Source: Ochrobactrum teleogrylli
GTDB taxonomy: Bacteria > Pseudomonadota > Alphaproteobacteria > Rhizobiales > Rhizobiaceae
Direction: 5' to 3'
DNA: 64,000 nt
Assembly (NCBI RefSeq): GCF_006376685.1
Contig: NZ_VEWL01000018.1
Span: 1-64,000 of the forward strand
In this document: positions 1 through 64,000 of the stretch, in pieces
Position numbering within the stretch: the first letter of the stretch is position 1
Layout: the number at the start of each line of letters is the position of its first letter
Notes under the pieces: generated by a model
Database searches by the model: none
What the model was told of the DNA's origin: nothing
What the model saw: the letters and a program-made list of their open reading frames with translations, nothing else
Program-made: the position numbers and the translations under genes

Positions 1-125
1 CGGTCATGGATGAAAGAGAAGTCGATCACCGCATCGATCTTGCGAAGCAGATGATCTTTCGGGACCAGTTGATCGAGTGTCACCATCTCGAGCGCGGTCT
101 GTTCAGCGGCTGGTTTCTTCAACAT
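1..125 (-). mobile_element. IS1182-like transposase, 5' part only (runs off the left edge)
   Basis: Reading the minus strand from the ATG at 125 gives an open frame of 41 codons to the window edge without a stop. It contains MVTLDQLVPKDHLLRKID, which I recognise as the conserved N-terminus of IS1182/IS5-type DDE transposases. The catalytic domain lies outside the window, so completeness cannot be judged. The IS end is probably near 140-180, where a short inverted repeat (CAAACCCC at 140-147, GGGGTTTG at 160-167) occurs, but I could not define a terminal inverted repeat. Confidence 0.7.
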
Positions 126-179
126 GACCCAGAGAATCACAAACCCCCCGGCATAGCCAGGGGTTTGTCAGCAGGCTGG

Positions 180-209
180 GGCCGGGATTTTCCCGGCCTT
201 TTCATTTTT
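180..209 (+). terminator. Rho-independent terminator
   Basis: An 8-bp perfect stem (GGCCGGGA 180-187, TCCCGGCC 191-198, 3-nt loop) is followed by TTTTCATTTTT. The orientation suits a plus-strand transcript coming from the left, where only the insertion sequence is visible. It may therefore belong to a gene interrupted or displaced by that element. Confidence 0.6.
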
Positions 210-222
210 GGATGCGCCCTCG

Positions 223-340
223 CCCTCCTCATTCTGAGGAAGCGTCCTGAGCTTGTCGAAGGCCGCTGTCTCGAAGGATCAGGAGGGAAGCACAGCCTCG
301 TCCTTCGACACGGTGCTACGCACCGGCTCAGGATGAGGGG
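223..340. repeat. Two adjacent imperfect palindromes of REP type
   Basis: Palindrome one spans 223-287 (CCCTCCT ... AGGAGGG) and palindrome two spans 296-339 (CCTCGTCCTTCGA ... CAGGATGAGG). Both carry the CCTGAGC/GTCGAAGGA words typical of dispersed palindromes in alphaproteobacterial genomes. They fill the space between the insertion sequence and the DUF1674 gene and encode nothing convincing. Confidence 0.55.
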
Positions 341-375
341 CGCGCGCAGGCCGCAGGAGCGGAAATATCTGAAGC

Positions 376-594
376 TTAGAAGTCGATTGTCCGCCCCTTG
401 ATCTCCCAATCGCCGAAGCGCGCCGGGTCCTTGCCGCCGCGCCCGCCGATTTCACGCGGAGCCTTGGCACTGGTTTCGGCAGCACGGCGTTCTTCCGCTT
501 CCTTGAGGGCGCGCTGGGCAGCCGGAGGCAGATCGTCAAACTTGCGCGGCGCAGCGTTCTCGTCGATGTCGGTTTCGTCGCGTTTATCGGTCAT
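376..594 (-). CDS. DUF1674 protein, SDHAF4-like succinate dehydrogenase assembly factor
   Basis: A 72-aa soluble protein. The C-terminal signature PREIGGRGG followed by RFGDWEIKGRTIDF is the conserved DUF1674 block, the family of eukaryotic SDHAF4. That protein binds the flavinylated SDHA subunit and supports succinate dehydrogenase assembly. The first 45 residues are charged and probably disordered, as is usual for the family. It stands alone on the minus strand, with its start 116 bp from the divergent htpX. The family call is confident; the assembly role is inferred from the mitochondrial homologue. Confidence 0.85.
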   Translation of the reverse strand: MTDKRDETDIDENAAPRKFDDLPPAAQRALKEAEERRAAETSAKAPREIGGRGGKDPARFGDWEIKGRTIDF

Positions 595-710
595 CCGCTG
601 AAGTCCTATTATTGAAGCGCAGGCTTTTGATACCCATCATATAGGCAGGAATAGGTGGGACGCAAAACCCTGTTTGAGATAAACTCTCGCTGAATTGGAG
701 ATCACGACGC

Positions 711-1688
711 ATGAATATGACGAAAACTGCCATGCTGATTGCTCTCATGACAGTCATGTTCATGAGCATCGGCTATTTGCTGGGCGGCGGCGGCGGCATG
801 ATGATCGCGCTCGTCTTCGCTATCGGCATGAATCTGTTCGGCTACTGGAATTCCGACAAGATGGTGCTGCGCATGTACAATGCGCAGCAGGTGGATGAGC
901 GCACCGCCCCGGATTACTACCGCATGGTGAGCGGCCTTGCCGCCAATGCCGGTCTGCCGATGCCGAAGGTATTCATCATCCACGAGGACCAGCCCAACGC
1001 CTTTGCCACCGGGCGCAATCCCGAAAATGCGGCTGTCGCCGCCACCACGGGTCTTCTCCAGCGCCTGACACCGGAAGAAGTCGCGGGCGTGATGGCGCAT
1101 GAGCTGGCGCATGTGCAAAACCGCGATACGCTCACCATGACCATCGTGGCGACGCTGGCCGGTGCCATTTCGATGCTCGGCAATTTCGCCTTTTTCCTCG
1201 GCGGCAACCGCGAAAACGGCAATGGTGTCATTGGTGTTATCGGCACCATTCTGGCGATGATCGTCGCGCCCTTTGCCGCGATGATCGTTCAGATGGCCGT
1301 GAGCCGTACCCGCGAATATGCCGCCGACAAACGTGGCGCAGAAATCTGCGGCAACCCGCTATGGCTGTCTTCGGCGCTTAACAAGATCGCCCGCAGCGCC
1401 AAGGCGACCGTCAATGAAAATGCCGAACACAACCCGGCAACGGCGCATATGTTCATCATCAATCCGCTGAGCGGACGGGGTGCCGACAATCTTTTCTCAA
1501 CCCATCCGGACACCGACAATCGCATCGCGGCGCTTGAACAATTGGCCGGAGAAATGGGCATTCGCTCAACCGGAATGGCTCCCCGCGCTGCTGCCCCGTC
1601 ACAAAACAGTGGTCCCTGGGGCCAAAGAAGTGGTAATGCAGGCGATAACAACAGTGGCGGTTCCGGTTATCGGGGGCCATGGTCCTGA
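711..1688 (+). CDS. htpX: Zinc metalloprotease HtpX (M48B), membrane protein quality control
   Basis: A 325-aa inner-membrane protease that cleaves misfolded membrane proteins, normally alongside FtsH. The zinc motif HELAH lies at residues 130-134 (H130, E131, H134). Two N-terminal hydrophobic segments (about 5-24 and 30-46) and a hydrophobic pair after the motif match the family topology. The conserved SRTREYAAD segment, which supplies the third zinc ligand glutamate, is present further on. The C-terminus is Gly/Ser/Asn-rich, as in other Rhizobiales. Two start codons lie 6 bp apart (711 and 717). rsmB starts 26 bp downstream, suggesting co-transcription. Confidence 0.95.
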
Positions 1689-1714
1689 AAATCATCTCAT
1701 AAAAGCAGAATAGC

Positions 1715-3109
1715 GTGAACGATAAGAAGCCCGCGCCAAAGCGCGGAAACAACAAGCCATCGGTGCAGAACAACGCGGTGGAACGCCCCGGCTTGAGCGC
1801 GCGTCAATGTGCGGCGCGCCTGCTGGGTGCGGTGATCGAAAAGAACACCTCGCTGGACGGTCTCACCGACAACAGCCATGGCCATCCGCAATATCTGGCA
1901 CTGGAACCGCGTGATCGCGCGCTGGTACGTGCGATTCTGGGTGCAAGCCTGCGCAATCGCGGTGCCATCGAACGGGCCATTTCAAAACGTCTCGACCGCC
2001 CGCTGCCGGAAAATGCCGTTGCGCTGAAGCATTTGCTGCATGTCGCCGTGGCGCAGATTTTCTATCTCAACCTTCCCGACCATTCGGCGGTGGATCTGGC
2101 GGTGGAAGCCGCCAATGCCGATCCGCGCAATCGCAAATATGCCGGTCTGGTCAACGCATTGCTGCGTCGCCTGTCGCGCAACAAGGAACGCGCGCTGGCA
2201 CACACGTTGCTACCGGAAGGCAACGTGCCCGAATGGTTCGCCAAGAGCATCGTCGATGCTTACGGCGCGGAAAAAGCTGCGGCCATCTTCGCCATGCATG
2301 CCTATGAGCCGCCAATCGATTTCACCGTGAAGAGCGACCCGGAGCTATGGGCCGAAAAACTGGGCGGCATTGCGCTGCCGAACGGTTCTGTCCGTGTGCA
2401 GACGGTGGAGGGTGCGCTGACCGACCTTCCGGGCTTCGCCGAGGGTGACTGGTGGGTGCAGGACGTGGCGGCAAGCCTGCCTGCACGCCTGATGGGCGAT
2501 ATCAATGGAAAACGCGTCGCTGATCTTTGCGCGGCACCGGGCGGCAAGACAGCCCAACTCGTGCAGCAAGGTGCAGACGTCACGGCGCTCGACATGTCCG
2601 AGAATCGGCTGAAGCGCTTGCGCGGTAATCTGGAACGGCTTGGTTACGAGGCGAAGACCGTTGCGACCAATCTGATGGATTTTGCGCCGGAAGAGCTTTT
2701 CGACGCAGTTCTGCTCGATGCGCCCTGCTCTTCCACCGGTACGGTGCGCCGTCATCCCGACGTTCCGTGGACCAAGACGCCACAGGATATCACCAAGCTT
2801 GCCGATCTTCAGGGCAAGCTGCTGGCCCATGCTGCAACCTTGGTAAAGCCCGGCGGCGTGATCGTCTTTTCCAATTGCTCGCTGCATCCGCTCGAAGGCG
2901 AGGAAATGGCGCGCAAGGCGGCAGAAAATCCGCTGCTGGAGCCTTTCCCGATCACCGTGGACGATTGCGCCGGTCTGGAAGGTCTGATCACCAGCGAAGG
3001 CTATCTTCGTTCCACGCCAGCCGATCTTCCGCCCGAGCGTTTCAACGGCGATCCGCATAGGGCGGGCATGGACGGTTTCTTCGCAGCACGCTTCAAGCGG
3101 CGCGCGTAA
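1715..3109 (+). CDS. rsmB: RsmB/NOP-family 16S rRNA m5C methyltransferase
   Basis: 464 aa, expected to methylate a cytosine of 16S rRNA using S-adenosylmethionine. The N-terminal region (about 30-170) is a NusB-like RNA-binding domain. The C-terminal half is the Rossmann methyltransferase, with the SAM loop DLCAAPGGKTAQL and the two cysteine motifs DAPCSSTG and NCSLHP. These hold the catalytic and release cysteines of m5C enzymes. A basic, low-complexity start (KKPAPKRGNNK) precedes the NusB domain. The start is GTG, in the same transcription unit as htpX. The exact target base (C967 in E. coli) is inferred from the family. Confidence 0.93.
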   Translation: MNDKKPAPKRGNNKPSVQNNAVERPGLSARQCAARLLGAVIEKNTSLDGLTDNSHGHPQYLALEPRDRALVRAILGASLRNRGAIERAISKRLDRPLPENAVALKHLLHVAVAQIFYLNLPDHSAVDLAVEAANADPRNRKYAGLVNALLRRLSRNKERALAHTLLPEGNVPEWFAKSIVDAYGAEKAAAIFAMHAYEPPIDFTVKSDPELWAEKLGGIALPNGSVRVQTVEGALTDLPGFAEGDWWVQDVAASLPARLMGDINGKRVADLCAAPGGKTAQLVQQGADVTALDMSENRLKRLRGNLERLGYEAKTVATNLMDFAPEELFDAVLLDAPCSSTGTVRRHPDVPWTKTPQDITKLADLQGKLLAHAATLVKPGGVIVFSNCSLHPLEGEEMARKAAENPLLEPFPITVDDCAGLEGLITSEGYLRSTPADLPPERFNGDPHRAGMDGFFAARFKRRA

Positions 3110-3230
3110 GCCAAACTAAATCGTAAAAATTGTCATAACGGGGTGCGATACCCGTTATGGTTAACGCTCGATTCATCATTCTATAGAATTGTAAAGAAGG
3201 CTGGAATTCTGATCCGGCCTAAAGGATTTG

Positions 3231-3277
3231 AGCATTTCCAGCAAAAGTGCGAAGCGGTTTTGCGTTGGATAATGCGT
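3231..3277. repeat. Dispersed Rhizobiales palindrome in the leader of the heparinase-like gene
   Basis: The segment begins AGCATTTCCA and ends TGGATAATGCGT, with the internal words CAAAAGTG and CGGTTTTG. This is the layout of a short palindromic repeat widespread in Brucella/Rhizobium intergenic DNA. It ends 7 bp before the start codon at 3285, so it forms most of the 5' leader and could supply or mask the ribosome binding site. A related copy lies at 30101-30152. Confidence 0.6.
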
Positions 3278-3284
3278 AGGCACA

Positions 3285-5027
3285 ATGACAAAAGATACGG
3301 AGAAAGACCGGGTGGCAGTCGCGCTGAGCGAAACCCCTCACCTTTGGGGACTGGCCGTTGCACAGGCGTGGCGCAAGTTCAGCCGCCGCCTGCGTATGGG
3401 GCCGCTTTACAGCTGGCGCTTCACCGGCTTTACGCCCGACCGTATCCTGATTGCACCGCCCGATCTGCGCGTCGCCGACCCGCAGCTGGCGCAGGAATTC
3501 TATCACGGGCGCTTCGCGCTGGCAGGTCGCCTTGTCGAAACCGGCGGGCTTTCGCCATTTGCCGTTGAGCCGCCGACCCCCGAATGGGAAGCAGCGCTTC
3601 AGAGCTTCGGCTGGCTGCGCCATTTAAAAAGCGCCAACAGCGAACTGGCGACCGCCAATGCGCGGGCGCTGGTCGATGACTGGATGCGCATGTTCGGCAA
3701 GCGCATCGGCGGTCTCGCATGGGCGCCAGAAGTGACAGCACAGCGCATCATCGCCTGGTTGCAGCATTCCAACCTGATCCTCTCCGGCGCAGAAATGCCG
3801 GCCTATCGCAAATTCATGCGGTCTCTCGCCATGCAGGTCCGCTACTTGCGCACCGTTGCGGGCGCGATGGACGACGGCGAAGAGCGTCTGCGCGCGCGTA
3901 TCGCGCTCGCTTTCGCCGCCCTTGCATTGCCGGTCTCACCGCCGACTGCCCGCGCCGCCCGACGCAATCTCGAATATGAACTGAAGCGCCAGATTTTGCC
4001 CGATGGCGGGCATATTTCGCGCAATCCGGTAACCGTTCTGGAGCTGCTGGCCGATCTTCTGCCGCTGCGCCAGACCTATGCCAATGGCACGGAATCGCCA
4101 CCCAAGGCCCTGATCGAGGCGGTTGAGCGTATGCTGCCCGCATTGCGCTTCTTCCGTCATCAGGATGGCAGCCTCGCGCTGTTCAATGGCGTGGGCCCGA
4201 CCATGCCGGAGCGCATCATCTCGGTACTGCGTCATGACGAAACCGCCGGTTCGCCGCTGACCCACGCGCCCTATTCCGGCTATGAACGTCTTTCCATGGG
4301 ATCGACGACCATCATCGCCGATACCGGCCTGCCGCCGCCGGTCACTGCCTCGCGGGATGCCCATGCGGGCTGCCTTGCCTTTGAAATGTCCTCTGGACGC
4401 CAGCGCTATATCGTCAATTCCGGCATCGACCGTTTCGGCCCGCCGGAATTTCGTCCATTGGGACGCTCCACGGCTGCCCATTCGACAGCGACCATCAACG
4501 ACACATCGTCGTGCCGGTTCAGCCTCAACGCTGGCCTCTCCAACATGATCGGTACGCCGATCATTGCCGGACCGACGCGCGTACAGCGTGACCGCATCGA
4601 AGAAATGGGGCGACAAGGTTTTGTTGCGAGCCATGACGGCTATGCGCGCCTGTTCGGCATTTATCATGAGCGCCGTCTTGTGCTGTCACACAATGGCAGT
4701 GTCATTCAGGGGGCAGACCGTTTTTATCGTGGCGACGGACGACCGCTGAAAGCCAATGGACGCGACAATATTGCGGTGCGGTTCCACCTGCACCCGTCGG
4801 TCGATATTTCCTATGATGAGAACGGCCTGATCGTCCTGTCTGCCGACCGGGACGACACCTGGGTGTTCTCCTGTTTCGAAGTCGCGCCGCAACTGGAAGA
4901 CACGATCTTCTTCGCTGGGTTCCGCGGGCCTGTCACATCCAAGCAGATCGTGCTGTCCTTCCCGGCCTCCGAATTGCCGGAGGTCAACTGGCAGTTCAGC
5001 CGCGTGGCGCTCGGAAGCTACGTCTAA
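3285..5027 (+). CDS. Heparinase II/III family protein
   Basis: 580 aa. The N-terminal two thirds form the alpha/alpha-toroid found in polysaccharide lyases. The C-terminal part (about 330-570) is the beta-sheet Hepar_II_III domain, with blocks such as GCLAFEMSSGRQRYIVNSG and AAHSTATINDTSS. The histidine in the AAHST segment matches the conserved position of the family. No clear signal peptide is visible, which is unusual for a secreted lyase. In Rhizobiales this gene commonly sits between rsmB and purH and may act in cell-envelope polysaccharide metabolism, but no substrate can be named. It is 175 bp after rsmB, with a palindromic repeat in the leader. Confidence 0.85.
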   Translation: MTKDTEKDRVAVALSETPHLWGLAVAQAWRKFSRRLRMGPLYSWRFTGFTPDRILIAPPDLRVADPQLAQEFYHGRFALAGRLVETGGLSPFAVEPPTPEWEAALQSFGWLRHLKSANSELATANARALVDDWMRMFGKRIGGLAWAPEVTAQRIIAWLQHSNLILSGAEMPAYRKFMRSLAMQVRYLRTVAGAMDDGEERLRARIALAFAALALPVSPPTARAARRNLEYELKRQILPDGGHISRNPVTVLELLADLLPLRQTYANGTESPPKALIEAVERMLPALRFFRHQDGSLALFNGVGPTMPERIISVLRHDETAGSPLTHAPYSGYERLSMGSTTIIADTGLPPPVTASRDAHAGCLAFEMSSGRQRYIVNSGIDRFGPPEFRPLGRSTAAHSTATINDTSSCRFSLNAGLSNMIGTPIIAGPTRVQRDRIEEMGRQGFVASHDGYARLFGIYHERRLVLSHNGSVIQGADRFYRGDGRPLKANGRDNIAVRFHLHPSVDISYDENGLIVLSADRDDTWVFSCFEVAPQLEDTIFFAGFRGPVTSKQIVLSFPASELPEVNWQFSRVALGSYV

Positions 5028-5040
5028 CGCTTTTACACGT

Positions 5041-5388
5041 TCACGGATGCGGCGCTGGGAAACCGTGCCGCTCTGTCAGCGCGGCCAGAATTTTGTGTGG
5101 ATCGGCAATCAGCGAACGCCCCAGATAGGTGCCCGTTTCCAGCGGCGAGCGGTCGCCGTCCTTCAAGATCAGCAATGGAAGTGACTGGTTTTCCTCACCC
5201 GCAAGCTGGATCACCTTCTCACGTGGCCGGGAAAATGCGACGCGCTCGATCTTCAGATCACCACCGAGCGACGGAAAAGACGCCAGAACACCCTCAATCA
5301 GCGCGCAGTGCCAGCAATAGAATTCCTGTCCGGGATAGGCCGGATCTTTGAAACCCGGGGTCAAAAGAAACAACGAATCTTGGGTCAT
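5041..5388 (-). CDS. DUF3088 protein with thioredoxin-like look
   Basis: 115 aa. Recognised from the start FLLTPGFKDPAYPGQEFYCWHCALIEG and the following ERVAFSRPR segment as DUF3088. The CxxC-like element is CWHC, in the place of a thioredoxin active site, so a redox role is plausible but unproven. It converges on the heparinase-like gene with 13 bp between the stop codons. It diverges from the oxidoreductase at 5550. Confidence 0.8.
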   Translation of the reverse strand: MTQDSLFLLTPGFKDPAYPGQEFYCWHCALIEGVLASFPSLGGDLKIERVAFSRPREKVIQLAGEENQSLPLLILKDGDRSPLETGTYLGRSLIADPHKILAALTERHGFPAPHP

Positions 5389-5549
5389 TTTGCTTTGGCC
5401 TCAAAGCGAATGGATTTACAAATCACTGTTACATCATTCCATAGCAGTTCTTCACCAAGCCGTCTTCAAAAGTGAGTAACCGTCGCGGAACCGGATGCAT
5501 CGCATGCCGTTCCGGTTTAAGGCGGTCCTCAACAACAGGAGTTTATCCC

Positions 5550-6569
5550 ATGGGCGAAAAGATCAATCAGCGCATCGTGCTTGCATCGCGTCCAGACGGA
5601 CGCCCCACGGCGGAAAACTTCCGGCTGGAAGAAACGGCAGTTCCGAGCGCTGGCGAAGGCGAAGTGCTTCTGAAGCTGCGCTATCTTTCGCTCGACCCCT
5701 ATATGCGCGGTCGCATGAGCGCTGCCAAATCCTATGCCGCCCCGGTGGAAATCGGTTCCGTCATGGAAGGCGGCACGGTGGGCGAAGTGGTGGAAAGCCG
5801 CAGCGCGGGCTTCGCGCCCGGTGACTTCGTCTTGTCTCATTCCGGCTGGCAAAGCTATGCGGTGGCCAATGCCTCCACCTTGCGCAAACTTGACCCTGAA
5901 CAGGCACCGCTCACCACCGCCCTTGGCGTTCTCGGCATGCCGGGCTTCACCGCCTATTCCGGGCTCTTGACCATCGGCCAACCCAAGGAAGGCGAAACGG
6001 TGGTCGTTGCGGCAGCGACAGGTCCTGTCGGTTCTGCGGTCGGTCAGATCGCCAAACTGAAAGGCGCGCGGGCCATTGGCATTGCCGGCGGCGCAGATAA
6101 ATGCAAGGCGCTGATTGACGAATTCGGTTTTGATGTTGCGGTTGACCATCGCAGCCCAAATTTCGCACAGGAATTGGCGCTGGCCTGCCCGGACGGCATC
6201 GACGTCTATTTCGAAAATGTCGGTGGCAAGGTCTTTGCAGCAGTTTTCCCACTTCTCAACCAGTTTGCCCGTGTGCCGGTCTGCGGGCTTATCGCGCAGT
6301 ATAACCAGAGCGGCCCATTCGACGGTCCCGACCGCCTGCCGCTTGTGATGCGTGATATCCTGTCCAAGAGCCTGACCATTCGCGGTTTCATCCAGCGCGA
6401 CTTTGCCGATCAGCGCCCCGCTTTTTATCACGATATGGCGAAATGGATCGCCGACGGGCAAATCCGCTATCGCGAAGACATTGTGGAGGGGCTCGAAAAC
6501 GCGCCAAAGGCCTTCATTTCGATGCTCGACGGCGGCAATTTTGGCAAGCTTGTCGTCAAGCTCACATAG
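5550..6569 (+). CDS. NADP-dependent oxidoreductase, zinc-independent MDR family (CurA/leukotriene B4 dehydrogenase type)
   Basis: 339 aa from the ATG at 5550, which follows an AGGAG-like site about 8 bp upstream. An in-frame upstream extension to 5472 exists but has no such site. The N-terminal GroES-like domain contains the family signature LSLDPYMRGRMS. The Rossmann domain has AATGPVGSAVGQIAKLKGARAIGIAGG, and the YFENVGG block follows. Members reduce alpha,beta-unsaturated carbonyls with NADPH. No structural-zinc cysteines are present. The natural substrate is unknown. Confidence 0.9.
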   Translation: MGEKINQRIVLASRPDGRPTAENFRLEETAVPSAGEGEVLLKLRYLSLDPYMRGRMSAAKSYAAPVEIGSVMEGGTVGEVVESRSAGFAPGDFVLSHSGWQSYAVANASTLRKLDPEQAPLTTALGVLGMPGFTAYSGLLTIGQPKEGETVVVAAATGPVGSAVGQIAKLKGARAIGIAGGADKCKALIDEFGFDVAVDHRSPNFAQELALACPDGIDVYFENVGGKVFAAVFPLLNQFARVPVCGLIAQYNQSGPFDGPDRLPLVMRDILSKSLTIRGFIQRDFADQRPAFYHDMAKWIADGQIRYREDIVEGLENAPKAFISMLDGGNFGKLVVKLT

Positions 6570-6659
6570 AATGCAACTATTCCGCTTGCAGAACATCATT
6601 TCGGGCACGATGCTATGCCGGGTTTCGGATATGAGTCACTTCGGCAAGGCAGGCAGATC

Positions 6660-6944
6660 ATGGGTGAACGCCAGCAGGCTGGCATAGGCGAGGACGCCGG
6701 CGGTCCGGGACGCGAGCGCCAGGAAGAAGCGCGCCGTATTCTGGAGCGGCTGGAACGCGAGCAAACCGGCGCGGAAGGTATCGTCCGCCGTGGTTTTGCC
6801 CGTACCGCCATGCACCTTGCCGCCGGGGACGCACCGGAAAACGACCGCATCGAACTCTGGGCCACCCGCATCGGGCGGACGCTGGGCCTTCTCATCACGC
6901 TGGCGATCATCGTCTGGCTCGTCTTTTATCTCATGCAAAGCTAG
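6660..6944 (+). CDS. Small single-span membrane protein of unknown function
   Basis: 94 aa from the ATG at 6660, which has a purine-rich GGCAGGCAG upstream; an in-frame ATG at 6615 would add 15 residues. The first 60 residues are highly charged and probably helical (ERQEEARRILERLEREQ). One transmembrane helix near the C-terminus (LGLLITLAIIVWLVFYLM) ends the protein, with only two residues after it. This suggests a tail-anchored topology with the charged part in the cytoplasm. The gene lies 7 bp upstream of pdxY and is probably co-transcribed with it. I do not recognise the family. Confidence 0.75.
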   Translation: MGERQQAGIGEDAGGPGRERQEEARRILERLEREQTGAEGIVRRGFARTAMHLAAGDAPENDRIELWATRIGRTLGLLITLAIIVWLVFYLMQS

Positions 6945-6951
6945 GTCTAAC

Positions 6952-7836
6952 ATGACGCTTTCTGCGCCTTCGGACGCGACAACCGTTATTGTCATTTCAA
7001 GCCATGTCGTGCGCGGTTCGGTGGGTAACCGGGCAGCCGTCTTCGCATTGGAAACGCTGGGCTTTCCGGTCTGGGCTGTGCCAACGGTTGTCCTGCCCTG
7101 GCATCCCGGCCATGGTCCTGCCGGACGCATCGTGCCACCGCCCGAAGAGTTTTCCCGCCTGATGCAGGATCTCCAGCGCGCCCCGTGGCTGGGCGAAGTC
7201 GGCGCAATCCTGACCGGCTATCTGGGTCACCCGGAACAGGCGGCAGCTGTCGCTGAGCTGGTCAAAGGCGTCAAGGCGCGCAACCCGAACGCCGTCTATC
7301 TCTGCGATCCGGTCATCGGCGATGAAAAGGGCCTCTATGTGCCCGAGGCAACCGCCATCGGCATTCGCGACAAGCTTATGCCGCTTGCCGATATCGCCAC
7401 GCCCAACCGGTTTGAACTGTCCTGGCTGACCGGCGTGCCGCTCGAAGACAATAAATCACTGATGGAAGCTGCCCTGGACGCTGGCCCGGCAACTATGCTG
7501 GTCACCTCCGCCTTCCCGCTGATGGCGGGCAGCATCGGCAATATCTTGCTGACGCCGACCATGGCGCTGATGGCGGAACATCGGCGCGTGGACGGTCCGA
7601 CCAATGGTCTCGGCGATCTCACCTCGGCGGTGTTTCTTGCGCGCCGCCTTTCAGGATTGTCGGAAGAAAAGACCCTGCAAAGCACCACCGCCGCCGTTTT
7701 CGAAATCATGGCGCGGTCAGCAAAACGCGGCGCCGACGAACTGATGCTGGAAGCCGATGCCTCCAGCCTTGCCTCGCCGATGGCCATGGTGCAGACGCGC
7801 CGTCTTGTGCACCCGACCAAGGGATTGCGCGCCTGA
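6952..7836 (+). CDS. pdxY: Pyridoxal kinase PdxY
   Basis: 294 aa from the ATG at 6952, which matches family length; the open frame extends further upstream but without homology. It phosphorylates pyridoxal with ATP in the B6 salvage pathway. Ribokinase-fold landmarks are VIVISSHVVRGSVGNRAAVFALE at the start, YLCDPVIGDEKGLYV, TPNRFELSWLTG, and the catalytic region GPTNGLGDLTSAVFLARRL. In the last, the usual GTGD anion hole reads GLGD, as in many PdxY proteins. It follows the small membrane protein by 7 bp. Confidence 0.92.
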   Translation: MTLSAPSDATTVIVISSHVVRGSVGNRAAVFALETLGFPVWAVPTVVLPWHPGHGPAGRIVPPPEEFSRLMQDLQRAPWLGEVGAILTGYLGHPEQAAAVAELVKGVKARNPNAVYLCDPVIGDEKGLYVPEATAIGIRDKLMPLADIATPNRFELSWLTGVPLEDNKSLMEAALDAGPATMLVTSAFPLMAGSIGNILLTPTMALMAEHRRVDGPTNGLGDLTSAVFLARRLSGLSEEKTLQSTTAAVFEIMARSAKRGADELMLEADASSLASPMAMVQTRRLVHPTKGLRA

Positions 7837-7967
7837 TACGATAAGTGGCACTACTTACACCCTATGCCAAAGGCCAATTAGAGTTATTAATTGGCCTTTG
7901 TTCAGATGAGCATGATATTTTAAGCGCTAAATTGAAGTAAGCCTAAAGCCTCCACAATCGAACCAAA

Positions 7968-8435
7968 TTATCTGCTCATAAAATCTTCAATAATAAAAGT
8001 ATTCTCATTAGTAATATTAACGTCATCCGGGACAAATATAAGTTTTTCTATATCCGTCTTTGGTGCTTTCATGTAATATTTTAACCCATCATCTGTTATA
8101 GATATATTGTAGTATACATCAGTTGGATTGAAGAGAGTAAAATTTGTTTTACCGAAAACGGCCTGCTCGGACCCGATGGCACCACACGAAGATGAATCTT
8201 CTAACAGTTTAATACTCTTAGCTAGAAAAACATCTACACTTTGCCCCCCATCAATGTCCTTATGGTAAATCTCGTATACACCATTCTCGCTAGAGCCGGA
8301 TAAAAACCAAGCGCTTTTCTCCTTGTCGCAATAAGGCGTCATACGTATATTCCAGTAATGTTGCCCTGGAATTAAACCATCTACTGTGACATAATGACCA
8401 GTACGATAATTCATTATAGATACTTTTCTATCCAT
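7968..8435 (-). CDS. AT-rich orphan protein, probably horizontally acquired
   Basis: 155 aa, not recognised. Its base and codon use is strikingly AT-rich against GC-rich neighbours, with many AAA, ATA and TTA codons. It sits alone in a roughly 800-bp AT-rich stretch (7840-8640). A good ribosome binding site (AGGAT about 8 bp upstream) precedes the ATG. The sequence is rich in beta-type residues, aromatics and short motifs such as YRTGHYVTVDG, YWNIRM and SAWFLSGSSENGVYEIYH. These are reminiscent of beta-trefoil (ricin-B-like) repeats, but this is only an impression. It has no signal peptide or membrane span. No mobility gene is adjacent. Confidence 0.65.
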   Translation of the reverse strand: MDRKVSIMNYRTGHYVTVDGLIPGQHYWNIRMTPYCDKEKSAWFLSGSSENGVYEIYHKDIDGGQSVDVFLAKSIKLLEDSSSCGAIGSEQAVFGKTNFTLFNPTDVYYNISITDDGLKYYMKAPKTDIEKLIFVPDDVNITNENTFIIEDFMSR

Positions 8436-8647
8436 TTTACTATCCTAAATTTAAAAATTTTCACCCTATATAAAAATCTTTTAGATCAAATAATACTGTT
8501 AACTTTACCAATACATGCATAAAATAAAGGAGCAGCTTGCCTATGACGCACTACCCGCCTCCTATGCTAGGCACAAGGTCTGCGAATGACGATATGGGCC
8601 TGATCATTTTGATTGATCTCGGTTTTCGTTAGGGATATTGGAACGCT

Positions 8648-9304
8648 ATGGCTGATCTTCCGGACACACTCCTCTCAGGTTACAGAACCTTCATGACGGA
8701 GCATTTCGCACGGGAAACCGCGCGCTATCGCGAACTGGCGGAAAAAGGACAATCACCGGAAACTCTGGTTATTGCCTGCTGCGATTCCCGCGCTGCTCCC
8801 GAAACAATCTTCAACTCTGCGCCGGGCGAAATGTTTGTCCTGCGCAATGTTGCCAATCTCATTCCCCCTTACGAGCCTGACGGCGAGTTTCATGCGGCAT
8901 CGGCTGCGCTGGAATTTGCGGTGCAAAGCCTCAAGGTCAAGCACATCGTCGTCATGGGCCATGGACGCTGCGGCGGCATCAAGGCTGCGCTCGATACGGA
9001 AAGCGCGCCCCTGTCGCCCGGTGATTTCATCGGCAAGTGGATGAGCCTGATTGCACCTGCGGCTGAAGCCGTCAGCGGCAACAGCCTGATGACGCCGACC
9101 GAGCGTCAGACGGCGCTGGAGCGCATTTCCATCCGCTACTCTATCAATAATCTGCGCACGTTCCCCTGCGTCGATATCCTGGAGAAGAAGGGCAAGCTCA
9201 CCTTGCACGGCGCATGGTTCGATATTTCAACCGGCGAGCTTTGGGTCATGGACCAGCAGAGCGGCGACTTCAAACGCCCCGAAGCCGGTGAGCCTATTCT
9301 GTAA
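8648..9304 (+). CDS. Beta-class carbonic anhydrase
   Basis: 218 aa cytosolic zinc enzyme that interconverts CO2 and bicarbonate. The active-site set is visible: C45, D46 and R48 in CCDSRAAP, and H105 and C108 in GHGRCGG. The FVLRNVANLIPP substrate-cleft segment is also present. Length and motif spacing are standard for bacterial beta-CA. It is monocistronic: AT-rich foreign DNA lies upstream and a strong hairpin terminator directly downstream (9323-9352). Confidence 0.95.
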   Translation: MADLPDTLLSGYRTFMTEHFARETARYRELAEKGQSPETLVIACCDSRAAPETIFNSAPGEMFVLRNVANLIPPYEPDGEFHAASAALEFAVQSLKVKHIVVMGHGRCGGIKAALDTESAPLSPGDFIGKWMSLIAPAAEAVSGNSLMTPTERQTALERISIRYSINNLRTFPCVDILEKKGKLTLHGAWFDISTGELWVMDQQSGDFKRPEAGEPIL

Positions 9305-9322
9305 TTCCTGCCAGACGGCAAT

Positions 9323-9352
9323 AAAAAGCCCCGGTCCGACCGGGGCTTTTTT
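9323..9352. terminator. Bidirectional rho-independent terminator
   Basis: The inverted repeat AAAAGCCCCGGTC/GACCGGGGCTTTT has A and T tracts on both sides. It lies between the convergent carbonic anhydrase and lytic transglycosylase genes and can serve both. Confidence 0.85.
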
Positions 9353-9398
9353 GTTTCCAGACCGAGCGGAGCGCTTTGGCAGCGCTCCGTGATTTCTG

Positions 9399-10220
9399 TT
9401 AATTCCCGTCGATGGCCTTGCCCATGACGGCAATGGCGCGCTGGTAAACCTGCGCTGCGTTCCAGCCCTGGATCGCGCCGTAATTCGGCTCACCCGGCTG
9501 ATAGCCTGCACCACGGCTCCAGCCGTGACCGACCAGGAAGTTGGCAGTCGAGTGGAGAGCATCCGCCTTGTTCTTCAGGTCGAAATGGGCGCTGCCCGAA
9601 CCGCTGACGCCGTATTTCAGGACGTTTGCCGGCATGAACTGCGTCTGGCCGATTTCACCATGCATGGCGCCAACTGCCTGCGGGCTGAGATCGCCCTGAT
9701 CGACCAGCTTGAGAGCCGCATAAAGCTGACCGGTGAAATATTCGGTGCGGCGGCAGTCATAGGCCAGCGTTGCAACGGCTGAAATCGTGTGCTGCTTGCC
9801 CAGATAGTTGCCGAAGCCGGTTTCCATACCCCAGATCGCGATCAACGGACCGGCAGGAACGCCATAACGCTTTTCGATATTGGCGAAGAGAGCGGCGTTC
9901 TGCGCTTTCATGGCCTTGCCGCGCTTGATGATCGTATCCGCGCCGCGCTTCTTCATGAAGTCTTCAAAGGAGAGCTTGAAGCTCTTCTGGTTGCGGTCGG
10001 CATTGATGGTGGCCTGCGCATATTTGGTGTTGGCCAGCGCGCTGAGGCCCGCCTTGCCAACGCCGCGCGACGGCGCTTCCTTCAGGGTCTGCTGCAGCCA
10101 CGCATTGTAGCCGGCAGCATTGTTGCCGCATTGTGCGGCTTCAGCCGCGCCTGCACCCGCAAACATGCCTGCTGCAAGAACTGTCGCCGCCCAAATCCGG
10201 CCCTTGGCAGTCAACGCCAT
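9399..10220 (-). CDS. Lytic murein transglycosylase, MltB-like (SLT_2 type)
   Basis: 273 aa. A signal peptide (residues 1 to about 28, ending GAAEAA) directs it to the periplasm, with no lipobox, so it is soluble rather than lipid-anchored. The transglycosylase core has the GMETGFGNYLGK motif with catalytic glutamate E133, AVATLAYDCRR, and GAMHGEIGQTQFMPANVLKYGV. It cleaves the MurNAc-GlcNAc bond of peptidoglycan, forming 1,6-anhydro ends. It converges with the carbonic anhydrase gene. Confidence 0.9.
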   Translation of the reverse strand: MALTAKGRIWAATVLAAGMFAGAGAAEAAQCGNNAAGYNAWLQQTLKEAPSRGVGKAGLSALANTKYAQATINADRNQKSFKLSFEDFMKKRGADTIIKRGKAMKAQNAALFANIEKRYGVPAGPLIAIWGMETGFGNYLGKQHTISAVATLAYDCRRTEYFTGQLYAALKLVDQGDLSPQAVGAMHGEIGQTQFMPANVLKYGVSGSGSAHFDLKNKADALHSTANFLVGHGWSRGAGYQPGEPNYGAIQGWNAAQVYQRAIAVMGKAIDGN

Positions 10221-10366
10221 TCTTCTCTCCTTGTGAAGTGATCAGCTGTGAACTGTTTAGCGAAATTGATTCGCCTTATGCGGGAATTTGCCATTACCAC
10301 ACTGTATTGTCATCGGCGGATATGCGCTAAATTGGGTGAAAGAACGGCAATTTGACCGAGTTTTGC

Positions 10367-10395
10367 TTGACATTCGGCTCTTCGACGCCTAATCC
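10367..10395 (+). promoter_or_regulatory. Candidate sigma-70 promoter for ffh
   Basis: TTGACA at 10367-10372 is followed, after a 17-bp spacer, by TAATCC at 10390-10395. The -35 box is perfect and the -10 box is weak. It lies in the 380-bp gap between the divergent transglycosylase and ffh genes (10221-10600) and would leave a leader of about 200 nt. I see no RNA gene or other open frame of merit in that gap. Confidence 0.4.
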
Positions 10396-10600
10396 ACCCC
10401 TCAATCTATCCGCGATCTTCAGAACGCGAGCCACCGACCGGGACCCATTATGGTATAAAACGATCCCGGAGGTCCACATCCGACAGCGCGATGCGCCCTC
10501 GGGTGCTGTATCACTTTGGGTGCTTCTTGAACTGGCAGACACGCGGGACGATCTATCCCGGATGAAGCCTCCCGCCTATTCCCGGATATAAGGAAACGCG

Positions 10601-12172
10601 ATGTTTGAATCACTTCAGGAGCGTCTTGGCTCCATTCTGAACGGCCTCACCGGACGCGGCGCTCTCTCCGAAAGCGACGTGACGGCGGCGCTGCGCGAAG
10701 TGCGTCGTGCGCTCATCGAAGCCGACGTTTCGCTGGAAGTGGTTCGCTCCTTCACCGACCGCGTTCGTGAGAAGGCCGTCGGCGCTGAAATCCTGAAGAG
10801 CATCAAGCCCGGTCAGATGGTCGTCAAGATCGTCCATGACGAGCTTATCGAGATGCTCGGCACCGAAGGCGTTTCCATCGATCTCAACGCACCGGCACCG
10901 GTCGTCATCATGATGGTCGGCTTGCAGGGTTCGGGTAAGACGACCACCACCGGCAAGATCGCCAAGCGCCTCACCGAACGCCAGCGCAAGAAAGTGCTGA
11001 TGGCGTCGCTCGATACGCGCCGTCCAGCAGCGCAGGAGCAGCTTCGTCAGCTGGGCATCCAGACCAGCGTCGACACGCTGCCGATCATCGCCGGTCAGTC
11101 GCCGGTCGAAATAGCCAGGCGCGCCGTTCAGGCTGCAAAGCTCGGCGCCCATGACGTCGTCATTCTCGACACCGCAGGCCGCACGCATATCGACGAGCCA
11201 CTGATGGTGGAAATGGCGGATATCCGCAAGGCCGCCAATCCGCATGAAATCCTGCTCGTCGCCGACAGCCTGACCGGTCAGGATGCCGTCAATCTGGCGC
11301 GCAATTTCGATGAACGCGTCGGCATCACCGGTATCGTTCTGACCCGTATGGACGGTGACGGTCGCGGCGGCGCAGCGCTTTCGATGCGCGCCATCACCGG
11401 CAAGCCGATCAAGCTGATCGCCACCGGCGAAAAAATGGATGCGCTTGAGGAATTCTATCCGAAGCGCATCGCAGACCGTATTCTCGGCATGGGCGACATT
11501 GTTTCGCTCGTCGAAAAAGCTGCTGAAAACATCGACGCGGAAAAAGCCGCTGCGATGGCCAAGAAAATGCAGTCCGGCAAGTTCGATCTCAACGATCTCG
11601 CCGACCAGTTGGGCCAGATGAAGAAGCTCGGCGGCATGGGCGGCATCATGGGCATGATGCCCGGCATGGGCAAGATGAAGGATCAGGTTGCTGCAGCCGG
11701 TCTCGACGACAAGGTGTTCGACCGCCAGCTTGCCATTATCGGTTCCATGACCAAGGCTGAGCGCGCCAATCCGGACCTCTTGAAGCACAGCCGCAAGCAG
11801 CGCATCGCCAAGGGTTCCGGCACCAACGCCGCCGACATTAACAAGCTTCTCAAGATGCACCGCCAGATGGCCGACATGATGAAAGTCATGGGCAAGGGCA
11901 AAGGCGGAATGATGAAGCAGATGATGGGCGGTCTTGCCAGCAAGATGGGCCTTGGCGGTCTGGGTGGCGGCATGGGCGGCCTCGGCGGCATGCCGGATCT
12001 GTCGAAGATGGACCCGAAGCAGCTTGAGGCGCTTGCCAAGCAGGCGGAAGCAGCCGGTCTGACGAAAGGCGGCGGTTTGCCTGGGCTTTCGGGCGGCGGT
12101 CTTCCCGGTTTGGGCGGACCCAAGCTTCCGGGTCTCGGTGGCGGCCTTCCGGGTCTGCCGAAGAAAAAGTGA
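10601..12172 (+). CDS. ffh: Signal recognition particle GTPase Ffh
   Basis: 523 aa. With 4.5S RNA it forms the bacterial signal recognition particle, targeting nascent membrane proteins to FtsY. The N domain covers about 1-90. The G domain (about 95-295) has GLQGSGKTTTTGKIAKRL as P-loop, LDTAGRTHID, and TRMDGDGRGGAALS. The C-terminal M domain is rich in methionine (MGGIMGMMPGMGKMKD and KGGMMKQMMGG), the surface that binds signal sequences and RNA. The Gly/Leu/Pro-rich tail is long, as in Brucella relatives. The stop overlaps the region of the next start, indicating an operon with the chorismate mutase and rpsP. Confidence 0.97.
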   Translation: MFESLQERLGSILNGLTGRGALSESDVTAALREVRRALIEADVSLEVVRSFTDRVREKAVGAEILKSIKPGQMVVKIVHDELIEMLGTEGVSIDLNAPAPVVIMMVGLQGSGKTTTTGKIAKRLTERQRKKVLMASLDTRRPAAQEQLRQLGIQTSVDTLPIIAGQSPVEIARRAVQAAKLGAHDVVILDTAGRTHIDEPLMVEMADIRKAANPHEILLVADSLTGQDAVNLARNFDERVGITGIVLTRMDGDGRGGAALSMRAITGKPIKLIATGEKMDALEEFYPKRIADRILGMGDIVSLVEKAAENIDAEKAAAMAKKMQSGKFDLNDLADQLGQMKKLGGMGGIMGMMPGMGKMKDQVAAAGLDDKVFDRQLAIIGSMTKAERANPDLLKHSRKQRIAKGSGTNAADINKLLKMHRQMADMMKVMGKGKGGMMKQMMGGLASKMGLGGLGGGMGGLGGMPDLSKMDPKQLEALAKQAEAAGLTKGGGLPGLSGGGLPGLGGPKLPGLGGGLPGLPKKK

Positions 12173-12177
12173 GCATT

Positions 12178-12489
12178 ATGAGCGACGAACAGAACACTGC
12201 ACCCGCCGAACTTCTGTCACTGCGCGCCTCCATCGACAATATCGATGCGGCGCTGATCCATATGCTGGCTGAACGCTTCCGCTGCACAAAGGCAGTGGGC
12301 GTGCTGAAGGCCGAACGGGGCCTCGCCCCGGCTGACCCGGCTCGCGAAAAGCGTCAGGTCGAGCGTCTTCGCGCTTTGGCTGTCGATGCCCATCTCGACC
12401 CCGATTTCGCCGAAAAATTCCTGAACTTCATCGTGAAGGAAGTCATTCGGCATCATGAGCATGCCGCTGCCAACCACAGCGGAAAATAA
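12178..12489 (+). CDS. Chorismate mutase, AroQ class
   Basis: 103 aa from the ATG at 12178; a GTG at 12169 would overlap the ffh stop codon. It catalyses chorismate to prephenate, the branch toward phenylalanine and tyrosine. The all-helical AroQ fold shows LRASIDNIDAALIHMLAERF (helix 1 with the active-site Arg), KAVGVLKAERGLAPADPAREKRQVERL, and the C-terminal FLNFIVKEVIRHHE. No regulatory ACT domain is present. Its position between ffh and rpsP is a common alphaproteobacterial arrangement. Confidence 0.92.
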   Translation: MSDEQNTAPAELLSLRASIDNIDAALIHMLAERFRCTKAVGVLKAERGLAPADPAREKRQVERLRALAVDAHLDPDFAEKFLNFIVKEVIRHHEHAAANHSGK

Positions 12490-12579
12490 ATAGCCGATAA
12501 CGGCTCGATCCATTGCCCAGATGGGCAGAACAACCGATAGCCCGTCAGGGCCGAACAATTTGTCTAAAGGAAAGAAAAA

Positions 12580-12999
12580 ATGTCCCTCAAGATTCGTCTC
12601 GCCCGCGCTGGCTCCAAGAAGCGTCCTTACTACCACGTCGTTGTTGCCGACGTCCGCAGCCCGCGTGACGGCCGTTTCATCGAAACCGTTGGCGCATGGA
12701 ACCCGATGCTGGCCAAGGACGCTGAACGCGTAAAGCTCGACGCCGACCGCATCCAGCATTGGATCGCCCAGGGCGCACAGCCGACCGACCGCGTTCTGCG
12801 CTTCCTCGACCAGGCTGGCATTGCCAAGCGTCCGGCCCGCAGCAACCCGACCAAGGGTGAGCCGGGCAAGAAGGCTCAGGAGCGTATCGCTCTGGCCAAG
12901 CAGGCTGAAGAAGAAGCTGCTGCGAAGGCTGCAGAAGCTGCTGCTGCTGCCGCTGAAGCCGCAGCCGCTCCGGCTGAAGAAGCTGCTGCAAGCGAATAA
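12580..12999 (+). CDS. rpsP: 30S ribosomal protein bS16
   Basis: 139 aa. The N-terminal 80 residues are canonical S16 ([37 protein letters not shown]). The C-terminal extension, an Ala/Glu-rich helix from about residue 110, is typical of Rhizobiales and longer than the E. coli protein. A strong AAGGAAAG site lies just upstream of the ATG, as expected for a highly expressed ribosomal gene. A terminator follows at 13025, so rimM/trmD are not directly behind it here. Confidence 0.97.
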
Positions 13000-13024
13000 T
13001 CTTTCGCGCAGTTTGCATTTTGAG

Positions 13025-13056
13025 AAAGCGGCGGAGCAATCCGCCGCTTTTCTTTT
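13025..13056 (+). terminator. Terminator of the ffh-rpsP operon
   Basis: An 11-bp perfect stem (AAAGCGGCGGA 13025-13035, TCCGCCGCTTT 13040-13050) with a GCAA loop is followed by TCTTTT. It separates rpsP from the convergent MarR-GNAT gene, whose stop lies at 13055. Confidence 0.85.
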
Positions 13057-14017
13057 ATGCGCTGGCCTTCATTTGTCCTTGAAGACTTGCCGTAAGGTCC
13101 AGTTCCCATATCTGACCGATCAGATCGACACCGAAGGAATGGTGTGGCGCTTCTTCGACAAGCTTAAATCCGGCGCGCTCGTAAAGACGCCGAGCGGCGG
13201 TCAGCACACTGTTCGTCCAGAGCGTGAGATGCTCATCACCGACAGCCCGCGCGCGCTCAATGCAGGCGTTGACGAGTTTCGCCCCCACACCTGCGCCCCG
13301 CGCATCCGGCTCGACATAGAGCAGGCGCAGCTTGCCAAGTCCGGGCTGACCGCCCTTGACCAGAAAGACTGAACCGACCACGCGACCGTCGAGTTCCGCC
13401 ACCCAGCCGGCATCATGGGCAGGGTCGAAATTTTCCGTGAAATCCGCAAGAATGCGGGCGACGAGCGCCTCATACTCATTGTTCCAGCCATATTCGCCGG
13501 TATAGAGGATGGCTTGGCGATGGATGATCCAGCCGAGATCGCCGGCTTTGAGATCACGCAATTGCACCTGCCCGGTTTGCCCCTCGTCGAAAACGCGCAT
13601 GATCGCTCCCGCTGCCGTCAGCAGATCGCGGCGGCGGTCGGGCTGTAAGCCATCCAGAAGTTCGCCCACTGCATCACAGGTATTGCGTTCCAGAGCGCTG
13701 AACGTCTTGCGGCCAGCTTCGGTCAGCAGAATGGGGCGGCTGCGCCCGCCATCCGGGTGCTGTTCCGTCTCGATCAGTCCGCGCTCGGTGAAGCGCTTCA
13801 ATGTTCTGCTGAGCTGGCCGCGATCAAGCCCCAACGCCCGCATGATGTCCGCCGCCGTCGGCGCGGTGCGGTTTGCGATCTCGTAGAGAATGCGCGCTTC
13901 GGTCAGGGTGAACGGGCTTTTGTCGAGATGCACGTTCAACAGGCCGAGACGACGCGTATAGGCTCGATTGAAGGCGCGCAATGCGCCAATGTCAGCCTGA
14001 TTGGTCGGTTCCGTCAT
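13055..14017 (-). CDS. MarR-type regulator fused to a GNAT acetyltransferase
   Basis: 320 aa with two domains. Residues about 5-145 form a winged-helix MarR domain (FTLTEARILYEIANR, ALGLDRGQLSRTLKRFTERGLIE, then the wing PDGGRSRPILLTEAG). Residues about 155-310 form a GNAT domain with the acetyl-CoA loop VEPDARGAGVGAKLVNACIERA. This fusion is a known bacterial architecture, but the acetylated substrate is unknown. A palindrome at 14075-14091, just upstream of the start, is probably its own operator. It is divergent from the lemA operon, so the operator may govern both directions. Confidence 0.88.
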   Translation of the reverse strand: MTEPTNQADIGALRAFNRAYTRRLGLLNVHLDKSPFTLTEARILYEIANRTAPTAADIMRALGLDRGQLSRTLKRFTERGLIETEQHPDGGRSRPILLTEAGRKTFSALERNTCDAVGELLDGLQPDRRRDLLTAAGAIMRVFDEGQTGQVQLRDLKAGDLGWIIHRQAILYTGEYGWNNEYEALVARILADFTENFDPAHDAGWVAELDGRVVGSVFLVKGGQPGLGKLRLLYVEPDARGAGVGAKLVNACIERARAVGDEHLTLWTNSVLTAARRLYERAGFKLVEEAPHHSFGVDLIGQIWELDLTASLQGQMKASA

Positions 14018-14074
14018 TGCTGCATACGCCGTGGTTCGGCGCCCCCCCTATGTTGACTCTATCAATATGCAAAT

Positions 14075-14091
14075 TGTTGACTAAGTCAACA
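14075..14091. promoter_or_regulatory. Palindromic operator upstream of the MarR-GNAT gene
   Basis: TGTTGAC-TAA-GTCAACA is a perfect 7-bp inverted repeat, and a further half site TGTTGACT occurs at 14051-14058. On the minus strand the TTGACT inside the palindrome can act as the -35 box, with an AT-rich -10 about 17 bp on. Binding would then block transcription, which suits autorepression by the adjacent MarR protein. Confidence 0.6.
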
Positions 14092-14253
14092 TATAACCGA
14101 TGCGCACACGCAGTCTCACCAAACGGGCTGGACGCTGCGCAAAATTACGCTATCTTGTTGATTTGACGGCTCGCATTTTCGTGAATGCGAATATTCGGGC
14201 CACGACATCCGTATTCGGGCGCTTGGCAAAGCGTCTTTTTTCAGGAGAAACCC

Positions 14254-14877
14254 ATGTCGGCTGCGACGGTTGCCTCTTCTTTCTCTTTCCGCCGTATTCT
14301 CATCGCCCTTGGTCTCACCGTTCTTGTTCCGCTGCTCTCCGCATGCGGTTTCAACACGATCCCGACCAATGAGGAAAAGGCCAAGGCCGCCTGGAGCGAG
14401 GTGCAGAACCAGTACCAGCGCCGCGCCGATCTCGTGCCCAATCTGGTCGAGACCGTGAAAGGCTATGCCGCCCACGAAAAGGAAACGCTGCAAGCGGTGA
14501 TCGATGCGCGCGCCAAGGCGACGCAGGTGCAGATCACGCCGGAAACGCTCAACAATCCTGAACTTTTCAAGCAGTTTCAGGACAATCAGGCCAACCTCAC
14601 CAGCGCCCTGTCGCGCCTGATGGTGGTGGTCGAGCGCTATCCGGACCTCAAGGCCAACCAGAATTTCCTTGCGCTGCAATCGCAGCTTGAAGGCACGGAA
14701 AACCGCATTGCCGTGGCACGCCGCGACTATATAGAGGCGGTTCGCGTCTACAACACCACGCTGCGGACCATGCCGACCATGATCTGGACCTGGATCTGGT
14801 ATCGCGACGCGCAACCGATGCAGACCTTCAGCGCCGACGCCGGCAGCCAGGCAGCACCGCAAGTCAAGTTTAACTGA
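14254..14877 (+). CDS. LemA family lipoprotein
   Basis: 207 aa from the ATG at 14254, which follows a strong AGGAGA site; upstream in-frame codons are probably not used. Residues 1 to about 31 form a lipoprotein signal ending LLSAC, with cysteine as the lipid anchor. The rest is the helical LemA domain (WSEVQNQYQRRADLVPNLVETVKGYAAHEKETL, YPDLKANQNFLALQSQLEGTENRIAVARRDY). Function is not established for the family. It heads a three-gene operon with two TPM-domain proteins, a widespread partnership thought to act at the envelope. Confidence 0.92.
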   Translation: MSAATVASSFSFRRILIALGLTVLVPLLSACGFNTIPTNEEKAKAAWSEVQNQYQRRADLVPNLVETVKGYAAHEKETLQAVIDARAKATQVQITPETLNNPELFKQFQDNQANLTSALSRLMVVVERYPDLKANQNFLALQSQLEGTENRIAVARRDYIEAVRVYNTTLRTMPTMIWTWIWYRDAQPMQTFSADAGSQAAPQVKFN

Positions 14878-14888
14878 CGGTCGCTTCC

Positions 14889-15773
14889 GTGGCGACGGGC
14901 GCAGCATTCCGGCATCGGCATCGCGGCCTTCACTGGCCGCGATACCTGTTTGCATGCCTGCTTCTGCTGTTTTCCGCTGTCCTGACCCTGCAACCAACCT
15001 CGGCTGCATGGGCGCAGGATACGGCACAGAAGGCCACACCGGCGCTGACCGGCCGTGTGGTGGACAATGCAGGCATCATCGATCCGGCTGAACGGCAGCA
15101 ACTGACCCAGAAACTGGCGGATTTCGAGGCTAAATCCTCCGATCAGGTGGTGGTGGTGACGGTGCCGAGCCTCAATGGCGAGGACATCGAATCCTATTCA
15201 AACCGCCTGTTCCGCAGCTGGGCTCTCGGGCAGAAGCAGGAAAACAACGGCATACTGCTCGTTGTCGCCCCGAACGACCGCAAAGTCCGCATTGAGGTCG
15301 GCTACGGGCTTGAAGGCACCATGACCGATGCGCTGTCGAGCGTCATCATCAACGGCGCCATCATTCCAGCCTTCCGCACCGGCGACTATAGTGGCGGCAT
15401 CGTGCAGGGCGTGGACGGCATTCTCTCCGTTCTCTCCGGCGACGCCGCCGAACTGGAAGCGCGCGCCAAGCGTAATGCGCAAACCAGTAGTAACGATGTA
15501 GACTGGGTTGCGGTCATCTTCATCACCTTCTGGTGTCTGATTTTCTTTGGCGGGTTCGGCTTCGCAGTGCTTGCCCCGATCTTCGGACGCAAGCTCGGCC
15601 CCGGACGCTATGAATGGCTGGGTATGACGCTGAACACCAATTCAAGCGGCAGTTCCGGCGGTCGCGGCGGCGGCTGGGGTGGTGGCGGTGGTTGGTCATC
15701 CGGCGGCGGCGGTGGCGGCTTTGGCGGGGGCGGCGGCTCATCGGGGGGCGGCGGCGCCTCTGGAAGCTGGTAG
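14889..15773 (+). CDS. YgcG-like TPM domain membrane protein
   Basis: 294 aa starting at GTG 14889, 11 bp after lemA. A cleavable or anchoring N-terminal hydrophobic segment (about 20-42) precedes the TPM domain (about 55-195: GRVVDNAGIIDPAERQQL, DQVVVVTVPSLNG, NNGILLVVAPNDRKVRIEVGYGLEG). One transmembrane helix follows (about 205-230), and the protein ends in a Gly/Ser-rich tail. This is the classic YgcG layout, with the TPM domain in the periplasm. The biochemical role is uncertain. Confidence 0.9.
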   Translation: MATGAAFRHRHRGLHWPRYLFACLLLLFSAVLTLQPTSAAWAQDTAQKATPALTGRVVDNAGIIDPAERQQLTQKLADFEAKSSDQVVVVTVPSLNGEDIESYSNRLFRSWALGQKQENNGILLVVAPNDRKVRIEVGYGLEGTMTDALSSVIINGAIIPAFRTGDYSGGIVQGVDGILSVLSGDAAELEARAKRNAQTSSNDVDWVAVIFITFWCLIFFGGFGFAVLAPIFGRKLGPGRYEWLGMTLNTNSSGSSGGRGGGWGGGGGWSSGGGGGGFGGGGGSSGGGGASGSW

Positions 15774-15785
15774 GGAGAGGTAGCG

Positions 15786-16427
15786 ATGAAGCACCATACG
15801 CTGATCGGCGCCGAAGACCATGCTCGCATCGCTGACGCTATTCGTCACGCGGAAGCAGGCACCAGTGGCGAAATCTATGCGGTGCTGGCGCGCAGCAGCG
15901 ACGACTATTTCTTTGCAGCTGGCTTTGTCGCAACCTGCGGCATCCTGCTTGCTTCGGTGATCGCAGCCTGCCTCGCCCATTGGTATTGGTTTGATATCAG
16001 CCTGCCGATGTTCGGCCTGTCCATTCTCGCCGCTTTCATTTCGGCCATGCTTGTTCTCTGGCTGCTACCATCGATCCGCATGTTGCTGGTGCCTCGCCGC
16101 ATCCGCTACAAGCGCGCCCATCTCAATGCGCTGCAACAGTTTCTGGCCCGCAATGTCCACATCACCGAAAACCGCACCGGCATTCTGCTGTTTGTTTCCA
16201 TGGCCGAGCATTATGCCGAAGTGATTGCCGATGCAGGCATCCATGCCCGTGTTGAGCAAGACGAATGGAACGCCATTGTCGCGACGCTGATCCATCACGC
16301 ATCGCGGTCGCAAATGGCGGAGGGCTTCGTCACGGCGATTGGTCAGGCTGGCACGTTGCTGGAAAAGCACTTCCCCGCAGGCGCCGATAATATGAACGAA
16401 TTGGACGATCATCTGATCGAGCTCTGA
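15786..16427 (+). CDS. Second TPM domain membrane protein
   Basis: 213 aa. The N-terminal part matches the start of a TPM domain (AIRHAEAGTSGEIYAVLARSSDDY). Two transmembrane helices follow (about 42-65 and 72-96). The remainder of the domain continues after them (NRTGILLFVSMAEHYAEVIADAGI, EGFVTAIGQAGTLLEKHFP). The TPM fold is thus interrupted by a membrane hairpin, as in other partner proteins of the LemA/YgcG operon. It starts 12 bp after the previous gene and ends the operon. Confidence 0.85.
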   Translation: MKHHTLIGAEDHARIADAIRHAEAGTSGEIYAVLARSSDDYFFAAGFVATCGILLASVIAACLAHWYWFDISLPMFGLSILAAFISAMLVLWLLPSIRMLLVPRRIRYKRAHLNALQQFLARNVHITENRTGILLFVSMAEHYAEVIADAGIHARVEQDEWNAIVATLIHHASRSQMAEGFVTAIGQAGTLLEKHFPAGADNMNELDDHLIEL

Positions 16428-16510
16428 CAGCGCCAGCATCTCAGAATCATCTACGACTTTGGTCTGAATTGTGGCAATTCCGCCGTCGGCTGACGCCAAT
16501 TTTTAGCGCG

Positions 16511-16533
16511 CCGGGAATTTCCCCGGTATTTTT
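16511..16533 (+). terminator. Probable terminator of the lemA/TPM operon
   Basis: A short stem (CCGGG 16511-16515, CCCGG 16522-16526) is followed by TATTTTT. It is modest in strength but correctly placed between the operon and the glutamate dehydrogenase gene. The rest of the 270-bp gap is AT-rich and presumably holds the dehydrogenase promoter. Confidence 0.5.
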
Positions 16534-16700
16534 AGAAAAATCGCCCAAAGTTTTCGATATTTTATTCCAAATTAAATGGATTAGATGCCATTTTTCTGAC
16601 TTTTCAGGATTTTTTTCGATAGTCGCAGCAATTTGTCATCGAAAGAAATGTCTGATCTGCTAGTTTGGCGCGCATTGCCATCATGACAGGAGTATCCGAC

Positions 16701-19700
16701 GTGACTGCAAAGCAGGATCGGTCGAGCAAAGTTAAGAATTCCAAGGCAAGCAAAGAGGACCAAAAAGGAGGGAAGCCCAAGGCGCTGGCAGCCTTCTCGC
16801 AGCTTCTCTTCGAGTGGGCACCGCCAGAAGACCTGGCAGCTTACGACGCCGAAGTGCTCGACAGTTCAGCCCGTCATGGCTATGCGGCTCTTGAATCCTA
16901 CCGCAAGGGCAAAAGCATCATCAGCGTCGATAACGGTATCGAACGCCATGGTCGCCCGGTAAGCGTCATCACCATCGTCAACGACAATATGCCGTTCCTG
17001 CTCGATTCCATTCTGGGCGAGCTGAACAATCACGTCGGCCAGATTTTCATGGTCGTGCACCCGGTTCTCGATGTTACCCGGGAAAAGGATGGGCTGGTTA
17101 TTCTCGGCGAAGCATCGCAGCTCGCACCCGCCACGGGCGTTGAGCGCGTCAGCCTTGTACAGATTCATCTGCCAGCGCTCGGCAAGCAGGCCAAGGCCGA
17201 CCTGACGGACGGGCTCAAGCGCGTTCTCGGACAGGTGCGTTTTGCCGTCGGCGACTGGAAACCGATGCTGAAGCGTCTCGATGACGCCATCGCAGATTAC
17301 AAGCGCGCTTACGAGCTGAACGGCAATGCCGCCATGCCGGAAGCCATCGCCTTCCTCGAATGGCTGCGCGACGATCATTTCATCTTCCTCGGCATGCGTG
17401 AGCTTGCTTTTGAAGGTTCGGGCAAAAAGCGCAGCCTCGTCGCCGTCAAGGGACCGCTTGGCGTCCTTGGCGACAATGAAGTGCGCGTGCTGCGCAAGGA
17501 TGACGACGATACCGTCACGCCGCGCGAGGTTACCGAATTCCTCGACAGCAACGAGCCGCTGATCGTCACCAAGGCGAATACGCTGTCACTGGTGCATCGC
17601 CGCTCCTATCTCGACTATATCGGCGTGAAGATTTTCGGACCGAAGGGCGAAGCCATTGGCGAACTGCGCCTCGTCGGCCTGTTCACCTCGGTCGCCTATA
17701 TAAGCTCGGTGGCCAGCATCCCGTTCATTCGCTCGAAGGCCGATGCAGTGATCAAGCATCTGGGCTTCAACCGGGAAGACCATTCCGGCAAGGCGCTGAT
17801 CAACGTGCTGGAAGAATATCCGCGCGACGAGCTTTTCCAGATCGACACGGAAAGCCTAACGGCCAATGCCGAACTCATCCTCGCGCTGGGCGAGCGTCCA
17901 CGTGTGCGCGCCATTCCGCGCCTCGACCGTTTTGGCCGTTTCGCGACCGTGCTGGTCTATATACCGCGCGACCGTTACGACTCGGTCGTACGTGAAAAGA
18001 TCGGTCGCTATCTCGTCGACGTCTATGGCGGCGACAGCTTTGAATTCCATCCGGTCTTCCTTCAAAACGGCCTGACGCGCGTTCAGTTCGTCATTCGCCG
18101 TCATGAACGTTCCACGCCGCATGTGGATCGCGAAGCGCTGGAAGCGGAAGTGCGTTCCATCGTCCGCACCTGGGAAGATGCGGTGCGTGAAAGCGTGGAA
18201 AACGCCGATGCTGGTGTCGTGGCGCTGGCCGCGAGCTTCCCGCCATCCTATCGCGAAATCTTCACCGCACCGGAAGCGCTGGTCGATGCGGAGCGCATTG
18301 CGGGTCTCAGCCCGGAAGCACCGCTTTTCGTGGATTTCTACCGTTATCGCACCGATGGACCGGATGCGGTTTCGCTAAAACTTTATCATCACGGCGCGCC
18401 GGTGGTGTTGTCGCAGCGCGTTCCGCTTCTGGAAAATATGGGCTTCCGCGTCGTCAGCGAACAGACCATTGATCTGCCCCATGCCGGTCAAGATGGTGCG
18501 CCGGTCTATGTGCACGACATGCAGCTTGTGAACGCCTATGGCGCACCGGTCGATCTTTCCGATGACGGCGAAATGCTGGAAGACGTGTTCCGCACTGTCT
18601 GGGACGGCTTTGCCGACAATGACGGCTATAATGCGCTGGTGCAGACGGCACGTCTCACCGCGCGCCAGATCATGATCCTGCGCTCCTATGGCCGTTATCT
18701 GCAGCAGGCGGGTATCGCCTATTCGCAAGGCTTCATCGCTGCCGCCCTCAATCGCTATCCGGAAATCGCCAGCGATCTCTATTCGCTGTTCGATTTGCGC
18801 TTCAACCCATCGGCCAAGCGCCGTGACGCAGCGGAAAAGAAGCTGATCGACGCCATCGAAACCGCACTTCTCGGTGTGCCGAGCATCGACGACGACCAGA
18901 TCCTGCGCCGGTTCCGCAATCTGATCGAAGCGACACTGCGCACCAACGCCTATACGCTGGATGCCGAAGGCAAGCCGCGTGTCACCTTCGCCTTCAAGCT
19001 CAATCCGCGGCTGGTCGATGGACTGCCCGATCCGCGCCCGTATCGCGAAATTTTCGTCTACGGCCCGGAAGTCGAAGGCGTGCATTTGCGTTTCGGAGCG
19101 GTCGCCCGTGGCGGTCTGCGCTGGTCGGACCGCGCGCAGGATTACCGCACCGAAGTGCTGGGGCTCGTCAAGGCGCAGCAGGTCAAGAATGCGGTGATCG
19201 TGCCGGTCGGCGCCAAGGGCGGCTTCTATCCGAAGCGCCTGCCCGTGGGCGGCGACCGCAATGCCGTCTTCGAAGCCGGACGCGACGCTTATAAGGTGTT
19301 CATCTCGACGCTTCTGTCGGTCACCGACAATATTCATGACAGCGCTGTGGTGCCGCCGCAAAATGTCGTGCGTCACGACAATGACGATCCTTATTTCGTT
19401 GTCGCCGCCGACAAGGGCACGGCCACCTTCTCCGATACGGCCAATGCCATCAGTCAGGCGCATGATTTCTGGCTGGACGATGCTTTCGCGTCGGGCGGCT
19501 CTGCCGGTTACGACCACAAAGGCATGGGCATCACCGCCCGTGGCGGTTGGGAAGCCGTGAAGCGGCATTTCCGTGAATTCGACATGGATATCCAGACCGA
19601 GCCGTTTACGGTCGTCGGCGTGGGCGACATGTCGGGCGACGTGTTCGGCAATGGCATGCTGCTTTCCGAGCAGATCAGGCTCATTGCCGCCTTCGACCAT

Positions 19701-21491
19701 CGCGATATCTTCATCGATCCGAACCCGGTTCCGGCGGACGGCTTTGCCGAACGCAAGCGCCTGTTCGAACTGCCGCGCTCAAGCTGGCAGGACTATGATC
19801 GCTCGAAGCTTTCGTCGGGAGGCGGTGTCTATAGCCGCAGCCAAAAGACCATCACCCTGTCTGCCGAGGCAGCGGCTGCCATCGGCCTTGCCAAGACCAC
19901 AGCGACGCCGCAGGAAATCATGACGACCATCCTGAAAGCGCAGGTTGATCTCTTATGGTTCGGCGGCATCGGCACCTATATCCGCGCGTCCAGCGAAACG
20001 GATGCGCAGGTGGGCGACCGCGCCAATGACGCCATTCGCATCACCGGTTCGGATGTTCGCGCCCGTGTGATCGGCGAAGGCGCCAATCTCGGCATGACCC
20101 AGCGCGGGCGCATCGAATATGCGCTTGCAGGCGGTCGCAGCAACACCGACGCCATCGACAATTCGGCTGGCGTCAACTGCTCGGACGTCGAGGTCAATAT
20201 CAAGATTGCTCTGGCCGCAGCCATGCGTTCGGGCAAGCTCAAGCGCCCTGCCCGCAACAAGCTCTTGGTCAGCATGACCGACGATGTTTCGGAGCTCGTG
20301 CTGCGCAACAACTATCTCCAGCCGCTGGCGCTTTCTCTGAGCGAACGTCAGGGACTTGCCGAACTCCCCTATCAGGCGCGTTTCATGGCGGAACTGGAAC
20401 ACCGCAAACTGCTGGATCGCAAGGTCGAGTATCTGCCGTCCGACACCGTATTGGCTGATCGCCAGAAGGCAGGCCAGCCACTGACCCGTCCGGAACTGGC
20501 GGTCCTGCTGGCCTATGCCAAGCTGTCGCTCAGTGACGATCTGGTGGCAAGCGCGCTTCCAGACGAGCCTTACTTCCAGTCACTTCTGTTCGGCTATTTC
20601 CCGAAACGTATGGCCAAGACTTACGCGGAGGAAATCTCGGGCCACCGCCTGAAGCGGGAAATCGTTGCGACCTTGCTGGCAAATGATGTCATCAATCGCG
20701 GCGGTATCACCTTCATCAGCCGTCTGGCCGACACGACCGGCAAGTCGCCTTCAGATATTGTTCGCGCCTATATCGCGGTGCGTGACGGTTTCGAGATCGA
20801 CGCAGTCTATGACGCCATTGATGCGCTCGACAATCGCGTGCCGGGCGATGTGCAGAACCAGTTCTACCATCTCGTCGGCGAAATGTTGCAGGCGACGACG
20901 GCATGGGTGCTGCGCAATGATACGACCCGCGCAAACCTCACCGAACTGGTCGGCACCATCGTCAAGGCGCGTGCCGAACTGGAACCGCGTTTCGAAGGCC
21001 TGATGCCGGAATTCCTGCGCAACACGGTGCGTGCCGACAAGGCTGCCTTCGTGGAAAAGGGCGCACCGGAAAAGCTGGCCCAGCGTCTCGCCAATCTCCA
21101 GCTTGCGGGCATCATGCCGGATATCGCGCTGATCGCGCATCTGGCGAACGCCGATCTGGTGGCAACCGCCAAGGCCTATTTCGGCGTGTCGGAAGCCTTC
21201 CGCATCGGGCGCATCGAAGATGCGGCACGGTCCATCCCCGTCACCGACTATTATGACGGACTGGCCCTGTCGCGTGCGAGCGAGACCATCACGCAGGCGG
21301 CACGCGGGATCACCATCGCGGCGTTGAAGCGCTTCGCCAAGGAGAAAGACCCGGCAGCGGCGTGGCTCGATGCGGACGGCGTCCGGATCGAGCAGGTCAG
21401 AAATCGCATGGTCGCGCTCACCGAAGGCGGTGACCTCACCGTCTCGCGGCTGGCTGTTGCGGCGGGCCTGATGTCCGATCTGGCGCAGTAA
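16701..21491 (+). CDS. NAD-dependent glutamate dehydrogenase, large 180-kDa type
   Basis: 1596 aa from GTG 16701, chosen because AGGAG lies 8 bp upstream; in-frame starts at 16665 and 16683 are also open. It oxidatively deaminates glutamate to 2-oxoglutarate with NAD (EC 1.4.1.2), feeding amino-acid carbon into the TCA cycle. The long N-terminal regulatory region contains ACT-like parts. The catalytic core, in the central third, has GGLRWSDRAQDYRTEVLGLVKAQQVKNAVIVPVGAKGGF and the NAD-binding part with VGVGDMSGDVFGNGMLLS. The helical C-terminal domain completes the family length. It is monocistronic and followed by a clear terminator. Confidence 0.96.
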   Translation: MTAKQDRSSKVKNSKASKEDQKGGKPKALAAFSQLLFEWAPPEDLAAYDAEVLDSSARHGYAALESYRKGKSIISVDNGIERHGRPVSVITIVNDNMPFLLDSILGELNNHVGQIFMVVHPVLDVTREKDGLVILGEASQLAPATGVERVSLVQIHLPALGKQAKADLTDGLKRVLGQVRFAVGDWKPMLKRLDDAIADYKRAYELNGNAAMPEAIAFLEWLRDDHFIFLGMRELAFEGSGKKRSLVAVKGPLGVLGDNEVRVLRKDDDDTVTPREVTEFLDSNEPLIVTKANTLSLVHRRSYLDYIGVKIFGPKGEAIGELRLVGLFTSVAYISSVASIPFIRSKADAVIKHLGFNREDHSGKALINVLEEYPRDELFQIDTESLTANAELILALGERPRVRAIPRLDRFGRFATVLVYIPRDRYDSVVREKIGRYLVDVYGGDSFEFHPVFLQNGLTRVQFVIRRHERSTPHVDREALEAEVRSIVRTWEDAVRESVENADAGVVALAASFPPSYREIFTAPEALVDAERIAGLSPEAPLFVDFYRYRTDGPDAVSLKLYHHGAPVVLSQRVPLLENMGFRVVSEQTIDLPHAGQDGAPVYVHDMQLVNAYGAPVDLSDDGEMLEDVFRTVWDGFADNDGYNALVQTARLTARQIMILRSYGRYLQQAGIAYSQGFIAAALNRYPEIASDLYSLFDLRFNPSAKRRDAAEKKLIDAIETALLGVPSIDDDQILRRFRNLIEATLRTNAYTLDAEGKPRVTFAFKLNPRLVDGLPDPRPYREIFVYGPEVEGVHLRFGAVARGGLRWSDRAQDYRTEVLGLVKAQQVKNAVIVPVGAKGGFYPKRLPVGGDRNAVFEAGRDAYKVFISTLLSVTDNIHDSAVVPPQNVVRHDNDDPYFVVAADKGTATFSDTANAISQAHDFWLDDAFASGGSAGYDHKGMGITARGGWEAVKRHFREFDMDIQTEPFTVVGVGDMSGDVFGNGMLLSEQIRLIAAFDHRDIFIDPNPVPADGFAERKRLFELPRSSWQDYDRSKLSSGGGVYSRSQKTITLSAEAAAAIGLAKTTATPQEIMTTILKAQVDLLWFGGIGTYIRASSETDAQVGDRANDAIRITGSDVRARVIGEGANLGMTQRGRIEYALAGGRSNTDAIDNSAGVNCSDVEVNIKIALAAAMRSGKLKRPARNKLLVSMTDDVSELVLRNNYLQPLALSLSERQGLAELPYQARFMAELEHRKLLDRKVEYLPSDTVLADRQKAGQPLTRPELAVLLAYAKLSLSDDLVASALPDEPYFQSLLFGYFPKRMAKTYAEEISGHRLKREIVATLLANDVINRGGITFISRLADTTGKSPSDIVRAYIAVRDGFEIDAVYDAIDALDNRVPGDVQNQFYHLVGEMLQATTAWVLRNDTTRANLTELVGTIVKARAELEPRFEGLMPEFLRNTVRADKAAFVEKGAPEKLAQRLANLQLAGIMPDIALIAHLANADLVATAKAYFGVSEAFRIGRIEDAARSIPVTDYYDGLALSRASETITQAARGITIAALKRFAKEKDPAAAWLDADGVRIEQVRNRMVALTEGGDLTVSRLAVAAGLMSDLAQ

Positions 21492-21515
21492 TCCGCGCCC
21501 GGCAATTAAAAATGG

Positions 21516-21545
21516 AAGGGCGGCTTAAGGCCGCCCTTTTCATTT
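21516..21545 (+). terminator. Terminator after glutamate dehydrogenase
   Basis: A perfect 9-bp stem (AAGGGCGGC 21516-21524, GCCGCCCTT 21530-21538) with a TTAAG loop is followed by TTCATTTG. Confidence 0.85.
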
Positions 21546-21599
21546 GTGAGGTTGCGGCTCGCCGTATAAGCTCCGGCCACATTTGCAAGGGAGTGGCAT

Positions 21600-22985
21600 T
21601 TGAGCGATCTGACAGTCAGCGAACGCAGCTATGCGTCACGGCGCGGCATATGGGGCTGGATGTTGTTCGACTGGGCGGCGCAACCGTTTTTTACCGTCGT
21701 CACGACCTTTGTTTTCGGCCCCTATTTTATCTCCCGCATGGCGGCAAGCCCGGAAGCCGGGCAAGTTGCATGGGGCTATGGCATCGCGGCGGCGGGCTTT
21801 ATCATCGCCATTCTGTCGCCTGTGCTCGGCGCTGTTTCCGACCGCACCGGCGCGCGCAAACCGTGGATCGGCTTCTTCGCCGTTCTGAAGATCGTCAGCT
21901 TGTCGCTCCTCTGGTTCGCGGCGCCGGGAGCAAGCCTGTTCTGGGTGTTGCTGGCCTTTGCGATCGCCTCGGTGGCAGCTGAATTTTCCATCGTCTTCAA
22001 TGATTCCATGATGCCGCGTCTTGTGCCACGTGCAGATATCGGACGCATTTCCAATATCGCATGGGGGCTTGGTTATCTGGGCGGCATGATCATGCTGGTT
22101 TTCGTGGTGCTGTTTCTGGCCGGGTCGCCGCAAACCGGCAAAACGATCATCGGCGTTGATCCGCTTTTTGGCCTTGATCCGACCACCGGAGAAGACGCCC
22201 GCATCACCGGCCCGCTTGCAGCGCTCTGGTATCTGATCTTTGTGCTGCCGATGTTCCTGTTCACCCCGGATTCGGCGCGCGGCGAACCTCTGCGCAAGGC
22301 GCTACGCCATGGCCTTTCTGAGCTGAAAGCCACGCTGCGCGAGGTGCGCCAGCGCTCCGGCATATTGCGCTTTCTCATCGCCCGCATGGTCTATCAGGAC
22401 GGCGTCAACGCCTTGCTGGCGCTGGGCGGCGGCTATGCTGCCGCCATGTTTCACTGGTCGATCACCGAGATCGGCCTGTTCGGCATGATCCTCAATGTGA
22501 TGGCGATCTTCAGCTGCCTTGTCGCCAGCCGCGTCGATACACGTTTCGGCTCAAAAGCCGTGGTCATCGCATCGCTGATCCTGTTGCTGCTTGCCACGCT
22601 CGGCATTGTATCGACAGGGCGCGATTATACGTTCTTCGGGCTGCTACCCTTTGCGGAAAGCACCGCGCAGGGGCTTTTTTCGACGCCCGCCGAACATGCC
22701 TATCTCATCTATGGGCTGATGATCGGCGCGGCCTTCGGCCCTGTGCAGGCCTCGTCGCGCTCATGGTTTGCCCGCAGCATCGAGCCGGAAGAGTCGGGAC
22801 GCTATTTCGGCATCTACGCGCTAGCGGGCCGCGCCACCAGCTTCCTCGCGCCGTTTCTGGTCGCCACCGTCACCGCCATCAGCGGGTCGGCAGCCATTGG
22901 AATGGCGGTGCTGGTGATCTTCTTCGCCGCTGGTCTCTGTCTGACGAAAGCGACGCCCTATCCTGCCGACAAGGCGGCCTTATAG
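21600..22985 (+). CDS. MFS transporter of the UMF1/Atg22-like family
   Basis: 461 aa, about 12 transmembrane helices. The N-terminus RRGIWGWMLFDWAAQPFFTVVTTFVFGPYF is the hallmark of UMF1 (unknown major facilitator) proteins, relatives of yeast vacuolar Atg22. The motif GAVSDRTGARKPWIGFF is the MFS loop 2-3 signature. The start is TTG, preceded by AAGGGAG about 8 bp upstream. The substrate is not known. It converges on glpK with 15 bp between the stop codons, so glycerol export or import cannot be inferred from position. Confidence 0.85.
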   Translation: MSDLTVSERSYASRRGIWGWMLFDWAAQPFFTVVTTFVFGPYFISRMAASPEAGQVAWGYGIAAAGFIIAILSPVLGAVSDRTGARKPWIGFFAVLKIVSLSLLWFAAPGASLFWVLLAFAIASVAAEFSIVFNDSMMPRLVPRADIGRISNIAWGLGYLGGMIMLVFVVLFLAGSPQTGKTIIGVDPLFGLDPTTGEDARITGPLAALWYLIFVLPMFLFTPDSARGEPLRKALRHGLSELKATLREVRQRSGILRFLIARMVYQDGVNALLALGGGYAAAMFHWSITEIGLFGMILNVMAIFSCLVASRVDTRFGSKAVVIASLILLLLATLGIVSTGRDYTFFGLLPFAESTAQGLFSTPAEHAYLIYGLMIGAAFGPVQASSRSWFARSIEPEESGRYFGIYALAGRATSFLAPFLVATVTAISGSAAIGMAVLVIFFAAGLCLTKATPYPADKAAL

Positions 22986-23000
22986 AGCGCCGAATTGGCC

Positions 23001-24506
23001 TTAATCCACCCAGTTCAGGGAGCGCTGAACCGCCTTTTCCCATGAGGCGAACAGGCGTTCACGCTCCTTCTTCGGCATCTTCGGGTGCCAGCGATGGCCG
23101 ACCTGCCAGTTTTCGACAACATCTTCCATGGATTTCCAGTAGCCGACAGCAAGCCCAGCCGAGTAAGCCGCCCCCAGCGCCGTGGTTTCCACGATCTTGG
23201 GGCGGACCACCGGGACATCCAGAATATCGGCCTGAAACTGCATGACGAATTCATTAACAGTCATGCCGCCATCGGCGCGCAGTTCACCGATCTCCACGCC
23301 AGAATCCTTCACCATGGCTTCCAGCACCTCGCGCACCTGATAGCAGCTTGCTTCCAGTGCCGCGCGGGCAATATGACCCTTATTGGCAAAGCGCGTCAGC
23401 CCGGCAATGACGCCGCGCGCGGACGATTCCCAATGCGGCGCATAAAGACCGGAAAATGCCGGGACGAAATAGACATCGCCATTATCATCGACAGTACGGG
23501 CGAGCGTTTCGATATCGCTGCTGTTGCGGATGATACCGAGATTGTCGCGCAGCCATTGCACCAGCGCGCCGGTAATGGCGATGGAGCCTTCCAGCGCATA
23601 AGACGGCGGGGCATCGCCGATCTTATAGGCAACGGTGGTCAGCAGGCCGTAATCGGACGAAACGAGCTTGTCACCCGTATTCATCAGCATGAAGCAGCCC
23701 GTGCCATAAGTGTTCTTGGCCGCGCCCGGCTCAAGACAGGCCTGGCCGAACAAAGCTGCCTGCTGGTCACCCAGAATTCCCGCAAGCTGGACGCCACGCA
23801 GGGACCGAACCGAAATCTCGCCATAAACTTCGCTCGATGAGCGGATTTCCGGCAGACAAGCGCGCGGAATATGGAAGAGGTCCAGAATTTCCGCATCCCA
23901 TTGCAGGCTTGCAATATCCATCAGCTGCGTGCGCGAGGCATTGGTGACATCGGTAATGTGAATGCCGCCATCCGGTCCGCCGGTGAGGTTCCAGGCCAGC
24001 CATGTATCGATGGTGCCAAATAGCGCCTCACCTGCTTCGGCCTTTTGGCGCGCGCCCGGAACATTGTCGAGAATCCAGCGCAGCTTCAGTCCGGCGAAAT
24101 AGGTGGTGATCGGCAGCCCCGTCCGGGCGCGAAGACGATCCGCACCGCCATTCTTCGTATATTGCGCCACCAGATCGGCGGTGCGCGTATCCATCCAGAC
24201 AAGCGCATTATAAAGCGGCTGGCCGGTCGCCTTGTCCCAGAGCAGCGTCGTCTCGCGCTGGTTGGTAATGCCGATCGCGGCGATATCCGCTGCCGTCAGT
24301 TTGGCCTTCTTCAACGCTTCCGCGACGACGTGCTGCGTGTTGCGCCAGATTTCAAGCGGGCTATGCTCCACCCAGCCGGCCTTGGGGTAAATCTGCTCAT
24401 GCTCGCGCTGATCCATCGCGATGACATCGCCCAGTTGATCGAAAATGATGCAGCGCGTGCTGGTGGTTCCCTGATCGATGGAGCCGATAAATTGCTTGGT
24501 ACTCAC
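23001..24506 (-). CDS. glpK: Glycerol kinase
   Basis: 501 aa cytosolic kinase making sn-glycerol 3-phosphate from glycerol and ATP. FGGY-family landmarks are [16 protein letters not shown] (phosphate 1 motif), [28 protein letters not shown], and the C-terminal FGGY signature region [20 protein letters not shown]. Length is standard. No glpF or glpD is adjacent, so it is a lone glp gene here. The 225-bp gap to purH holds its promoter region and the purH terminator. Confidence 0.96.
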
Positions 24507-24670
24507 AGTATCCTCCCGTTCGAATATGTTTGTGTAAAATGCTTTTAGTTTACATCAGGTATGAAAAAGCTTGCTATGCCTCCGCGTCCTCCCCCTGATG
24601 CAAAGCAGCTCCCGTGTTTACGTGAGCGCTCATAAACGAATTTAAAACGAAATAATTCGAAACTCAATGA

Positions 24671-24705
24671 AAACAAAAAGCCCCGAAAATTTTCGTTTCG
24701 GGGCT
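24671..24705 (-). terminator. Terminator of purH
   Basis: The stem AGCCCCGAAA (24679-24688) pairs with TTTCGGGGCT (24696-24705). On the minus strand it is followed by a T-rich run (TTTTGTTTTC). It lies 27 bp beyond the purH stop. Confidence 0.85.
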
Positions 24706-24731
24706 CGTTTTCAGATTTCTAAGTCGATGAA

Positions 24732-26348
24732 TTAATGACGGAAATGGCGCATTCCGGTCATGACCATGGCAATGCCATGCTCGTCGGCAGCAGCGATCAC
24801 TTCTTCGTCACGCATGGAACCGCCCGGCTGAATAACCGCCGTAGCGCCTGCCTGAACGGCAGAAAGCAGACCGTCCGCAAACGGGAAGAATGCGTCAGAG
24901 GCAACCACGCAACCCTTGGTCAGCGGCTCTGCCAGACCGGCGGCTTCGGCTGCATCTTCCGCCTTGCGGGCAGCGATACGCGCCGAGTCGACGCGGCTCA
25001 TCTGGCCAGCACCGATGCCAACCGTTGCGCCGTCCTTCACATAGACGATGGCGTTCGACTTGACGTGCTTGGCAATGCGGAAGGCGAACTTCATATCGTT
25101 CAGTTCGGCTTCGCTCGGGCTGCGCTTGGTCACGACCTTGAGGTCGAGATCATCCACAACGCCATTATCGCGCGACTGAACCAGTAAGCCGCCGGCAACC
25201 GTTTTCGCAGCGATGCCTTTGGCGCGCGGGTCAGGAAGACCGCCCGTCACCAGAAGACGCAGGTTCTTCTTGGCGGCGACGATGGCCTGCGCGCCCGGCG
25301 TTGCATCGGGAGCGATGATGACTTCCGTGAAAATCTTGACGATTTCCTCGGCGGCTTCTTCATCCAGCGTCTTGTTGAGCGCAACAATGCCGCCGAACGC
25401 CGAAACCGGATCGCAGGCCAGCGCCTTCAGATAGGCTTGCTTGATCGATGCGCCTTCCGCCACGCCGCACGGATTGGCGTGCTTGATGATGGCGACGGCA
25501 GCCGTGCGCGCCGGATCGAACTCGGCGACGAGCTCGAAAGCCGCATCGGTGTCGTTGATGTTGTTGTAGGAAAGCTGCTTGCCCTGAAGCTGGGTTGCGG
25601 TCGCAACGCCCGGGCGCTTTTCGCCGGAGAGATAGAAGCCTGCAGTCTGGTGCGGGTTTTCACCATAGCGCATGACCGAATGCAGCTTGCCCGCAACCGA
25701 GCGCCAGATTGGCGTTTCTTCTTCGATGGCTTCGGCGAACCAGTTGGAAATCGCCGCGTCATAAGCTGCGGTGCGCGAGAAAGCCTTGGCGGCCAGCTTC
25801 TTGCGGAAAGCGAGCGGCAGCGAACCGGCATGCTTTTCAAGCTCGGTGACCACTTCGGCATAATCGGCCGGATCGACAACGGTGGCGACATAGGCGTGGT
25901 TCTTGGCCGAAGCGCGGATCATGGCCGGGCCGCCGATGTCGATGTTTTCGACGGTCGTGTCGTAATCGCCGCCCTGGAAGCGCACTTCCTCGAACGGATA
26001 GAGATTGATCACGGCAAGATCGATACCACCGATCTTGTGCTCTTCCATTGCGGCAACGTGTTCCGGGTCGTTGCGCACGGCGAGCAGGCCGCCGTGGACT
26101 GCCGGATGCAGCGTCTTCACGCGCCCGTCCATGATTTCAGGAAAGCCGGTGATTTCGGAAACGTCGCGCACCGGAATGCCTTCCGCCGCAATGGACTTGG
26201 CAGTGCCGCCGGTCGAGAGGATTTCGACGCCATGCGCACGGAGCGCCTTGGCGAATTCAATCAGGCCGGTTTTGTCGGAAACGGAAAGGAGGGCGCGGCG
26301 CACCCGATGAAGATCGGGAGCGGGAATATGCTTGGAGCTGACAGCCAT
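24732..26348 (-). CDS. purH: Bifunctional AICAR formyltransferase/IMP cyclohydrolase PurH
   Basis: 538 aa from the ATG at 26348, which fits family length; an in-frame upstream extension of 12 codons is probably not used. It performs the last two steps of IMP synthesis. The N-terminal cyclohydrolase (about 1-200) begins [20 protein letters not shown], followed by [17 protein letters not shown] and [11 protein letters not shown]. The C-terminal transformylase has the catalytic region [13 protein letters not shown] with the essential Lys-His pair, and the tail [31 protein letters not shown]. Confidence 0.97.
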
Positions 26349-26461
26349 AGGAAACGGTCTCTTCGTTGCTGAAGCGTTTTGCATTCAGGAAAGGGGACAG
26401 CGTCGCCGTAGCACAGTCGGACGAGGAATCCTACCGCAAAACACTGGAAACCACCGGCGAA

Positions 26462-26490
26462 AGAAAAACCCCGCCGTGAAGGCGGGGGTT
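26462..26490 (-). terminator. Terminator downstream of mmsA
   Basis: AACCCCGCC (26467-26475) pairs with GGCGGGGGTT (26481-26490) around a GTGAA loop. On the minus strand it is followed by TTTTTCTTTC. It lies about 120 bp past the mmsA stop because a duplicated mmsA tail sits in between. Confidence 0.75.
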
Positions 26491-26508
26491 CATTTGGGAG
26501 GTAATGGT

Positions 26509-26552
26509 TTATTTCATCGTCGGGATGACGAATTCTGCCCCGTCTTTAACCC
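26509..26552 (-). repeat. Duplicated 3' end of mmsA
   Basis: This 44-bp segment repeats 26608-26651, the true end of mmsA, at 41 of 44 positions. On the minus strand it still encodes VKDGAEFVIPTMK and a TAA stop, with two of the differences visibly synonymous in that frame. It is a non-functional remnant lying between mmsA and its terminator. Confidence 0.8.
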
Positions 26553-26607
26553 ACGCCGCGCGCCCGCAGCGAAGCGAGGACGCGCAAACGTAAAAAATCG
26601 TCTGGGG

Positions 26608-28104
26608 TTATTTCATCGTCGGGATGACGAACTCTGCCCCATCCTTAACCCCAGACGGCCAGCGCGAGGTGACGGTCTTGGTCTTGGTGTAGAAGCGGAA
26701 TGCATCCGGGCCGTGCTGGTTGAGATCGCCGAAACCGGAAGCCTTCCAGCCACCGAAGGTGTAATAAGCGATCGGAACCGGGATCGGCACATTGATACCG
26801 ACCATACCAACCTGCACGCGGCTTGCGAAATCGCGGGCCGCATCGCCGTCGCGGGTGAAGATGGCGACGCCGTTGCCATATTCATGATCGTTCGGCAATG
26901 CGAGCGCTTCCTCGTAATTCTTGGCGCGGACAACGGAGAGAACCGGGCCGAAAATCTCTTCCTTGTAGATGCGCATGTCGCGCGTCACATTGTCGAACAG
27001 GCAGCCGCCCATGTAGAAGCCATTTTCATAGCCCTGCATCTTGAAATTACGGCCATCGACGACCAGCTTCGCGCCTTCTTCGACACCGAGATCGACATAG
27101 CCGCGAATGCGGTCAAGGGCAGCCTGCGTGACGACCGGGCCGTAATCGGCGGAATTGTCGGTGGACGGGCCGATCTTGAGCGATTCAACCCGAGGGATGA
27201 GCTTTTCCATCAGGCGGTTGGCGGTGTCTTCACCGACCGGCACAGCAACCGAAATTGCCATACAGCGTTCGCCTGCCGAGCCGTAACCAGCGCCGATAAG
27301 CGCATCGACGGTCTGGTCCATATCGGCATCGGGCATGATGAGCATGTGGTTCTTGGCGCCGCCGAAGCACTGAACGCGCTTGCCGTTCGAGCAGCCGCGA
27401 CCGTAGATGTACTGGGCAATCGGCGTGGAGCCGACGAAGCCGATGGCCTGCACATCCGGATCGTCGAGCAGCGCATCGACAGCATCCTTGTCGCCATTGA
27501 CGACGTTAAAGATGCCGGCAGGCAGACCAGCTTCCATGAACAGTTCAGCCAGACGCATCGGGACGCCCGGATCGCGTTCGGATGGCTTCAGAACGAAAGC
27601 ATTGCCGCAGGCAATCGCCGGACCTGCCTTCCAGAGCGGGATCATGGCCGGGAAGTTGAACGGGGTGATACCGGCAACGACGCCGAGCGGCTGACGCATG
27701 GAATAGGTGTCGATGCCCGTACCGGCATTGTCGGTGAACTCGCCCTTCAGCATATGCGCAGAGCCGAGGCAGACTTCCACCACTTCAAGACCGCGCTGAA
27801 TGTCGCCCTTGGCATCGGCAATCGTCTTGCCATGCTCGCGCGCCAGCAGTTCGGCCAGGCTGTCATATTCGGCTTCGACGAGTTCGAGGAATTTGCGCAG
27901 GATGCGGACGCGGCGCTGCGGGTTGGTCGCGGCCCATGCAGGCTGGGCAGCCTTGGCGTTTTCAACGGCAGCGCGCACTTCATCCTTGGTCGCAAGCGCC
28001 ACCTTGGCCTGAACCGTGCCGTCGAGCGGCTGGAAAACGTCGGCGGTGCGACCGCTATTACCGGCAACATGCTTGCCGCCGATGAAATGTCCGATATTGC
28101 GCAT
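26608..28104 (-). CDS. mmsA: CoA-acylating methylmalonate-semialdehyde dehydrogenase
   Basis: 498 aa from the ATG at 28104, preceded by GGGAGG; upstream in-frame codons lack this. It converts (methyl)malonate semialdehyde to propionyl- or acetyl-CoA (EC 1.2.1.27) in valine and inositol breakdown. Aldehyde dehydrogenase landmarks are PFNFPAMIPLWKAGPAIACGNAFVLKPSE, the NAD-site GFVGSTPIAQYIY, and the catalytic cysteine in GSAGERCMAIS. The MmsA-typical QCFGGAKNHMLIMPDADMDQ replaces the usual ELGGK block. A LysR gene is divergent and probably controls it. Confidence 0.96.
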   Translation of the reverse strand: MRNIGHFIGGKHVAGNSGRTADVFQPLDGTVQAKVALATKDEVRAAVENAKAAQPAWAATNPQRRVRILRKFLELVEAEYDSLAELLAREHGKTIADAKGDIQRGLEVVEVCLGSAHMLKGEFTDNAGTGIDTYSMRQPLGVVAGITPFNFPAMIPLWKAGPAIACGNAFVLKPSERDPGVPMRLAELFMEAGLPAGIFNVVNGDKDAVDALLDDPDVQAIGFVGSTPIAQYIYGRGCSNGKRVQCFGGAKNHMLIMPDADMDQTVDALIGAGYGSAGERCMAISVAVPVGEDTANRLMEKLIPRVESLKIGPSTDNSADYGPVVTQAALDRIRGYVDLGVEEGAKLVVDGRNFKMQGYENGFYMGGCLFDNVTRDMRIYKEEIFGPVLSVVRAKNYEEALALPNDHEYGNGVAIFTRDGDAARDFASRVQVGMVGINVPIPVPIAYYTFGGWKASGFGDLNQHGPDAFRFYTKTKTVTSRWPSGVKDGAEFVIPTMK

Positions 28105-28172
28105 CGAGAAACCTCCCTGATTACCGTTTATGAGGACTCGCATCGTCCCCATCGTTATCCCTATCCTGACTC

Positions 28173-28190
28173 TGCAAATTCGTGATTGCA
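28173..28190. promoter_or_regulatory. Candidate LysR-type binding dyad between mmsA and the LysR gene
   Basis: TGCAA (28173-28177) and TTGCA (28186-28190) form a perfect 5-bp dyad with an 8-bp AT-rich centre, close to the T-N11-A pattern of LysR operators. It sits midway in the 136-bp divergent promoter region. Confidence 0.45.
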
Positions 28191-28240
28191 AGACGCTGAA
28201 AAGCGTATCCGTTGTGCATTTTTTATAGTACTCCTACATC

Positions 28241-29122
28241 ATGAACTGGGATGACATTCGAATATTCCTCGCGGTGGCGCGTTCGGGCCAGATTTTGGGC
28301 GCAGCCAAGCGGCTTGGTCTGAACCACACCACCGTGGCGCGACGGCTGACGGCGCTCGAAACCGCGCTCTCCACCACACTTTTGACGCGGCGCACCAATG
28401 GCTCGACGCTAACACAAGCAGGCGAGGAGTTTTTGCTCGCCGCCGAGCGCATGGAAGCGGAAATGCTCTCCGCCCGCGCGCAGGTCGGCAATGCCGATGT
28501 CGCGGTTTCGGGCACGGTGCGCATCGGCGCGCCGGATGGTTTCGGCGTGACCTTTCTGGCGCCACGCCTTGCCCGCCTGACACAGCAATATCCAGACCTC
28601 ACCATCCAGCTGGTGCCGGTGCCGCGGTCCTTCTCGCTGTCCCGGCGCGAAGCGGATATCGCCATCACCGTTGAACGCCCGGATCAGGGGCGGCTTATCG
28701 CGCGCAGGCTGGTCGATTATACGCTCGGCCTCTATGCCCATCGCAGCTATCTGGAAGCCAATGGCACGCCGGAAACTGCCGAGGACCTCAGCCACCATCG
28801 CATGATCAGCTATGTGGAAGATCTGGTCATCAACCCGTCGCTCGCCTATGCGCCGGAAATCAGTCGCGACTGGAAACCGGCTTTTGAAGTGTCGAGCGCG
28901 CTGGGCCAGGTGGAAGCGGTGCGCGCCGGTGCGGGCATCGGCATATTGCATGCCTTCATCGCGCGCGCCGATCCCGATCTGGTGCCGGTTCTTCCGGACC
29001 GGGTCATCCGCCGCGCCTATTGGCTGGCCTATCATGAATCCGCCCGAACGCTGCGCCGTGTGACGGCGGTATCGGCCTTGATCTCGGAACTGGTCGAAAG
29101 CGAAAAATCGCTATTCACTTGA
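28241..29122 (+). CDS. LysR family transcriptional regulator
   Basis: 293 aa. The N-terminal winged helix-turn-helix (about 1-60: MNWDDIRIFLAVARSGQILGAAKRLGLNHTTVARRLTALE) is standard. The rest is the periplasmic-binding-like effector domain. The HTTVARR recognition-helix variant is the one found in LysR proteins next to mmsA in Brucella relatives. It is divergent from mmsA across 136 bp, so it probably regulates methylmalonate-semialdehyde dehydrogenase in response to a valine or inositol catabolite. The effector is not known. Its 3' end overlaps the convergent DUF1275 gene by 8 bp. Confidence 0.92.
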   Translation: MNWDDIRIFLAVARSGQILGAAKRLGLNHTTVARRLTALETALSTTLLTRRTNGSTLTQAGEEFLLAAERMEAEMLSARAQVGNADVAVSGTVRIGAPDGFGVTFLAPRLARLTQQYPDLTIQLVPVPRSFSLSRREADIAITVERPDQGRLIARRLVDYTLGLYAHRSYLEANGTPETAEDLSHHRMISYVEDLVINPSLAYAPEISRDWKPAFEVSSALGQVEAVRAGAGIGILHAFIARADPDLVPVLPDRVIRRAYWLAYHESARTLRRVTAVSALISELVESEKSLFT

Positions 29123-29759
29123 GTTTGACATAAGCAACCATCACACCGACAATCATCACGACCGGCACGAACAAGGCGTCGAGGCCGATATAGTAATGGC
29201 CCAACCCGCCTCCCACCGCGCCCAGCATCAGCGCCAGCCACACGGCGGCGTGCTGCGCCCAGCGCCATTTCGGCACTTCGCCGCGAAATGCACCGGCGAG
29301 GTCTGCGGCAGCATTGAATAGCGTTCCCGTGACATAAGTAACGCCAAGACGCGCCGCGCCGATCGGCTGCACGGCGGCATTCTGCGCGCCCATGGCGGCG
29401 GCAAGCAGCAGCACCGGCTGGACGAGCATGGCCCCATCGCGCCGCAGGATACTGACTAGCACGAGCATCACTACCACGCTTGCCATGACATAAAGGCTGC
29501 CCCAGCGACCATAGGCGCGCACGGCAAGCGTGCCCAGAAACGCGCCGCTGAAGAACAGGACGATCAGCACGGCGGGAAACCAGACCAGCACCGTCCCCTG
29601 CACGCCGGGTTGACCGGCAAGCGCGACGCCGAGTTGGGTGGTGTTGCCGCTCATGAAGGAAGCGAAGAAGCCGCCCAGTTGCAGGAAGGCGATCGCATCA
29701 ACAAAACCAGCCGATGCGGTGAGAACCAGACCGAGCGACAGTTTGGAATTCGGTGTCAT
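29115..29759 (-). CDS. YoaK/DUF1275 family membrane protein
   Basis: 214 aa with six predicted transmembrane helices. The start SLGLVLTASAGFVDAIAFLQLGGFFASFMSGNTTQLGVALAG carries the family signature, in particular GFVDAI and FMSGNTT. A second conserved block is AAAMGAQNAAVQPIGAARLGVTYVTGTL. Function is not established; transport of a small molecule has been suggested for the family. It overlaps the 3' end of the LysR gene by 8 bp on the opposite strand. Confidence 0.9.
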   Translation of the reverse strand: MTPNSKLSLGLVLTASAGFVDAIAFLQLGGFFASFMSGNTTQLGVALAGQPGVQGTVLVWFPAVLIVLFFSGAFLGTLAVRAYGRWGSLYVMASVVVMLVLVSILRRDGAMLVQPVLLLAAAMGAQNAAVQPIGAARLGVTYVTGTLFNAAADLAGAFRGEVPKWRWAQHAAVWLALMLGAVGGGLGHYYIGLDALFVPVVMIVGVMVAYVKLK

Positions 29760-29827
29760 GTCACGGAACTTCGGGAATGGAACGACCCGGCTTCAACAAG
29801 CCGGGCCTTGCAGAACATGCTGACACT

Positions 29828-30082
29828 CTAGACGCGTTTGACGATGCGCAGAATGATCAGAAGGATCGCCGCGCCGATGAATGCATTGATGATCGAGGCA
29901 ATGATACCGCCGCCGACCGAAAAGCCGAGGCGCGGCAAAAGCCAGCCCGCGAAGAACGCGCCAATCACGCCGACAATTATATTGCCGATCATGCCGAAAC
30001 CGCCGCCCTGCACAACCTTACCAGCCAGCCAGCCCGCGACGAGGCCGACAAAAAGAAATACGATTAGACTTCCAACATCCAT
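29828..30082 (-). CDS. GlsB/YeaQ/YmgE family stress-response membrane protein
   Basis: 84 aa, three hydrophobic helices. The N-terminal GLVAGWLAGKVVQGGGFGMIGNIIVGVIGAFFAGWLLPRLG is the transglycosylase-associated (Tag) family signature. Such small inner-membrane proteins are often induced by stress; the mechanism is unknown. It is monocistronic, with a dispersed palindrome in the upstream region. Confidence 0.9.
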   Translation of the reverse strand: MDVGSLIVFLFVGLVAGWLAGKVVQGGGFGMIGNIIVGVIGAFFAGWLLPRLGFSVGGGIIASIINAFIGAAILLIILRIVKRV

Positions 30083-30100
30083 GCGCTTTTCTCCCTCCAG

Positions 30101-30152
30101 AGCACATCCCGAAAAGTGTGAAACGGTTTTCGGGCGAGATGTGCGTCAAAAC
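30101..30152. repeat. Dispersed Rhizobiales palindrome
   Basis: AGCACATCCCGAAAAGTGTG at the left pairs imperfectly with a CGGTTTTCGGG...GATGTGC right arm. The internal words AAAAGTG and GAA.CGGTTTT match the copy at 3231-3277. It lies upstream of the GlsB-like gene. Confidence 0.6.
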
Positions 30153-30238
30153 AAACAGTTAGAGCGCCGTCACCCGGCGCAACTGAAGTGAGTTGACAAT
30201 ATGTTGGTCCAACGCACAAGAGGGGTGCGCAAATTTGA

Positions 30239-30267
30239 GCACATCCTGAAATCTCTTCGGGATGTGC
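30239..30267. repeat. Short palindrome after rppH, related to the repeat at 30101
   Basis: GCACATCC (30239-30246) and GGATGTGC (30260-30267) form a perfect 8-bp stem, with the same outer word (GCACATCC) as the repeat 130 bp away. It lies just beyond the rppH stop and may end its transcript, although no T-run follows. Confidence 0.5.
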
Positions 30268-30274
30268 CCCAAAA

Positions 30275-30799
30275 TCACGGCGCGAGATGCCGGAAAGCAG
30301 CGACAACTTCCTCGTAGACCTTGCGCTTGAACGGCACGATCAGCTCCGGCAGTTGCTGCATCGGCTTCCAGGCCCAGCTGTCGAATTCAGCCGTATGGCC
30401 GCCGGGCGGCGGATTGATCGCGATCTCGTTTTCGTCACCCTCGAAACGATAGGCAAACCACTTCTGCGTCTGGCCGCGATATTTGCCCTTGAGCGCCTGA
30501 CCGACCAGATGCCGTGGCAGATCATAATTGATCCAGTCCGGCGCTTCGGCAAGCAGCGAGACCGACTTCATGCCGGTTTCTTCATAAAGCTCGCGCAATG
30601 CGGCTTCGACCGGGTCCTCGCCCTTGTCGATCCCGCCCTGCGGCATCTGCCAGAGCTGCGTCGCGCCATCCATCTCATCGCCCGGAATGACGATGCGATG
30701 ACCTGCCCAGACCAGACCGGCCTTGTTCAACACCATCAGCCCGACACAGGGGCGATATGGCAAGCTTTCAGGATCGACCGGACCTTTATGCTTCGACAT
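30275..30799 (-). CDS. rppH: RNA pyrophosphohydrolase RppH (Nudix)
   Basis: 174 aa. It removes pyrophosphate from the 5' end of mRNAs, triggering RNase E decay; plant-pathogen and Bartonella homologues are called IalA/NudH. The Nudix box [22 protein letters not shown] is complete, with the catalytic glutamates of REXXEE. The start region [21 protein letters not shown] and the [22 protein letters not shown] end are typical. It lies 24 bp downstream of the deacetylase-like gene. Confidence 0.95.
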
Positions 30800-30823
30800 G
30801 ACATTCTCCGTGATATGTAAGTT

Positions 30824-32044
30824 TTACTGACGTTCCGGGTCACGGACCAGCGCCGAAACCGGAACGATTTCGATGCCGCGTTTCTTGACCTCTTTGGCCC
30901 AATCCCGCACCGCATCGACGGTCACGCCAAAAGCGGAGCCGGTGCCAATCGCGCTGCCATTGGCGCGCGCAATGCGTTCCAGCTCTTCGAGACGGTCAAG
31001 CACCGCCGAGCGATCCTGTGACGCGTCGATCAGCACATCGGCAGCAGCAAATGGCACGGCGTCCTTTTGTGCGATCCGGTCGGCCTGACTACGCGCCGAA
31101 GTGCCGTCATCCAGATAATAAAGTCCGCGCCTGCCAATCTCGCCCAGCACCGGCGCGAATGCTTCCGCCTCGCCGGTAAAGCGCGCGCCCATATAGTTCA
31201 TCACCCCGGCATAATTGGTCATGCGCGACAAGGCCCACAAAAGCGACGTCTGGTTTTTGGCGACCCCGTCATCCACCGTCAGCGTATTGCGCCCCGGGTT
31301 GATGCGCGGGTAATCGAATGGCTCCATCGGCAATTGCAGCAACAGCTCGTGGCCGTTCTGGCGCGCCGCCTGCATCCACCGCTGCAGACTGTTGCCCTGC
31401 GGCGCAAAGGCCAGCGTCACTTCCGATGGCAGCTTGTCTACAGCTTCCATGCTACCGGTCTGTGACAGGCCAAGCCCGCCAATAACCAGCGCAATCCTTG
31501 CGCCCCGCGCACCCGACCAGCCCACCGCATAGGCATCCATCGGGCGCAAACCATCTGCCCCGCGCACCGGCAATGGTCCGGTCGGGCTTTTCTCGACCAG
31601 CGCCTTTTCCGGCAGATGCGCGACCCGCTGGTCCTGCCCTGCCTTGTGCTGGTTCTGCACGACGACGACATTGCCATCTGCCGTCCCGGCAGTGACATTG
31701 GGCATATCAGGCGTGACCTTGATGATTGCCGGGCCGGTTTGCTGCCCCCCGGTTCCGCGCAGCGCGGTGCCCGGCGCGGGTGTGTTACCGGTCGCAGTCG
31801 ATGCCTGCTGCCCAGTTTTGACCGCGGCGTCGGGCGGCGTTTGCGCCTCGGCAATTGCCGCCTTTTCAGGTTTGCGAAAAGCATCGCGGTTGGTCTGCCA
31901 GACGGTGAACATCATACCGCCTGCGACACCCATTACGACTGCCGCGCCCAAGCCGAGCAAAGACCAACGAAAAGCGCGGGAGCGTTCGCCCCCGCGCTTT
32001 CGCGGTTTCTTGTCCAGTCCGAGCGGGCTGTTCAGATCCAGCAT
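30824..32044 (-). CDS. Divergent polysaccharide deacetylase family protein
   Basis: 406 aa. Residues about 20-45 form one transmembrane helix (WSLLGLGAAVVMGVAGGMMFTVW), preceded by a basic cytoplasmic tail. A Pro/Ala/Gly-rich linker runs to about 160. The C-terminal domain (about 175-400) belongs to the YibQ-like divergent deacetylases (ARIALVIGGLGLSQ, VTLAFAPQGNSLQRWMQAARQNGHELLLQLPMEPFDYP). In classic enzymes the second block carries metal ligands, and these are only partly kept here. It lies 7 bp after ctpA, in the envC-ctpA-YibQ cluster involved in envelope remodelling and division. Confidence 0.88.
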   Translation of the reverse strand: MLDLNSPLGLDKKPRKRGGERSRAFRWSLLGLGAAVVMGVAGGMMFTVWQTNRDAFRKPEKAAIAEAQTPPDAAVKTGQQASTATGNTPAPGTALRGTGGQQTGPAIIKVTPDMPNVTAGTADGNVVVVQNQHKAGQDQRVAHLPEKALVEKSPTGPLPVRGADGLRPMDAYAVGWSGARGARIALVIGGLGLSQTGSMEAVDKLPSEVTLAFAPQGNSLQRWMQAARQNGHELLLQLPMEPFDYPRINPGRNTLTVDDGVAKNQTSLLWALSRMTNYAGVMNYMGARFTGEAEAFAPVLGEIGRRGLYYLDDGTSARSQADRIAQKDAVPFAAADVLIDASQDRSAVLDRLEELERIARANGSAIGTGSAFGVTVDAVRDWAKEVKKRGIEIVPVSALVRDPERQ

Positions 32045-32051
32045 GGAACGA

Positions 32052-33380
32052 TCAGTTCAGCACGCCCTTCTTCGGATCCGGCGGGAATGCGGCATTCGCC
32101 ACTTCACCACGCAGAAGCTTCAGAGCTTCGTTGAGCTGGATGTCATCCTTCGGATCGGCAGGAACATAGGCCGACGAACCGGAGCCATTGTCATCTTCGG
32201 CATTACCCTTGATGTGGCCCTTGAGTTCGGATTCGCCGCGAACGACGTCCTCACCCTTTAGTTCCGGCGGCAATGGCTGTTCCACCTTGATGTCCGGCGT
32301 GATGCCCTTGCCCTGGATCGACTTGCCCGATGGCGTGTAATAAAGCGCCGTGGTCAGACGCAGCGATCCGTTTTCGCCAAGCGGGATGATGGTCTGCACC
32401 GAGCCTTTGCCGAAGGACTGTGTGCCAAGCACCGTCGCGCGGCGGTGGTCCTGAAGAGCGCCCGCAACGATTTCCGAAGCGCTGGCCGAACCGCCATTGA
32501 TCAGCACGATCACTGGCTTGCCGTCGGTCAGATCACCCTTGCGGGCGTCAAAGCGCGTCACGTCCTGCGGATCGCGGCCACGGGTCGAAACCACTTCGCC
32601 CTTGTCGAGGAAAGCGTCGGAAACGGCGACTGCCTGATCGAGCAGACCACCCGGATTGAGGCGCAGATCAAGCACGAAGCCCTTCAGCTTGTCGCCCGGG
32701 ATCTTGCTCTGGATATCCTTGATCGCCTTGCCGAGATCTTCAGCGGTCTGTTCGGTGAACGAAATCACGCGCACATAACCGACATCGTTTTCGACACGGT
32801 AACGAACGGCCTTCACCTTGATGACGGCGCGCGCAATCTTGAGCGTGATCGGCTTGTCGACGCCCTGACGCATGAGCGTCAGCTCAATCGAGGACCCGAT
32901 TTCACCGCGCATCTTGTCGACCGCATCGCTGAGGCTGAGGCCCCGCACTTCCTGACCATCGATCTTGGTGATGAGATCGCCCGCGAGAACACCGGCCTTC
33001 GAGGCGGGCGTATCGTCGATCGGCGCAATCACCTTCACCAGATCATTGTCCATGGTGACTTCAATGCCGAGGCCGCCGAATTCACCTTTGGTCTGCACGC
33101 GCATATCCTGCGCGGCTTCCGGATTGAGATAGGACGAATGCGGATCAAGCGAGGTCAGCATGCCGTTGATGGCGCTTTCCGTCAGCTTCTTGTCATCTGG
33201 CGGCGTCACATATTGCGCGCGCACACGTTCGAAAATATCGCCGAAGAGCGCCAGGTCTTTGTAGACGTCAGCATCCTTGGCGGCTGCGAAAGCCGTCGAA
33301 GCTGGAGCGCCCTGCACCATCACCATGGCGGAAGCTCCCATCAGGGCTCCGGCGAACAGCAGCGACAGTTTACGTATCAT
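32052..33380 (-). CDS. ctpA: Carboxy-terminal processing protease CtpA (S41)
   Basis: 442 aa from the ATG at 33380. A signal peptide (1 to about 32, ending AFAAA) exports it to the periplasm. A PDZ domain (about 85-170, GGLGIEVTMDNDLVKVIAPIDDTPASKAGVLAGDLITKIDG) is followed by the S41 domain. The nucleophile serine lies in GGSASASEIVAGALQDH, and the lysine base in GTQSFGKGSVQTI. It starts 2 bp after the envC-like stop codon, so the two are co-transcribed. Confidence 0.95.
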   Translation of the reverse strand: MIRKLSLLFAGALMGASAMVMVQGAPASTAFAAAKDADVYKDLALFGDIFERVRAQYVTPPDDKKLTESAINGMLTSLDPHSSYLNPEAAQDMRVQTKGEFGGLGIEVTMDNDLVKVIAPIDDTPASKAGVLAGDLITKIDGQEVRGLSLSDAVDKMRGEIGSSIELTLMRQGVDKPITLKIARAVIKVKAVRYRVENDVGYVRVISFTEQTAEDLGKAIKDIQSKIPGDKLKGFVLDLRLNPGGLLDQAVAVSDAFLDKGEVVSTRGRDPQDVTRFDARKGDLTDGKPVIVLINGGSASASEIVAGALQDHRRATVLGTQSFGKGSVQTIIPLGENGSLRLTTALYYTPSGKSIQGKGITPDIKVEQPLPPELKGEDVVRGESELKGHIKGNAEDDNGSGSSAYVPADPKDDIQLNEALKLLRGEVANAAFPPDPKKGVLN

Positions 33381-33382
33381 TT

Positions 33383-34717
33383 TTACGTCCTTCCAGAAAG
33401 CCGCTCGGTCCACCATGGGGCCGGATCGACGGGTTTTCCATCTTTTCGAAACTCAATGTAAAGCAACGGCGCACCATTGCCCACCTCTATCGGCGCAACA
33501 CTCGCGAGAAGTTTATCGCCCATCGCCGCGACCGGCTCGCCCGCCAGTACAAACTGGCCTTGCGCCACATCGATTCGCCCCATGCCTGCCATCACGATAT
33601 GATATCCATTGCCAGCATCGAGGATCAAGAGTTGCCCGTAAGATCTGAACGGTCCCGCATAAAGTACAACGCCATCGGAAGGTGACGTAATCGTGGCAGA
33701 AGGCAAGGTTTCCAGCACCTGCCCCATCATCGCGCCGCCAGCACCGTCCTTGTCGCCGAAGCGGCGTGCAGTTTTGCCCGCCGCCGGCAAAACCAGTTTT
33801 CCCTGTAGCGAAGCGAAATTCGTCTGCGCACGCAGGTGATTGTCATCGGGCGTTGCCTCGCCTGCGCGCTCCCGCGCCGACGCCAGACGCTCGGCTTCCG
33901 CCTTGCGCGCCGCATCGGCGGCGTCACGCACGCCCGCCATCTGCTTGTCAAGCGTATCGATCAGTTCCTTGAGGCTGCCCGCCTTCGCCGCCAGTTCTGC
34001 CGAGCGCTTGCGCTGCGCTTCCATTTCCTGTTCCGACTGCGCCTGCAGCTTTTTCTTTTCTTCAAGCAAAAGCGACTGGCGCTTTTGCTCCTCAGCCTGC
34101 GTGGTGCGGGTCTGTTGCAACTTTTCGCGCTCCTGCGTGATGGAGGCGGTGACCGTCTGCATATCCTTCAAATCGCCGGTCAACTCTTCCACCTGACCGC
34201 GCATTTCCGGCACCACCGCGCCAAGCAGCACGGCGCTGCGCACCGATGCAAGCGCATCGTCGGGCCGGACCAGAATGGCAGGCGGTGGATTGAGCCCCAT
34301 ACGCTGCAAAGCGGCCAGCACTTCGGCCAGCACCCCGCGCCGCGCCCGCAACGATGTGCGAATACCGGCCTCCTGCTCGTGCAGGGAGACCAGCTTTTCG
34401 GCAATATCGGCAATGTCCTGCTGTAACTTCTTGTCGGTCTTGGCCGACTGGATCAAGGCGGCGGTGATCGTGTCCTGATCCTTCTTGAGGCTCGCAACCT
34501 CGCTTTCCAGCTGCTTGAGCTTGTCTCCTGTCACAGTCAGTTCGCCAGTCAGTTGCTCATATTCGCCTGCCGCCTGATCGCGCTGCTGCTGCAAGGCATC
34601 CTGCGCAATGCCGGAAAGCGGATACCCAACCGCGCCAATAACAGTGAAGGTCGCAAAAAAGCCCACCCGCATAAAGGCGAGCAGCCGGGGCTTGCTGAGA
34701 AGATGTACAGGACTCAT
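33383..34717 (-). CDS. EnvC-like murein hydrolase activator with degenerate LytM domain
   Basis: 444 aa from the ATG at 34717; a TTG at 34777 would add 20 residues but overlaps a hairpin. A signal peptide precedes a long coiled coil (about 40-270, many Glu/Lys/Gln heptads). A C-terminal M23/LytM domain ends the protein (ITSPSDGVVLYAGPFRSYGQLLILDAGNGYHIVMAGM). The zinc ligands of active LytM enzymes (HxxxD and HxH) are not all present, as in E. coli EnvC, which activates amidases rather than cutting peptidoglycan. The neighbouring ctpA and YibQ-like genes form the usual cluster. Confidence 0.9.
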   Translation of the reverse strand: MSPVHLLSKPRLLAFMRVGFFATFTVIGAVGYPLSGIAQDALQQQRDQAAGEYEQLTGELTVTGDKLKQLESEVASLKKDQDTITAALIQSAKTDKKLQQDIADIAEKLVSLHEQEAGIRTSLRARRGVLAEVLAALQRMGLNPPPAILVRPDDALASVRSAVLLGAVVPEMRGQVEELTGDLKDMQTVTASITQEREKLQQTRTTQAEEQKRQSLLLEEKKKLQAQSEQEMEAQRKRSAELAAKAGSLKELIDTLDKQMAGVRDAADAARKAEAERLASARERAGEATPDDNHLRAQTNFASLQGKLVLPAAGKTARRFGDKDGAGGAMMGQVLETLPSATITSPSDGVVLYAGPFRSYGQLLILDAGNGYHIVMAGMGRIDVAQGQFVLAGEPVAAMGDKLLASVAPIEVGNGAPLLYIEFRKDGKPVDPAPWWTERLSGRT

Positions 34718-34760
34718 GCGTGTTCTATCGGGACGAAACAAGGCCAAATTCAGAGCCGAA

Positions 34761-34794
34761 AACGGTATCGGGACCAACCTATCCCGATACCGTT
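34761..34794 (-). terminator. Strong inverted repeat, possible weak terminator of the glycosyltransferase gene
   Basis: AACGGTATCGGGA (34761-34773) and TCCCGATACCGTT (34782-34794) are perfect 13-bp arms with an 8-nt loop. On the minus strand only TTTT follows, so termination may be partial. It lies between the upstream glycosyltransferase stop and the envC-like start. Confidence 0.5.
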
Positions 34795-34867
34795 AACGAA
34801 ACATCAACCATAAGCCCGATGATCGCAAACCCTGATTAGCAAAAAAGAGTTCGCTTCCAGAACGACA

Positions 34868-35767
34868 TCAAGCAGCCATCAATCCAAGCTCGACTTTTCT
34901 GCGCCGCATCATTTCGCGCATGGAAGCCGTGCGATGGCTCGCCTTTTCGTCAACCGTTTCGGTTTTTTGCCAGATGCCGTATTGCTGCCGGAAATAATCG
35001 ATCACCAGCAGGTCCGCATCCACGCGATCCTGTCCGTCTTCGACATGGTTCAGCAGCGCGCTCACGCTGCTTCCCTTACCCTCGGCGCGGCGGCTGTTTT
35101 CACCGATCATCCAGATGGGAATGCCGCGTCTTTCCAGATGGCCGGAAATCCAGGGATCATCCACGGTCCACATGATGTCGGGAATATCGTAGAACAATTC
35201 ATCGAACCAATCGGGATGAACGAGAACGCCAGCGAAGCCGGAAATCTGATCCACATAGCCCGGCGTGCTCAGGTCCGGCTTGTGCAAAAACAGCGAAGCA
35301 ATGCGCTTCATTCTGTATTTGCCGTCCTTGACCCTCCAGCGACTGCGCGGAAGCCGGTCGGCAGGCCTGCCTGCATCCGCAATGTCGGGAAATGTTTCAC
35401 CGACTTCAACAATGCAATGACCCGGCTTGCGCTCAGCTTCCGTCTTGAAGCGCCGGTGCCAGTCGGCATCGTAAATCTTGTCGTCGTCGCAGAACAGGAT
35501 ATCCACGTCCCGCCCCTTGAGATCACGGGCAGCCGGTAAAACCTTGGTCGCAGGGCCGAGATCTTCGTCACAGCGGACGATCGTTATGCCCGCGGGCACT
35601 TCCGGCAACCGCCCATCCCAATCGGGAAAGCGCCTGTATGTGTGCGGTATATAAAGCCGAACTTCCGCCGCCTTCAGCCTTTGTGACAGAAGCGACAGCA
35701 GCGTTGGCTTTAAAAGGTGAAACCGGGGCGGAATGGTCGAGAGCGTGATGACGGTAGGCTTACTCAT
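34868..35767 (-). CDS. Glycosyltransferase, family-2-like (GT-A fold)
   Basis: 299 aa from the ATG at 35767; another in-frame ATG lies at 35779 and ribosome-site evidence does not settle the choice. The N-terminus TVITLSTIPPRFHLLKPTLLSLLSQ and the DXD-like VDILFCDDDKIYDADW suggest a GT-A nucleotide-sugar transferase. A later acidic block IMWTVDDPWISGHLERRGIPIW may take part in acceptor binding. No signal or membrane segment is seen. Sugar and acceptor are unknown. The gene is flanked by hairpins and is not evidently part of a polysaccharide cluster. Confidence 0.7.
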   Translation of the reverse strand: MSKPTVITLSTIPPRFHLLKPTLLSLLSQRLKAAEVRLYIPHTYRRFPDWDGRLPEVPAGITIVRCDEDLGPATKVLPAARDLKGRDVDILFCDDDKIYDADWHRRFKTEAERKPGHCIVEVGETFPDIADAGRPADRLPRSRWRVKDGKYRMKRIASLFLHKPDLSTPGYVDQISGFAGVLVHPDWFDELFYDIPDIMWTVDDPWISGHLERRGIPIWMIGENSRRAEGKGSSVSALLNHVEDGQDRVDADLLVIDYFRQQYGIWQKTETVDEKASHRTASMREMMRRRKVELGLMAA

Positions 35768-35881
35768 TTCCTCGTGCATTTCAGAATATTCTAATAAAAA
35801 CAAAAGCGTAAGACCATTACACGCTTCTGGTTGCAGAGTGCAATCCCAAGAAGAAACGCTTTAGCAAAGAAACAAAGATTA

Positions 35882-36364
35882 TCACGACCGATGATAAGGA
35901 TGGCCAGCCAGAATGGTTGCAGCGCGATATAGCTGTTCGGCAATCAGAATGCGGGCAATCTGGTGGGGCCAGGTCAATTCGCCCAGCGCCAGAACCAGAT
36001 CGGCGCGCGACCGTAATGCCGGGTCGTGCCCATCTGGACCGCCGATGGCGACGATCAGCTGCCGCTTGCCATCATCACGCATGCGCCCGATGCGCTCGGC
36101 AAAGGCTTCGGAACCCAGCGCCTTGCCGCGTTCGTCGAGAAGAATAAGAGCCGCGCCATTATCCAGCGCTTCATGGATGCGTTGCGCTTCCTCGGCCTTG
36201 CGCAAATCAACGGTCTGGCCACGACTTTCCGGGATTTCGCTCACACCGGCGAATTCCAGCCCCAAAGGCGGGCCAGCTTTGGAAAAACGGTCGAAATAGC
36301 GCTCGACCAACTCCCGTTCGGGGCCGGCTTTCATCCGGCCCACGGCATAAACACTCACACGCAT
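35882..36364 (-). CDS. rlmH: 23S rRNA pseudouridine(1915) N3-methyltransferase RlmH
   Basis: 160 aa SPOUT methyltransferase acting on the assembled 70S ribosome. Conserved features are the start MRVSVYAVGRMKAGPERELVERYF, ALILLDERGKALGSEAFA, the SAM-knot IVAIGGPDGHD and the C-terminal LTWPHQIARILIAEQLYRAATILAGHPYH. It lies 54 bp after rsfS in the same direction, the usual pairing. Confidence 0.97.
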   Translation of the reverse strand: MRVSVYAVGRMKAGPERELVERYFDRFSKAGPPLGLEFAGVSEIPESRGQTVDLRKAEEAQRIHEALDNGAALILLDERGKALGSEAFAERIGRMRDDGKRQLIVAIGGPDGHDPALRSRADLVLALGELTWPHQIARILIAEQLYRAATILAGHPYHRS

Positions 36365-36418
36365 CGCGCCCTCAATATGGCAGGAGTTAAAGCCTGCCGG
36401 GTCGCAGCAGACGACAGG

Positions 36419-36790
36419 TCAATGGACGGTTCCCAACGCGCGTTCGTCGTCGAAATCGTCATCGAGCCATATCTTCTCGATATTGTAGAAGTCACGGACT
36501 TCCGGTCGGAAGATGTGCACGATGATATCGCCCGTGTCGATCAAAACCCAATCGCCACTTTCTAGCCCTTCGACCCGCAGATTCTTGCAGCCCGCTTGAT
36601 GCAGCGCCTGCAAAAGATGGTCGGCCACAGCCGTCACATGACGGTGCGAACGGCCCGACGCGACGATCATATAATCGCCTATCGTTGATCTTCCGCGAAT
36701 GTCGATGGGGATGATGGATTCTGCCTTGGAGTTTTCGAGACTGGCCAAGGCCGCGTCGAAGGTCTGGGACACGAGATCTGTCTCGTTCAT
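36419..36790 (-). CDS. rsfS: Ribosome silencing factor RsfS
   Basis: 123 aa. It binds ribosomal protein uL14 and blocks subunit joining in starvation. The Iojap/RsfS domain is clear: DRHVTA-type core as SGRSHRHVTAVADHLLQALHQAG, then EGLESGDWVLIDTGDIIVHIFRPEVRDFYNIEKIW. It precedes rlmH. A candidate promoter lies upstream at 36901-36930. Confidence 0.96.
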   Translation of the reverse strand: MNETDLVSQTFDAALASLENSKAESIIPIDIRGRSTIGDYMIVASGRSHRHVTAVADHLLQALHQAGCKNLRVEGLESGDWVLIDTGDIIVHIFRPEVRDFYNIEKIWLDDDFDDERALGTVH

Positions 36791-36900
36791 CCTGACCGGT
36801 GAAGGCGCGTGGTGAGCCTTCTTCTCAAGTGCTGTTCTCAGTGTATTGCCTTTCTAACAAGAACAAGCTGCTACGGCAGTTAAAAGCACCGCACATAGCT

Positions 36901-36930
36901 AAGATAGGCAGAGTCCCTGTTTTGTTTCAA
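36901..36930 (-). promoter_or_regulatory. Candidate promoter for rsfS-rlmH
   Basis: On the minus strand TTGAAA (36930-36925) and TATCTT (36906-36901) are separated by 18 bp. They lie in the 223-bp gap between nadD and rsfS, about 110 bp before the rsfS start. Confidence 0.4.
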
Positions 36931-37013
36931 GAGTCAGGACCTTACAGGGCCGTTCACTTTTTCAATATTTTGTTCTTTTTTGCGCATATCTTGTTGAGAC
37001 AGTCACGAAACCA

Positions 37014-37673
37014 TCAAGATCGTGTACCCGACTTGCGAATGGCGCTTGATGAAAGCGAAGAACGCGGCCCATGGATGAAGGTCCAGGCCGGTGGTGTGCG
37101 GCGCGCCAGCGTCGGCGCATATTGCTCGTCCAGACGGCTATGCGAAAAAGTCTGCGCCATGCGCGACGACAGGTAAGCCAGCGTCGAGCCGGGACGGTCG
37201 ATCACCGCAATCGGGAAATTATTGGCGATCTCGCGCCAGCGCTGCCAGCGATGGAAGGAAGCCAGATTATCGGCGCCCATCACCCAGACGAAATGCACAC
37301 CCGGGTTGGCGTCGCGGATCAGGGCCAGCGTATCGGCGGTATAGCGCACGTTGAAGGCAGCTTCGAGCGCCGTCACCTTGATGCGCGGATCGCTGGCGAT
37401 TTCCTCGCTCCACCGCAACCTTTCCGCCAATGGCGCCAATTCGCGACGGTCTTTCAACGGATTACCGGGCGTTACCATCCACCAGAGCTGGTCGAGCTTC
37501 AGCCGCCGGATGGCGATCTCCGCGACCAGCGCGTGCCCCCCATGCGGGGGATTGAACGAACCGCCAAACAGGCCGACCGCCATGCCTTTTTCGGCATGCG
37601 GCATGCGCAGATAATGCGCACCCACATCGGGATATTGTTCCTTCAATGCGGAAAGACCGAAGCCAAAGCGCAT
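37014..37673 (-). CDS. nadD: Nicotinate-nucleotide adenylyltransferase NadD
   Basis: 219 aa. It adenylates nicotinate mononucleotide in NAD synthesis. The nucleotidyltransferase signature GLFGGSFNPPHGGHALVAEIA is present, with the (H/T)XGH motif as HGGH. WWMVTPGNPLKDR and FVWVMGADNLASFHRWQRWREIA follow, and the ISSTxxR equivalent near the end is SSSAIRK. The first 30 residues precede the fold, so translation may start at an internal ATG. Its start overlaps the proA stop by one base, indicating coupling. Confidence 0.95.
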   Translation of the reverse strand: MRFGFGLSALKEQYPDVGAHYLRMPHAEKGMAVGLFGGSFNPPHGGHALVAEIAIRRLKLDQLWWMVTPGNPLKDRRELAPLAERLRWSEEIASDPRIKVTALEAAFNVRYTADTLALIRDANPGVHFVWVMGADNLASFHRWQRWREIANNFPIAVIDRPGSTLAYLSSRMAQTFSHSRLDEQYAPTLARRTPPAWTFIHGPRSSLSSSAIRKSGTRS

Positions 37674-38956
37674 CAGCTTCGAATCTGCCCGTTGCCGCGA
37701 ACGCGATATTTGAACGAGGTGAGCTGCTCGACACCCACCGGGCCACGCGCATGCATCTTGCCCGTGGCGATGCCGATTTCCGCACCCATGCCGAACTCGC
37801 CGCCGTCGGCAAATTGGGTCGAGGCATTGTGCAGCAAAATGGCCGAGTCGATTTCGTTGAAGAACCGCGCAACCGCTTCCGCATCCTCGGCGACGATGGC
37901 TTCGGTATGATGCGAGGAATAGCGATTGATATGCCGGATTGCGCCATCGACACCATCCACAAGCGCCACGGAAATGATCGCGTCCAGATATTCGGTGGCC
38001 CAGTCTTCCTCCGTCGCCGCCATCGCTGCCGGATAGAGCGCCCTCACCTCTTCGCTGCCACGAATTTCGCAGCCCTTGGCGGCCAGATCCTCAAGGATCG
38101 GCACCAGATGCGTCGAAGCGACGGCGCGATCCACCAGCAACGTTTCCGCTGATCCACAAATGCCCGTGCGCCGCATCTTGGCATTGACCGCGATCTTGCG
38201 CGCCATGTGGAGTTGGGCGGTTTTGTCTACATAAAGATGGCAGATGCCTTCCAGATGCGCAAAAACCGGCACCCGCGCTTCCGACTGAACGCGCGCGACG
38301 AGGCTTTTGCCGCCGCGTGGGACGATCACATCGATAGCGCCGTCGAGGCCCTTCAGCATTTCACCGACCGCCGCGCGATCCGTCACCGGCACGATCTGGA
38401 TGGCATCGGCAGGCAGGCCGCCCGCTTCAAGTCCCGCCACCAGGGCTTTGTGAATAGCCGCTGACGAATGGGCCGAATCCGAACCACCGCGCAGGATCAC
38501 CGCATTGCCAGCCTTGAGGCAGAGCGCGCCCGCATCCGCCGTCACATTGGGGCGGCTTTCATAAATGACGCCGATAACGCCGAGCGGTGTGCGCACACGC
38601 TCGATATGCAGACCGTTGGGACGATCCCATTCGGCAATAACCGCGCCAACCGGGTCAGGCAATGCTGCAATGGCGCGGATGCCCTCCGCGATCGCCTCAA
38701 TGCGCTTGTCGTCCAGCGTCAGGCGATCCACGAAGGAAGCGGCCATTCCGCTCTCGGCGGCATTGGCCAGATCAAGCTTGTTGGCGTCGAGAATGACGTC
38801 ACGGCTTTGGAGAATGGCGTCGGCTGCGGCCAGAAGCGCCTTGTTCTTCTGTTCCGCACCCGCAATCGCCAGTGGTGCTGCGGCGGCTTTCGCCTTGCGG
38901 CCCACTTCGGCCATGATCGCGGCTATGTCGCTTCCAGCTTCCACTTTATTCAGCAT
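37673..38956 (-). CDS. proA: Gamma-glutamyl phosphate reductase ProA
   Basis: 427 aa. The second step of proline synthesis, reducing glutamyl-5-phosphate with NADPH to the semialdehyde. Aldehyde-dehydrogenase-fold landmarks are [51 protein letters not shown], and the catalytic cysteine region [15 protein letters not shown]. It follows proB by 21 bp and overlaps nadD. Confidence 0.96.
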
Positions 38957-38977
38957 CCTCTCCCCGCCTTTCAGTGT

Positions 38978-40123
38978 TCAGGCATTTTCGGTCTCGGCAG
39001 CCACGGCTGCGCCGCGCACCACGAGATCATTGCGATGGATCATAGCCGCCCGGGCATCATAGCCAAGAATGGTGCTGATCTCATCGCTTTTATGTCCGGC
39101 AATCTTGCGTGCATCCTCGGCGTCATAAGCAATGAGCCCCCGCGCAATCTCGCGACCGTCCTCGTTTAGCACGGCAACCGTGTCACCACGTTCGAACTGG
39201 CCGCTCACTTCCTTCACCCCCGCAGGCAAAAGCGACTTGCCCGATTTCAGCGCCTTCGCGGCACCTGCATCCACGGACAGACGGCCTGCCGGTTCCAGAT
39301 TGCCGGAAATCCAGGTCTTCCAGGCGTTGACCGGCGCGCGGGCAGCTTCAAACAAAGTCGCACGCTCACCGCGATCAATCGCCGAAAGCGGCCCCATGCG
39401 GATACCCGAGGTGATGATCATCGCCGTTCCAGCGGCATTGGCGATCTTGCCCGCGTCAAGCTTGGTCTTCATGCCGCCGCGCGACAGTTCGGAAGCAGCT
39501 GCACCAGCCATCGCCTCGATCTGCGGCGTGATGGTTTCCACCAGCGGCAAAAACGCGGCATCCGGGTTCTTGTGTGGCGGCGCCGTATAAAGCCCGTCAA
39601 TGTCGGAAAGCAGGATCAGAAGATCCGCGCCCATCATGGTCGCCACGCGAGCGGCCAGACGGTCATTGTCGCCATAGCGAATTTCTGTCGTCGCCACGGT
39701 GTCGTTCTCATTGATGACCGGCACGGCCTTCAGCTTCAAAAGCGTCTCGATGGTCGCGCGCGCATTGAGATAGCGGCGACGCTCTTCAGTATCGGAAAGC
39801 GTCACCAGAATCTGGCCCGACTTGATGCCATGGCCGCCGAGCACGTCGGCATAGGCCTTGGCGAGCGCGATCTGACCGGCAGCGGCTGCGGCCTGACTTT
39901 CTTCAAGCTTCAGCGCTTTCTTCGGCAGGCCAAGCACGGTGCGCCCCAGCGCGATCGCGCCCGACGACACCACCAGCACCTCGACGCCTGCGTGATGGAG
40001 GGCGGCAATGTCCTGTCCCAGGCTTTCCAGCCAGTCGCGCTTCAGCCCCTTGGCGCGATCCACCAGAAGGGCGGAACCAATTTTTACAACAATGCGGCGA
40101 TAGTCTTTCAATTGCTTCAGCAT
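38978..40123 (-). CDS. proB: Glutamate 5-kinase ProB
   Basis: 381 aa from the ATG at 40123, which has GAGAGGAATGAG upstream; the open frame continues 35 codons further without homology. It is the first, feedback-controlled step of proline synthesis. The amino acid kinase domain (about 1-260) contains [33 protein letters not shown] and [14 protein letters not shown]-terminal PUA domain (about 275-370, [24 protein letters not shown]) completes it. It lies 28 bp after obgE. Confidence 0.96.
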
Positions 40124-40151
40124 GCTCTCATTCCTCTCGCCGCATTCAGCC

Positions 40152-41183
<1,032 letters not shown>

Positions 41184-41297
41184 TTACCTCTTGCGGCGCA
41201 TTCACGCCTTAAACCCGGGCCCGCGCAACCTATTGCGCGAGCCAAATTGCAATTACAGCAAAACCCGTTTCCTGCAAACAGTTGCAGTAGCCGGATT

Positions 41298-41855
41298 TCA
41301 TCCGATTTTGTCTTTCCAGACCGGATCGCTGAAGTCGATATAGAGCAGTTCCTGATCGAGATACTGCCCCTGCACAAAAAGCGACTTCGGCTCAGTCCCA
41401 TAGGTCTTGAAGCCGAGCGCCTCATAAATCCGCTTTGCCGGTTCGTTCGTCGCCACCACCTTGGCGTCGAGAACGATGACATGCGCCGCAGCATGTTCGA
41501 TAACTTTTTGAACCAGAGCCTTGCCCAGTTCCAGTCCACGCGCTTCCGGCGCCACATAGACGCCCCAGAGCGTTCCGCGATGACGTTCGGACTTGCGTTC
41601 ATGACGAAACACGCCTGCCGTTCCCAGCAGATTTTCACCGTCGAAAGCACCGAAGATGATATTGCCATTCACCTGTTCCAGACGGCGCGCAAACACGCTG
41701 TCGGAATAGGCATTTTCTTCCTCAAAACTCGAACCAAAGGCCAGTGGCGCGCGGCTCAGTGCGCTCAGTCTGATGGCGCGATAGCGATGCAGATCGCCCT
41801 TATCCAGGGCGCGCAGCACGATCTTTTCTGGCGCGCTTCCATGTTTATCATTCAT
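41298..41855 (-). CDS. GNAT family N-acetyltransferase
   Basis: 185 aa. The acetyl-CoA binding motif appears as LWGVYVAPEARGLELGKALVQKVIEHA, and the C-terminal strand-helix NEPAKRIYEALGFKTYGTEPKSL is standard. One oddity: the loop has GLELGKAL where most members carry GxGxGxxL. The substrate is unknown. It sits between the second GNAT gene and obgE, a position conserved in Brucella relatives. Confidence 0.9.
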   Translation of the reverse strand: MNDKHGSAPEKIVLRALDKGDLHRYRAIRLSALSRAPLAFGSSFEEENAYSDSVFARRLEQVNGNIIFGAFDGENLLGTAGVFRHERKSERHRGTLWGVYVAPEARGLELGKALVQKVIEHAAAHVIVLDAKVVATNEPAKRIYEALGFKTYGTEPKSLFVQGQYLDQELLYIDFSDPVWKDKIG

Positions 41856-41909
41856 TTCGCTCTCCGATAATTGCGGACCCTGCGGACAAGGCCGCAGGGC
41901 CTCATTATC

Positions 41910-42602
41910 TTATGACTGCCAGCTTCTCAGGCCGATCCAGGTGCGCCGGTCGAGAACATAGCGTTCGACCGGAACGTTTCCGGCGGCAAGCGTATCCGAC
42001 ATGCCCATGCTGCTGAACTGGAAGCCGCACTTGTGAATCACACGGCGCGATCCGTTGTTGGTCGCCCGGCAGGAAATATGCAGCCGGTTGACCGCCGTTG
42101 CTCGGAACACCAGATCAATCAGCGAATGAGCGGCCTCAGTTGCAAAGCCATGCCCCCAATAGGGTTCGCCCAGCCAATAGCCGATCTCCAGCCCGTCGCC
42201 ATGTTTATTCGCATGGATGCCGCAACAGCCCATAAAGATGCCGGTCTCAGCTTGTGTAATGGCGTAGATGCAATTGCCCATCTCGCCTTTTCGCACGCGA
42301 TCAACAAAATCGACGGCATTCTCACGCGTATATGGATGCGGCATGCGAGTGAGCATGCCCGAAACACGGAGATTGTTGGCAAGATAGGAAATGGCATCTA
42401 CGTCTTCGACATGCGGCGGGCGCAGAACCAGCCTTTCGGTGACCAAGACGGGGCAATCTAAAACGGGAGCCAACTCAGGCTCCAGATCAGCCGCCAGACC
42501 GGGGGAGAGATCGGCAAAACCCTCATCCCGGCTCGTACAGCTTTCTGCGTAACAATCTTCTTCTAAAACGTCGACAACCATTTTTCTGTCCTCCAGATGC
42601 AA
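41910..42602 (-). CDS. GNAT family N-acetyltransferase, RimJ/RimL type
   Basis: 230 aa; an in-frame ATG at 42581 may be the real start. After a variable acidic N-terminus (about 1-45), the RimJ/RimL-type domain begins with LVTERLVLRPPHVEDVDAISYLANN. It includes EIGYWLGEPYWGHGFATEAAHSLIDLVF and ATNNGSRRVIHKCGFQF. Members acetylate protein N-termini or small molecules; no target can be assigned. It is the last gene before the rpmA terminator, 55 bp upstream of the other GNAT gene. Confidence 0.9.
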   Translation of the reverse strand: MHLEDRKMVVDVLEEDCYAESCTSRDEGFADLSPGLAADLEPELAPVLDCPVLVTERLVLRPPHVEDVDAISYLANNLRVSGMLTRMPHPYTRENAVDFVDRVRKGEMGNCIYAITQAETGIFMGCCGIHANKHGDGLEIGYWLGEPYWGHGFATEAAHSLIDLVFRATAVNRLHISCRATNNGSRRVIHKCGFQFSSMGMSDTLAAGNVPVERYVLDRRTWIGLRSWQS

Positions 42603-42632
42603 AAAGGGAAGATGGTGGTCCCATCTTCCCTT
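42598..42632 (-). terminator. Terminator of the rplU-rpmA operon
   Basis: A perfect 12-bp stem (AAGGGAAGATGG 42604-42615, CCATCTTCCCTT 42621-42632) with a 5-nt loop is followed on the minus strand by TTTTTGC. It lies 70 bp beyond the rpmA stop and separates it from the GNAT genes. Confidence 0.85.
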
Positions 42633-42700
42633 CGATCTTTTGGCTAGGCTGCCATATACACCGGGTCCGATGGGACGCCGGTGGTTTTAAGAGGCCCGGC

Positions 42701-42970
42701 TTACTCTGCTGCTTCCGCGATCGGGTTTACCGATACGTACGTGCGGCCGTTGGCTTTCGTACGGAAAGATACGGAACCGTTCGTGGTTGCAAAAATCGTG
42801 TGGTCCTTGCCGAGGCCAACATTGGCGCCCGGATGCCACTTCGTGCCGCGTTGACGCACGATGATGTTGCCAGCGAGCACAGCTTCGCCGCCAAACTTCT
42901 TCACGCCAAGGCGTTTGGATTCTGAATCGCGACCGTTACGCGAGGAACCGCCAGCTTTTTTGTGTGCCAT
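42701..42970 (-). CDS. rpmA: 50S ribosomal protein bL27
   Basis: 89 aa. Standard L27: [28 protein letters not shown], then [28 protein letters not shown]. The N-terminal arm, which reaches the peptidyl transferase centre, is complete without the cleavable leader of Firmicutes. It lies 25 bp after rplU. Confidence 0.98.
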
Positions 42971-42995
42971 TGGTGTTCTCCTTTAATCTCTCTAC

Positions 42996-43424
42996 TTACT
43001 CAGCCGTTTCGGCCTTGGCTGCAGCCTTCTTAGGCGCTGCCTTCTTCGGCTTTGCGGCTTCGCCTTCAGCGGCTTCTGCCTTCGGAGCCTTTTTCTCAGC
43101 GGCCTTCTTGGAAGGCTTTGCGCCGTCGGTGAGGATCTCCGAGATACGGATCGTCGTCAGTTCCTGACGATGACCGCGGGTGCGCTTCGAATTCTGACGG
43201 CGACGCTTCTTGAACGCGATGACCTTGCGGGCACGGCCCTGTTCGACGACTTCGGCGGTCACGAGAGCGCCTGCGACGACTGGTGCGCCAATGGTCGAGC
43301 CGACCATCAGAACTTCTGCGAATTCTACGATGTCACCGGCTTCGCCAGCAACTTTTTCGACCTTGATCAGATCGTTTGCGGCAACGCGGTACTGCTTGCC
43401 ACCGGTCTTGATGACTGCGAACAT
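42996..43424 (-). CDS. rplU: 50S ribosomal protein bL21
   Basis: 142 aa. The first 103 residues are canonical L21 ([56 protein letters not shown]). A Lys/Ala/Glu-rich tail of about 35 residues follows, common in Rhizobiales. It opens the rplU-rpmA operon, with a strong promoter upstream at 43608-43637. Confidence 0.98.
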
Positions 43425-43607
43425 TTGTTGTCCTTTCGGTTGTTCGGTCCGGCTCTCATTTCCACGACATTAGCGCCGAAGTGATGGGCCGTCTTTTTAT
43501 CAGTCGGTTAAGTGAAGGGCTTGCGCCCCTTGATTGCCGCCCCGGAAAACCCGGAAATCATCAATCAAAACAATAGGCGCGGATTGCCCCACGCCTAAGG
43601 TCTGGTG

Positions 43608-43637
43608 CTTATAGGTTCGGAACGTGGGAAAAGTCAA
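43608..43637 (-). promoter_or_regulatory. Sigma-70 promoter of rplU-rpmA
   Basis: On the minus strand TTGACT (43637-43632) and CTATAA (43614-43609) are 17 bp apart. They lie in the 352-bp gap between rplU and tRNA-Ser (43425-43776). The resulting leader is about 180 nt and could hold an L21 regulatory structure, but I could not draw one with confidence. I see nothing else in the gap. Confidence 0.65.
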
Positions 43638-43776
43638 GAATTTTCACGAGAGAATGCAAATTAGGTCTTGTCTAATTGCAATCAGCCCGCTATTGAGCCG
43701 CTACACACTTAGCATTCGCTTTTGATGCTGTTTGACGGTGCGATTATATAGATCGCTTTACCGGATTGCACAATGC

Positions 43777-43867
<91 letters not shown>

Positions 43868-43920
43868 ACGGCATTCATAAGTCACTGTTTTTTCTTTATA
43901 AAATACACTGCGCCTGCAAT

Positions 43921-43942
43921 CAGCCCATCAACGGGCCCATCA
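43921..43942. other. Left pair of integrase arm-type sites (candidate)
   Basis: CAGCCCATCA at 43921-43930 and GGGCCCATCA at 43933-43942 start 12 bp apart. The same box, spaced the same way, occurs at the other end of the element. Confidence 0.6.
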
Positions 43943-44081
43943 GGGCATAATTTTATACCAGATCCCGCTGATGGAAATTCCGCTTGCCAAATGAGATTGT
44001 TCAATTCAGTTTGATCTTCGTGGCGATTGATTCCTAGAATCGCTTAAAAATCAACATTGCGCATGACGTGCTCCAATCTGA

Positions 44082-44105
44082 AACCTATCGCTTAAGCGGT
44101 AGGTT
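44082..44105. promoter_or_regulatory. 24-bp near-perfect palindrome upstream of the AlpA-like gene
   Basis: Arms AACCTATCGCTT and AAGCGGTAGGTT differ from perfect symmetry at one position. The palindrome ends 10 bp before the ATG at 44116, where a bound protein would block expression. It is a good candidate operator for autoregulation or for control of the recombinase module. Confidence 0.6.
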
Positions 44106-44115
44106 GGGGTATATC

Positions 44116-44562
44116 ATGACTATGGATGGCCAGCTTTCGTTTATCGAAACTGAAAAAGATGCGCAGGATCTGGATGTTAAGCCCAATGCTTTCCCAGTCT
44201 CCCAAAACACCCAAAAAGAACCTTCTTCAGATAATGTCCATTCTTTCGGCAAACAGACTTATGCCGACCTTAAGGGCCGCCCATCGATCCCTGAAAGCGT
44301 TCGTCCTGAAAAACGCGATGTAGCAAAGCCTGCGAAGAAGCACGCACCAGTTCCCAACGGATATATTGCTCCTTCCACCGAAGACGAAAAATACCTGTCC
44401 GTTAAAGAAGTTGCGCACCGCTATTCGAATAGCGTCCCCACAATTTGGCGCTGGGCAAAGGAAGACGAGGCTTTTCCTAAACCTCACATCATTCGTCCGG
44501 GTACGTCGCGTTGGCGCATGTCAGACCTTTTGGCGTTCGAAAACCGTAATCTGGAGGCCTAA
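44116..44562 (+). CDS. AlpA-family helix-turn-helix protein
   Basis: 148 aa. The C-terminal 50 residues are an AlpA/MerR-like winged helix-turn-helix: KYLSVKEVAHRYSNSVPTIWRWAKE, ending in a PGTSRWRMSDLLAFE wing. The first 95 residues are polar and probably disordered. AlpA proteins act as excisionases or activators of integrase genes. It overlaps nothing but is separated from the recombinase start by a single base, with GGAGG of the next gene inside its end. It may therefore be the directionality factor or regulator of that recombinase. Confidence 0.8.
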   Translation: MTMDGQLSFIETEKDAQDLDVKPNAFPVSQNTQKEPSSDNVHSFGKQTYADLKGRPSIPESVRPEKRDVAKPAKKHAPVPNGYIAPSTEDEKYLSVKEVAHRYSNSVPTIWRWAKEDEAFPKPHIIRPGTSRWRMSDLLAFENRNLEA

Positions 44563-44563
44563 G

Positions 44564-46186
44564 ATGACCTCCAACCCAAAAAATGCCCGGAATACGCGTC
44601 GCCATAGTCATATAGCGGCAAAATCTCATTTAATTTATACGACCCGAGAAGTCTTAGGGCTTTATGGTATTACGCCGAACACCCTGACCGCATGGAAGCA
44701 ACTTGGGCTGCCAGCGACAAGAAGCGTTACTGATCTGTACCTTGGTCAGGATCTCAATAATTTTCAGAACTGGTACAAACGAAATAAGTCCCGTCCATTG
44801 GGCTTGGGTGAGGTCTTTTGCGTACACTGCAAGCAAGTGCATCTGGCTAAGGCTGATTTCTATCGGATTGAACAGAATGAGACTGATCAAGCTAGCTTGA
44901 TAGTGGAATGCCCAAATACCGGAAAAGACGCATTTAAATACGTCTCTCATAAGGAAACTGAGCATATCAAGCTCGTTACTGATCCAAAAAACAGAACTGA
45001 GAAAGACGACTATTATGTTGCTCGACTCAGCTCTAAAACTGCGCTTCCTGCGAACGTCACTGTCGAAACAAAAAATAACGGCAATATTGCCCTAAGACGC
45101 GACTTTCAAATTTATCTGAAACAAGCCGAAGGCCTTCGCGAGAAAACCGTAATCGCTACGCTTCGTCACGTCGCTCAGTTTGATGCGTTCACTAACCACC
45201 AAGCTTATTCTGCGATCACCTGCGATACAATTATTGCTTTCAAGGAACATCTGGAAGCAAAGTTATCGCTGAGCACATCCGACCAGCGCTCGCCGTCAAC
45301 CGTTGTTCACACGCTACTTGATCTCAAGAAGTTCTACGATTGGTTGGAAGCCCACGCAGACATTAAGATGGTGGCATCAGGATTGAGCAAATATTGCTCC
45401 CCGTCGCGTAATCTTCAAGCTTTGGCAGATGCACCCGGGAAGGACGGCTTTGTTCCAACGCATGAACAGGTTCTCGCCATCGTTTTGGCCATGCCACATG
45501 AGAATTTTATCCAAAGGCGAGATCGGGCTTTGCTCGCATTCTTGCTGCTCAGCGGCACGCGCATCAGTGCAGCCCTGAGCCTTCAACTGCGACACATCAA
45601 TTTGGAGAACCGCAGTATTTTCCAAAATGCGCGCATCGTCAAAACCAAGAACGCAAAAACCATGCATACAGCATGGTTTCCAGTCGGTGAGGAAATCGAG
45701 GACATTTTCACAAGCTGGGCAAAAGAACTTCACGACGGCACATCGAATAAATCAGCCCCGCTATTTCCGCGAGCGATGGATCCAATTCGTCATAAAGCTC
45801 GACCTGATGAAACACTTCCACTCATGGATCAGGGCACCGTGCGTAAGATAATCAAACGTGCATGCAATACCGTCGAGCTTCCATATTTTAACCCACACGC
45901 TTTGCGCAAAACGCTTGCGCTGATGGGAGATGACCTTTGCAAAAATACAAAACAGAGAAAAGCATGGAGCCAAAATCTCGGGCACGAGAATATGGCAACG
46001 ACAGATCAGTATTACGGAAAGCTCGATATTGCGGATCAGTTGGCTGAACTGAGCACCCTTCGCAACGCTGTGCAGAACCGAGAAGCCAATGAGCTCTTCG
46101 AATTGGTCTCACAACTCACCTCAGAACAGATCGGCCTGATAACTGGCATGGCCAGACAATGCGTTGGCAAAGGAGCATCAGCATGA
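44564..46186 (+). CDS. Tyrosine recombinase with extra N-terminal HTH and zinc-finger-like region
   Basis: 540 aa from the ATG at 44564, with GGAGG 6 bp upstream. Residues about 22-53 look like a helix-turn-helix (YTTREVLGLYGITPNTLTAWKQLGLP). C86, C89 and H93 with C116 could bind zinc. A SAM-like core-binding domain (about 175-270) precedes the catalytic domain. The active residues are R333 (GTRISAAL), H445 and R448 (HALR), H474 (LGH), and Y483 or Y484 (QYYG). It differs clearly from the P4-type integrase at the right end. The element therefore has two recombinases; this one may belong to an older or nested element, or act on another site. The family is not one I can name. Confidence 0.85.
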   Translation: MTSNPKNARNTRRHSHIAAKSHLIYTTREVLGLYGITPNTLTAWKQLGLPATRSVTDLYLGQDLNNFQNWYKRNKSRPLGLGEVFCVHCKQVHLAKADFYRIEQNETDQASLIVECPNTGKDAFKYVSHKETEHIKLVTDPKNRTEKDDYYVARLSSKTALPANVTVETKNNGNIALRRDFQIYLKQAEGLREKTVIATLRHVAQFDAFTNHQAYSAITCDTIIAFKEHLEAKLSLSTSDQRSPSTVVHTLLDLKKFYDWLEAHADIKMVASGLSKYCSPSRNLQALADAPGKDGFVPTHEQVLAIVLAMPHENFIQRRDRALLAFLLLSGTRISAALSLQLRHINLENRSIFQNARIVKTKNAKTMHTAWFPVGEEIEDIFTSWAKELHDGTSNKSAPLFPRAMDPIRHKARPDETLPLMDQGTVRKIIKRACNTVELPYFNPHALRKTLALMGDDLCKNTKQRKAWSQNLGHENMATTDQYYGKLDIADQLAELSTLRNAVQNREANELFELVSQLTSEQIGLITGMARQCVGKGASA

Positions 46187-46287
46187 TCTTCTTTCACTTC
46201 AACCGCATTTTCCTGTATGCTTTCGACCAAGCTCCTTTCCTTAATTACATGATTTGGCTGATTATATGGTCGATATCGAAGCTTTAA
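46183..46287 (+). CDS. Possible 34-aa membrane peptide coupled to the recombinase
   Basis: The ATG overlaps the recombinase stop (ATGA) and the TAA stop overlaps an ATG of the next gene (TAATG at 46287). The peptide has one hydrophobic helix near its end (NYMIWLIIWSISKL). No ribosome site is needed if translation is coupled. Its reality rests only on this overlap pattern and hydrophobicity; it may be chance. Confidence 0.35.
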   Translation: MIFFHFNRIFLYAFDQAPFLNYMIWLIIWSISKL

Positions 46288-47213
46288 TGTGCGCTTTGCC
46301 GGTTTCATCATTACAACCGCAAACCATCGCCCTCATCGAAACGGCAATCGATAATAAAGGCCGTTTCGAGCACCATTTCATCGAACTACTTGAGCCTCCA
46401 GCATTTGATAATGTGCCTTATATCCGGCCTTCCGATGCTTTACAGTCGTTGGACGCACACCATCAGCTTGCCGAAGAGCTACATCTTCGCAGATCAAAGT
46501 CCCTCAATAACGAATTGGAAAGGGCTTTCCCTGAAAGCAAATGGATGCAGTTTTTCGATCCATCGAATCCAGACGCAGCGGGTGCAATTCCCGCTGTTTC
46601 ATTTATTGACTGGTTAGAAACTAATGCGCTGGTCGAACCAGAGATTTTAAAGCTGCTTTATCGCGCGAACGATGAAGCCACAAAAGCTAAGATGTTTTCA
46701 GGCCCGGATTATTATGATGAGCCTTGGTCTCTTGTAACTCAGCCTAAGTTAACTCCGCCAAAGGCGATGATCCAGTATCTGCCGGGCCCTCCATGGATTG
46801 ACCATGAATTCAATACAGATCACAGCCGCGCTGAGAGAGCTTTCTTGGCTTGGCGCGAACAAATGCGTCCCGTCGCAAATAGGCTAGAACAACAACTCGG
46901 CGAATCCGTGTACTATTTTGCGGATTACGAGGATGAATTAGATGATGACGACGCACATCGCTTCTTGGTCTTGCACTGGTGCTGCTCTTGGCGTCCGGAA
47001 GCCGCATTCGTGCAGTATTTGATTGAAGCGAGCAAGGCATTCAACATTGAGGAGCTAAAGCTTGCTCTCATCAATCCTGCAAGCTTCAATCATCGCTTTA
47101 AAATGAATAATTCCTTAATTGGGATTGAAGCGGAAACATGCCGATATTCAGCACAGGCACATTCTAGTTCTAATGAAGGTCGGCAGAACATTTTCTACAA
47201 CATCAAATATTAA
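46266..47213 (+). CDS. Unrecognised 315-aa protein of the recombinase module
   Basis: 315 aa from ATG 46266; an in-frame ATG at 46287 overlaps the stop of the small upstream frame. It is acidic, with no membrane span or signal. It contains several aromatic-rich stretches (YYDEPWSLVTQ, PGPPWIDHEF) and a very acidic loop (YEDELDDDDAHRF) followed by LHWCCSWRPEAAFVQYLIEAS. I see no known catalytic motif. It follows the tyrosine recombinase in the same direction and may be its partner. Base use is AT-rich, like the recombinase. Confidence 0.65.
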   Translation: MVDIEALMCALPVSSLQPQTIALIETAIDNKGRFEHHFIELLEPPAFDNVPYIRPSDALQSLDAHHQLAEELHLRRSKSLNNELERAFPESKWMQFFDPSNPDAAGAIPAVSFIDWLETNALVEPEILKLLYRANDEATKAKMFSGPDYYDEPWSLVTQPKLTPPKAMIQYLPGPPWIDHEFNTDHSRAERAFLAWREQMRPVANRLEQQLGESVYYFADYEDELDDDDAHRFLVLHWCCSWRPEAAFVQYLIEASKAFNIEELKLALINPASFNHRFKMNNSLIGIEAETCRYSAQAHSSSNEGRQNIFYNIKY

Positions 47214-47297
47214 TTGGGTAAGGTCTCGTATCCGTTGGGAAAATTCTCACCAGCATCACTTGAAATCTTAGAGCCTCATCACCAAAATGGGAAAGTA

Positions 47298-47430
47298 GTC
47301 CATGGTCGCCATGGCGTCCGACGTGAAGCTGGACCTTTCCATGCGGATCGTGCGCCACGGAGACCTAGCCAAGGTGGAAGTTTCCGCTGAGGTGTCTGTA
47401 GTCGCGGCCATGCCGTGCGCAGTGGATGGG
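47298..47430. repeat. 133-bp direct repeat, copy 1
   Basis: It is identical over 133 bp to 47659-47791, with an offset of 361 bp. The repeat is GC-rich compared with the preceding genes. It lies upstream of the reverse transcriptase and within the 627-bp gap between two clear genes (47214-47840). It contains the first 43 codons of an open frame beginning MVAMASDVKLDLSMRIVRHG. Confidence 0.95.
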
Positions 47431-47565
47431 CTATGCCTGACCGTTGGCTTCGATGCTGTGAATGCTCCGTCTCCAGACGGCCTCCAAGCAGCAGATAAGC
47501 ATTCAAAGCGGCGGGCGTGGCCGGGGCAAGGCGCGCTTGACATTGCTAAAAACCTGCTAAGGTAG
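47302..47565 (+). CDS. 87-codon open frame over repeat copy 1 (doubtful)
   Basis: Begins MVAMASDVKLDLS and continues past the repeat as DGLCLTVGFDAVNAPSPDG to a TAG. An in-frame stop lies 3 bp before the ATG. Residues 1-43 are encoded by the repeat, and the following residues share TVG with the copy 2 frame. It reads like a fragment of a real secreted-protein gene rather than a full gene. Confidence 0.3.
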   Translation: MVAMASDVKLDLSMRIVRHGDLAKVEVSAEVSVVAAMPCAVDGLCLTVGFDAVNAPSPDGLQAADKHSKRRAWPGQGALDIAKNLLR

Positions 47566-47658
47566 AAAGTGACGAAATGTGTGATTTTGCCCTGAAAAAC
47601 CGGCTCATCTGAGCTGGCTTACCGGCGTACGTGCAATTTTGCTTGTGCTCGCCGCAGC

Positions 47659-47791
47659 GTCCATGGTCGCCATGGCGTCCGACGTGAAGCTGGACCTTTC
47701 CATGCGGATCGTGCGCCACGGAGACCTAGCCAAGGTGGAAGTTTCCGCTGAGGTGTCTGTAGTCGCGGCCATGCCGTGCGCAGTGGATGGG
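47659..47791. repeat. 133-bp direct repeat, copy 2
   Basis: Identical to 47298-47430. It ends 50 bp before the reverse transcriptase start. Between the copies lie a possible promoter (TTGACA at 47537, weak -10 at 47558) and a hairpin at 47600-47617 (CCGGCTCA/TGAGCTGG), so copy 2 would fall inside a leader RNA. Confidence 0.95.
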
Positions 47792-47818
47792 TATCAGTCA
47801 ACGGTCGGGATTGTATGA
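47663..47818 (+). CDS. 51-codon open frame over repeat copy 2 (doubtful)
   Basis: Shares residues 1-43 with the copy 1 frame, then reads DGYQSTVGIV to a stop 22 bp before the reverse transcriptase. Upstream in-frame codons read VRAILLVLAAAS, which with MVAMA looks like a signal peptide, but no ATG precedes them. It could be a truncated gene or part of a structured RNA. Confidence 0.3.
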   Translation: MVAMASDVKLDLSMRIVRHGDLAKVEVSAEVSVVAAMPCAVDGYQSTVGIV

Positions 47819-47840
47819 GCGGAGGACCCGAACGAAGAAC

Positions 47841-49175
47841 ATGACGAAGACACTTTTTGAAGAGGTCAGAAGCGAACAAAATATCTTTTCAGCTTGGCGG
47901 CACGTGAAGCGAAGCGCACTGACTTCAGGCAACCCTGACATTCGGGGTAAGGCCTCTGAATTTGAACATGCGCACCAACGGCACCTGAAGCGGATTATCA
48001 GCCAACTACGCTCTGGAAAGCTCTCCTTTGATCCCGTTGAGGGTATTTTGAAGGATAAGCGAAAACGCCTTGCTGCAAAAAAAGACCCACGACCTATTGC
48101 AATATCCACTATACAAAACCGTGTCGTACAGAGGGCAATTCTGCAAGTTCTACAGCCAAGGCATGCACGAGATTTGCGTGATCCAGATACGCGCTTTGAA
48201 ACCATTCGTGACGAACGGCTTGGTCAGATCAATGACGTTAACGTTTCAAAGTACGGTGTAGGAGGCCTCATTTACCCGTATGGCGGCGTCCATCCCGCAA
48301 TAAAGACAATTATGTCAGCCATGGACAACGGCGCGAAGTACTTCTTTCAATCGGATATTCGCGCCTTCTTCACGAAAATTCCCACCGACAAGGTGGTAGC
48401 GTTTGTCAGACGCGAAACCGGCGATGACGCGCTTGTTGAATTGTTCTCAAAGGCGCTTGAGGTTCACTTGGGAAACGAGGATGAGCTTATCGGCTACACT
48501 CACCTTTTCCCAAAGGGCGGTATCGGCGTTGCTCAAGGTTCTTCTCTATCGGCATTTGCTGGTAACATGTTGCTCTACGATATGGACCAACAGTTGAACC
48601 GAATGGGCGTGACGGCTGTAAGATACATTGACGACATCCTTATGGTGTCAGCCGATCAGGCAGCACTTGATGCAGCCAGGGCATATGCTGAGAAGGTTCT
48701 GACAGATTTTGGCTTCGGCCTATACTCTCCTGCAGACGGGCCTGACAAGGCGGCACAGGGAGAGTGCAGCAAGGCGATTACTTTTCTGGGCTGCACGCTT
48801 CAACCTAAACGTTGTGTACCAAGTGCCAAATCGTTAGAAAACATAAAGCGCAGCATTCGAGAGGCACTCGCATCCTCGAAGTCCGCCATCACCGAGGCAC
48901 TGCGTAAAGACAGCAACCTGAACCCCAAGCAATCGCAGAGCGCAACCTTGGATGCGCTGGGGAAACGTGTGTACGGTTGGCAAAAGTCCTTCGCGTTCTG
49001 CAATCAGCGCCAACCCTTCGAGCACTTGGACAAATTCATCTCAGTCCAGATTGAAGATTATCAATGCTTTATCGTCCGTAAAATTGCAAAAGCTGACCCT
49101 AAATCTAAGATGATGATACTCGGTATCCCTTCGACCGCTGCAATATTCGACTTAGAAAAGGCGAAGATTGCATAG
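47841..49175 (+). CDS. Stand-alone reverse transcriptase, UG/DRT-like
   Basis: 444 aa from ATG 47841. An in-frame ATG at 47787, inside repeat copy 2, would add 18 residues; GGAGG lies at 47824, rather far from the start. The RT palm/finger blocks are complete: RPIAIS near 84-89, QNRVVQRAI 92-100, the first catalytic aspartate D172 in SDIRAFF, QGSSLSAFAGN 232-242, and YIDD 262-265. LGCTL then opens the thumb region. After the RT core comes a helical region with GWQKSFAFCNQ. No maturase, endonuclease, protease or retron (NAXXH, VTG) element is seen. The QGSSLS motif is unlike the SQ motif of diversity-generating RTs. I place it among the unknown-group/defence-associated RTs, exact class undetermined. 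Confidence 0.85.
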   Translation: MTKTLFEEVRSEQNIFSAWRHVKRSALTSGNPDIRGKASEFEHAHQRHLKRIISQLRSGKLSFDPVEGILKDKRKRLAAKKDPRPIAISTIQNRVVQRAILQVLQPRHARDLRDPDTRFETIRDERLGQINDVNVSKYGVGGLIYPYGGVHPAIKTIMSAMDNGAKYFFQSDIRAFFTKIPTDKVVAFVRRETGDDALVELFSKALEVHLGNEDELIGYTHLFPKGGIGVAQGSSLSAFAGNMLLYDMDQQLNRMGVTAVRYIDDILMVSADQAALDAARAYAEKVLTDFGFGLYSPADGPDKAAQGECSKAITFLGCTLQPKRCVPSAKSLENIKRSIREALASSKSAITEALRKDSNLNPKQSQSATLDALGKRVYGWQKSFAFCNQRQPFEHLDKFISVQIEDYQCFIVRKIAKADPKSKMMILGIPSTAAIFDLEKAKIA

Positions 49176-49315
49176 TGAGCGAACGGGATGATCGACCTAG
49201 AGGCTTATCTCGTTGGCAGCATTCGCATTATGTGGCTTGTTGATAGCAATAGAAGTGCAGCCGCGCCGTTACCAATATGGGACTGATACGAACACTCATG
49301 CCGTCCAGCAAAAGC

Positions 49316-52300
49316 TCAGCTATGTTTCGAGACTTCATTCAGAAGTAATTCGGCCTGTGCCAAAACAGTCTGAACTGCCTCAAGTTCCAAATCAGGCGGA
49401 TATCCAAATCGTTTAAGGATACGCTTCACTAAAATGCGCATTTTTGCTCGCGCACTTGCTTTACGTTGCCAATCAACCGTTGCCGAATTGCGCATTTGCT
49501 CAACCAATTCATGAGCAATGACCCGGAGCTGTTCGCTCCCCATTACATCAACAGCCGTCTCATTCTCGGCGAGCGCATCGTAAAAAGCTATCTCTTCCGA
49601 TGATAAGCCCAACTCTTCACCACGCGATGCGGATGCCTGCATTTCTTTGGCGAGAGCGATCAGCTCCTGAATCATTTCTACAGTAGAAATAGCATTGGCA
49701 TGGTAGCGAGCGACAGCTTCCTCCAACCGCTTAGAGAAAGCTTTAGACTGAACCACGTTTGTTTTTGATCGGCTCTTGATCTCTCCGTTCAGCAGCTTCT
49801 TAAGCGCCTCAAGCGCTAGGTTCTTCTTCTCCATCTTCTGGACATCCAACAGGAACTGATCAGACAGGACAGAAATGTCGGGTGATTGCAGCCCAGCTGC
49901 CTTCAGGATGTCTACGATCTCTGCATTGGCCACGGCCTGATCAAGAAGCTGCTCGACGGCGAGTGACTTGGCCTTGTCGGACATCTTGCCGGTGGCCGTT
50001 GTTTTCACCAGGGCAGCGCGTACAGCCTGGAAGAAGCCGACCTCATCGCGGATCTCGGCTGCGGCATCGCTAGCAGAGGCCAAGGCATAGGCTTTGCTGA
50101 GTTCAAGAACAGCATCCTGATAACGGCGATGCGCCTGTTTCTTGGCCTCTGCGCTCTCCACCTTGGCGGCCTCAACCTGTTGCCATTTCAAGATCCAGTC
50201 GATGCCGTCCGCCAGCGCCTTCAGGCGCTCCACTGGCTTTCCAGTCACGCCGAGACTGTAATTGTGCCCGGCAAACATTCCCCGGACGATCTCGTATTTC
50301 TCCAGCAGAACGGCAATGGCTTCCTCTTCATCAATCCCCGTCTTGTCTCGGTCGGACTGCGAATACTGGGCGAGCGCCTTCTTTAAGTTGGTAGCGATGC
50401 CGATATAGTCAACCACCAAGCCGCCCGGCTTCTCATTCAACACACGGTTCACCCGAGCAATGGCCTGCATCAGCCCATGACCACGCATTGGCTTGTCGAT
50501 GTACATGGTATGCATACAGGGTGCGTCAAAGCCCGTCAGCCACATATCGCGGACAATAACCAACTTCAGGGGATCATCGAGCCTACGCGCTCGCTTAGCT
50601 AGATCGTCGCGACGTTTCTTGTTGCCGATATGCGGCTGCCAGTCGAGTGGATCGGAGGCCGATCCGGTCATGACAATCTTGATCGCCCCCTTGTCGTCAT
50701 CATCTGAATGCCATTCGGGCCGGAGCGCCACGATCTCCTTGTAGAGATCGACACAGATGCGGCGGCTCATGCAGACGGTCATGGCCTTGCCGGGCAAACC
50801 CTCAATACGCTTTTCCAGATGCTCCACAAGATCGGCAGCAACCTGAGCCAATCGCTTCTTCGAACCGACCAATCGCTCGACCGTCGTCCATTGCGCCTTC
50901 TGCTTTTCCTGTTCCGTCAGGCCTTCATCTTCGAGCATGGCCTCGATCTCGGCGTCAATCTTCGGCTTCTCATCCTCGTTCAGCTCGATCCGGGCAAGAC
51001 GGCTCTCGTAGTAGATCGGAACGGTCGCCCCATCTTCCACCGCACGGCTGATATCGTAGATGTCGATATATTTGCCGAAGATGGCAGGCGTGTTCACATC
51101 CGCTGCTTCAATTGGCGTTCCTGTGAAGCCCATGAAGGAGGCGTTCGGCAGCGCCTGACGGATATAGTGGGCGTAGCCATAGCGACGTTCACCGGTCTCT
51201 CGGTTCAGCTTGGCGTCAAAGCCGTACTGGCTGCGGTGTGCTTCGTCGGCCATGACGATGACGTTATGGCGCTCGGTCAGCACCGGAAACACTTCTTCCC
51301 CCTTTTCCGGTGTGAACTTCTGCACGGTCGTGAAGATCACGCCACCGGACGCCCGGTTCAGCAGCTTGCGCAAATCGTCTCGGCTATCGGCCTGCTCCGG
51401 CGTCTGGCGGATCAGGTCCTTGCAGAGGCTGAAGGTGCCAAAAAGCTGATCATCCAGATCATTGCGATCGGTCAGCACGATCAGCGTGGGATTTTCCAGC
51501 TCGCGCGAGCGGACAATCAGGCCACCAAGAAAGGCCATCAGCAAGCTCTTGCCGGAGCCTTGGGTGTGCCAGATCACACCAATCCTGCGATCCCCTTCTG
51601 GCTTCACAGCCTCGATCGCGCTGGTGATGGCTTTGCGGGCGCCATGGAACTGGTGATAGCCGCCAAGGATTTTGAACGGCCCCTCGCCCCGATCGCCAAA
51701 CACGGTGAAGTCGCGGATAAGCGCGAGGAAGCGCTCCTTGTCGAAGACGCCCCTGAGCAGCGTATCCATCTCGTAGGGGCCGTGAGGCGTGAAATCCCCC
51801 TCTGCGCCGGTCACGGATCGCCAGGGCATGAAACGCTCTTCATCTGCCGTCAACGAGCCGATCCGCGCCAGCATCCCGTCAGACGCCACCATTACCGCAT
51901 TGGTGCGAAACAGCGAGGGGATCTGCTCCTTGTAGGTCTGAAGCTGGTTATAAGCTTCATGGATCGTGGCGTTTTCGCTGGCCGCATTTTTCAGCTCGAT
52001 GATGCCAAGCGGCAAGCCGTTGATGAAGATCATGACATCGGGCCGCCTTGTGTATTTGCCCTCGGCCACGGTGAACTGATTGGTAACCCAAAAGTCGTTA
52101 TTCTCCGGGTGATCGAAGTCGATCAGCCAAACCTTGTCGCCCTTCACCTCCCCATCGCCGATGCCGAATTCCACATCGACACCTTCCGTAATCAAGCGAT
52201 GAATACGGCGGTTTTCCTCGACCAGCGACGGCGTTTCGGTAATTGAAAGCTGGCGGATCGCCTGTTCACGGGCGTCAGCCGGAATGTTTGGGTTCAGATG

Positions 52301-52504
52301 TTCGACGGCGGCGGCAAGCACATTCGAAAGCAGCACATCGCCATAGGCCATACGGGCCGGGGCGGTCCCATCCGGGGAAATGACCTGCGAGGGATAGTAG
52401 AGGTATCCAAGGTCGTGAAAGATCGCTAGAACGACTTCTTCGACAAGGCCTTCGGAGAAACCCGAAGGTGTCATCGAAGCTTGCTGATAGAGAGTATCTT
52501 CCAT
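49316..52504 (-). CDS. hsdR: Type I restriction enzyme subunit HsdR
   Basis: 1062 aa motor and nuclease subunit. The N-terminal PD-(D/E)XK nuclease has D156 (RRPDVMIF) and E170/K172 (IELKN). The helicase has Walker A GSGKS at 316-320, DEAH at 420-423, GFTGTPIEA, and the later motif [12 protein letters not shown]-terminal helical domain contacts the methylase. It ends the five-gene hsd operon, 18 bp after the DUF262 fusion gene. It converges with the reverse transcriptase across 140 bp that show no clear terminator. Confidence 0.95.
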
Positions 52505-52522
52505 TAAACTTCCCCCCCGCTC

Positions 52523-54655
52523 TTAGACGAAGCGCTCCTTGATGTAGGTGATGGCTTGGTCGCCAGTCATTTCACGCGAAGAATTGCCGTTGCGGACGTA
52601 AAATCGATCCTGCGCTGCTCCCCCCTTGTCTGCCAACTTGACATAGATCGGCTTGTTGGCCGACAGGATTTCGACGCGGCAGATTTCCTTCTCGTCAACT
52701 TCAGGAAAGGCAAGCTTGAGCTTGGTTGCAGCAAAGGCCTCGCCGAACGTATTGATAATCAGGGTCTTTAGATGGAGTTCGAACTTATCGCGATTGCCTC
52801 CGTTTAGCGATTTATAGTCATTGTCCAGACCCTTAATCTCGCCACTGTCGGCAACGCCGATCAGAAGCGTGCCACCATGAGCATTCGCGAAGGCAGCAAT
52901 CGTTTTCATAATCACGGCCTCCAGTTCCTTATTCACATTTCCAAGCTTGATGTCCCAACGCAAAGTCTGCTTGAACTCGACCTCTTCGTTCTCACCTTCG
53001 ATGATCATATCCTCGAGCGAGACTTTTTCTGCAACTGCATGGGTCTCAGCCAACCCCTCGAGCCATAAGTTCAGGCTTTCGGCAAGCATCTTGCGGCGGG
53101 TCTTCAGGAAGAGCTCGTAATTGTCTACTTGCCAAAGTTCCTTGTCTTCAGGGATGAGCTGCAGGCCAAGCGCGTTTGGCTGATTCTGTGCAACGCCCAA
53201 GAGATAGCCCTCTGTTTCCTTCGCACCCTTGGATCTGTTGGCAGTCTGAGTAAGAATTGCACGGTTTGTCAGTTCCTGCGCTAGTTGATAGCGAAGCCTG
53301 TTCTCCTGACCATATCCAGCTGCCTTCAAGTTTGCGAAAGCGAAAATATGATCGTATTCTAGCTTGTATTTCTCGCCCATCGGTTGGTGAATGGAGACGC
53401 CTGTCGTGAGGCACTTTGCACCCCGGCTTTTCAGATGCCAGCGCAACAAGCCGAACAAAGGGTTTTGGACCGCACTGCCAACAAATTCATCAGGGGTGAT
53501 CGCGATGTTGCCGCCACGATCCTCACGGATTACATCCAGCAGCCGATCGAATGGCATTTCTGATGTCGCGACAATCTTGAGATCGTGATCAAGCTTCTGT
53601 GGAAGCTGACTGACGTAGCGTCGGCGAACCTGAGAATAGTAAAACCACTTCACAACCTTCTGGAGGTCGTTGTGGCTAAGATTGCAGTTCATCCAGTAGC
53701 AGTATGCGACGATTGGAATGACTGCATAAATCGAGTTGATCTCGTCGGTATGGTCAACGAACGCATGGCCACGCAACAGGTTCGCCACATAGTCCAGAAC
53801 CTTTTCATCGAGCGCCTTCCAGACATCTCGTATCGCATCGTTATTGTCGACCGAGTGCAGTTTACGCATATCGGAGCCGCCCTGATGCAGAATGGCCAGC
53901 AACGCGTAGACGATGAAATCCAGCTTGAAGATGAAGCCGTTCCTCCTCAGCGCGTCGAGCTTCTTTTTGAAGGCCTCGCGAGCCTGAGGCCAGTATCCGG
54001 AGATTTGAGCCAACGCGAGTTCGGCGTCCGTCAACGCCACGCCGCCAGCATTGACGATATAGAAGATATCAATCGCTTCGCGCAGTGAAGCCTTAATTGG
54101 GATGTTTTGCTCTGGAAAATCCCGATCTAATACCGCCTGAATGGTCTGAAAGTGTTGGGCAATCTTCTTTCTGTCATCGCGGCTCAGTTCTCTACCAGAT
54201 GAAAGTAGACGGTCCTCAACTTCAAAAGGAAGTACCTTTTTCCGAAATATCTCCGTGATGGCCAGCCAACGCGGGTCAGTCTCCATCCTCTTGTTGTAAT
54301 ACTCAATCTCCAGTGTTTCGATATTTACCTGCAGTCCCCGCGTATCTTCTGTGATCTCTTCGAGAGTGTAGTAAGGCGGCAGCTCGCCGCGGATCAGCAT
54401 GTACAGCGTCGTGACGCGCTGCTGGCCATCGAGCAGAATCTTGATCGCCCCCTGGAGTGGATCATAAACGTGCGCACCCTTCAACTCAGGCGGCTGGTTG
54501 GTATCCCAGGTGAGGATGGTGCCTGTCGGATAGCCCTTGATCATCGAGTCGATCAGCAGCTTAGCATCCTTCTTCTTCCACACATATTCGCGCTGGAAGG
54601 CCGGCACGAAAAGCTGTCGTTCGTCGATCTTTTCCAGAATGCTGCTGATTTTCAT
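52523..54655 (-). CDS. DUF262-HNH-AlbA_2 fusion protein (GmrSD-like plus Schlafen-type domain)
   Basis: 710 aa with three parts. Residues about 1-230 are DUF262 (ParB/Srx-type nucleotide-binding fold), with RQLFVPAFQREYVW and LDGQQRVTTLY at 75-84, as in GmrS restriction proteins. About 415-490 resembles the DUF1524 HNH nuclease half (LEYDHIFAFANL, then ELTNRAILTQTANRSKG). About 548-710 is an AlbA_2 (Schlafen) domain (VEFKQTLRWD, ANAHGGTLLIGVADSGEIKGL, DRFYVRNGNSSREM). DUF262-DUF1524 proteins cut modified phage DNA. It lies inside the hsd operon, probably as an additional anti-phage effector. Confidence 0.88.
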   Translation of the reverse strand: MKISSILEKIDERQLFVPAFQREYVWKKKDAKLLIDSMIKGYPTGTILTWDTNQPPELKGAHVYDPLQGAIKILLDGQQRVTTLYMLIRGELPPYYTLEEITEDTRGLQVNIETLEIEYYNKRMETDPRWLAITEIFRKKVLPFEVEDRLLSSGRELSRDDRKKIAQHFQTIQAVLDRDFPEQNIPIKASLREAIDIFYIVNAGGVALTDAELALAQISGYWPQAREAFKKKLDALRRNGFIFKLDFIVYALLAILHQGGSDMRKLHSVDNNDAIRDVWKALDEKVLDYVANLLRGHAFVDHTDEINSIYAVIPIVAYCYWMNCNLSHNDLQKVVKWFYYSQVRRRYVSQLPQKLDHDLKIVATSEMPFDRLLDVIREDRGGNIAITPDEFVGSAVQNPLFGLLRWHLKSRGAKCLTTGVSIHQPMGEKYKLEYDHIFAFANLKAAGYGQENRLRYQLAQELTNRAILTQTANRSKGAKETEGYLLGVAQNQPNALGLQLIPEDKELWQVDNYELFLKTRRKMLAESLNLWLEGLAETHAVAEKVSLEDMIIEGENEEVEFKQTLRWDIKLGNVNKELEAVIMKTIAAFANAHGGTLLIGVADSGEIKGLDNDYKSLNGGNRDKFELHLKTLIINTFGEAFAATKLKLAFPEVDEKEICRVEILSANKPIYVKLADKGGAAQDRFYVRNGNSSREMTGDQAITYIKERFV

Positions 54656-54700
54656 GATGCAAATCGATCCTTCATAAAATTCGTTGATCCCAGGCCGGCT

Positions 54701-55444
54701 TCACAGATTTCGACAATCCAATGTCACCAATCCTATCGGGCCGTATTCGCCATCTGCCTCTCGAGTGGGCTGTGAGAAGTATTCGTCGGTCGGAACGATG
54801 TAGGTGGGAATCTTTCCGTCACGCATTTGCGTTTGACCATTAAGTTTTCCCACACTTGGAAAGAACAGACGTCTTCCTTGTTGGGAACATACTAGGAAAT
54901 GCCAAGGCACACATCGCGCTTCCAACGAAGCAATATCTTGATAGCCGTGTCTCTTGATTCTGCGGGCATCGCCAATCAAGCATCCCACCTCGTAACGGGA
55001 CGACATGACTGACTTGCGCCAACGCGATTTTGCGCTTTCCTCTGAGTAAAAACATAGGATTGGCAGCAGTCGATCACGCTTGGCTTCTGCGATCAGCATG
55101 TCGATCTGCGGGTGCGGTGCCGACTTCGCCTTATAGGTAAAAAGCCCTGGGAACTGCAGGGTATTTTTAGGCAGGCGTTTTGCCTGTACCCGCATCTTCA
55201 GCGTATATTTTAGGCCTATCAGGTGCCATTCCCAATCAGCGCCGTTGCGTGCCTCTTGTCGCTTTGTATAAGTTCTGATGTTCACTTCTGTGGAGTGGCG
55301 ACGCCATATCTCCAGCAACGTGCTCTCCGTGATGGTTTCTTCGCTGTAAGAAATTGCCGACCCATACGCCAGATGCAGATTTCTGGAAACATCATCCCCG
55401 AGCTCCTGAAAGGTTCTGCAAAGAGATTTACCAGAGGACTTCAA
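54701..55444 (-). CDS. DUF6615-like protein with PD-(D/E)XK-type motif
   Basis: 247 aa. I recognise it as similar to DUF6615. The order E35/E36 (YSEETITE), G-A-D-W-E-W at 68-73 and Q-A-K at 87-89 (MRVQAKRL) fits the E...D...QxK pattern of PD-(D/E)XK nucleases. Strand-helix units around it also fit (PQIDMLIAEAKRDRLLPILCFYS). Its start overlaps the hsdS stop (ATGA, 55441-55444), so it is translationally coupled to hsdS. Nuclease activity is inference. It could modify or back up restriction. Confidence 0.7.
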   Translation of the reverse strand: MKSSGKSLCRTFQELGDDVSRNLHLAYGSAISYSEETITESTLLEIWRRHSTEVNIRTYTKRQEARNGADWEWHLIGLKYTLKMRVQAKRLPKNTLQFPGLFTYKAKSAPHPQIDMLIAEAKRDRLLPILCFYSEESAKSRWRKSVMSSRYEVGCLIGDARRIKRHGYQDIASLEARCVPWHFLVCSQQGRRLFFPSVGKLNGQTQMRDGKIPTYIVPTDEYFSQPTREADGEYGPIGLVTLDCRNL

Positions 55445-56868
55445 TGTGCCGGCTCCGCCAAAACTTCGGCCTCCGACAGGCAGATTTCGCCGGACATAAG
55501 CTTGGGGAGGAGAAGGTCGCGGGTTTCCGCAAGGGTCAATGACTGTTCGGAATTGGAAGTTACTAAGTCACGCAGCGGCATCACCAAGCTTTCAAATGCC
55601 AACTGCACTGGTTCCGGTGCAACGGGAAATACCATCGCAGAAAGCGACGCTGGGCTAAGTTCCGTCTGACCAGTAGATCCGTGCCCCAAGGTCTCAATAA
55701 GCGCTTCCTGTCCTTCCATGAAAAGTGACAGGACTAGCTTAGAAACCTTTGAAGTGTCGGCCCTGCAGATAGTGACGTGACTATCTGCAGTTGCCGCCTG
55801 TTTAAGCCCTCGCACTGTAGCCACGCGACCGAGAGTGCCAACTCCGGTGGAATTCACCACCACGTCATATTCTTCAAGAAGTCTGTCATTAGCCGGTCTT
55901 TTCGCCGCATCGTGCCGTCGAGCGAGAGCAAGATTGACAGCCTTATTGCGTATGCACTTCTGATTGATAACTAGAATTCCCTCATCAGAATAGGAGGGCG
56001 CAAGGCCTCTTCTCAGTAGAAGTGTAACGTCTCCTACCTGCCTTTCCTCCCACCCAGCGGGCAGCCCGTCGTCTCCAATCTTATCGGGGAACAGATGAGC
56101 AAGGGCTTGTGCCCGCTCGGTGTCCTGCACGAGGCCGCCCATGATGGTGAGGGGATCGGTTGCGCCTTCCAGCTTACGGCGGGTGGGGCCGAAATCCACG
56201 AACCAGTCACGGAAGATCGCTTGCGCCATCGCCTCCAGCGTCTCGTTCATCCGCCGATTCAGTTCGATCTTGTCGTCTAGGGAGCCGAGAACCTCTGCGA
56301 TCGCGCGCTGCTCTCTTAACGGCGGTGTCGCAATGTAGAAGGATTTTACTTCCGGGAAGTAGATCGTCTGATGCACAGAGCCACTCGCGAACCGAAGGAG
56401 GGCATCTCCCTCGGCGATAAGTGCATACTTCAGGAATGTGGCTTCCAGATCTTTAGAACACGACCAGTTCACAAAGTCCTGGCTGGTTGCCATCGGTCGC
56501 CCCATGACGACGACATAACCCACGGAAGCGGTACGCGACAAGCAAACTGTATTTGGAGGCAGCACACGCGCAGCTGAATTAGCTATGCCATGTTCGTTCG
56601 TGTATTCCTTCGTTTCATAGATCGTCCGACCATGATTGCCCGTAGCGTCCCTTATACCTATCCAAGGTATATCCCCACCCCAATATTCCGGTTTTTTTCT
56701 GCTCGGAGTGTGTCCACTTTCCAGACGGGCTAGGTCTGTAAGCAGCCTCCATTCCCATCTACTGGGTGGTGAGCGGTCAGGCTTTCCCACTGCTAAGGCG
56801 AAATCACCGTCGATCCTAGCGCTGGTCGCCTCGCGTCCACCAAGCTTGCGTTTCGTATTTGCCGTCAT
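55441..56868 (-). CDS. hsdS: Type I restriction enzyme specificity subunit HsdS
   Basis: 475 aa. Two target recognition domains, about 38-210 and 285-455, each followed by a conserved spacer helix ([44 protein letters not shown] and [34 protein letters not shown]). It directs HsdM and HsdR to a bipartite DNA site, which cannot be predicted from sequence. ATGA overlap with hsdM ensures coupled synthesis. Confidence 0.94.
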
Positions 56869-58418
56869 GACTGCACTAAGCTCAGATTGCGGCGGATACG
56901 CTCTTCGACGCTTCTAGCCGCAGAAAACTGTTCTTCAAGCTGCGACTTCAGTGAGGAAATGCGCTCGTTAAAAGTGATCCCGTCATCTTCAACGTCTTCG
57001 GCTCCCACGAAGCGTCCGGGGGTCAAGACATACCCTCTGTCACGCACCTCCTCCAGGCTAGCGGATTTGCAGAAACCCGGCTCGTCCGCATAATCCGCCC
57101 AGCCGTTCTTTGCCCGCGTTTCCGACTTCGAGCGCCAGCGGTGATAGGCACCCGCGATCTTGTCGACGTCCTCTGCCGTGAACTCGCGGCGCACACGGTC
57201 CACCATGAAGCCCAGCTTGCGAGCATCGATGAAGAGGATTTCGCCGCGCCGGTCGCGGTGGCCATTGGCGCTCTTGTCGCGGGCCAGGATCCAGAGGCAG
57301 GCGGGGATCTGGGTGGAATAGAAAAGCTGCCCCGGCAGGGCAACCATGCAATCCACCTGATCCGCCTCGATCATCGCCTTGCGGATCTCGCCTTCGCCCG
57401 ATTGCTGGGAAGACATGGAGCCATTGGCCAGCACCACGCCTGCCGTGCCGCGCGGGGCAAGGTGATGGATGATATGCTGCAGCCAGCCGAAGTTGGCGTT
57501 GCCGCTCGGCGGCCTGCCGAATTTCCAGCGGGCATCCTCCGCCAGCCGCTCGCCGCCCCAATCGGAAATATTGAAGGGCGGATTGGCGAGGATGAAATCT
57601 GCCTTCAGGTCCGGCAGTTCATCACGATGAAAACTGCCCTCGTTGTTCCAGCGGATATCGGCATCTATGCCCTGCACGGCGAGGTTCATCTTGGCCAGAC
57701 GCCAGGTGGTGTGGTTGATCTCCTGGCCGTAGACGGCAATGTCATTGCGCCGTCCACCGTGTTCCTCGATGAACTTTTCCGACTGCACGAACATGCCGCC
57801 AGAGCCGCAGCAGGGGTCATAAACGCGGCCCTTATAAGGCTCCAGCATCTCCACCAGGGTGCGCACCACAGAACGGGGCGTGAAGAACTCGCCGCCGCGC
57901 TTGCCTTCGGAACTGGCAAAGCCCGAGAGAAAATACTCGTAGACCCGACCCAGCAGATCCTTGGCCGTGTCCTTGCTGTCATGCAGGCCGATGTTGGAGA
58001 AGAGGTCAATAAGCTCGCCCAGCATGGTCTTGTTCAGCGTCGGGCGAGCATAGTTCTTCGGCAGAACGCCCTTTAGCCCCTCGTTCGACGGGAAGCGCTC
58101 AATCGCCTCCATTGCCTCATCGATCAGCTTGCCGATCTCCGGCCGCTTGGCATTGGCTTGAAGATGGCCCCAACGGGCCTCTTTCGGCACCCAGAAGACG
58201 TTCTCGGCGAGATACTCCTCCGGATCTTCAGCGTCAGCATATTCGTCTGCTTCCAGCTTGGCATGGAGGCCATCGAAGGCGTCGGATATGTATTTCAGGA
58301 AGATGAGGCCAAGCGCCACGTGTTTATATTCGGACGGCTCCAAATTGCCCCTGAGCTTATCCGCAGCCTTAAAAAGCTCCGTTGAGAAATTGAGGTCACT
58401 GGTCGCTTCTTTTGACAT
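56865..58418 (-). CDS. hsdM: Type I restriction enzyme methylase subunit HsdM
   Basis: 517 aa N6-adenine methyltransferase. The N-terminal helical HsdM_N domain (about 10-150) is followed by the SAM-binding [10 protein letters not shown] at 201-210 and catalytic NPPF at 279-282. The conserved [17 protein letters not shown] block precedes it. It is the first gene of the operon; the 188-bp gap to the integrase end (58419-58606) must hold the hsd promoter, which I could not pin down. Confidence 0.96.
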
Positions 58419-58606
58419 GGCACCGATTTCGAATCATTTTGTTTCTTTGAAATCGACGCTAGTTCATCAGCCGAATCACTGTAAACTATTGATCTTCAAG
58501 CTACGGTAGAAATCGATAAATAATTCCAGGCTTATTAGCGCAACGCCCCACCAAAGCACATCCGCTCCAATTCACATTCGAATAGCGTTCGGGTACTCTA
58601 TCGCTT

Positions 58607-59815
58607 TTATTTCACGCTCAGCACAAATTTTTGCCAAGCATTCATCATCTCACGTCTCTTATCTAGCAAATCTGTACGGTGATAAGCAGCTTCCGTTGCG
58701 CTGCCTATCGTATGCGCCAAAGCGCGCTCCGCAACATCACGAGGATAACCACTTTCGGAAGCCCAGTCTCGGAAGGTCGATCTAAATCCATGAGCAGTCG
58801 CTATTCGCTTCGGTGCATCGCTTTCAACTTCCTGATCGCGCAAAAACTTAGTTAAAATCATATCGCTATATGGCGTACCCTTGCGCGATGCGAAGACCAA
58901 TGAATTGTTCGATAATGCATTTTGCTGTTTATATCGGAGTATTTCTACGACACGAGACGTCAAAGGCACACGATGAGCGACCTTCGCTTTCATTCGTGAC
59001 GCAGGGATAGTCCATATCGATTTATCAAAATCGACCTCATCCCACATCATCAATCGGATTTCGCCTGAACGCGTAGCAGTCAAAATGAGGATCTCCAGCA
59101 TCAACTTTGTGTCGCTGACGTTACCCCGAGCAATCTTATCAGCGTAAATCGCTGGTAATGATCGCCATGATACGGCTGGGTGGTGATCCACGCGATGACG
59201 CTTGCTAGGCTGCTGGGGAAGAAGCTGTTCAACCACACCAACGGGACTTGCCACAATAAATCCATGGGCAGCACACCACTGCATAACTTTATCGCAACGC
59301 TGTTTTACACGTGAGGCCGTTTCAGGCTTTTCAAGCCATATAGGTCGTAGACAATCAGCAAAATGACTTACCGTAATCTCATCAACCTTTTTACTGCCTA
59401 TCTTTGGAAAGACGTATTCCACCAAGGTGTTTATCCATTGATCAATATGCTTTTGGTTTCGAAAGCCGGGGGAAGCTTGCGAATGAACTATTCGCGCTGC
59501 GCTCTCGAATGTCGGCATATCGCTCAGAACACGTTTCTGCTCATCTTCACGTTTACGCTCTTCAAGCGGATCTTTACCGACTTCGACCATCTGTCGTGCA
59601 ATCCACGCAAGGTCCCTTGCAGCCTTGATAGAAACCGTCGGGTAACTGCCAAGTCCCATATCACGGCGCTTTCGCGTTTCAGGCGATGTAAAGCGAAAGA
59701 TCCATTTGCCAGCGCCAATATTAGCTGAGGGTATCAGATAAAGACCTTTTACCGAAGTGTCGCATATCGGCTTATCGGTTGGCTTTATTTTTCTCGCTTT
59801 TGCATCGCTGATCAT
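58607..59815 (-). CDS. P4-type tyrosine integrase of the island
   Basis: 402 aa. The N-terminal arm-binding DUF4102 domain (about 1-90, MGLGSYPTVSIKAARDLA) and core-binding domain precede the catalytic domain. Catalytic residues are R249 (ATRSGEIR), H342 and R345 (HGFRSTFRDW), H368 (LAH) and Y378. Members insert elements in tRNA genes, matching the tRNA-Ser site here. It starts 33 bp inside the paired arm-type boxes at 59848-59869 and reads away from attR. Confidence 0.95.
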   Translation of the reverse strand: MISDAKARKIKPTDKPICDTSVKGLYLIPSANIGAGKWIFRFTSPETRKRRDMGLGSYPTVSIKAARDLAWIARQMVEVGKDPLEERKREDEQKRVLSDMPTFESAARIVHSQASPGFRNQKHIDQWINTLVEYVFPKIGSKKVDEITVSHFADCLRPIWLEKPETASRVKQRCDKVMQWCAAHGFIVASPVGVVEQLLPQQPSKRHRVDHHPAVSWRSLPAIYADKIARGNVSDTKLMLEILILTATRSGEIRLMMWDEVDFDKSIWTIPASRMKAKVAHRVPLTSRVVEILRYKQQNALSNNSLVFASRKGTPYSDMILTKFLRDQEVESDAPKRIATAHGFRSTFRDWASESGYPRDVAERALAHTIGSATEAAYHRTDLLDKRREMMNAWQKFVLSVK

Positions 59816-59847
59816 TCTAACACCGCTAATAAGTCAACACGGGCTCT

Positions 59848-59869
59848 CAGCCCATCATCCAGCCCATCA
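59848..59869. other. Right pair of integrase arm-type sites (candidate)
   Basis: CAGCCCATCA occurs at 59848-59857 and 59860-59869, with 12-bp periodicity, mirroring the boxes at 43921-43942. Confidence 0.65.
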
Positions 59870-60001
59870 GCAAGAGTAAGATTGCAGGATACGACTTGAG
59901 ATTAAGTGGTGCTATGCGTACGCTATATAACTATAAATTACAATGGCTTGTGATATATCCTGATAGAGAATAGCATAGGTTGAGATCGAAAAATTAGCGG
60001 A

Positions 60002-60016
60002 CACCCTCTCCGCCAT
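60002..60016. other. attR, right attachment core
   Basis: CACCCTCTCCGCCAT repeats the 3' end of tRNA-Ser at 43853-43867. Core genome resumes just beyond. Confidence 0.88.
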
Positions 60017-60091
60017 TTTCTTCATCGAAATCCATAACCTAGCATCGCAGCAATACTTCTCTGTGCCCAATGAACCATGCTAGAAGGCAGC

Positions 60092-60760
60092 ATGAGTGTG
60101 TTGTCATCCGTCGCCCCCATCTATAATCCGCCGCTGGAGCCCTATGTCTCCATCATTCATAGCGATGCGGATCTTCTGGTGCTGGACAAGCCAAGCGGGC
60201 TTTTGTCCGTCCCCGGTCGGCATCCCGCCCTCTCCGACAGCCTTGCCACGCGGGTGCAAAAGCAGTTTCCCCGCGCGCTGATGATCAACCGTCTGGACAA
60301 GGACACGTCCGGTCTGGTCCTGATGTCGCTGAACAAAAAAGCCCACGCCTATGTCGCAGCGCAGTTCGAGGCCCGGACGACCGAAAAATCCTACATTGCC
60401 AAAGTCTGGGGACATATGGACAGCGACGAAGGTTTCATCGATCTGCCGCTGGCTATCGATCCCGAGAACAAGCCGCGCCATCGGGTCGACCACGAGCATG
60501 GCAAACCGGCCCAGACACGCTGGCAGGTCTTGAGCCGCGGTGAAAACAGCACGCGCCTGCGTCTCTCTCCCCTGACTGGCCGCACGCATCAATTGCGCGT
60601 CCATATGCTGGCAATCGGCCATGTCATTCTGGGCGACGAGTTTTATGCGGACGGCGCGGCACTGGCAGCAGCCGACCGCTTGCTTCTGCATGCGGAACAG
60701 CTAGCCTTCCGCCATCCCGACGGGCGCGACGTGACATTCACCGCGCCTTGCCCGTTCTGA
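60092..60760 (+). CDS. RluA-family pseudouridine synthase
   Basis: 222 aa from ATG 60092, preceded by AAGGCAG; an in-frame ATG at 60077 is possible. The catalytic RLDKDTSGL motif is in MINRLDKDTSGLVLMSLNK, with the aspartate as nucleophile. HADLLVLDKPSGLLSVPGR (as HSDADLLVLDKPSG) and GRTHQLRVHM confirm the family. Like E. coli RluA it lacks an S4 domain, so it may modify 23S rRNA and some tRNAs. It directly follows the island attachment site. Confidence 0.92.
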   Translation: MSVLSSVAPIYNPPLEPYVSIIHSDADLLVLDKPSGLLSVPGRHPALSDSLATRVQKQFPRALMINRLDKDTSGLVLMSLNKKAHAYVAAQFEARTTEKSYIAKVWGHMDSDEGFIDLPLAIDPENKPRHRVDHEHGKPAQTRWQVLSRGENSTRLRLSPLTGRTHQLRVHMLAIGHVILGDEFYADGAALAAADRLLLHAEQLAFRHPDGRDVTFTAPCPF

Positions 60761-60779
60761 TCCTGTGTTGAGATCATAG

Positions 60780-61397
60780 ATGTCGCAGAAAATAGATACA
60801 TCGGAGCTGGTTGTCGATTTCGTCGGCGGTGCTGTCGGCCACCGGTTTCGTTCCGGCGAAGGACGCGGGCAGGCGCTTGCCAAAGCCGTCGGCTTTACCG
60901 GCAGCGTCACACCGGAGATTGCCGATGCGACGGCGGGTCTAGGACGCGACGCATTTCTGCTCGCTTCGCTTGGCGCTCGCGTCACCTTGATCGAGCGCTC
61001 GGAAAAAATGCATGCCTTGCTGGCGGAAGGCCTCGCGCGCGCCGCGGCAGAAGGTGGTCAATATGCTGAGACGGTGGCGCGCATGACCTTGCTGCACGGC
61101 GATTCCTGCGAGCTGTTGCCAGCGTTGCGGCCACAGGTGGTGCTGGTCGATCCGATGCACCCGCCACGCGGCAACACGGCGCTCGTCAAAAAGGAAATGC
61201 GACAGATCCGCGAGATTGTCGGCACTGATCCCGATGCGGAAAAGCTGATGCAGGTGGCGCTCGAAGCGGCGGTCAATCGCGTGGTGCTGAAGTGGCCGTT
61301 GCGCGCCGAACCGATGGCGGGCTTGCGCAAGCCGTCACATCAAATCTTGGGCAAAAGCACCCGTTACGATGTATTCGTCAAAGCTAAACTTATATAA
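60780..61397 (+). CDS. rsmJ: 16S rRNA guanine(1516)-N2 methyltransferase RsmJ
   Basis: 205 aa. The family start LVVDFVGGAVGHRFRSGEGRGQALAKAVGF is clear. SAM-binding TAGLGRDAFLLASLGARVTLIERS and the catalytic VLVDPMHPPRGNTALVKKEMR (DPMxP motif) follow. It lies 19 bp after the RluA-type gene, so two rRNA-modifying enzymes are probably co-transcribed. Confidence 0.94.
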   Translation: MSQKIDTSELVVDFVGGAVGHRFRSGEGRGQALAKAVGFTGSVTPEIADATAGLGRDAFLLASLGARVTLIERSEKMHALLAEGLARAAAEGGQYAETVARMTLLHGDSCELLPALRPQVVLVDPMHPPRGNTALVKKEMRQIREIVGTDPDAEKLMQVALEAAVNRVVLKWPLRAEPMAGLRKPSHQILGKSTRYDVFVKAKLI

Positions 61398-61532
61398 AAT
61401 CTTGCCGTAAAGCCGCCAGATTTGTCGCCCCCGACAATGCGGAACAATAAAGCTGTAGCAGTTTTGATAATTCGGTTTAATTTGGAAACGCTGCATTTCG
61501 TAAAACGTAATTCATAATATTATTGAGGGCGT

Positions 61533-63023
61533 ATGAAGACACAGATGGATCTGACGACAGCGCCGATCAATCAAGCGCTGTTGCTCTTCGCCTTACCGAC
61601 GCTTGGATCGTCGATCCTGCAATCGGCAAACGGTTCCATCGATACGATCTGGATCGGCCATTTGCTCGGAACGGATGCGTTGGCGGCCACGACAAACGGC
61701 AATCTCGTCATGTTTCTGCTCACGGCCTTTGTCTTCGGTTTCGGCATGGCATCGACCATTCTGATCGGACAGTCTTTCGGGCGCCGCGATCTCGAAACCG
61801 CGCGCGCCATCACGGGCACCACGCTTGGCGCTTTCGTGCCGATCAGCATACTTGTTTCCATTGCTGGCTGGTTTCTGGCGCCGCATGTCCTTACACTGTT
61901 GGGCACGCCGGACATAATCGCGCCTCTGGCCCGCGCCTTCCTGCAAGTCACCTTCGTGGCCATGCCTGCCATCCTCATGCAGACAATCCTGATGATGGCC
62001 CTGCGCGGCAGCGGCGACTCCATCACGCCTTTGATTTTCATGGGGCTGGCGGTCATCCTGGATATCGTCTTCAATCCCCTGCTCATCCTCGGGATCGGTC
62101 CGATCCCGGCCTTGGGCATATCCGGCTCGGCGCTCGCCACTGCGGTTGCAAATTACATCAGCCTCGCAGCCATGCTGTTCTACATCTATCGCAAGGATCT
62201 CCCCTTGCGTTTGAAAGGCGCGGAACTGCGGTTTCTCATACCAGACCTCAAAGTGCTGAAACTGATCTTCAGCAAGGGGCTGCCGATGGGAATCCAGATG
62301 ATCGTGGTTTCTAGCGCTATGCTGACCATGATGCGGCTGGTCAATCAGGAAGGCGTCGATACGACAGCTGCCTTCGGCGCAACCCAGCAGCTTTGGACCT
62401 ATGTGCAGATGCCAGCCATGGCGCTTGGCGCGGCGGTCAGCGCCATGGCCGCCCAGAATATCGGCGCCGGCAACTGGGACCGTGTCAGCAACATCACCCG
62501 AACCGGTGTGCTCTATGCGATCCTGATGACCGGCGTTCTTGTGGTTGTCCTGCTCATGGCCGACCGGCAGGCGATGGAGATATTTCTCGGCGCTGACAGT
62601 TCTGCGATCCCGATCGGCCAGCATATCGGCAAAATGGCAACCTGGGGCTTCATCGCCTTTGGCGTCTCCATGGTCCTGTTCGGAACGGTCCGCGCCAATG
62701 GGCAGGTGATCTGGCCACTCATCATCCTTTTCGTATCAATGTATCCGGTTCGGCTCGGCGTTGCGATTGGCTTGCGCGATTGGCTCGGTGTCGATGCACT
62801 ATGGCTCAGCTTTCCGGTCGCCATGCTATCCACCATGCTGATGGCGGGCGTTCTTTATCTTCGCGGCAACTGGCGCGAAAACAAGTCGATGAAGGTCGAC
62901 AAATATGAACAGGAAAACGTTGTCGCTTCGACATCGCAGACGGCTGAAGCAGCTCCGTCCTGCAATGCGCTGGCACCGAATGCACCGGCTGTGATGGAGG
63001 GAAGTGCATCCAGCGTGCGGTAA
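61533..63023 (+). CDS. MATE family efflux transporter
   Basis: 496 aa with about 12 transmembrane helices in two MatE repeats, the second beginning around residue 240. Typical segments are LFALPTLGSSILQSANGSIDTIWIGHLLGTDALAA and MGIQMIVVSSAMLTMMRLVNQEGV. It should export cationic drugs by Na+ or H+ antiport; the substrate is unknown. The last 50 residues are a hydrophilic cytoplasmic tail, unusual in the family. It lies 135 bp after rsmJ, so is probably separately transcribed. Confidence 0.92.
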   Translation: MKTQMDLTTAPINQALLLFALPTLGSSILQSANGSIDTIWIGHLLGTDALAATTNGNLVMFLLTAFVFGFGMASTILIGQSFGRRDLETARAITGTTLGAFVPISILVSIAGWFLAPHVLTLLGTPDIIAPLARAFLQVTFVAMPAILMQTILMMALRGSGDSITPLIFMGLAVILDIVFNPLLILGIGPIPALGISGSALATAVANYISLAAMLFYIYRKDLPLRLKGAELRFLIPDLKVLKLIFSKGLPMGIQMIVVSSAMLTMMRLVNQEGVDTTAAFGATQQLWTYVQMPAMALGAAVSAMAAQNIGAGNWDRVSNITRTGVLYAILMTGVLVVVLLMADRQAMEIFLGADSSAIPIGQHIGKMATWGFIAFGVSMVLFGTVRANGQVIWPLIILFVSMYPVRLGVAIGLRDWLGVDALWLSFPVAMLSTMLMAGVLYLRGNWRENKSMKVDKYEQENVVASTSQTAEAAPSCNALAPNAPAVMEGSASSVR

Positions 63024-63173
63024 ATGCGCCTGCAACCTGATGACTGCATGATCAGTCGGATGCGTTGAAAACAATGCAAAATTAGCAGTGCCGACCTGTT
63101 GCAATCTCTCTTTGCTTGGTTCATATAGCGCGGGCCTGACAGAATCGGTTCTTGATAGAATCGACTGGCGCGA

Positions 63174-63248
63174 GCGGGTGTAGCTCAGGGGTAGAGCACA
63201 ACCTTGCCAAGGTTGGGGTCGAGGGTTCGAATCCCTTCGCCCGCTCCA
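63174..63248 (+). tRNA. tRNA-Gly (anticodon GCC)
   Basis: 75 nt with acceptor GCGGGTG/CGCCCGC, D arm, anticodon stem ACCTT-GCC-AAGGT, T loop GTTCGAATC and encoded CCA. The anticodon GCC reads GGC and GGU. A terminator hairpin follows at 63272. Confidence 0.97.
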
Positions 63249-63271
63249 GTTTTCTGATCAGTCTAGCTTTC

Positions 63272-63299
63272 AAAATCCCGGCTTCGTCCGGGATTTTTG
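63272..63299 (+). terminator. Terminator after tRNA-Gly
   Basis: AAAATCCCGG (63272-63281) pairs with CCGGGATTTT (63288-63297) around CTTCGT, with a T-run. It is symmetric and could serve the convergent deacetylase gene as well. Confidence 0.85.
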
Positions 63300-63341
63300 C
63301 TTATAAGCGGTCTGAGTCCGCCTCGAACCGCAACCACTGTC

Positions 63342-64000
63342 TCAGTTGTTTTTCAGGAACTTGAACGGAACGCCGGAGATGAGCGCCTTCACATAGCGCT
63401 TCTTCTGATAATAGCCGTTCAGCGACACACGCGGCAGTCTCATAAGGGATTGAATGCTGTCACAGCTCAACACGCCCGGCTGGGTGGTCACCCCAACGGC
63501 AAACCCTGCATCTGCAACTGCGGACGTCTCTCGTTCACCAACGGCAGTCGGCCAGCCATAGGGATAAGAGAAAGAACGCGGCCGCTGCCCGGCATAGCGT
63601 TCAATTGCTGAAGCGGAGCGTTCTATCTCCTGATGCAGCCTGTCATTACCCACACGACGCAGATTGACGTGATTGACCGTATGCGCGCCAAAATAAACCA
63701 ACGGGTCGTTCGCCAGTAAGCGCAACTCGCCTTCATCCATCACCAGATCTTCGACAATCGCCATTGGTGCCACGCCATGGAGCTGCGCTGCCGCATCGAT
63801 CCGGCGCACAGCTTCATCTTCATCGATAGCCTGAACAAAGTCTGTGAGCCGATCAAAAGCTGCTAGCTTTGCACTGAGTGTCTCGCAGCGAACATCGACC
63901 ATCCCTCTGCCAAAATCGAAAGCGAAGCGCGACGCTTTACGCGTCAAGGCTTCGGCAGTTTCCCACCATGCGCTGCGCTGCCGTTCCACAAACCCGGGAT
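63342..64000 (-). CDS. Polysaccharide deacetylase family protein, 5' end beyond the window
   Basis: The frame is open to the right edge with no stop, so the start is outside. The visible C-terminal 215 residues include the NodB-homology block VYFGAHTVNHVNLRRVGNDRLHQEIERS, whose H-x-x-x-H motif (HTVNH) supplies metal ligands. It also includes YPYGWPTAVGERETSAVADAGFAVGVTTQPG. The N-terminal metal aspartate motif would lie beyond the edge. It may de-N-acetylate an envelope or capsular polysaccharide; the substrate is unknown. Confidence 0.85.
   Translation of the reverse strand, partial: PGFVERQRSAWWETAEALTRKASRFAFDFGRGMVDVRCETLSAKLAAFDRLTDFVQAIDEDEAVRRIDAAAQLHGVAPMAIVEDLVMDEGELRLLANDPLVYFGAHTVNHVNLRRVGNDRLHQEIERSASAIERYAGQRPRSFSYPYGWPTAVGERETSAVADAGFAVGVTTQPGVLSCDSIQSLMRLPRVSLNGYYQKKRYVKALISGVPFKFLKNN

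What the first reader, a model, noticed from the sequence alone, without database searches (positions are those of the whole stretch)
47298..49175. Stand-alone reverse transcriptase preceded by two identical 133-bp repeats: candidate undescribed RT system
An RT with complete catalytic motifs (D172, QGSSLS, YIDD) lies in a defence-type island. Two copies of a 133-bp sequence, identical at every base and 361 bp apart, sit immediately upstream, and the second ends 50 bp before the RT start. Between them are a possible promoter and a hairpin, so a leader RNA carrying copy 2 is plausible. Many defence RTs (DRT class) work with a neighbouring non-coding RNA template. Perfect identity alongside diverged flanks suggests recent duplication or active copying, for instance by the RT itself. 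The last step is inference.
Basis: partly seen in the sequence, partly recalled or inferred. Interest (0 to 1): 0.8.

Follow-up and report, generated by a model that had tools for sequence, protein, structure and literature searches.

The report
Reverse transcriptase behind paired coding repeats
A bacterial reverse transcriptase of a family so far known for DNA repair sits behind two identical copies of a short sequence, and the same layout in distant relatives suggests that the copies and the stretch between them hide a small gene that is whole only when the copies are joined.

Summary
In detail: two identical 133-bp copies (R1 47298-47430, R2 47659-47791), then an intact RT (47841-49175). 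The RT belongs with the G2L4 group II intron-like RTs, known as stand-alone DNA-repair enzymes.

The repeats are not a recent duplication. R, whole or in part, precedes the RT at 31 of 31 alphaproteobacterial loci seen; 19 have R1-spacer(I)-R2. Sequence-unrelated pairs with the same geometry precede five of six Pseudomonas-type G2L4 RTs, one YVDD RT and five loci of a second RT group. Within a locus R1 and R2 are nearly identical; between loci R differs by 10% on average, and 1297 of 1349 such differences are mirrored in both copies: concerted evolution.

R looks coding (pN/pS 0.4-0.6 in one frame only). That frame stays open from R1 into I, and from the end of I, which encodes a hydrophobic stretch, into R2. 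So the locus resembles a circularly permuted small gene, whole only if R-I units are circularised or concatemerised; one three-copy locus contains it whole.

Best reading: the RT copies its leader RNA and switches template through R, restoring the gene, as DRT2 does with neo. Layout, conservation and coding pattern are shown; the joining step and the function are inferred.

The parts
47260..47288 (+). P1: promoter-like TTGAAA-17-CAAAAT, ends 9 nt before R1
   Evidence: 26 of 200 shuffles do as well, so weak alone; place conserved before R1 in the alignment and before the single R. Inference.
47298..47430 (+). R1, first copy of the 133-nt repeat
   Evidence: identical to R2; conserved with the RT
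47302..47565 (+). open frame through R1 into the first part of I (87 aa): proposed middle and C-terminal part of the permuted gene
   Evidence: 0 of 306 stops in I-first in 7 alphaproteobacterial loci, pN/pS of R 0.54
47431..47658 (+). I, 228-nt spacer, conserved between two-copy loci
   Evidence: 15% mean difference between loci
47537..47563 (+). P2: promoter-like TTGACA-15-TAAGGT inside I
   Evidence: 38 of 200 shuffles do as well. Inference.
47577..47612 (+). short leader open frame (11 codons and stop) with AAAAAC at 47595-47600; the R2 frame is -1 relative to it
   Evidence: function inferred
47600..47617 (+). hairpin CCGGCTC-ATCT-GAGCTGG in I
   Evidence: aligned; kept as a pair in L049 by a one-sided change
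47585..47818 (+). open frame from the end of I through R2 (hydrophobic stretch, then R): proposed N-terminal and middle part of the permuted gene; no ATG before R2 in the window
47659..47791 (+). R2, second copy of the repeat
47805..47831 (+). hairpin TCGGG/CCCGA after R2 with GGAGG (47821-47825) in the loop; possible RT landing site
   Evidence: weak in the window (61 of 300 shuffles), clear in L062, L084, L006, L089
47841..49175 (+). reverse transcriptase, 444 aa, YIDD, G2L4 type

Best explanation
The locus is a G2L4-type reverse transcriptase with its own template, laid out R1-I-R2-RT. The R-I unit carries a small gene in circular permutation: R1 runs on into the C-terminal part (first part of I), and the end of I gives the hydrophobic N-terminal part that runs into R2. 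Shown by sequence: the layout, its conservation, the concerted evolution of R1 and R2, and one conserved open frame on both sides of R. Inferred: a leader RNA starts at R1 and reaches the RT start; the RT recognises it near the hairpin after R2, copies R2-I-R1, and because R stands at both ends the cDNA switches to another R2 or closes on itself. The (R-I)n product, once double-stranded, carries P2 followed by the whole frame, so a small membrane-anchored or exported protein is made only when reverse transcription is active, probably on phage infection or DNA damage. The copies must stay alike for the switch to work, which would explain their concerted evolution.
For: R before the RT at 31 of 31 alphaproteobacterial loci, paired in 19, single in 8, upstream cut by the contig end in 4. 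Same geometry with unrelated R in Pseudomonas-type G2L4, in L066 and in L006, L084, L087, L089, L090. Concerted evolution: 1297 of 1349 differences mirrored. One frame of R under protein-like constraint in two sequence-unrelated groups, open on both sides. Spacing 1 mod 3 in 22 of 25 two-copy loci of the G2L4 clade. R1-I-R2 open throughout in L006, L087, L090, L089, against 13, 3, 1 and 0 of 2000 shuffles. Native uninterrupted copy in three-copy L036. Precedent: DRT2 (passages of PMC12039810). Broken RTs commoner with a single R: 5 of 9 against 2 of 30, p 0.004, post hoc.
Against: No RNA, cDNA or protein has been seen. Single-R loci with an open RT exist (L040, L046, L048, L075), though short-read assemblies can collapse such repeats. 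The unit is not a multiple of three in the window, so a concatemer would shift frame at each round, unlike DRT2. Constraint in the two I segments is weak (0.64-0.82), one other frame of I-first is as low, and one other frame of I-end is also stop-free. L051 has an in-frame TAG in R and L035 a one-base insertion in R1. No ATG opens the N-terminal part in the alphaproteobacterial loci. Promoters are not significant singly. RecA recombination could join R to R without the RT.
Confidence: 0.45

Rival explanations
1. DNA-level switch: homologous recombination or end joining between R1 and R2 makes circles, deletions or tandem arrays of R-I and so restores or removes the small gene; the RT joins DNA ends or is only the downstream gene.
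For: One, two and three copies of R occur in nature; L036 holds a chromosomal array; G2L4 of Pseudomonas is reported to act in microhomology end joining (abstract and passages of PMC12337344); concerted evolution is what repeated recombination gives.
Against: Does not explain why the pair always precedes this RT type, nor why R1 starts 9 nt after a promoter-like site. 12 other RT rows tested in the tree lack an exact pair.
Confidence: 0.22
2. R is the RT's structured RNA partner (template or cofactor, as in DRT9 and DRT10); the two copies give two transcripts, and the open frames are a by-product or a second use.
For: R folds into a closed structure joining its ends; 6 of 41 pairs change on both sides against 1.0 in shuffles, 0 of 500; R is 116-142 nt in the groups seen, near the 137-nt DRT10 RNA (passages of PMC12632851); same three-arm shape in W, L059, L064, L073, L066.
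Against: Kinship inflates the pair count; shape occurs in 14-29 of 300 shuffles and is absent from L049 and L062; stability ordinary in W, z -1.38; frame-specific constraint and stop-free flanks are not expected of an RNA. No Rfam match.
Confidence: 0.2
3. A duplicated leader: R2 is a 5' leader or leader peptide of the RT, R1 its duplicate kept alike by gene conversion, and the RT works alone in DNA repair.
For: G2L4 is described as a stand-alone repair enzyme (passages of PMC12337344); single-R loci L040, L046, L048 and L075 keep an open RT.
Against: Both copies persist across deep divergence with unrelated R; the frame is also open from R1 into I; broken RTs are commoner with one R (5 of 9 against 2 of 30, post hoc).
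Confidence: 0.13

Closest known systems
G2L4 group II intron-like RT of Pseudomonas aeruginosa (PDB 9d4s, 9d5x)
   Same: Full-length sequence match E 3.5e-52, best four Foldseek matches, TM 0.75-0.81, YIDD, one clade in the tree. Pseudomonas relatives have paired repeats too.
   Different: About 30% identity; lacks the two arginines of the RT3a plug. The passages seen describe no repeats or template RNA for this enzyme.
DRT2 (neo) defence system
   Same: A gene hidden in permuted order beside an RT and made whole only by joining repeat units (inferred here; passages of PMC12039810).
   Different: Other RT family (Drt2 model 35.5 bits against a cutoff of 390). Here R is present twice in the genome, P2 lies whole inside I, and the window's unit is not a multiple of three.
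DRT10 (UG17) and DRT9
   Same: UG17 is the best-scoring named DRT model (123.7 bits); an RNA of about the size of R lies upstream in DRT10 (passages of PMC12632851).
   Different: No SLATT partner seen; the general RT model scores higher than UG17.
Diversity-generating retroelements
   Same: Two near-identical repeats beside an RT, one inside a reading frame.
   Different: Copies identical in the window, 0-3 of 133 differences in 16 loci; no adenine-directed variation. DGR features recalled.
Retroviral and LTR-type terminal redundancy (R regions)
   Same: R at both ends of the unit could serve strand transfer; R1 begins just after a promoter-like site.
   Different: No integrase or gag beside it; resemblance only, recalled.

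Membership tests
G2L4 RT | YIDD at the active site (named as distinctive in PMC4244168) | tested here: met
   window RT residues 262-265
G2L4 RT | groups with known G2L4 RTs, full length including the thumb | tested here: met
   (29-row clade, SH-aLRT 99)
G2L4 RT | no group II intron RNA around the RT | tested here: met
   no Rfam group II intron match in the window
G2L4 RT | RT3a plug insertion with conserved R190 and R191 | tested here: not met
   insertion partly present, but a two-residue gap lies at the arginine pair in the alphaproteobacterial rows of A3. Filed as a diverged branch, not as a typical member.
G2L4 RT | double-strand break repair activity | not testable with these tools
   needs the enzyme
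DRT2 | RT of the Drt2 family | tested here: not met
   35.5 bits against a cutoff of 390
DRT2 | repeat unit a multiple of three with an endless open frame | tested here: not met
   361 in the window; met only in L006, L087, L090, L089 of the second group
DRT2 | cDNA concatemer made on phage infection | not testable with these tools
   needs sequencing of DNA from infected cells
DRT10 (UG17) | adjacent SLATT protein | tested here: not met
   no SLATT among the larger neighbours scanned; no conserved partner in 23 loci for frames of 100 aa or more; smaller frames not scanned
Diversity-generating retroelement | variable repeat differing from the template repeat at adenines | tested here: not met
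   R1 and R2 identical (16 loci)
Retron | retron RT family | tested here: not met
   best retron model 42.7 bits against a cutoff of 235; msr/msd not tested

The most novel reading that the evidence does not exclude
G2L4 RTs, including relatives of the studied Pseudomonas enzyme, and a second group of YADD RTs are gene-assembly machines. Each carries its own terminally redundant template RNA (R-I-R, like the R regions of a retrovirus), and strand transfer through R turns a permuted, silent gene into a transcribed one. DNA repair would then be a secondary or borrowed activity. Template and product differ completely between subgroups, so the principle, not the protein, is what is conserved.
Probability: 0.3. 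Interest if true: 0.95.

Novelty: new variant of a known kind. Interest (0 to 1): 0.84.

Why it matters
G2L4 RT is the example used for a domesticated RT in bacterial DNA repair, and its gene is treated as free-standing. A conserved, concertedly evolving repeat pair in front of it, with a hidden reading frame, would give it a native substrate and a testable product. If the RT restores the gene, then making a gene by reverse transcription of a permuted template would have arisen outside the DRT2 lineage, with templates unrelated in sequence. Even if the joining is by ordinary recombination, an unnoticed partner changes how deletion and expression experiments with this RT should be read.

Tried and rejected
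Chance or an assembly duplicate: rejected, because the layout recurs in independent assemblies, including complete plasmid records. Recent duplication: rejected.

R as a dispersed mobile repeat: only degenerate solo pieces in two Rhizobium plasmids and short matches in three genomes.

A named RNA family for R: none above threshold. A named protein for the whole frame (L036 copy): no Pfam, PHROG, plasmid or phage match; AlphaFold pLDDT 47, no usable fold.

Two separate ORFs from R1 and R2: unlikely in the Pseudomonas-type loci, where R1 offers no ATG (read from the sequences). Conserved neighbour genes: of 645 frames of 100 aa or more at 23 loci, five clusters reach three loci; three of these derive from the repeat itself, and the other two reach only three loci each.

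L065, L074 and L076 were first read on the wrong strand and corrected. A viral-contig search with the L006 RT gave nothing; one with the single L062 protein gave nothing, while the mixed profile found L072.

In the tree the rows L078-L082 carry 'no repeat' by default; their upstream regions were not tested. L089 was too short to enter the tree and L060 was not put in. The second group has weak support (SH-aLRT 87) and a long-branch row (L019).

The Fisher tests used wrong counts (L089 missed as broken; L055, whose frame stops at residue 231, left out of both); the corrected counts are.

That the repeats are not in print rests on the searches and on passages of PMC12337344, PMC13015716 (no occurrence of the terms sought), PMC12632851, PMC8934634, PMC4244168 and PMC12039810. 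No paper was read whole. The first description of G2L4 repair (recalled) and Simon and Zimmerly 2008 (not held) were not read; most subscription papers are not in the library.

Full report
Observation. The window holds two 133-nt copies without a difference, at 47298-47430 and 47659-47791; no further copy was reported in the host genome (which score only the best candidates). An RT frame follows with its likely start at 47841. Around it lie integrases, a type I restriction subunit and a GmrSD/AlbA protein.

What the RT is. Pfam gives RVT_1. No NCBIfam RT family reaches its cutoff; the group II intron family scores 119.5 against 300. The best solved relative by sequence is the group II intron-like 4 (G2L4) RT, E 3.5e-52 over residues 22-447 (numbered from 47787). 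The AlphaFold model (mean pLDDT 89.8) finds four G2L4 chains first of 1174 Foldseek matches, TM 0.75-0.81 by query length, then group II intron RTs. L062, an RT on a Pseudomonas plasmid and a full-length relative of the solved enzyme (E 2e-119), falls with the window in a 29-row clade, SH-aLRT 99, in a quick tree of 52 RTs. YIDD, named as the mark of G2L4 in PMC4244168 (passages), is present. The arginine pair of the RT3a plug (passages of PMC12337344) is absent from the alphaproteobacterial rows. I file the RT as a diverged branch of G2L4.

The repeats belong to the RT. A profile of three RTs brought in 25 genome loci and 2 viral contigs; more came. Leaving out second copies of the same contig (L003 = L052, L061 = L059, L067 = L060, L068 = L045; L071 is the contig of L059 by name), there are 31 alphaproteobacterial loci with the window; they were not thinned for near-identity. 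R, whole or in part, lies before the RT in all 31: two or three copies in 19, one copy in 8 (shortened in L054), and the upstream part cut by a contig end in 4. In the 19, R2 ends 47-58 nt before the RT and the spacing is 352-362 nt. L036 has three copies. In Ensifer (L052) the contig breaks inside R, and the other copy ends another contig.

The layout without the sequence. L062 has a 137-nt pair (99% identical) spaced 376 nt, ending 63 nt before the RT, unlike the window's R by eye and not matched by it. A search of 398 Pseudomonadaceae genomes gave 4 G2L4 RTs: L073, L074 and L076 with a pair, L075 with one copy; a viral contig gave L072, with a pair. A search of 398 Pseudomonadota genomes gave 3 hits besides the window, all with pairs: L064, L065, and L066, a YVDD RT with an unrelated 136-nt pair. 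As a control, 19 other RT loci of the same bacterial family were tested: 17 have no repeat of 60 nt or more (three of these with under 600 nt upstream), L008 has imperfect 74-75% repeats, and L006 (YADD) has an exact 119-nt pair. Of relatives of L006, L087, L090, L089 and L084 have pairs; L088, L085 and L086 do not. In the tree, pairs occur in 23 of 29 rows of the G2L4 clade (4 single, 2 cut) and in 4 of 6 rows of a weakly supported YADD group (SH-aLRT 87). Of the other 17 rows, 12 were tested and none has an exact pair; 5 were not tested.

Concerted evolution. Over 16 alphaproteobacterial loci R1 and R2 differ at 0-3 of 133 positions (mean 0.5%). Between 15 loci R2 differs by 9.7% on average (105 pairs) and I by 15%. 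Of 1349 between-locus differences in R2, 1297 are present in both copies. The copies have been homogenised again and again while both were kept.

R is protein-like. In 16 loci the frame that starts at base 5 of R has pN/pS 0.41 and no stop in 688 codons; the other frames give 1.98 and 1.37 with 29 and 15 stops. In a more diverged set of 7 alphaproteobacterial loci the values are 0.54-0.55 against 1.04-1.37, and in 5 Pseudomonas-type loci 0.61-0.62 against 1.03-1.45. In that second set the R2 stretch holds 3 stops in 225 codons, near its 3' edge by the alignment. L051 has an in-frame TAG and L035 a one-base insertion in R1, so not every copy is open.

The frame runs out of R on both sides. From R1 into the first part of I there is no stop in 306 (alphaproteobacteria) or 225 (Pseudomonas type) codons, against 22 and 24, and 10 and 7, in the other frames. 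From the end of I into R2 there is no stop in 132 or 100 codons, though a second frame there is stop-free too. Ratios in these two segments are weak (0.64-0.82), and one other frame of I-first is about as low. The end of I encodes a hydrophobic stretch before R2: peak hydropathy 1.15-2.73 in 24 loci, 0.34-0.96 in five of Pseudomonas type, L035 not scored. Spacing is 1 mod 3 in 22 of 25 two-copy loci of the G2L4 clade; the exceptions are L035 (the insertion), L066, and L076 (an internal duplication of about 109 nt). In L006, L087, L090 and L089 the unit is a multiple of three and R1-I-R2 is open throughout in one frame, reached by 13, 3, 1 and 0 of 2000 shuffles. The simplest reading is a gene permuted around R: its start is the end of I, its middle is R, its end is the beginning of I. 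Only a circle or tandem array of R-I makes it whole. L036, with three copies, holds it uninterrupted (112 residues), with no Pfam, PHROG, plasmid or phage match.

RNA features. R folds by RNAalifold into a closed structure whose outer helix joins its ends. Six of 41 pairs change on both sides against 1.0 in shuffles (0 of 500), which kinship inflates. Single-sequence stability is ordinary in the window (z -1.38) and high in L059 (z -3.69). The closed three-arm shape appears in W, L059, L064, L073 and L066 but not in L049 or L062, and in 14-29 of 300 shuffles each. A hairpin between R2 and the RT start is clear in L062, L084, L006 and L089 (2, 2, 4 and 9 of 300 shuffles) and weak in the window (61 of 300) and most other alphaproteobacterial loci tested. 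By recall, group II intron RTs bind a hairpin at their own start region; a similar landing site here is inference. P1 and P2 are promoter-like and conserved in place but not significant singly.

Mechanism. DRT2 is the precedent: its RT copies a template RNA again and again, and the repeats restore a promoter and an open frame hidden in permuted order (passages of PMC12039810). Here the same outcome could be reached by strand transfer through R, which stands on both sides of I. The RT would copy the leader from R2 to the start of the RNA at R1, switch to another R2, and make (R-I)n with P2 before the restored frame. Shown: layout, conservation, concerted evolution, coding pattern. Inferred: the RNA, the switch, the second strand, expression, and any role in phage defence. 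Single-R loci count against a strict need for the pair; but 5 of 9 of them have an interrupted RT frame, against 2 of 30 two-copy loci (p 0.004; post hoc, not corrected for kinship, and short-read assemblies can collapse such repeats).

Novelty. In the papers found I saw no mention of repeats before G2L4 RTs; I saw passages, not whole texts, and key subscription papers are not held. I rate it a new variant of a known kind: in my reading it works like DRT2, but it is not a member of DRT2, and the RT is of a known family with an apparently unnoticed partner.

Noticed in passing
window 47577-47617: A conserved 11-codon leader frame with AAAAAC followed at once by a hairpin; the R2 frame is -1 relative to it. 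L062, L072-L074, L076 and L066 share ATGCAAAAACGTGCC at the matching place. It could be a frameshift site or an RNA motif.
   Followed up: partly
window 47467-47480 (spacer I): A small hairpin with a conserved stem (CCGTC/GACGG) and a loop that differs between most loci in the alignment, unlike the rest of I.
   Followed up: no
L033 4001-4116; L034 4001-4079: Degenerate solo pieces of R in Rhizobium plasmids with no RT annotated beside them, probably remnants of lost loci.
   Followed up: partly
L076 (reverse strand), spacer: An internal duplication of about 109 nt that includes the P2-like stretch and the ATGCAAAAACGTGCC motif, giving a spacing of 485 nt.
   Followed up: no
window 52523-54655 and 54701-55444: A GmrSD-N plus AlbA_2 protein (best PADLOC match HEC-05) and a DUF6615 protein beside the type I restriction genes.
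   Followed up: no
window 46254-47213: A 319-aa frame just before the repeats with no Pfam, NCBIfam or PADLOC match.
   Followed up: no
window 43777-43866 and 63174-63248: tRNA-Ser and tRNA-Gly genes with an integrase between each and the RT region; the island edges were not mapped.
   Followed up: no
L008, upstream of its RT: Imperfect (74-75%) repeats of 102-252 nt upstream of another RT.
   Followed up: no
L054, R: About 31 nt are missing from the 3' part of R, between short identical sequences, as after a microhomology deletion.
   Followed up: no
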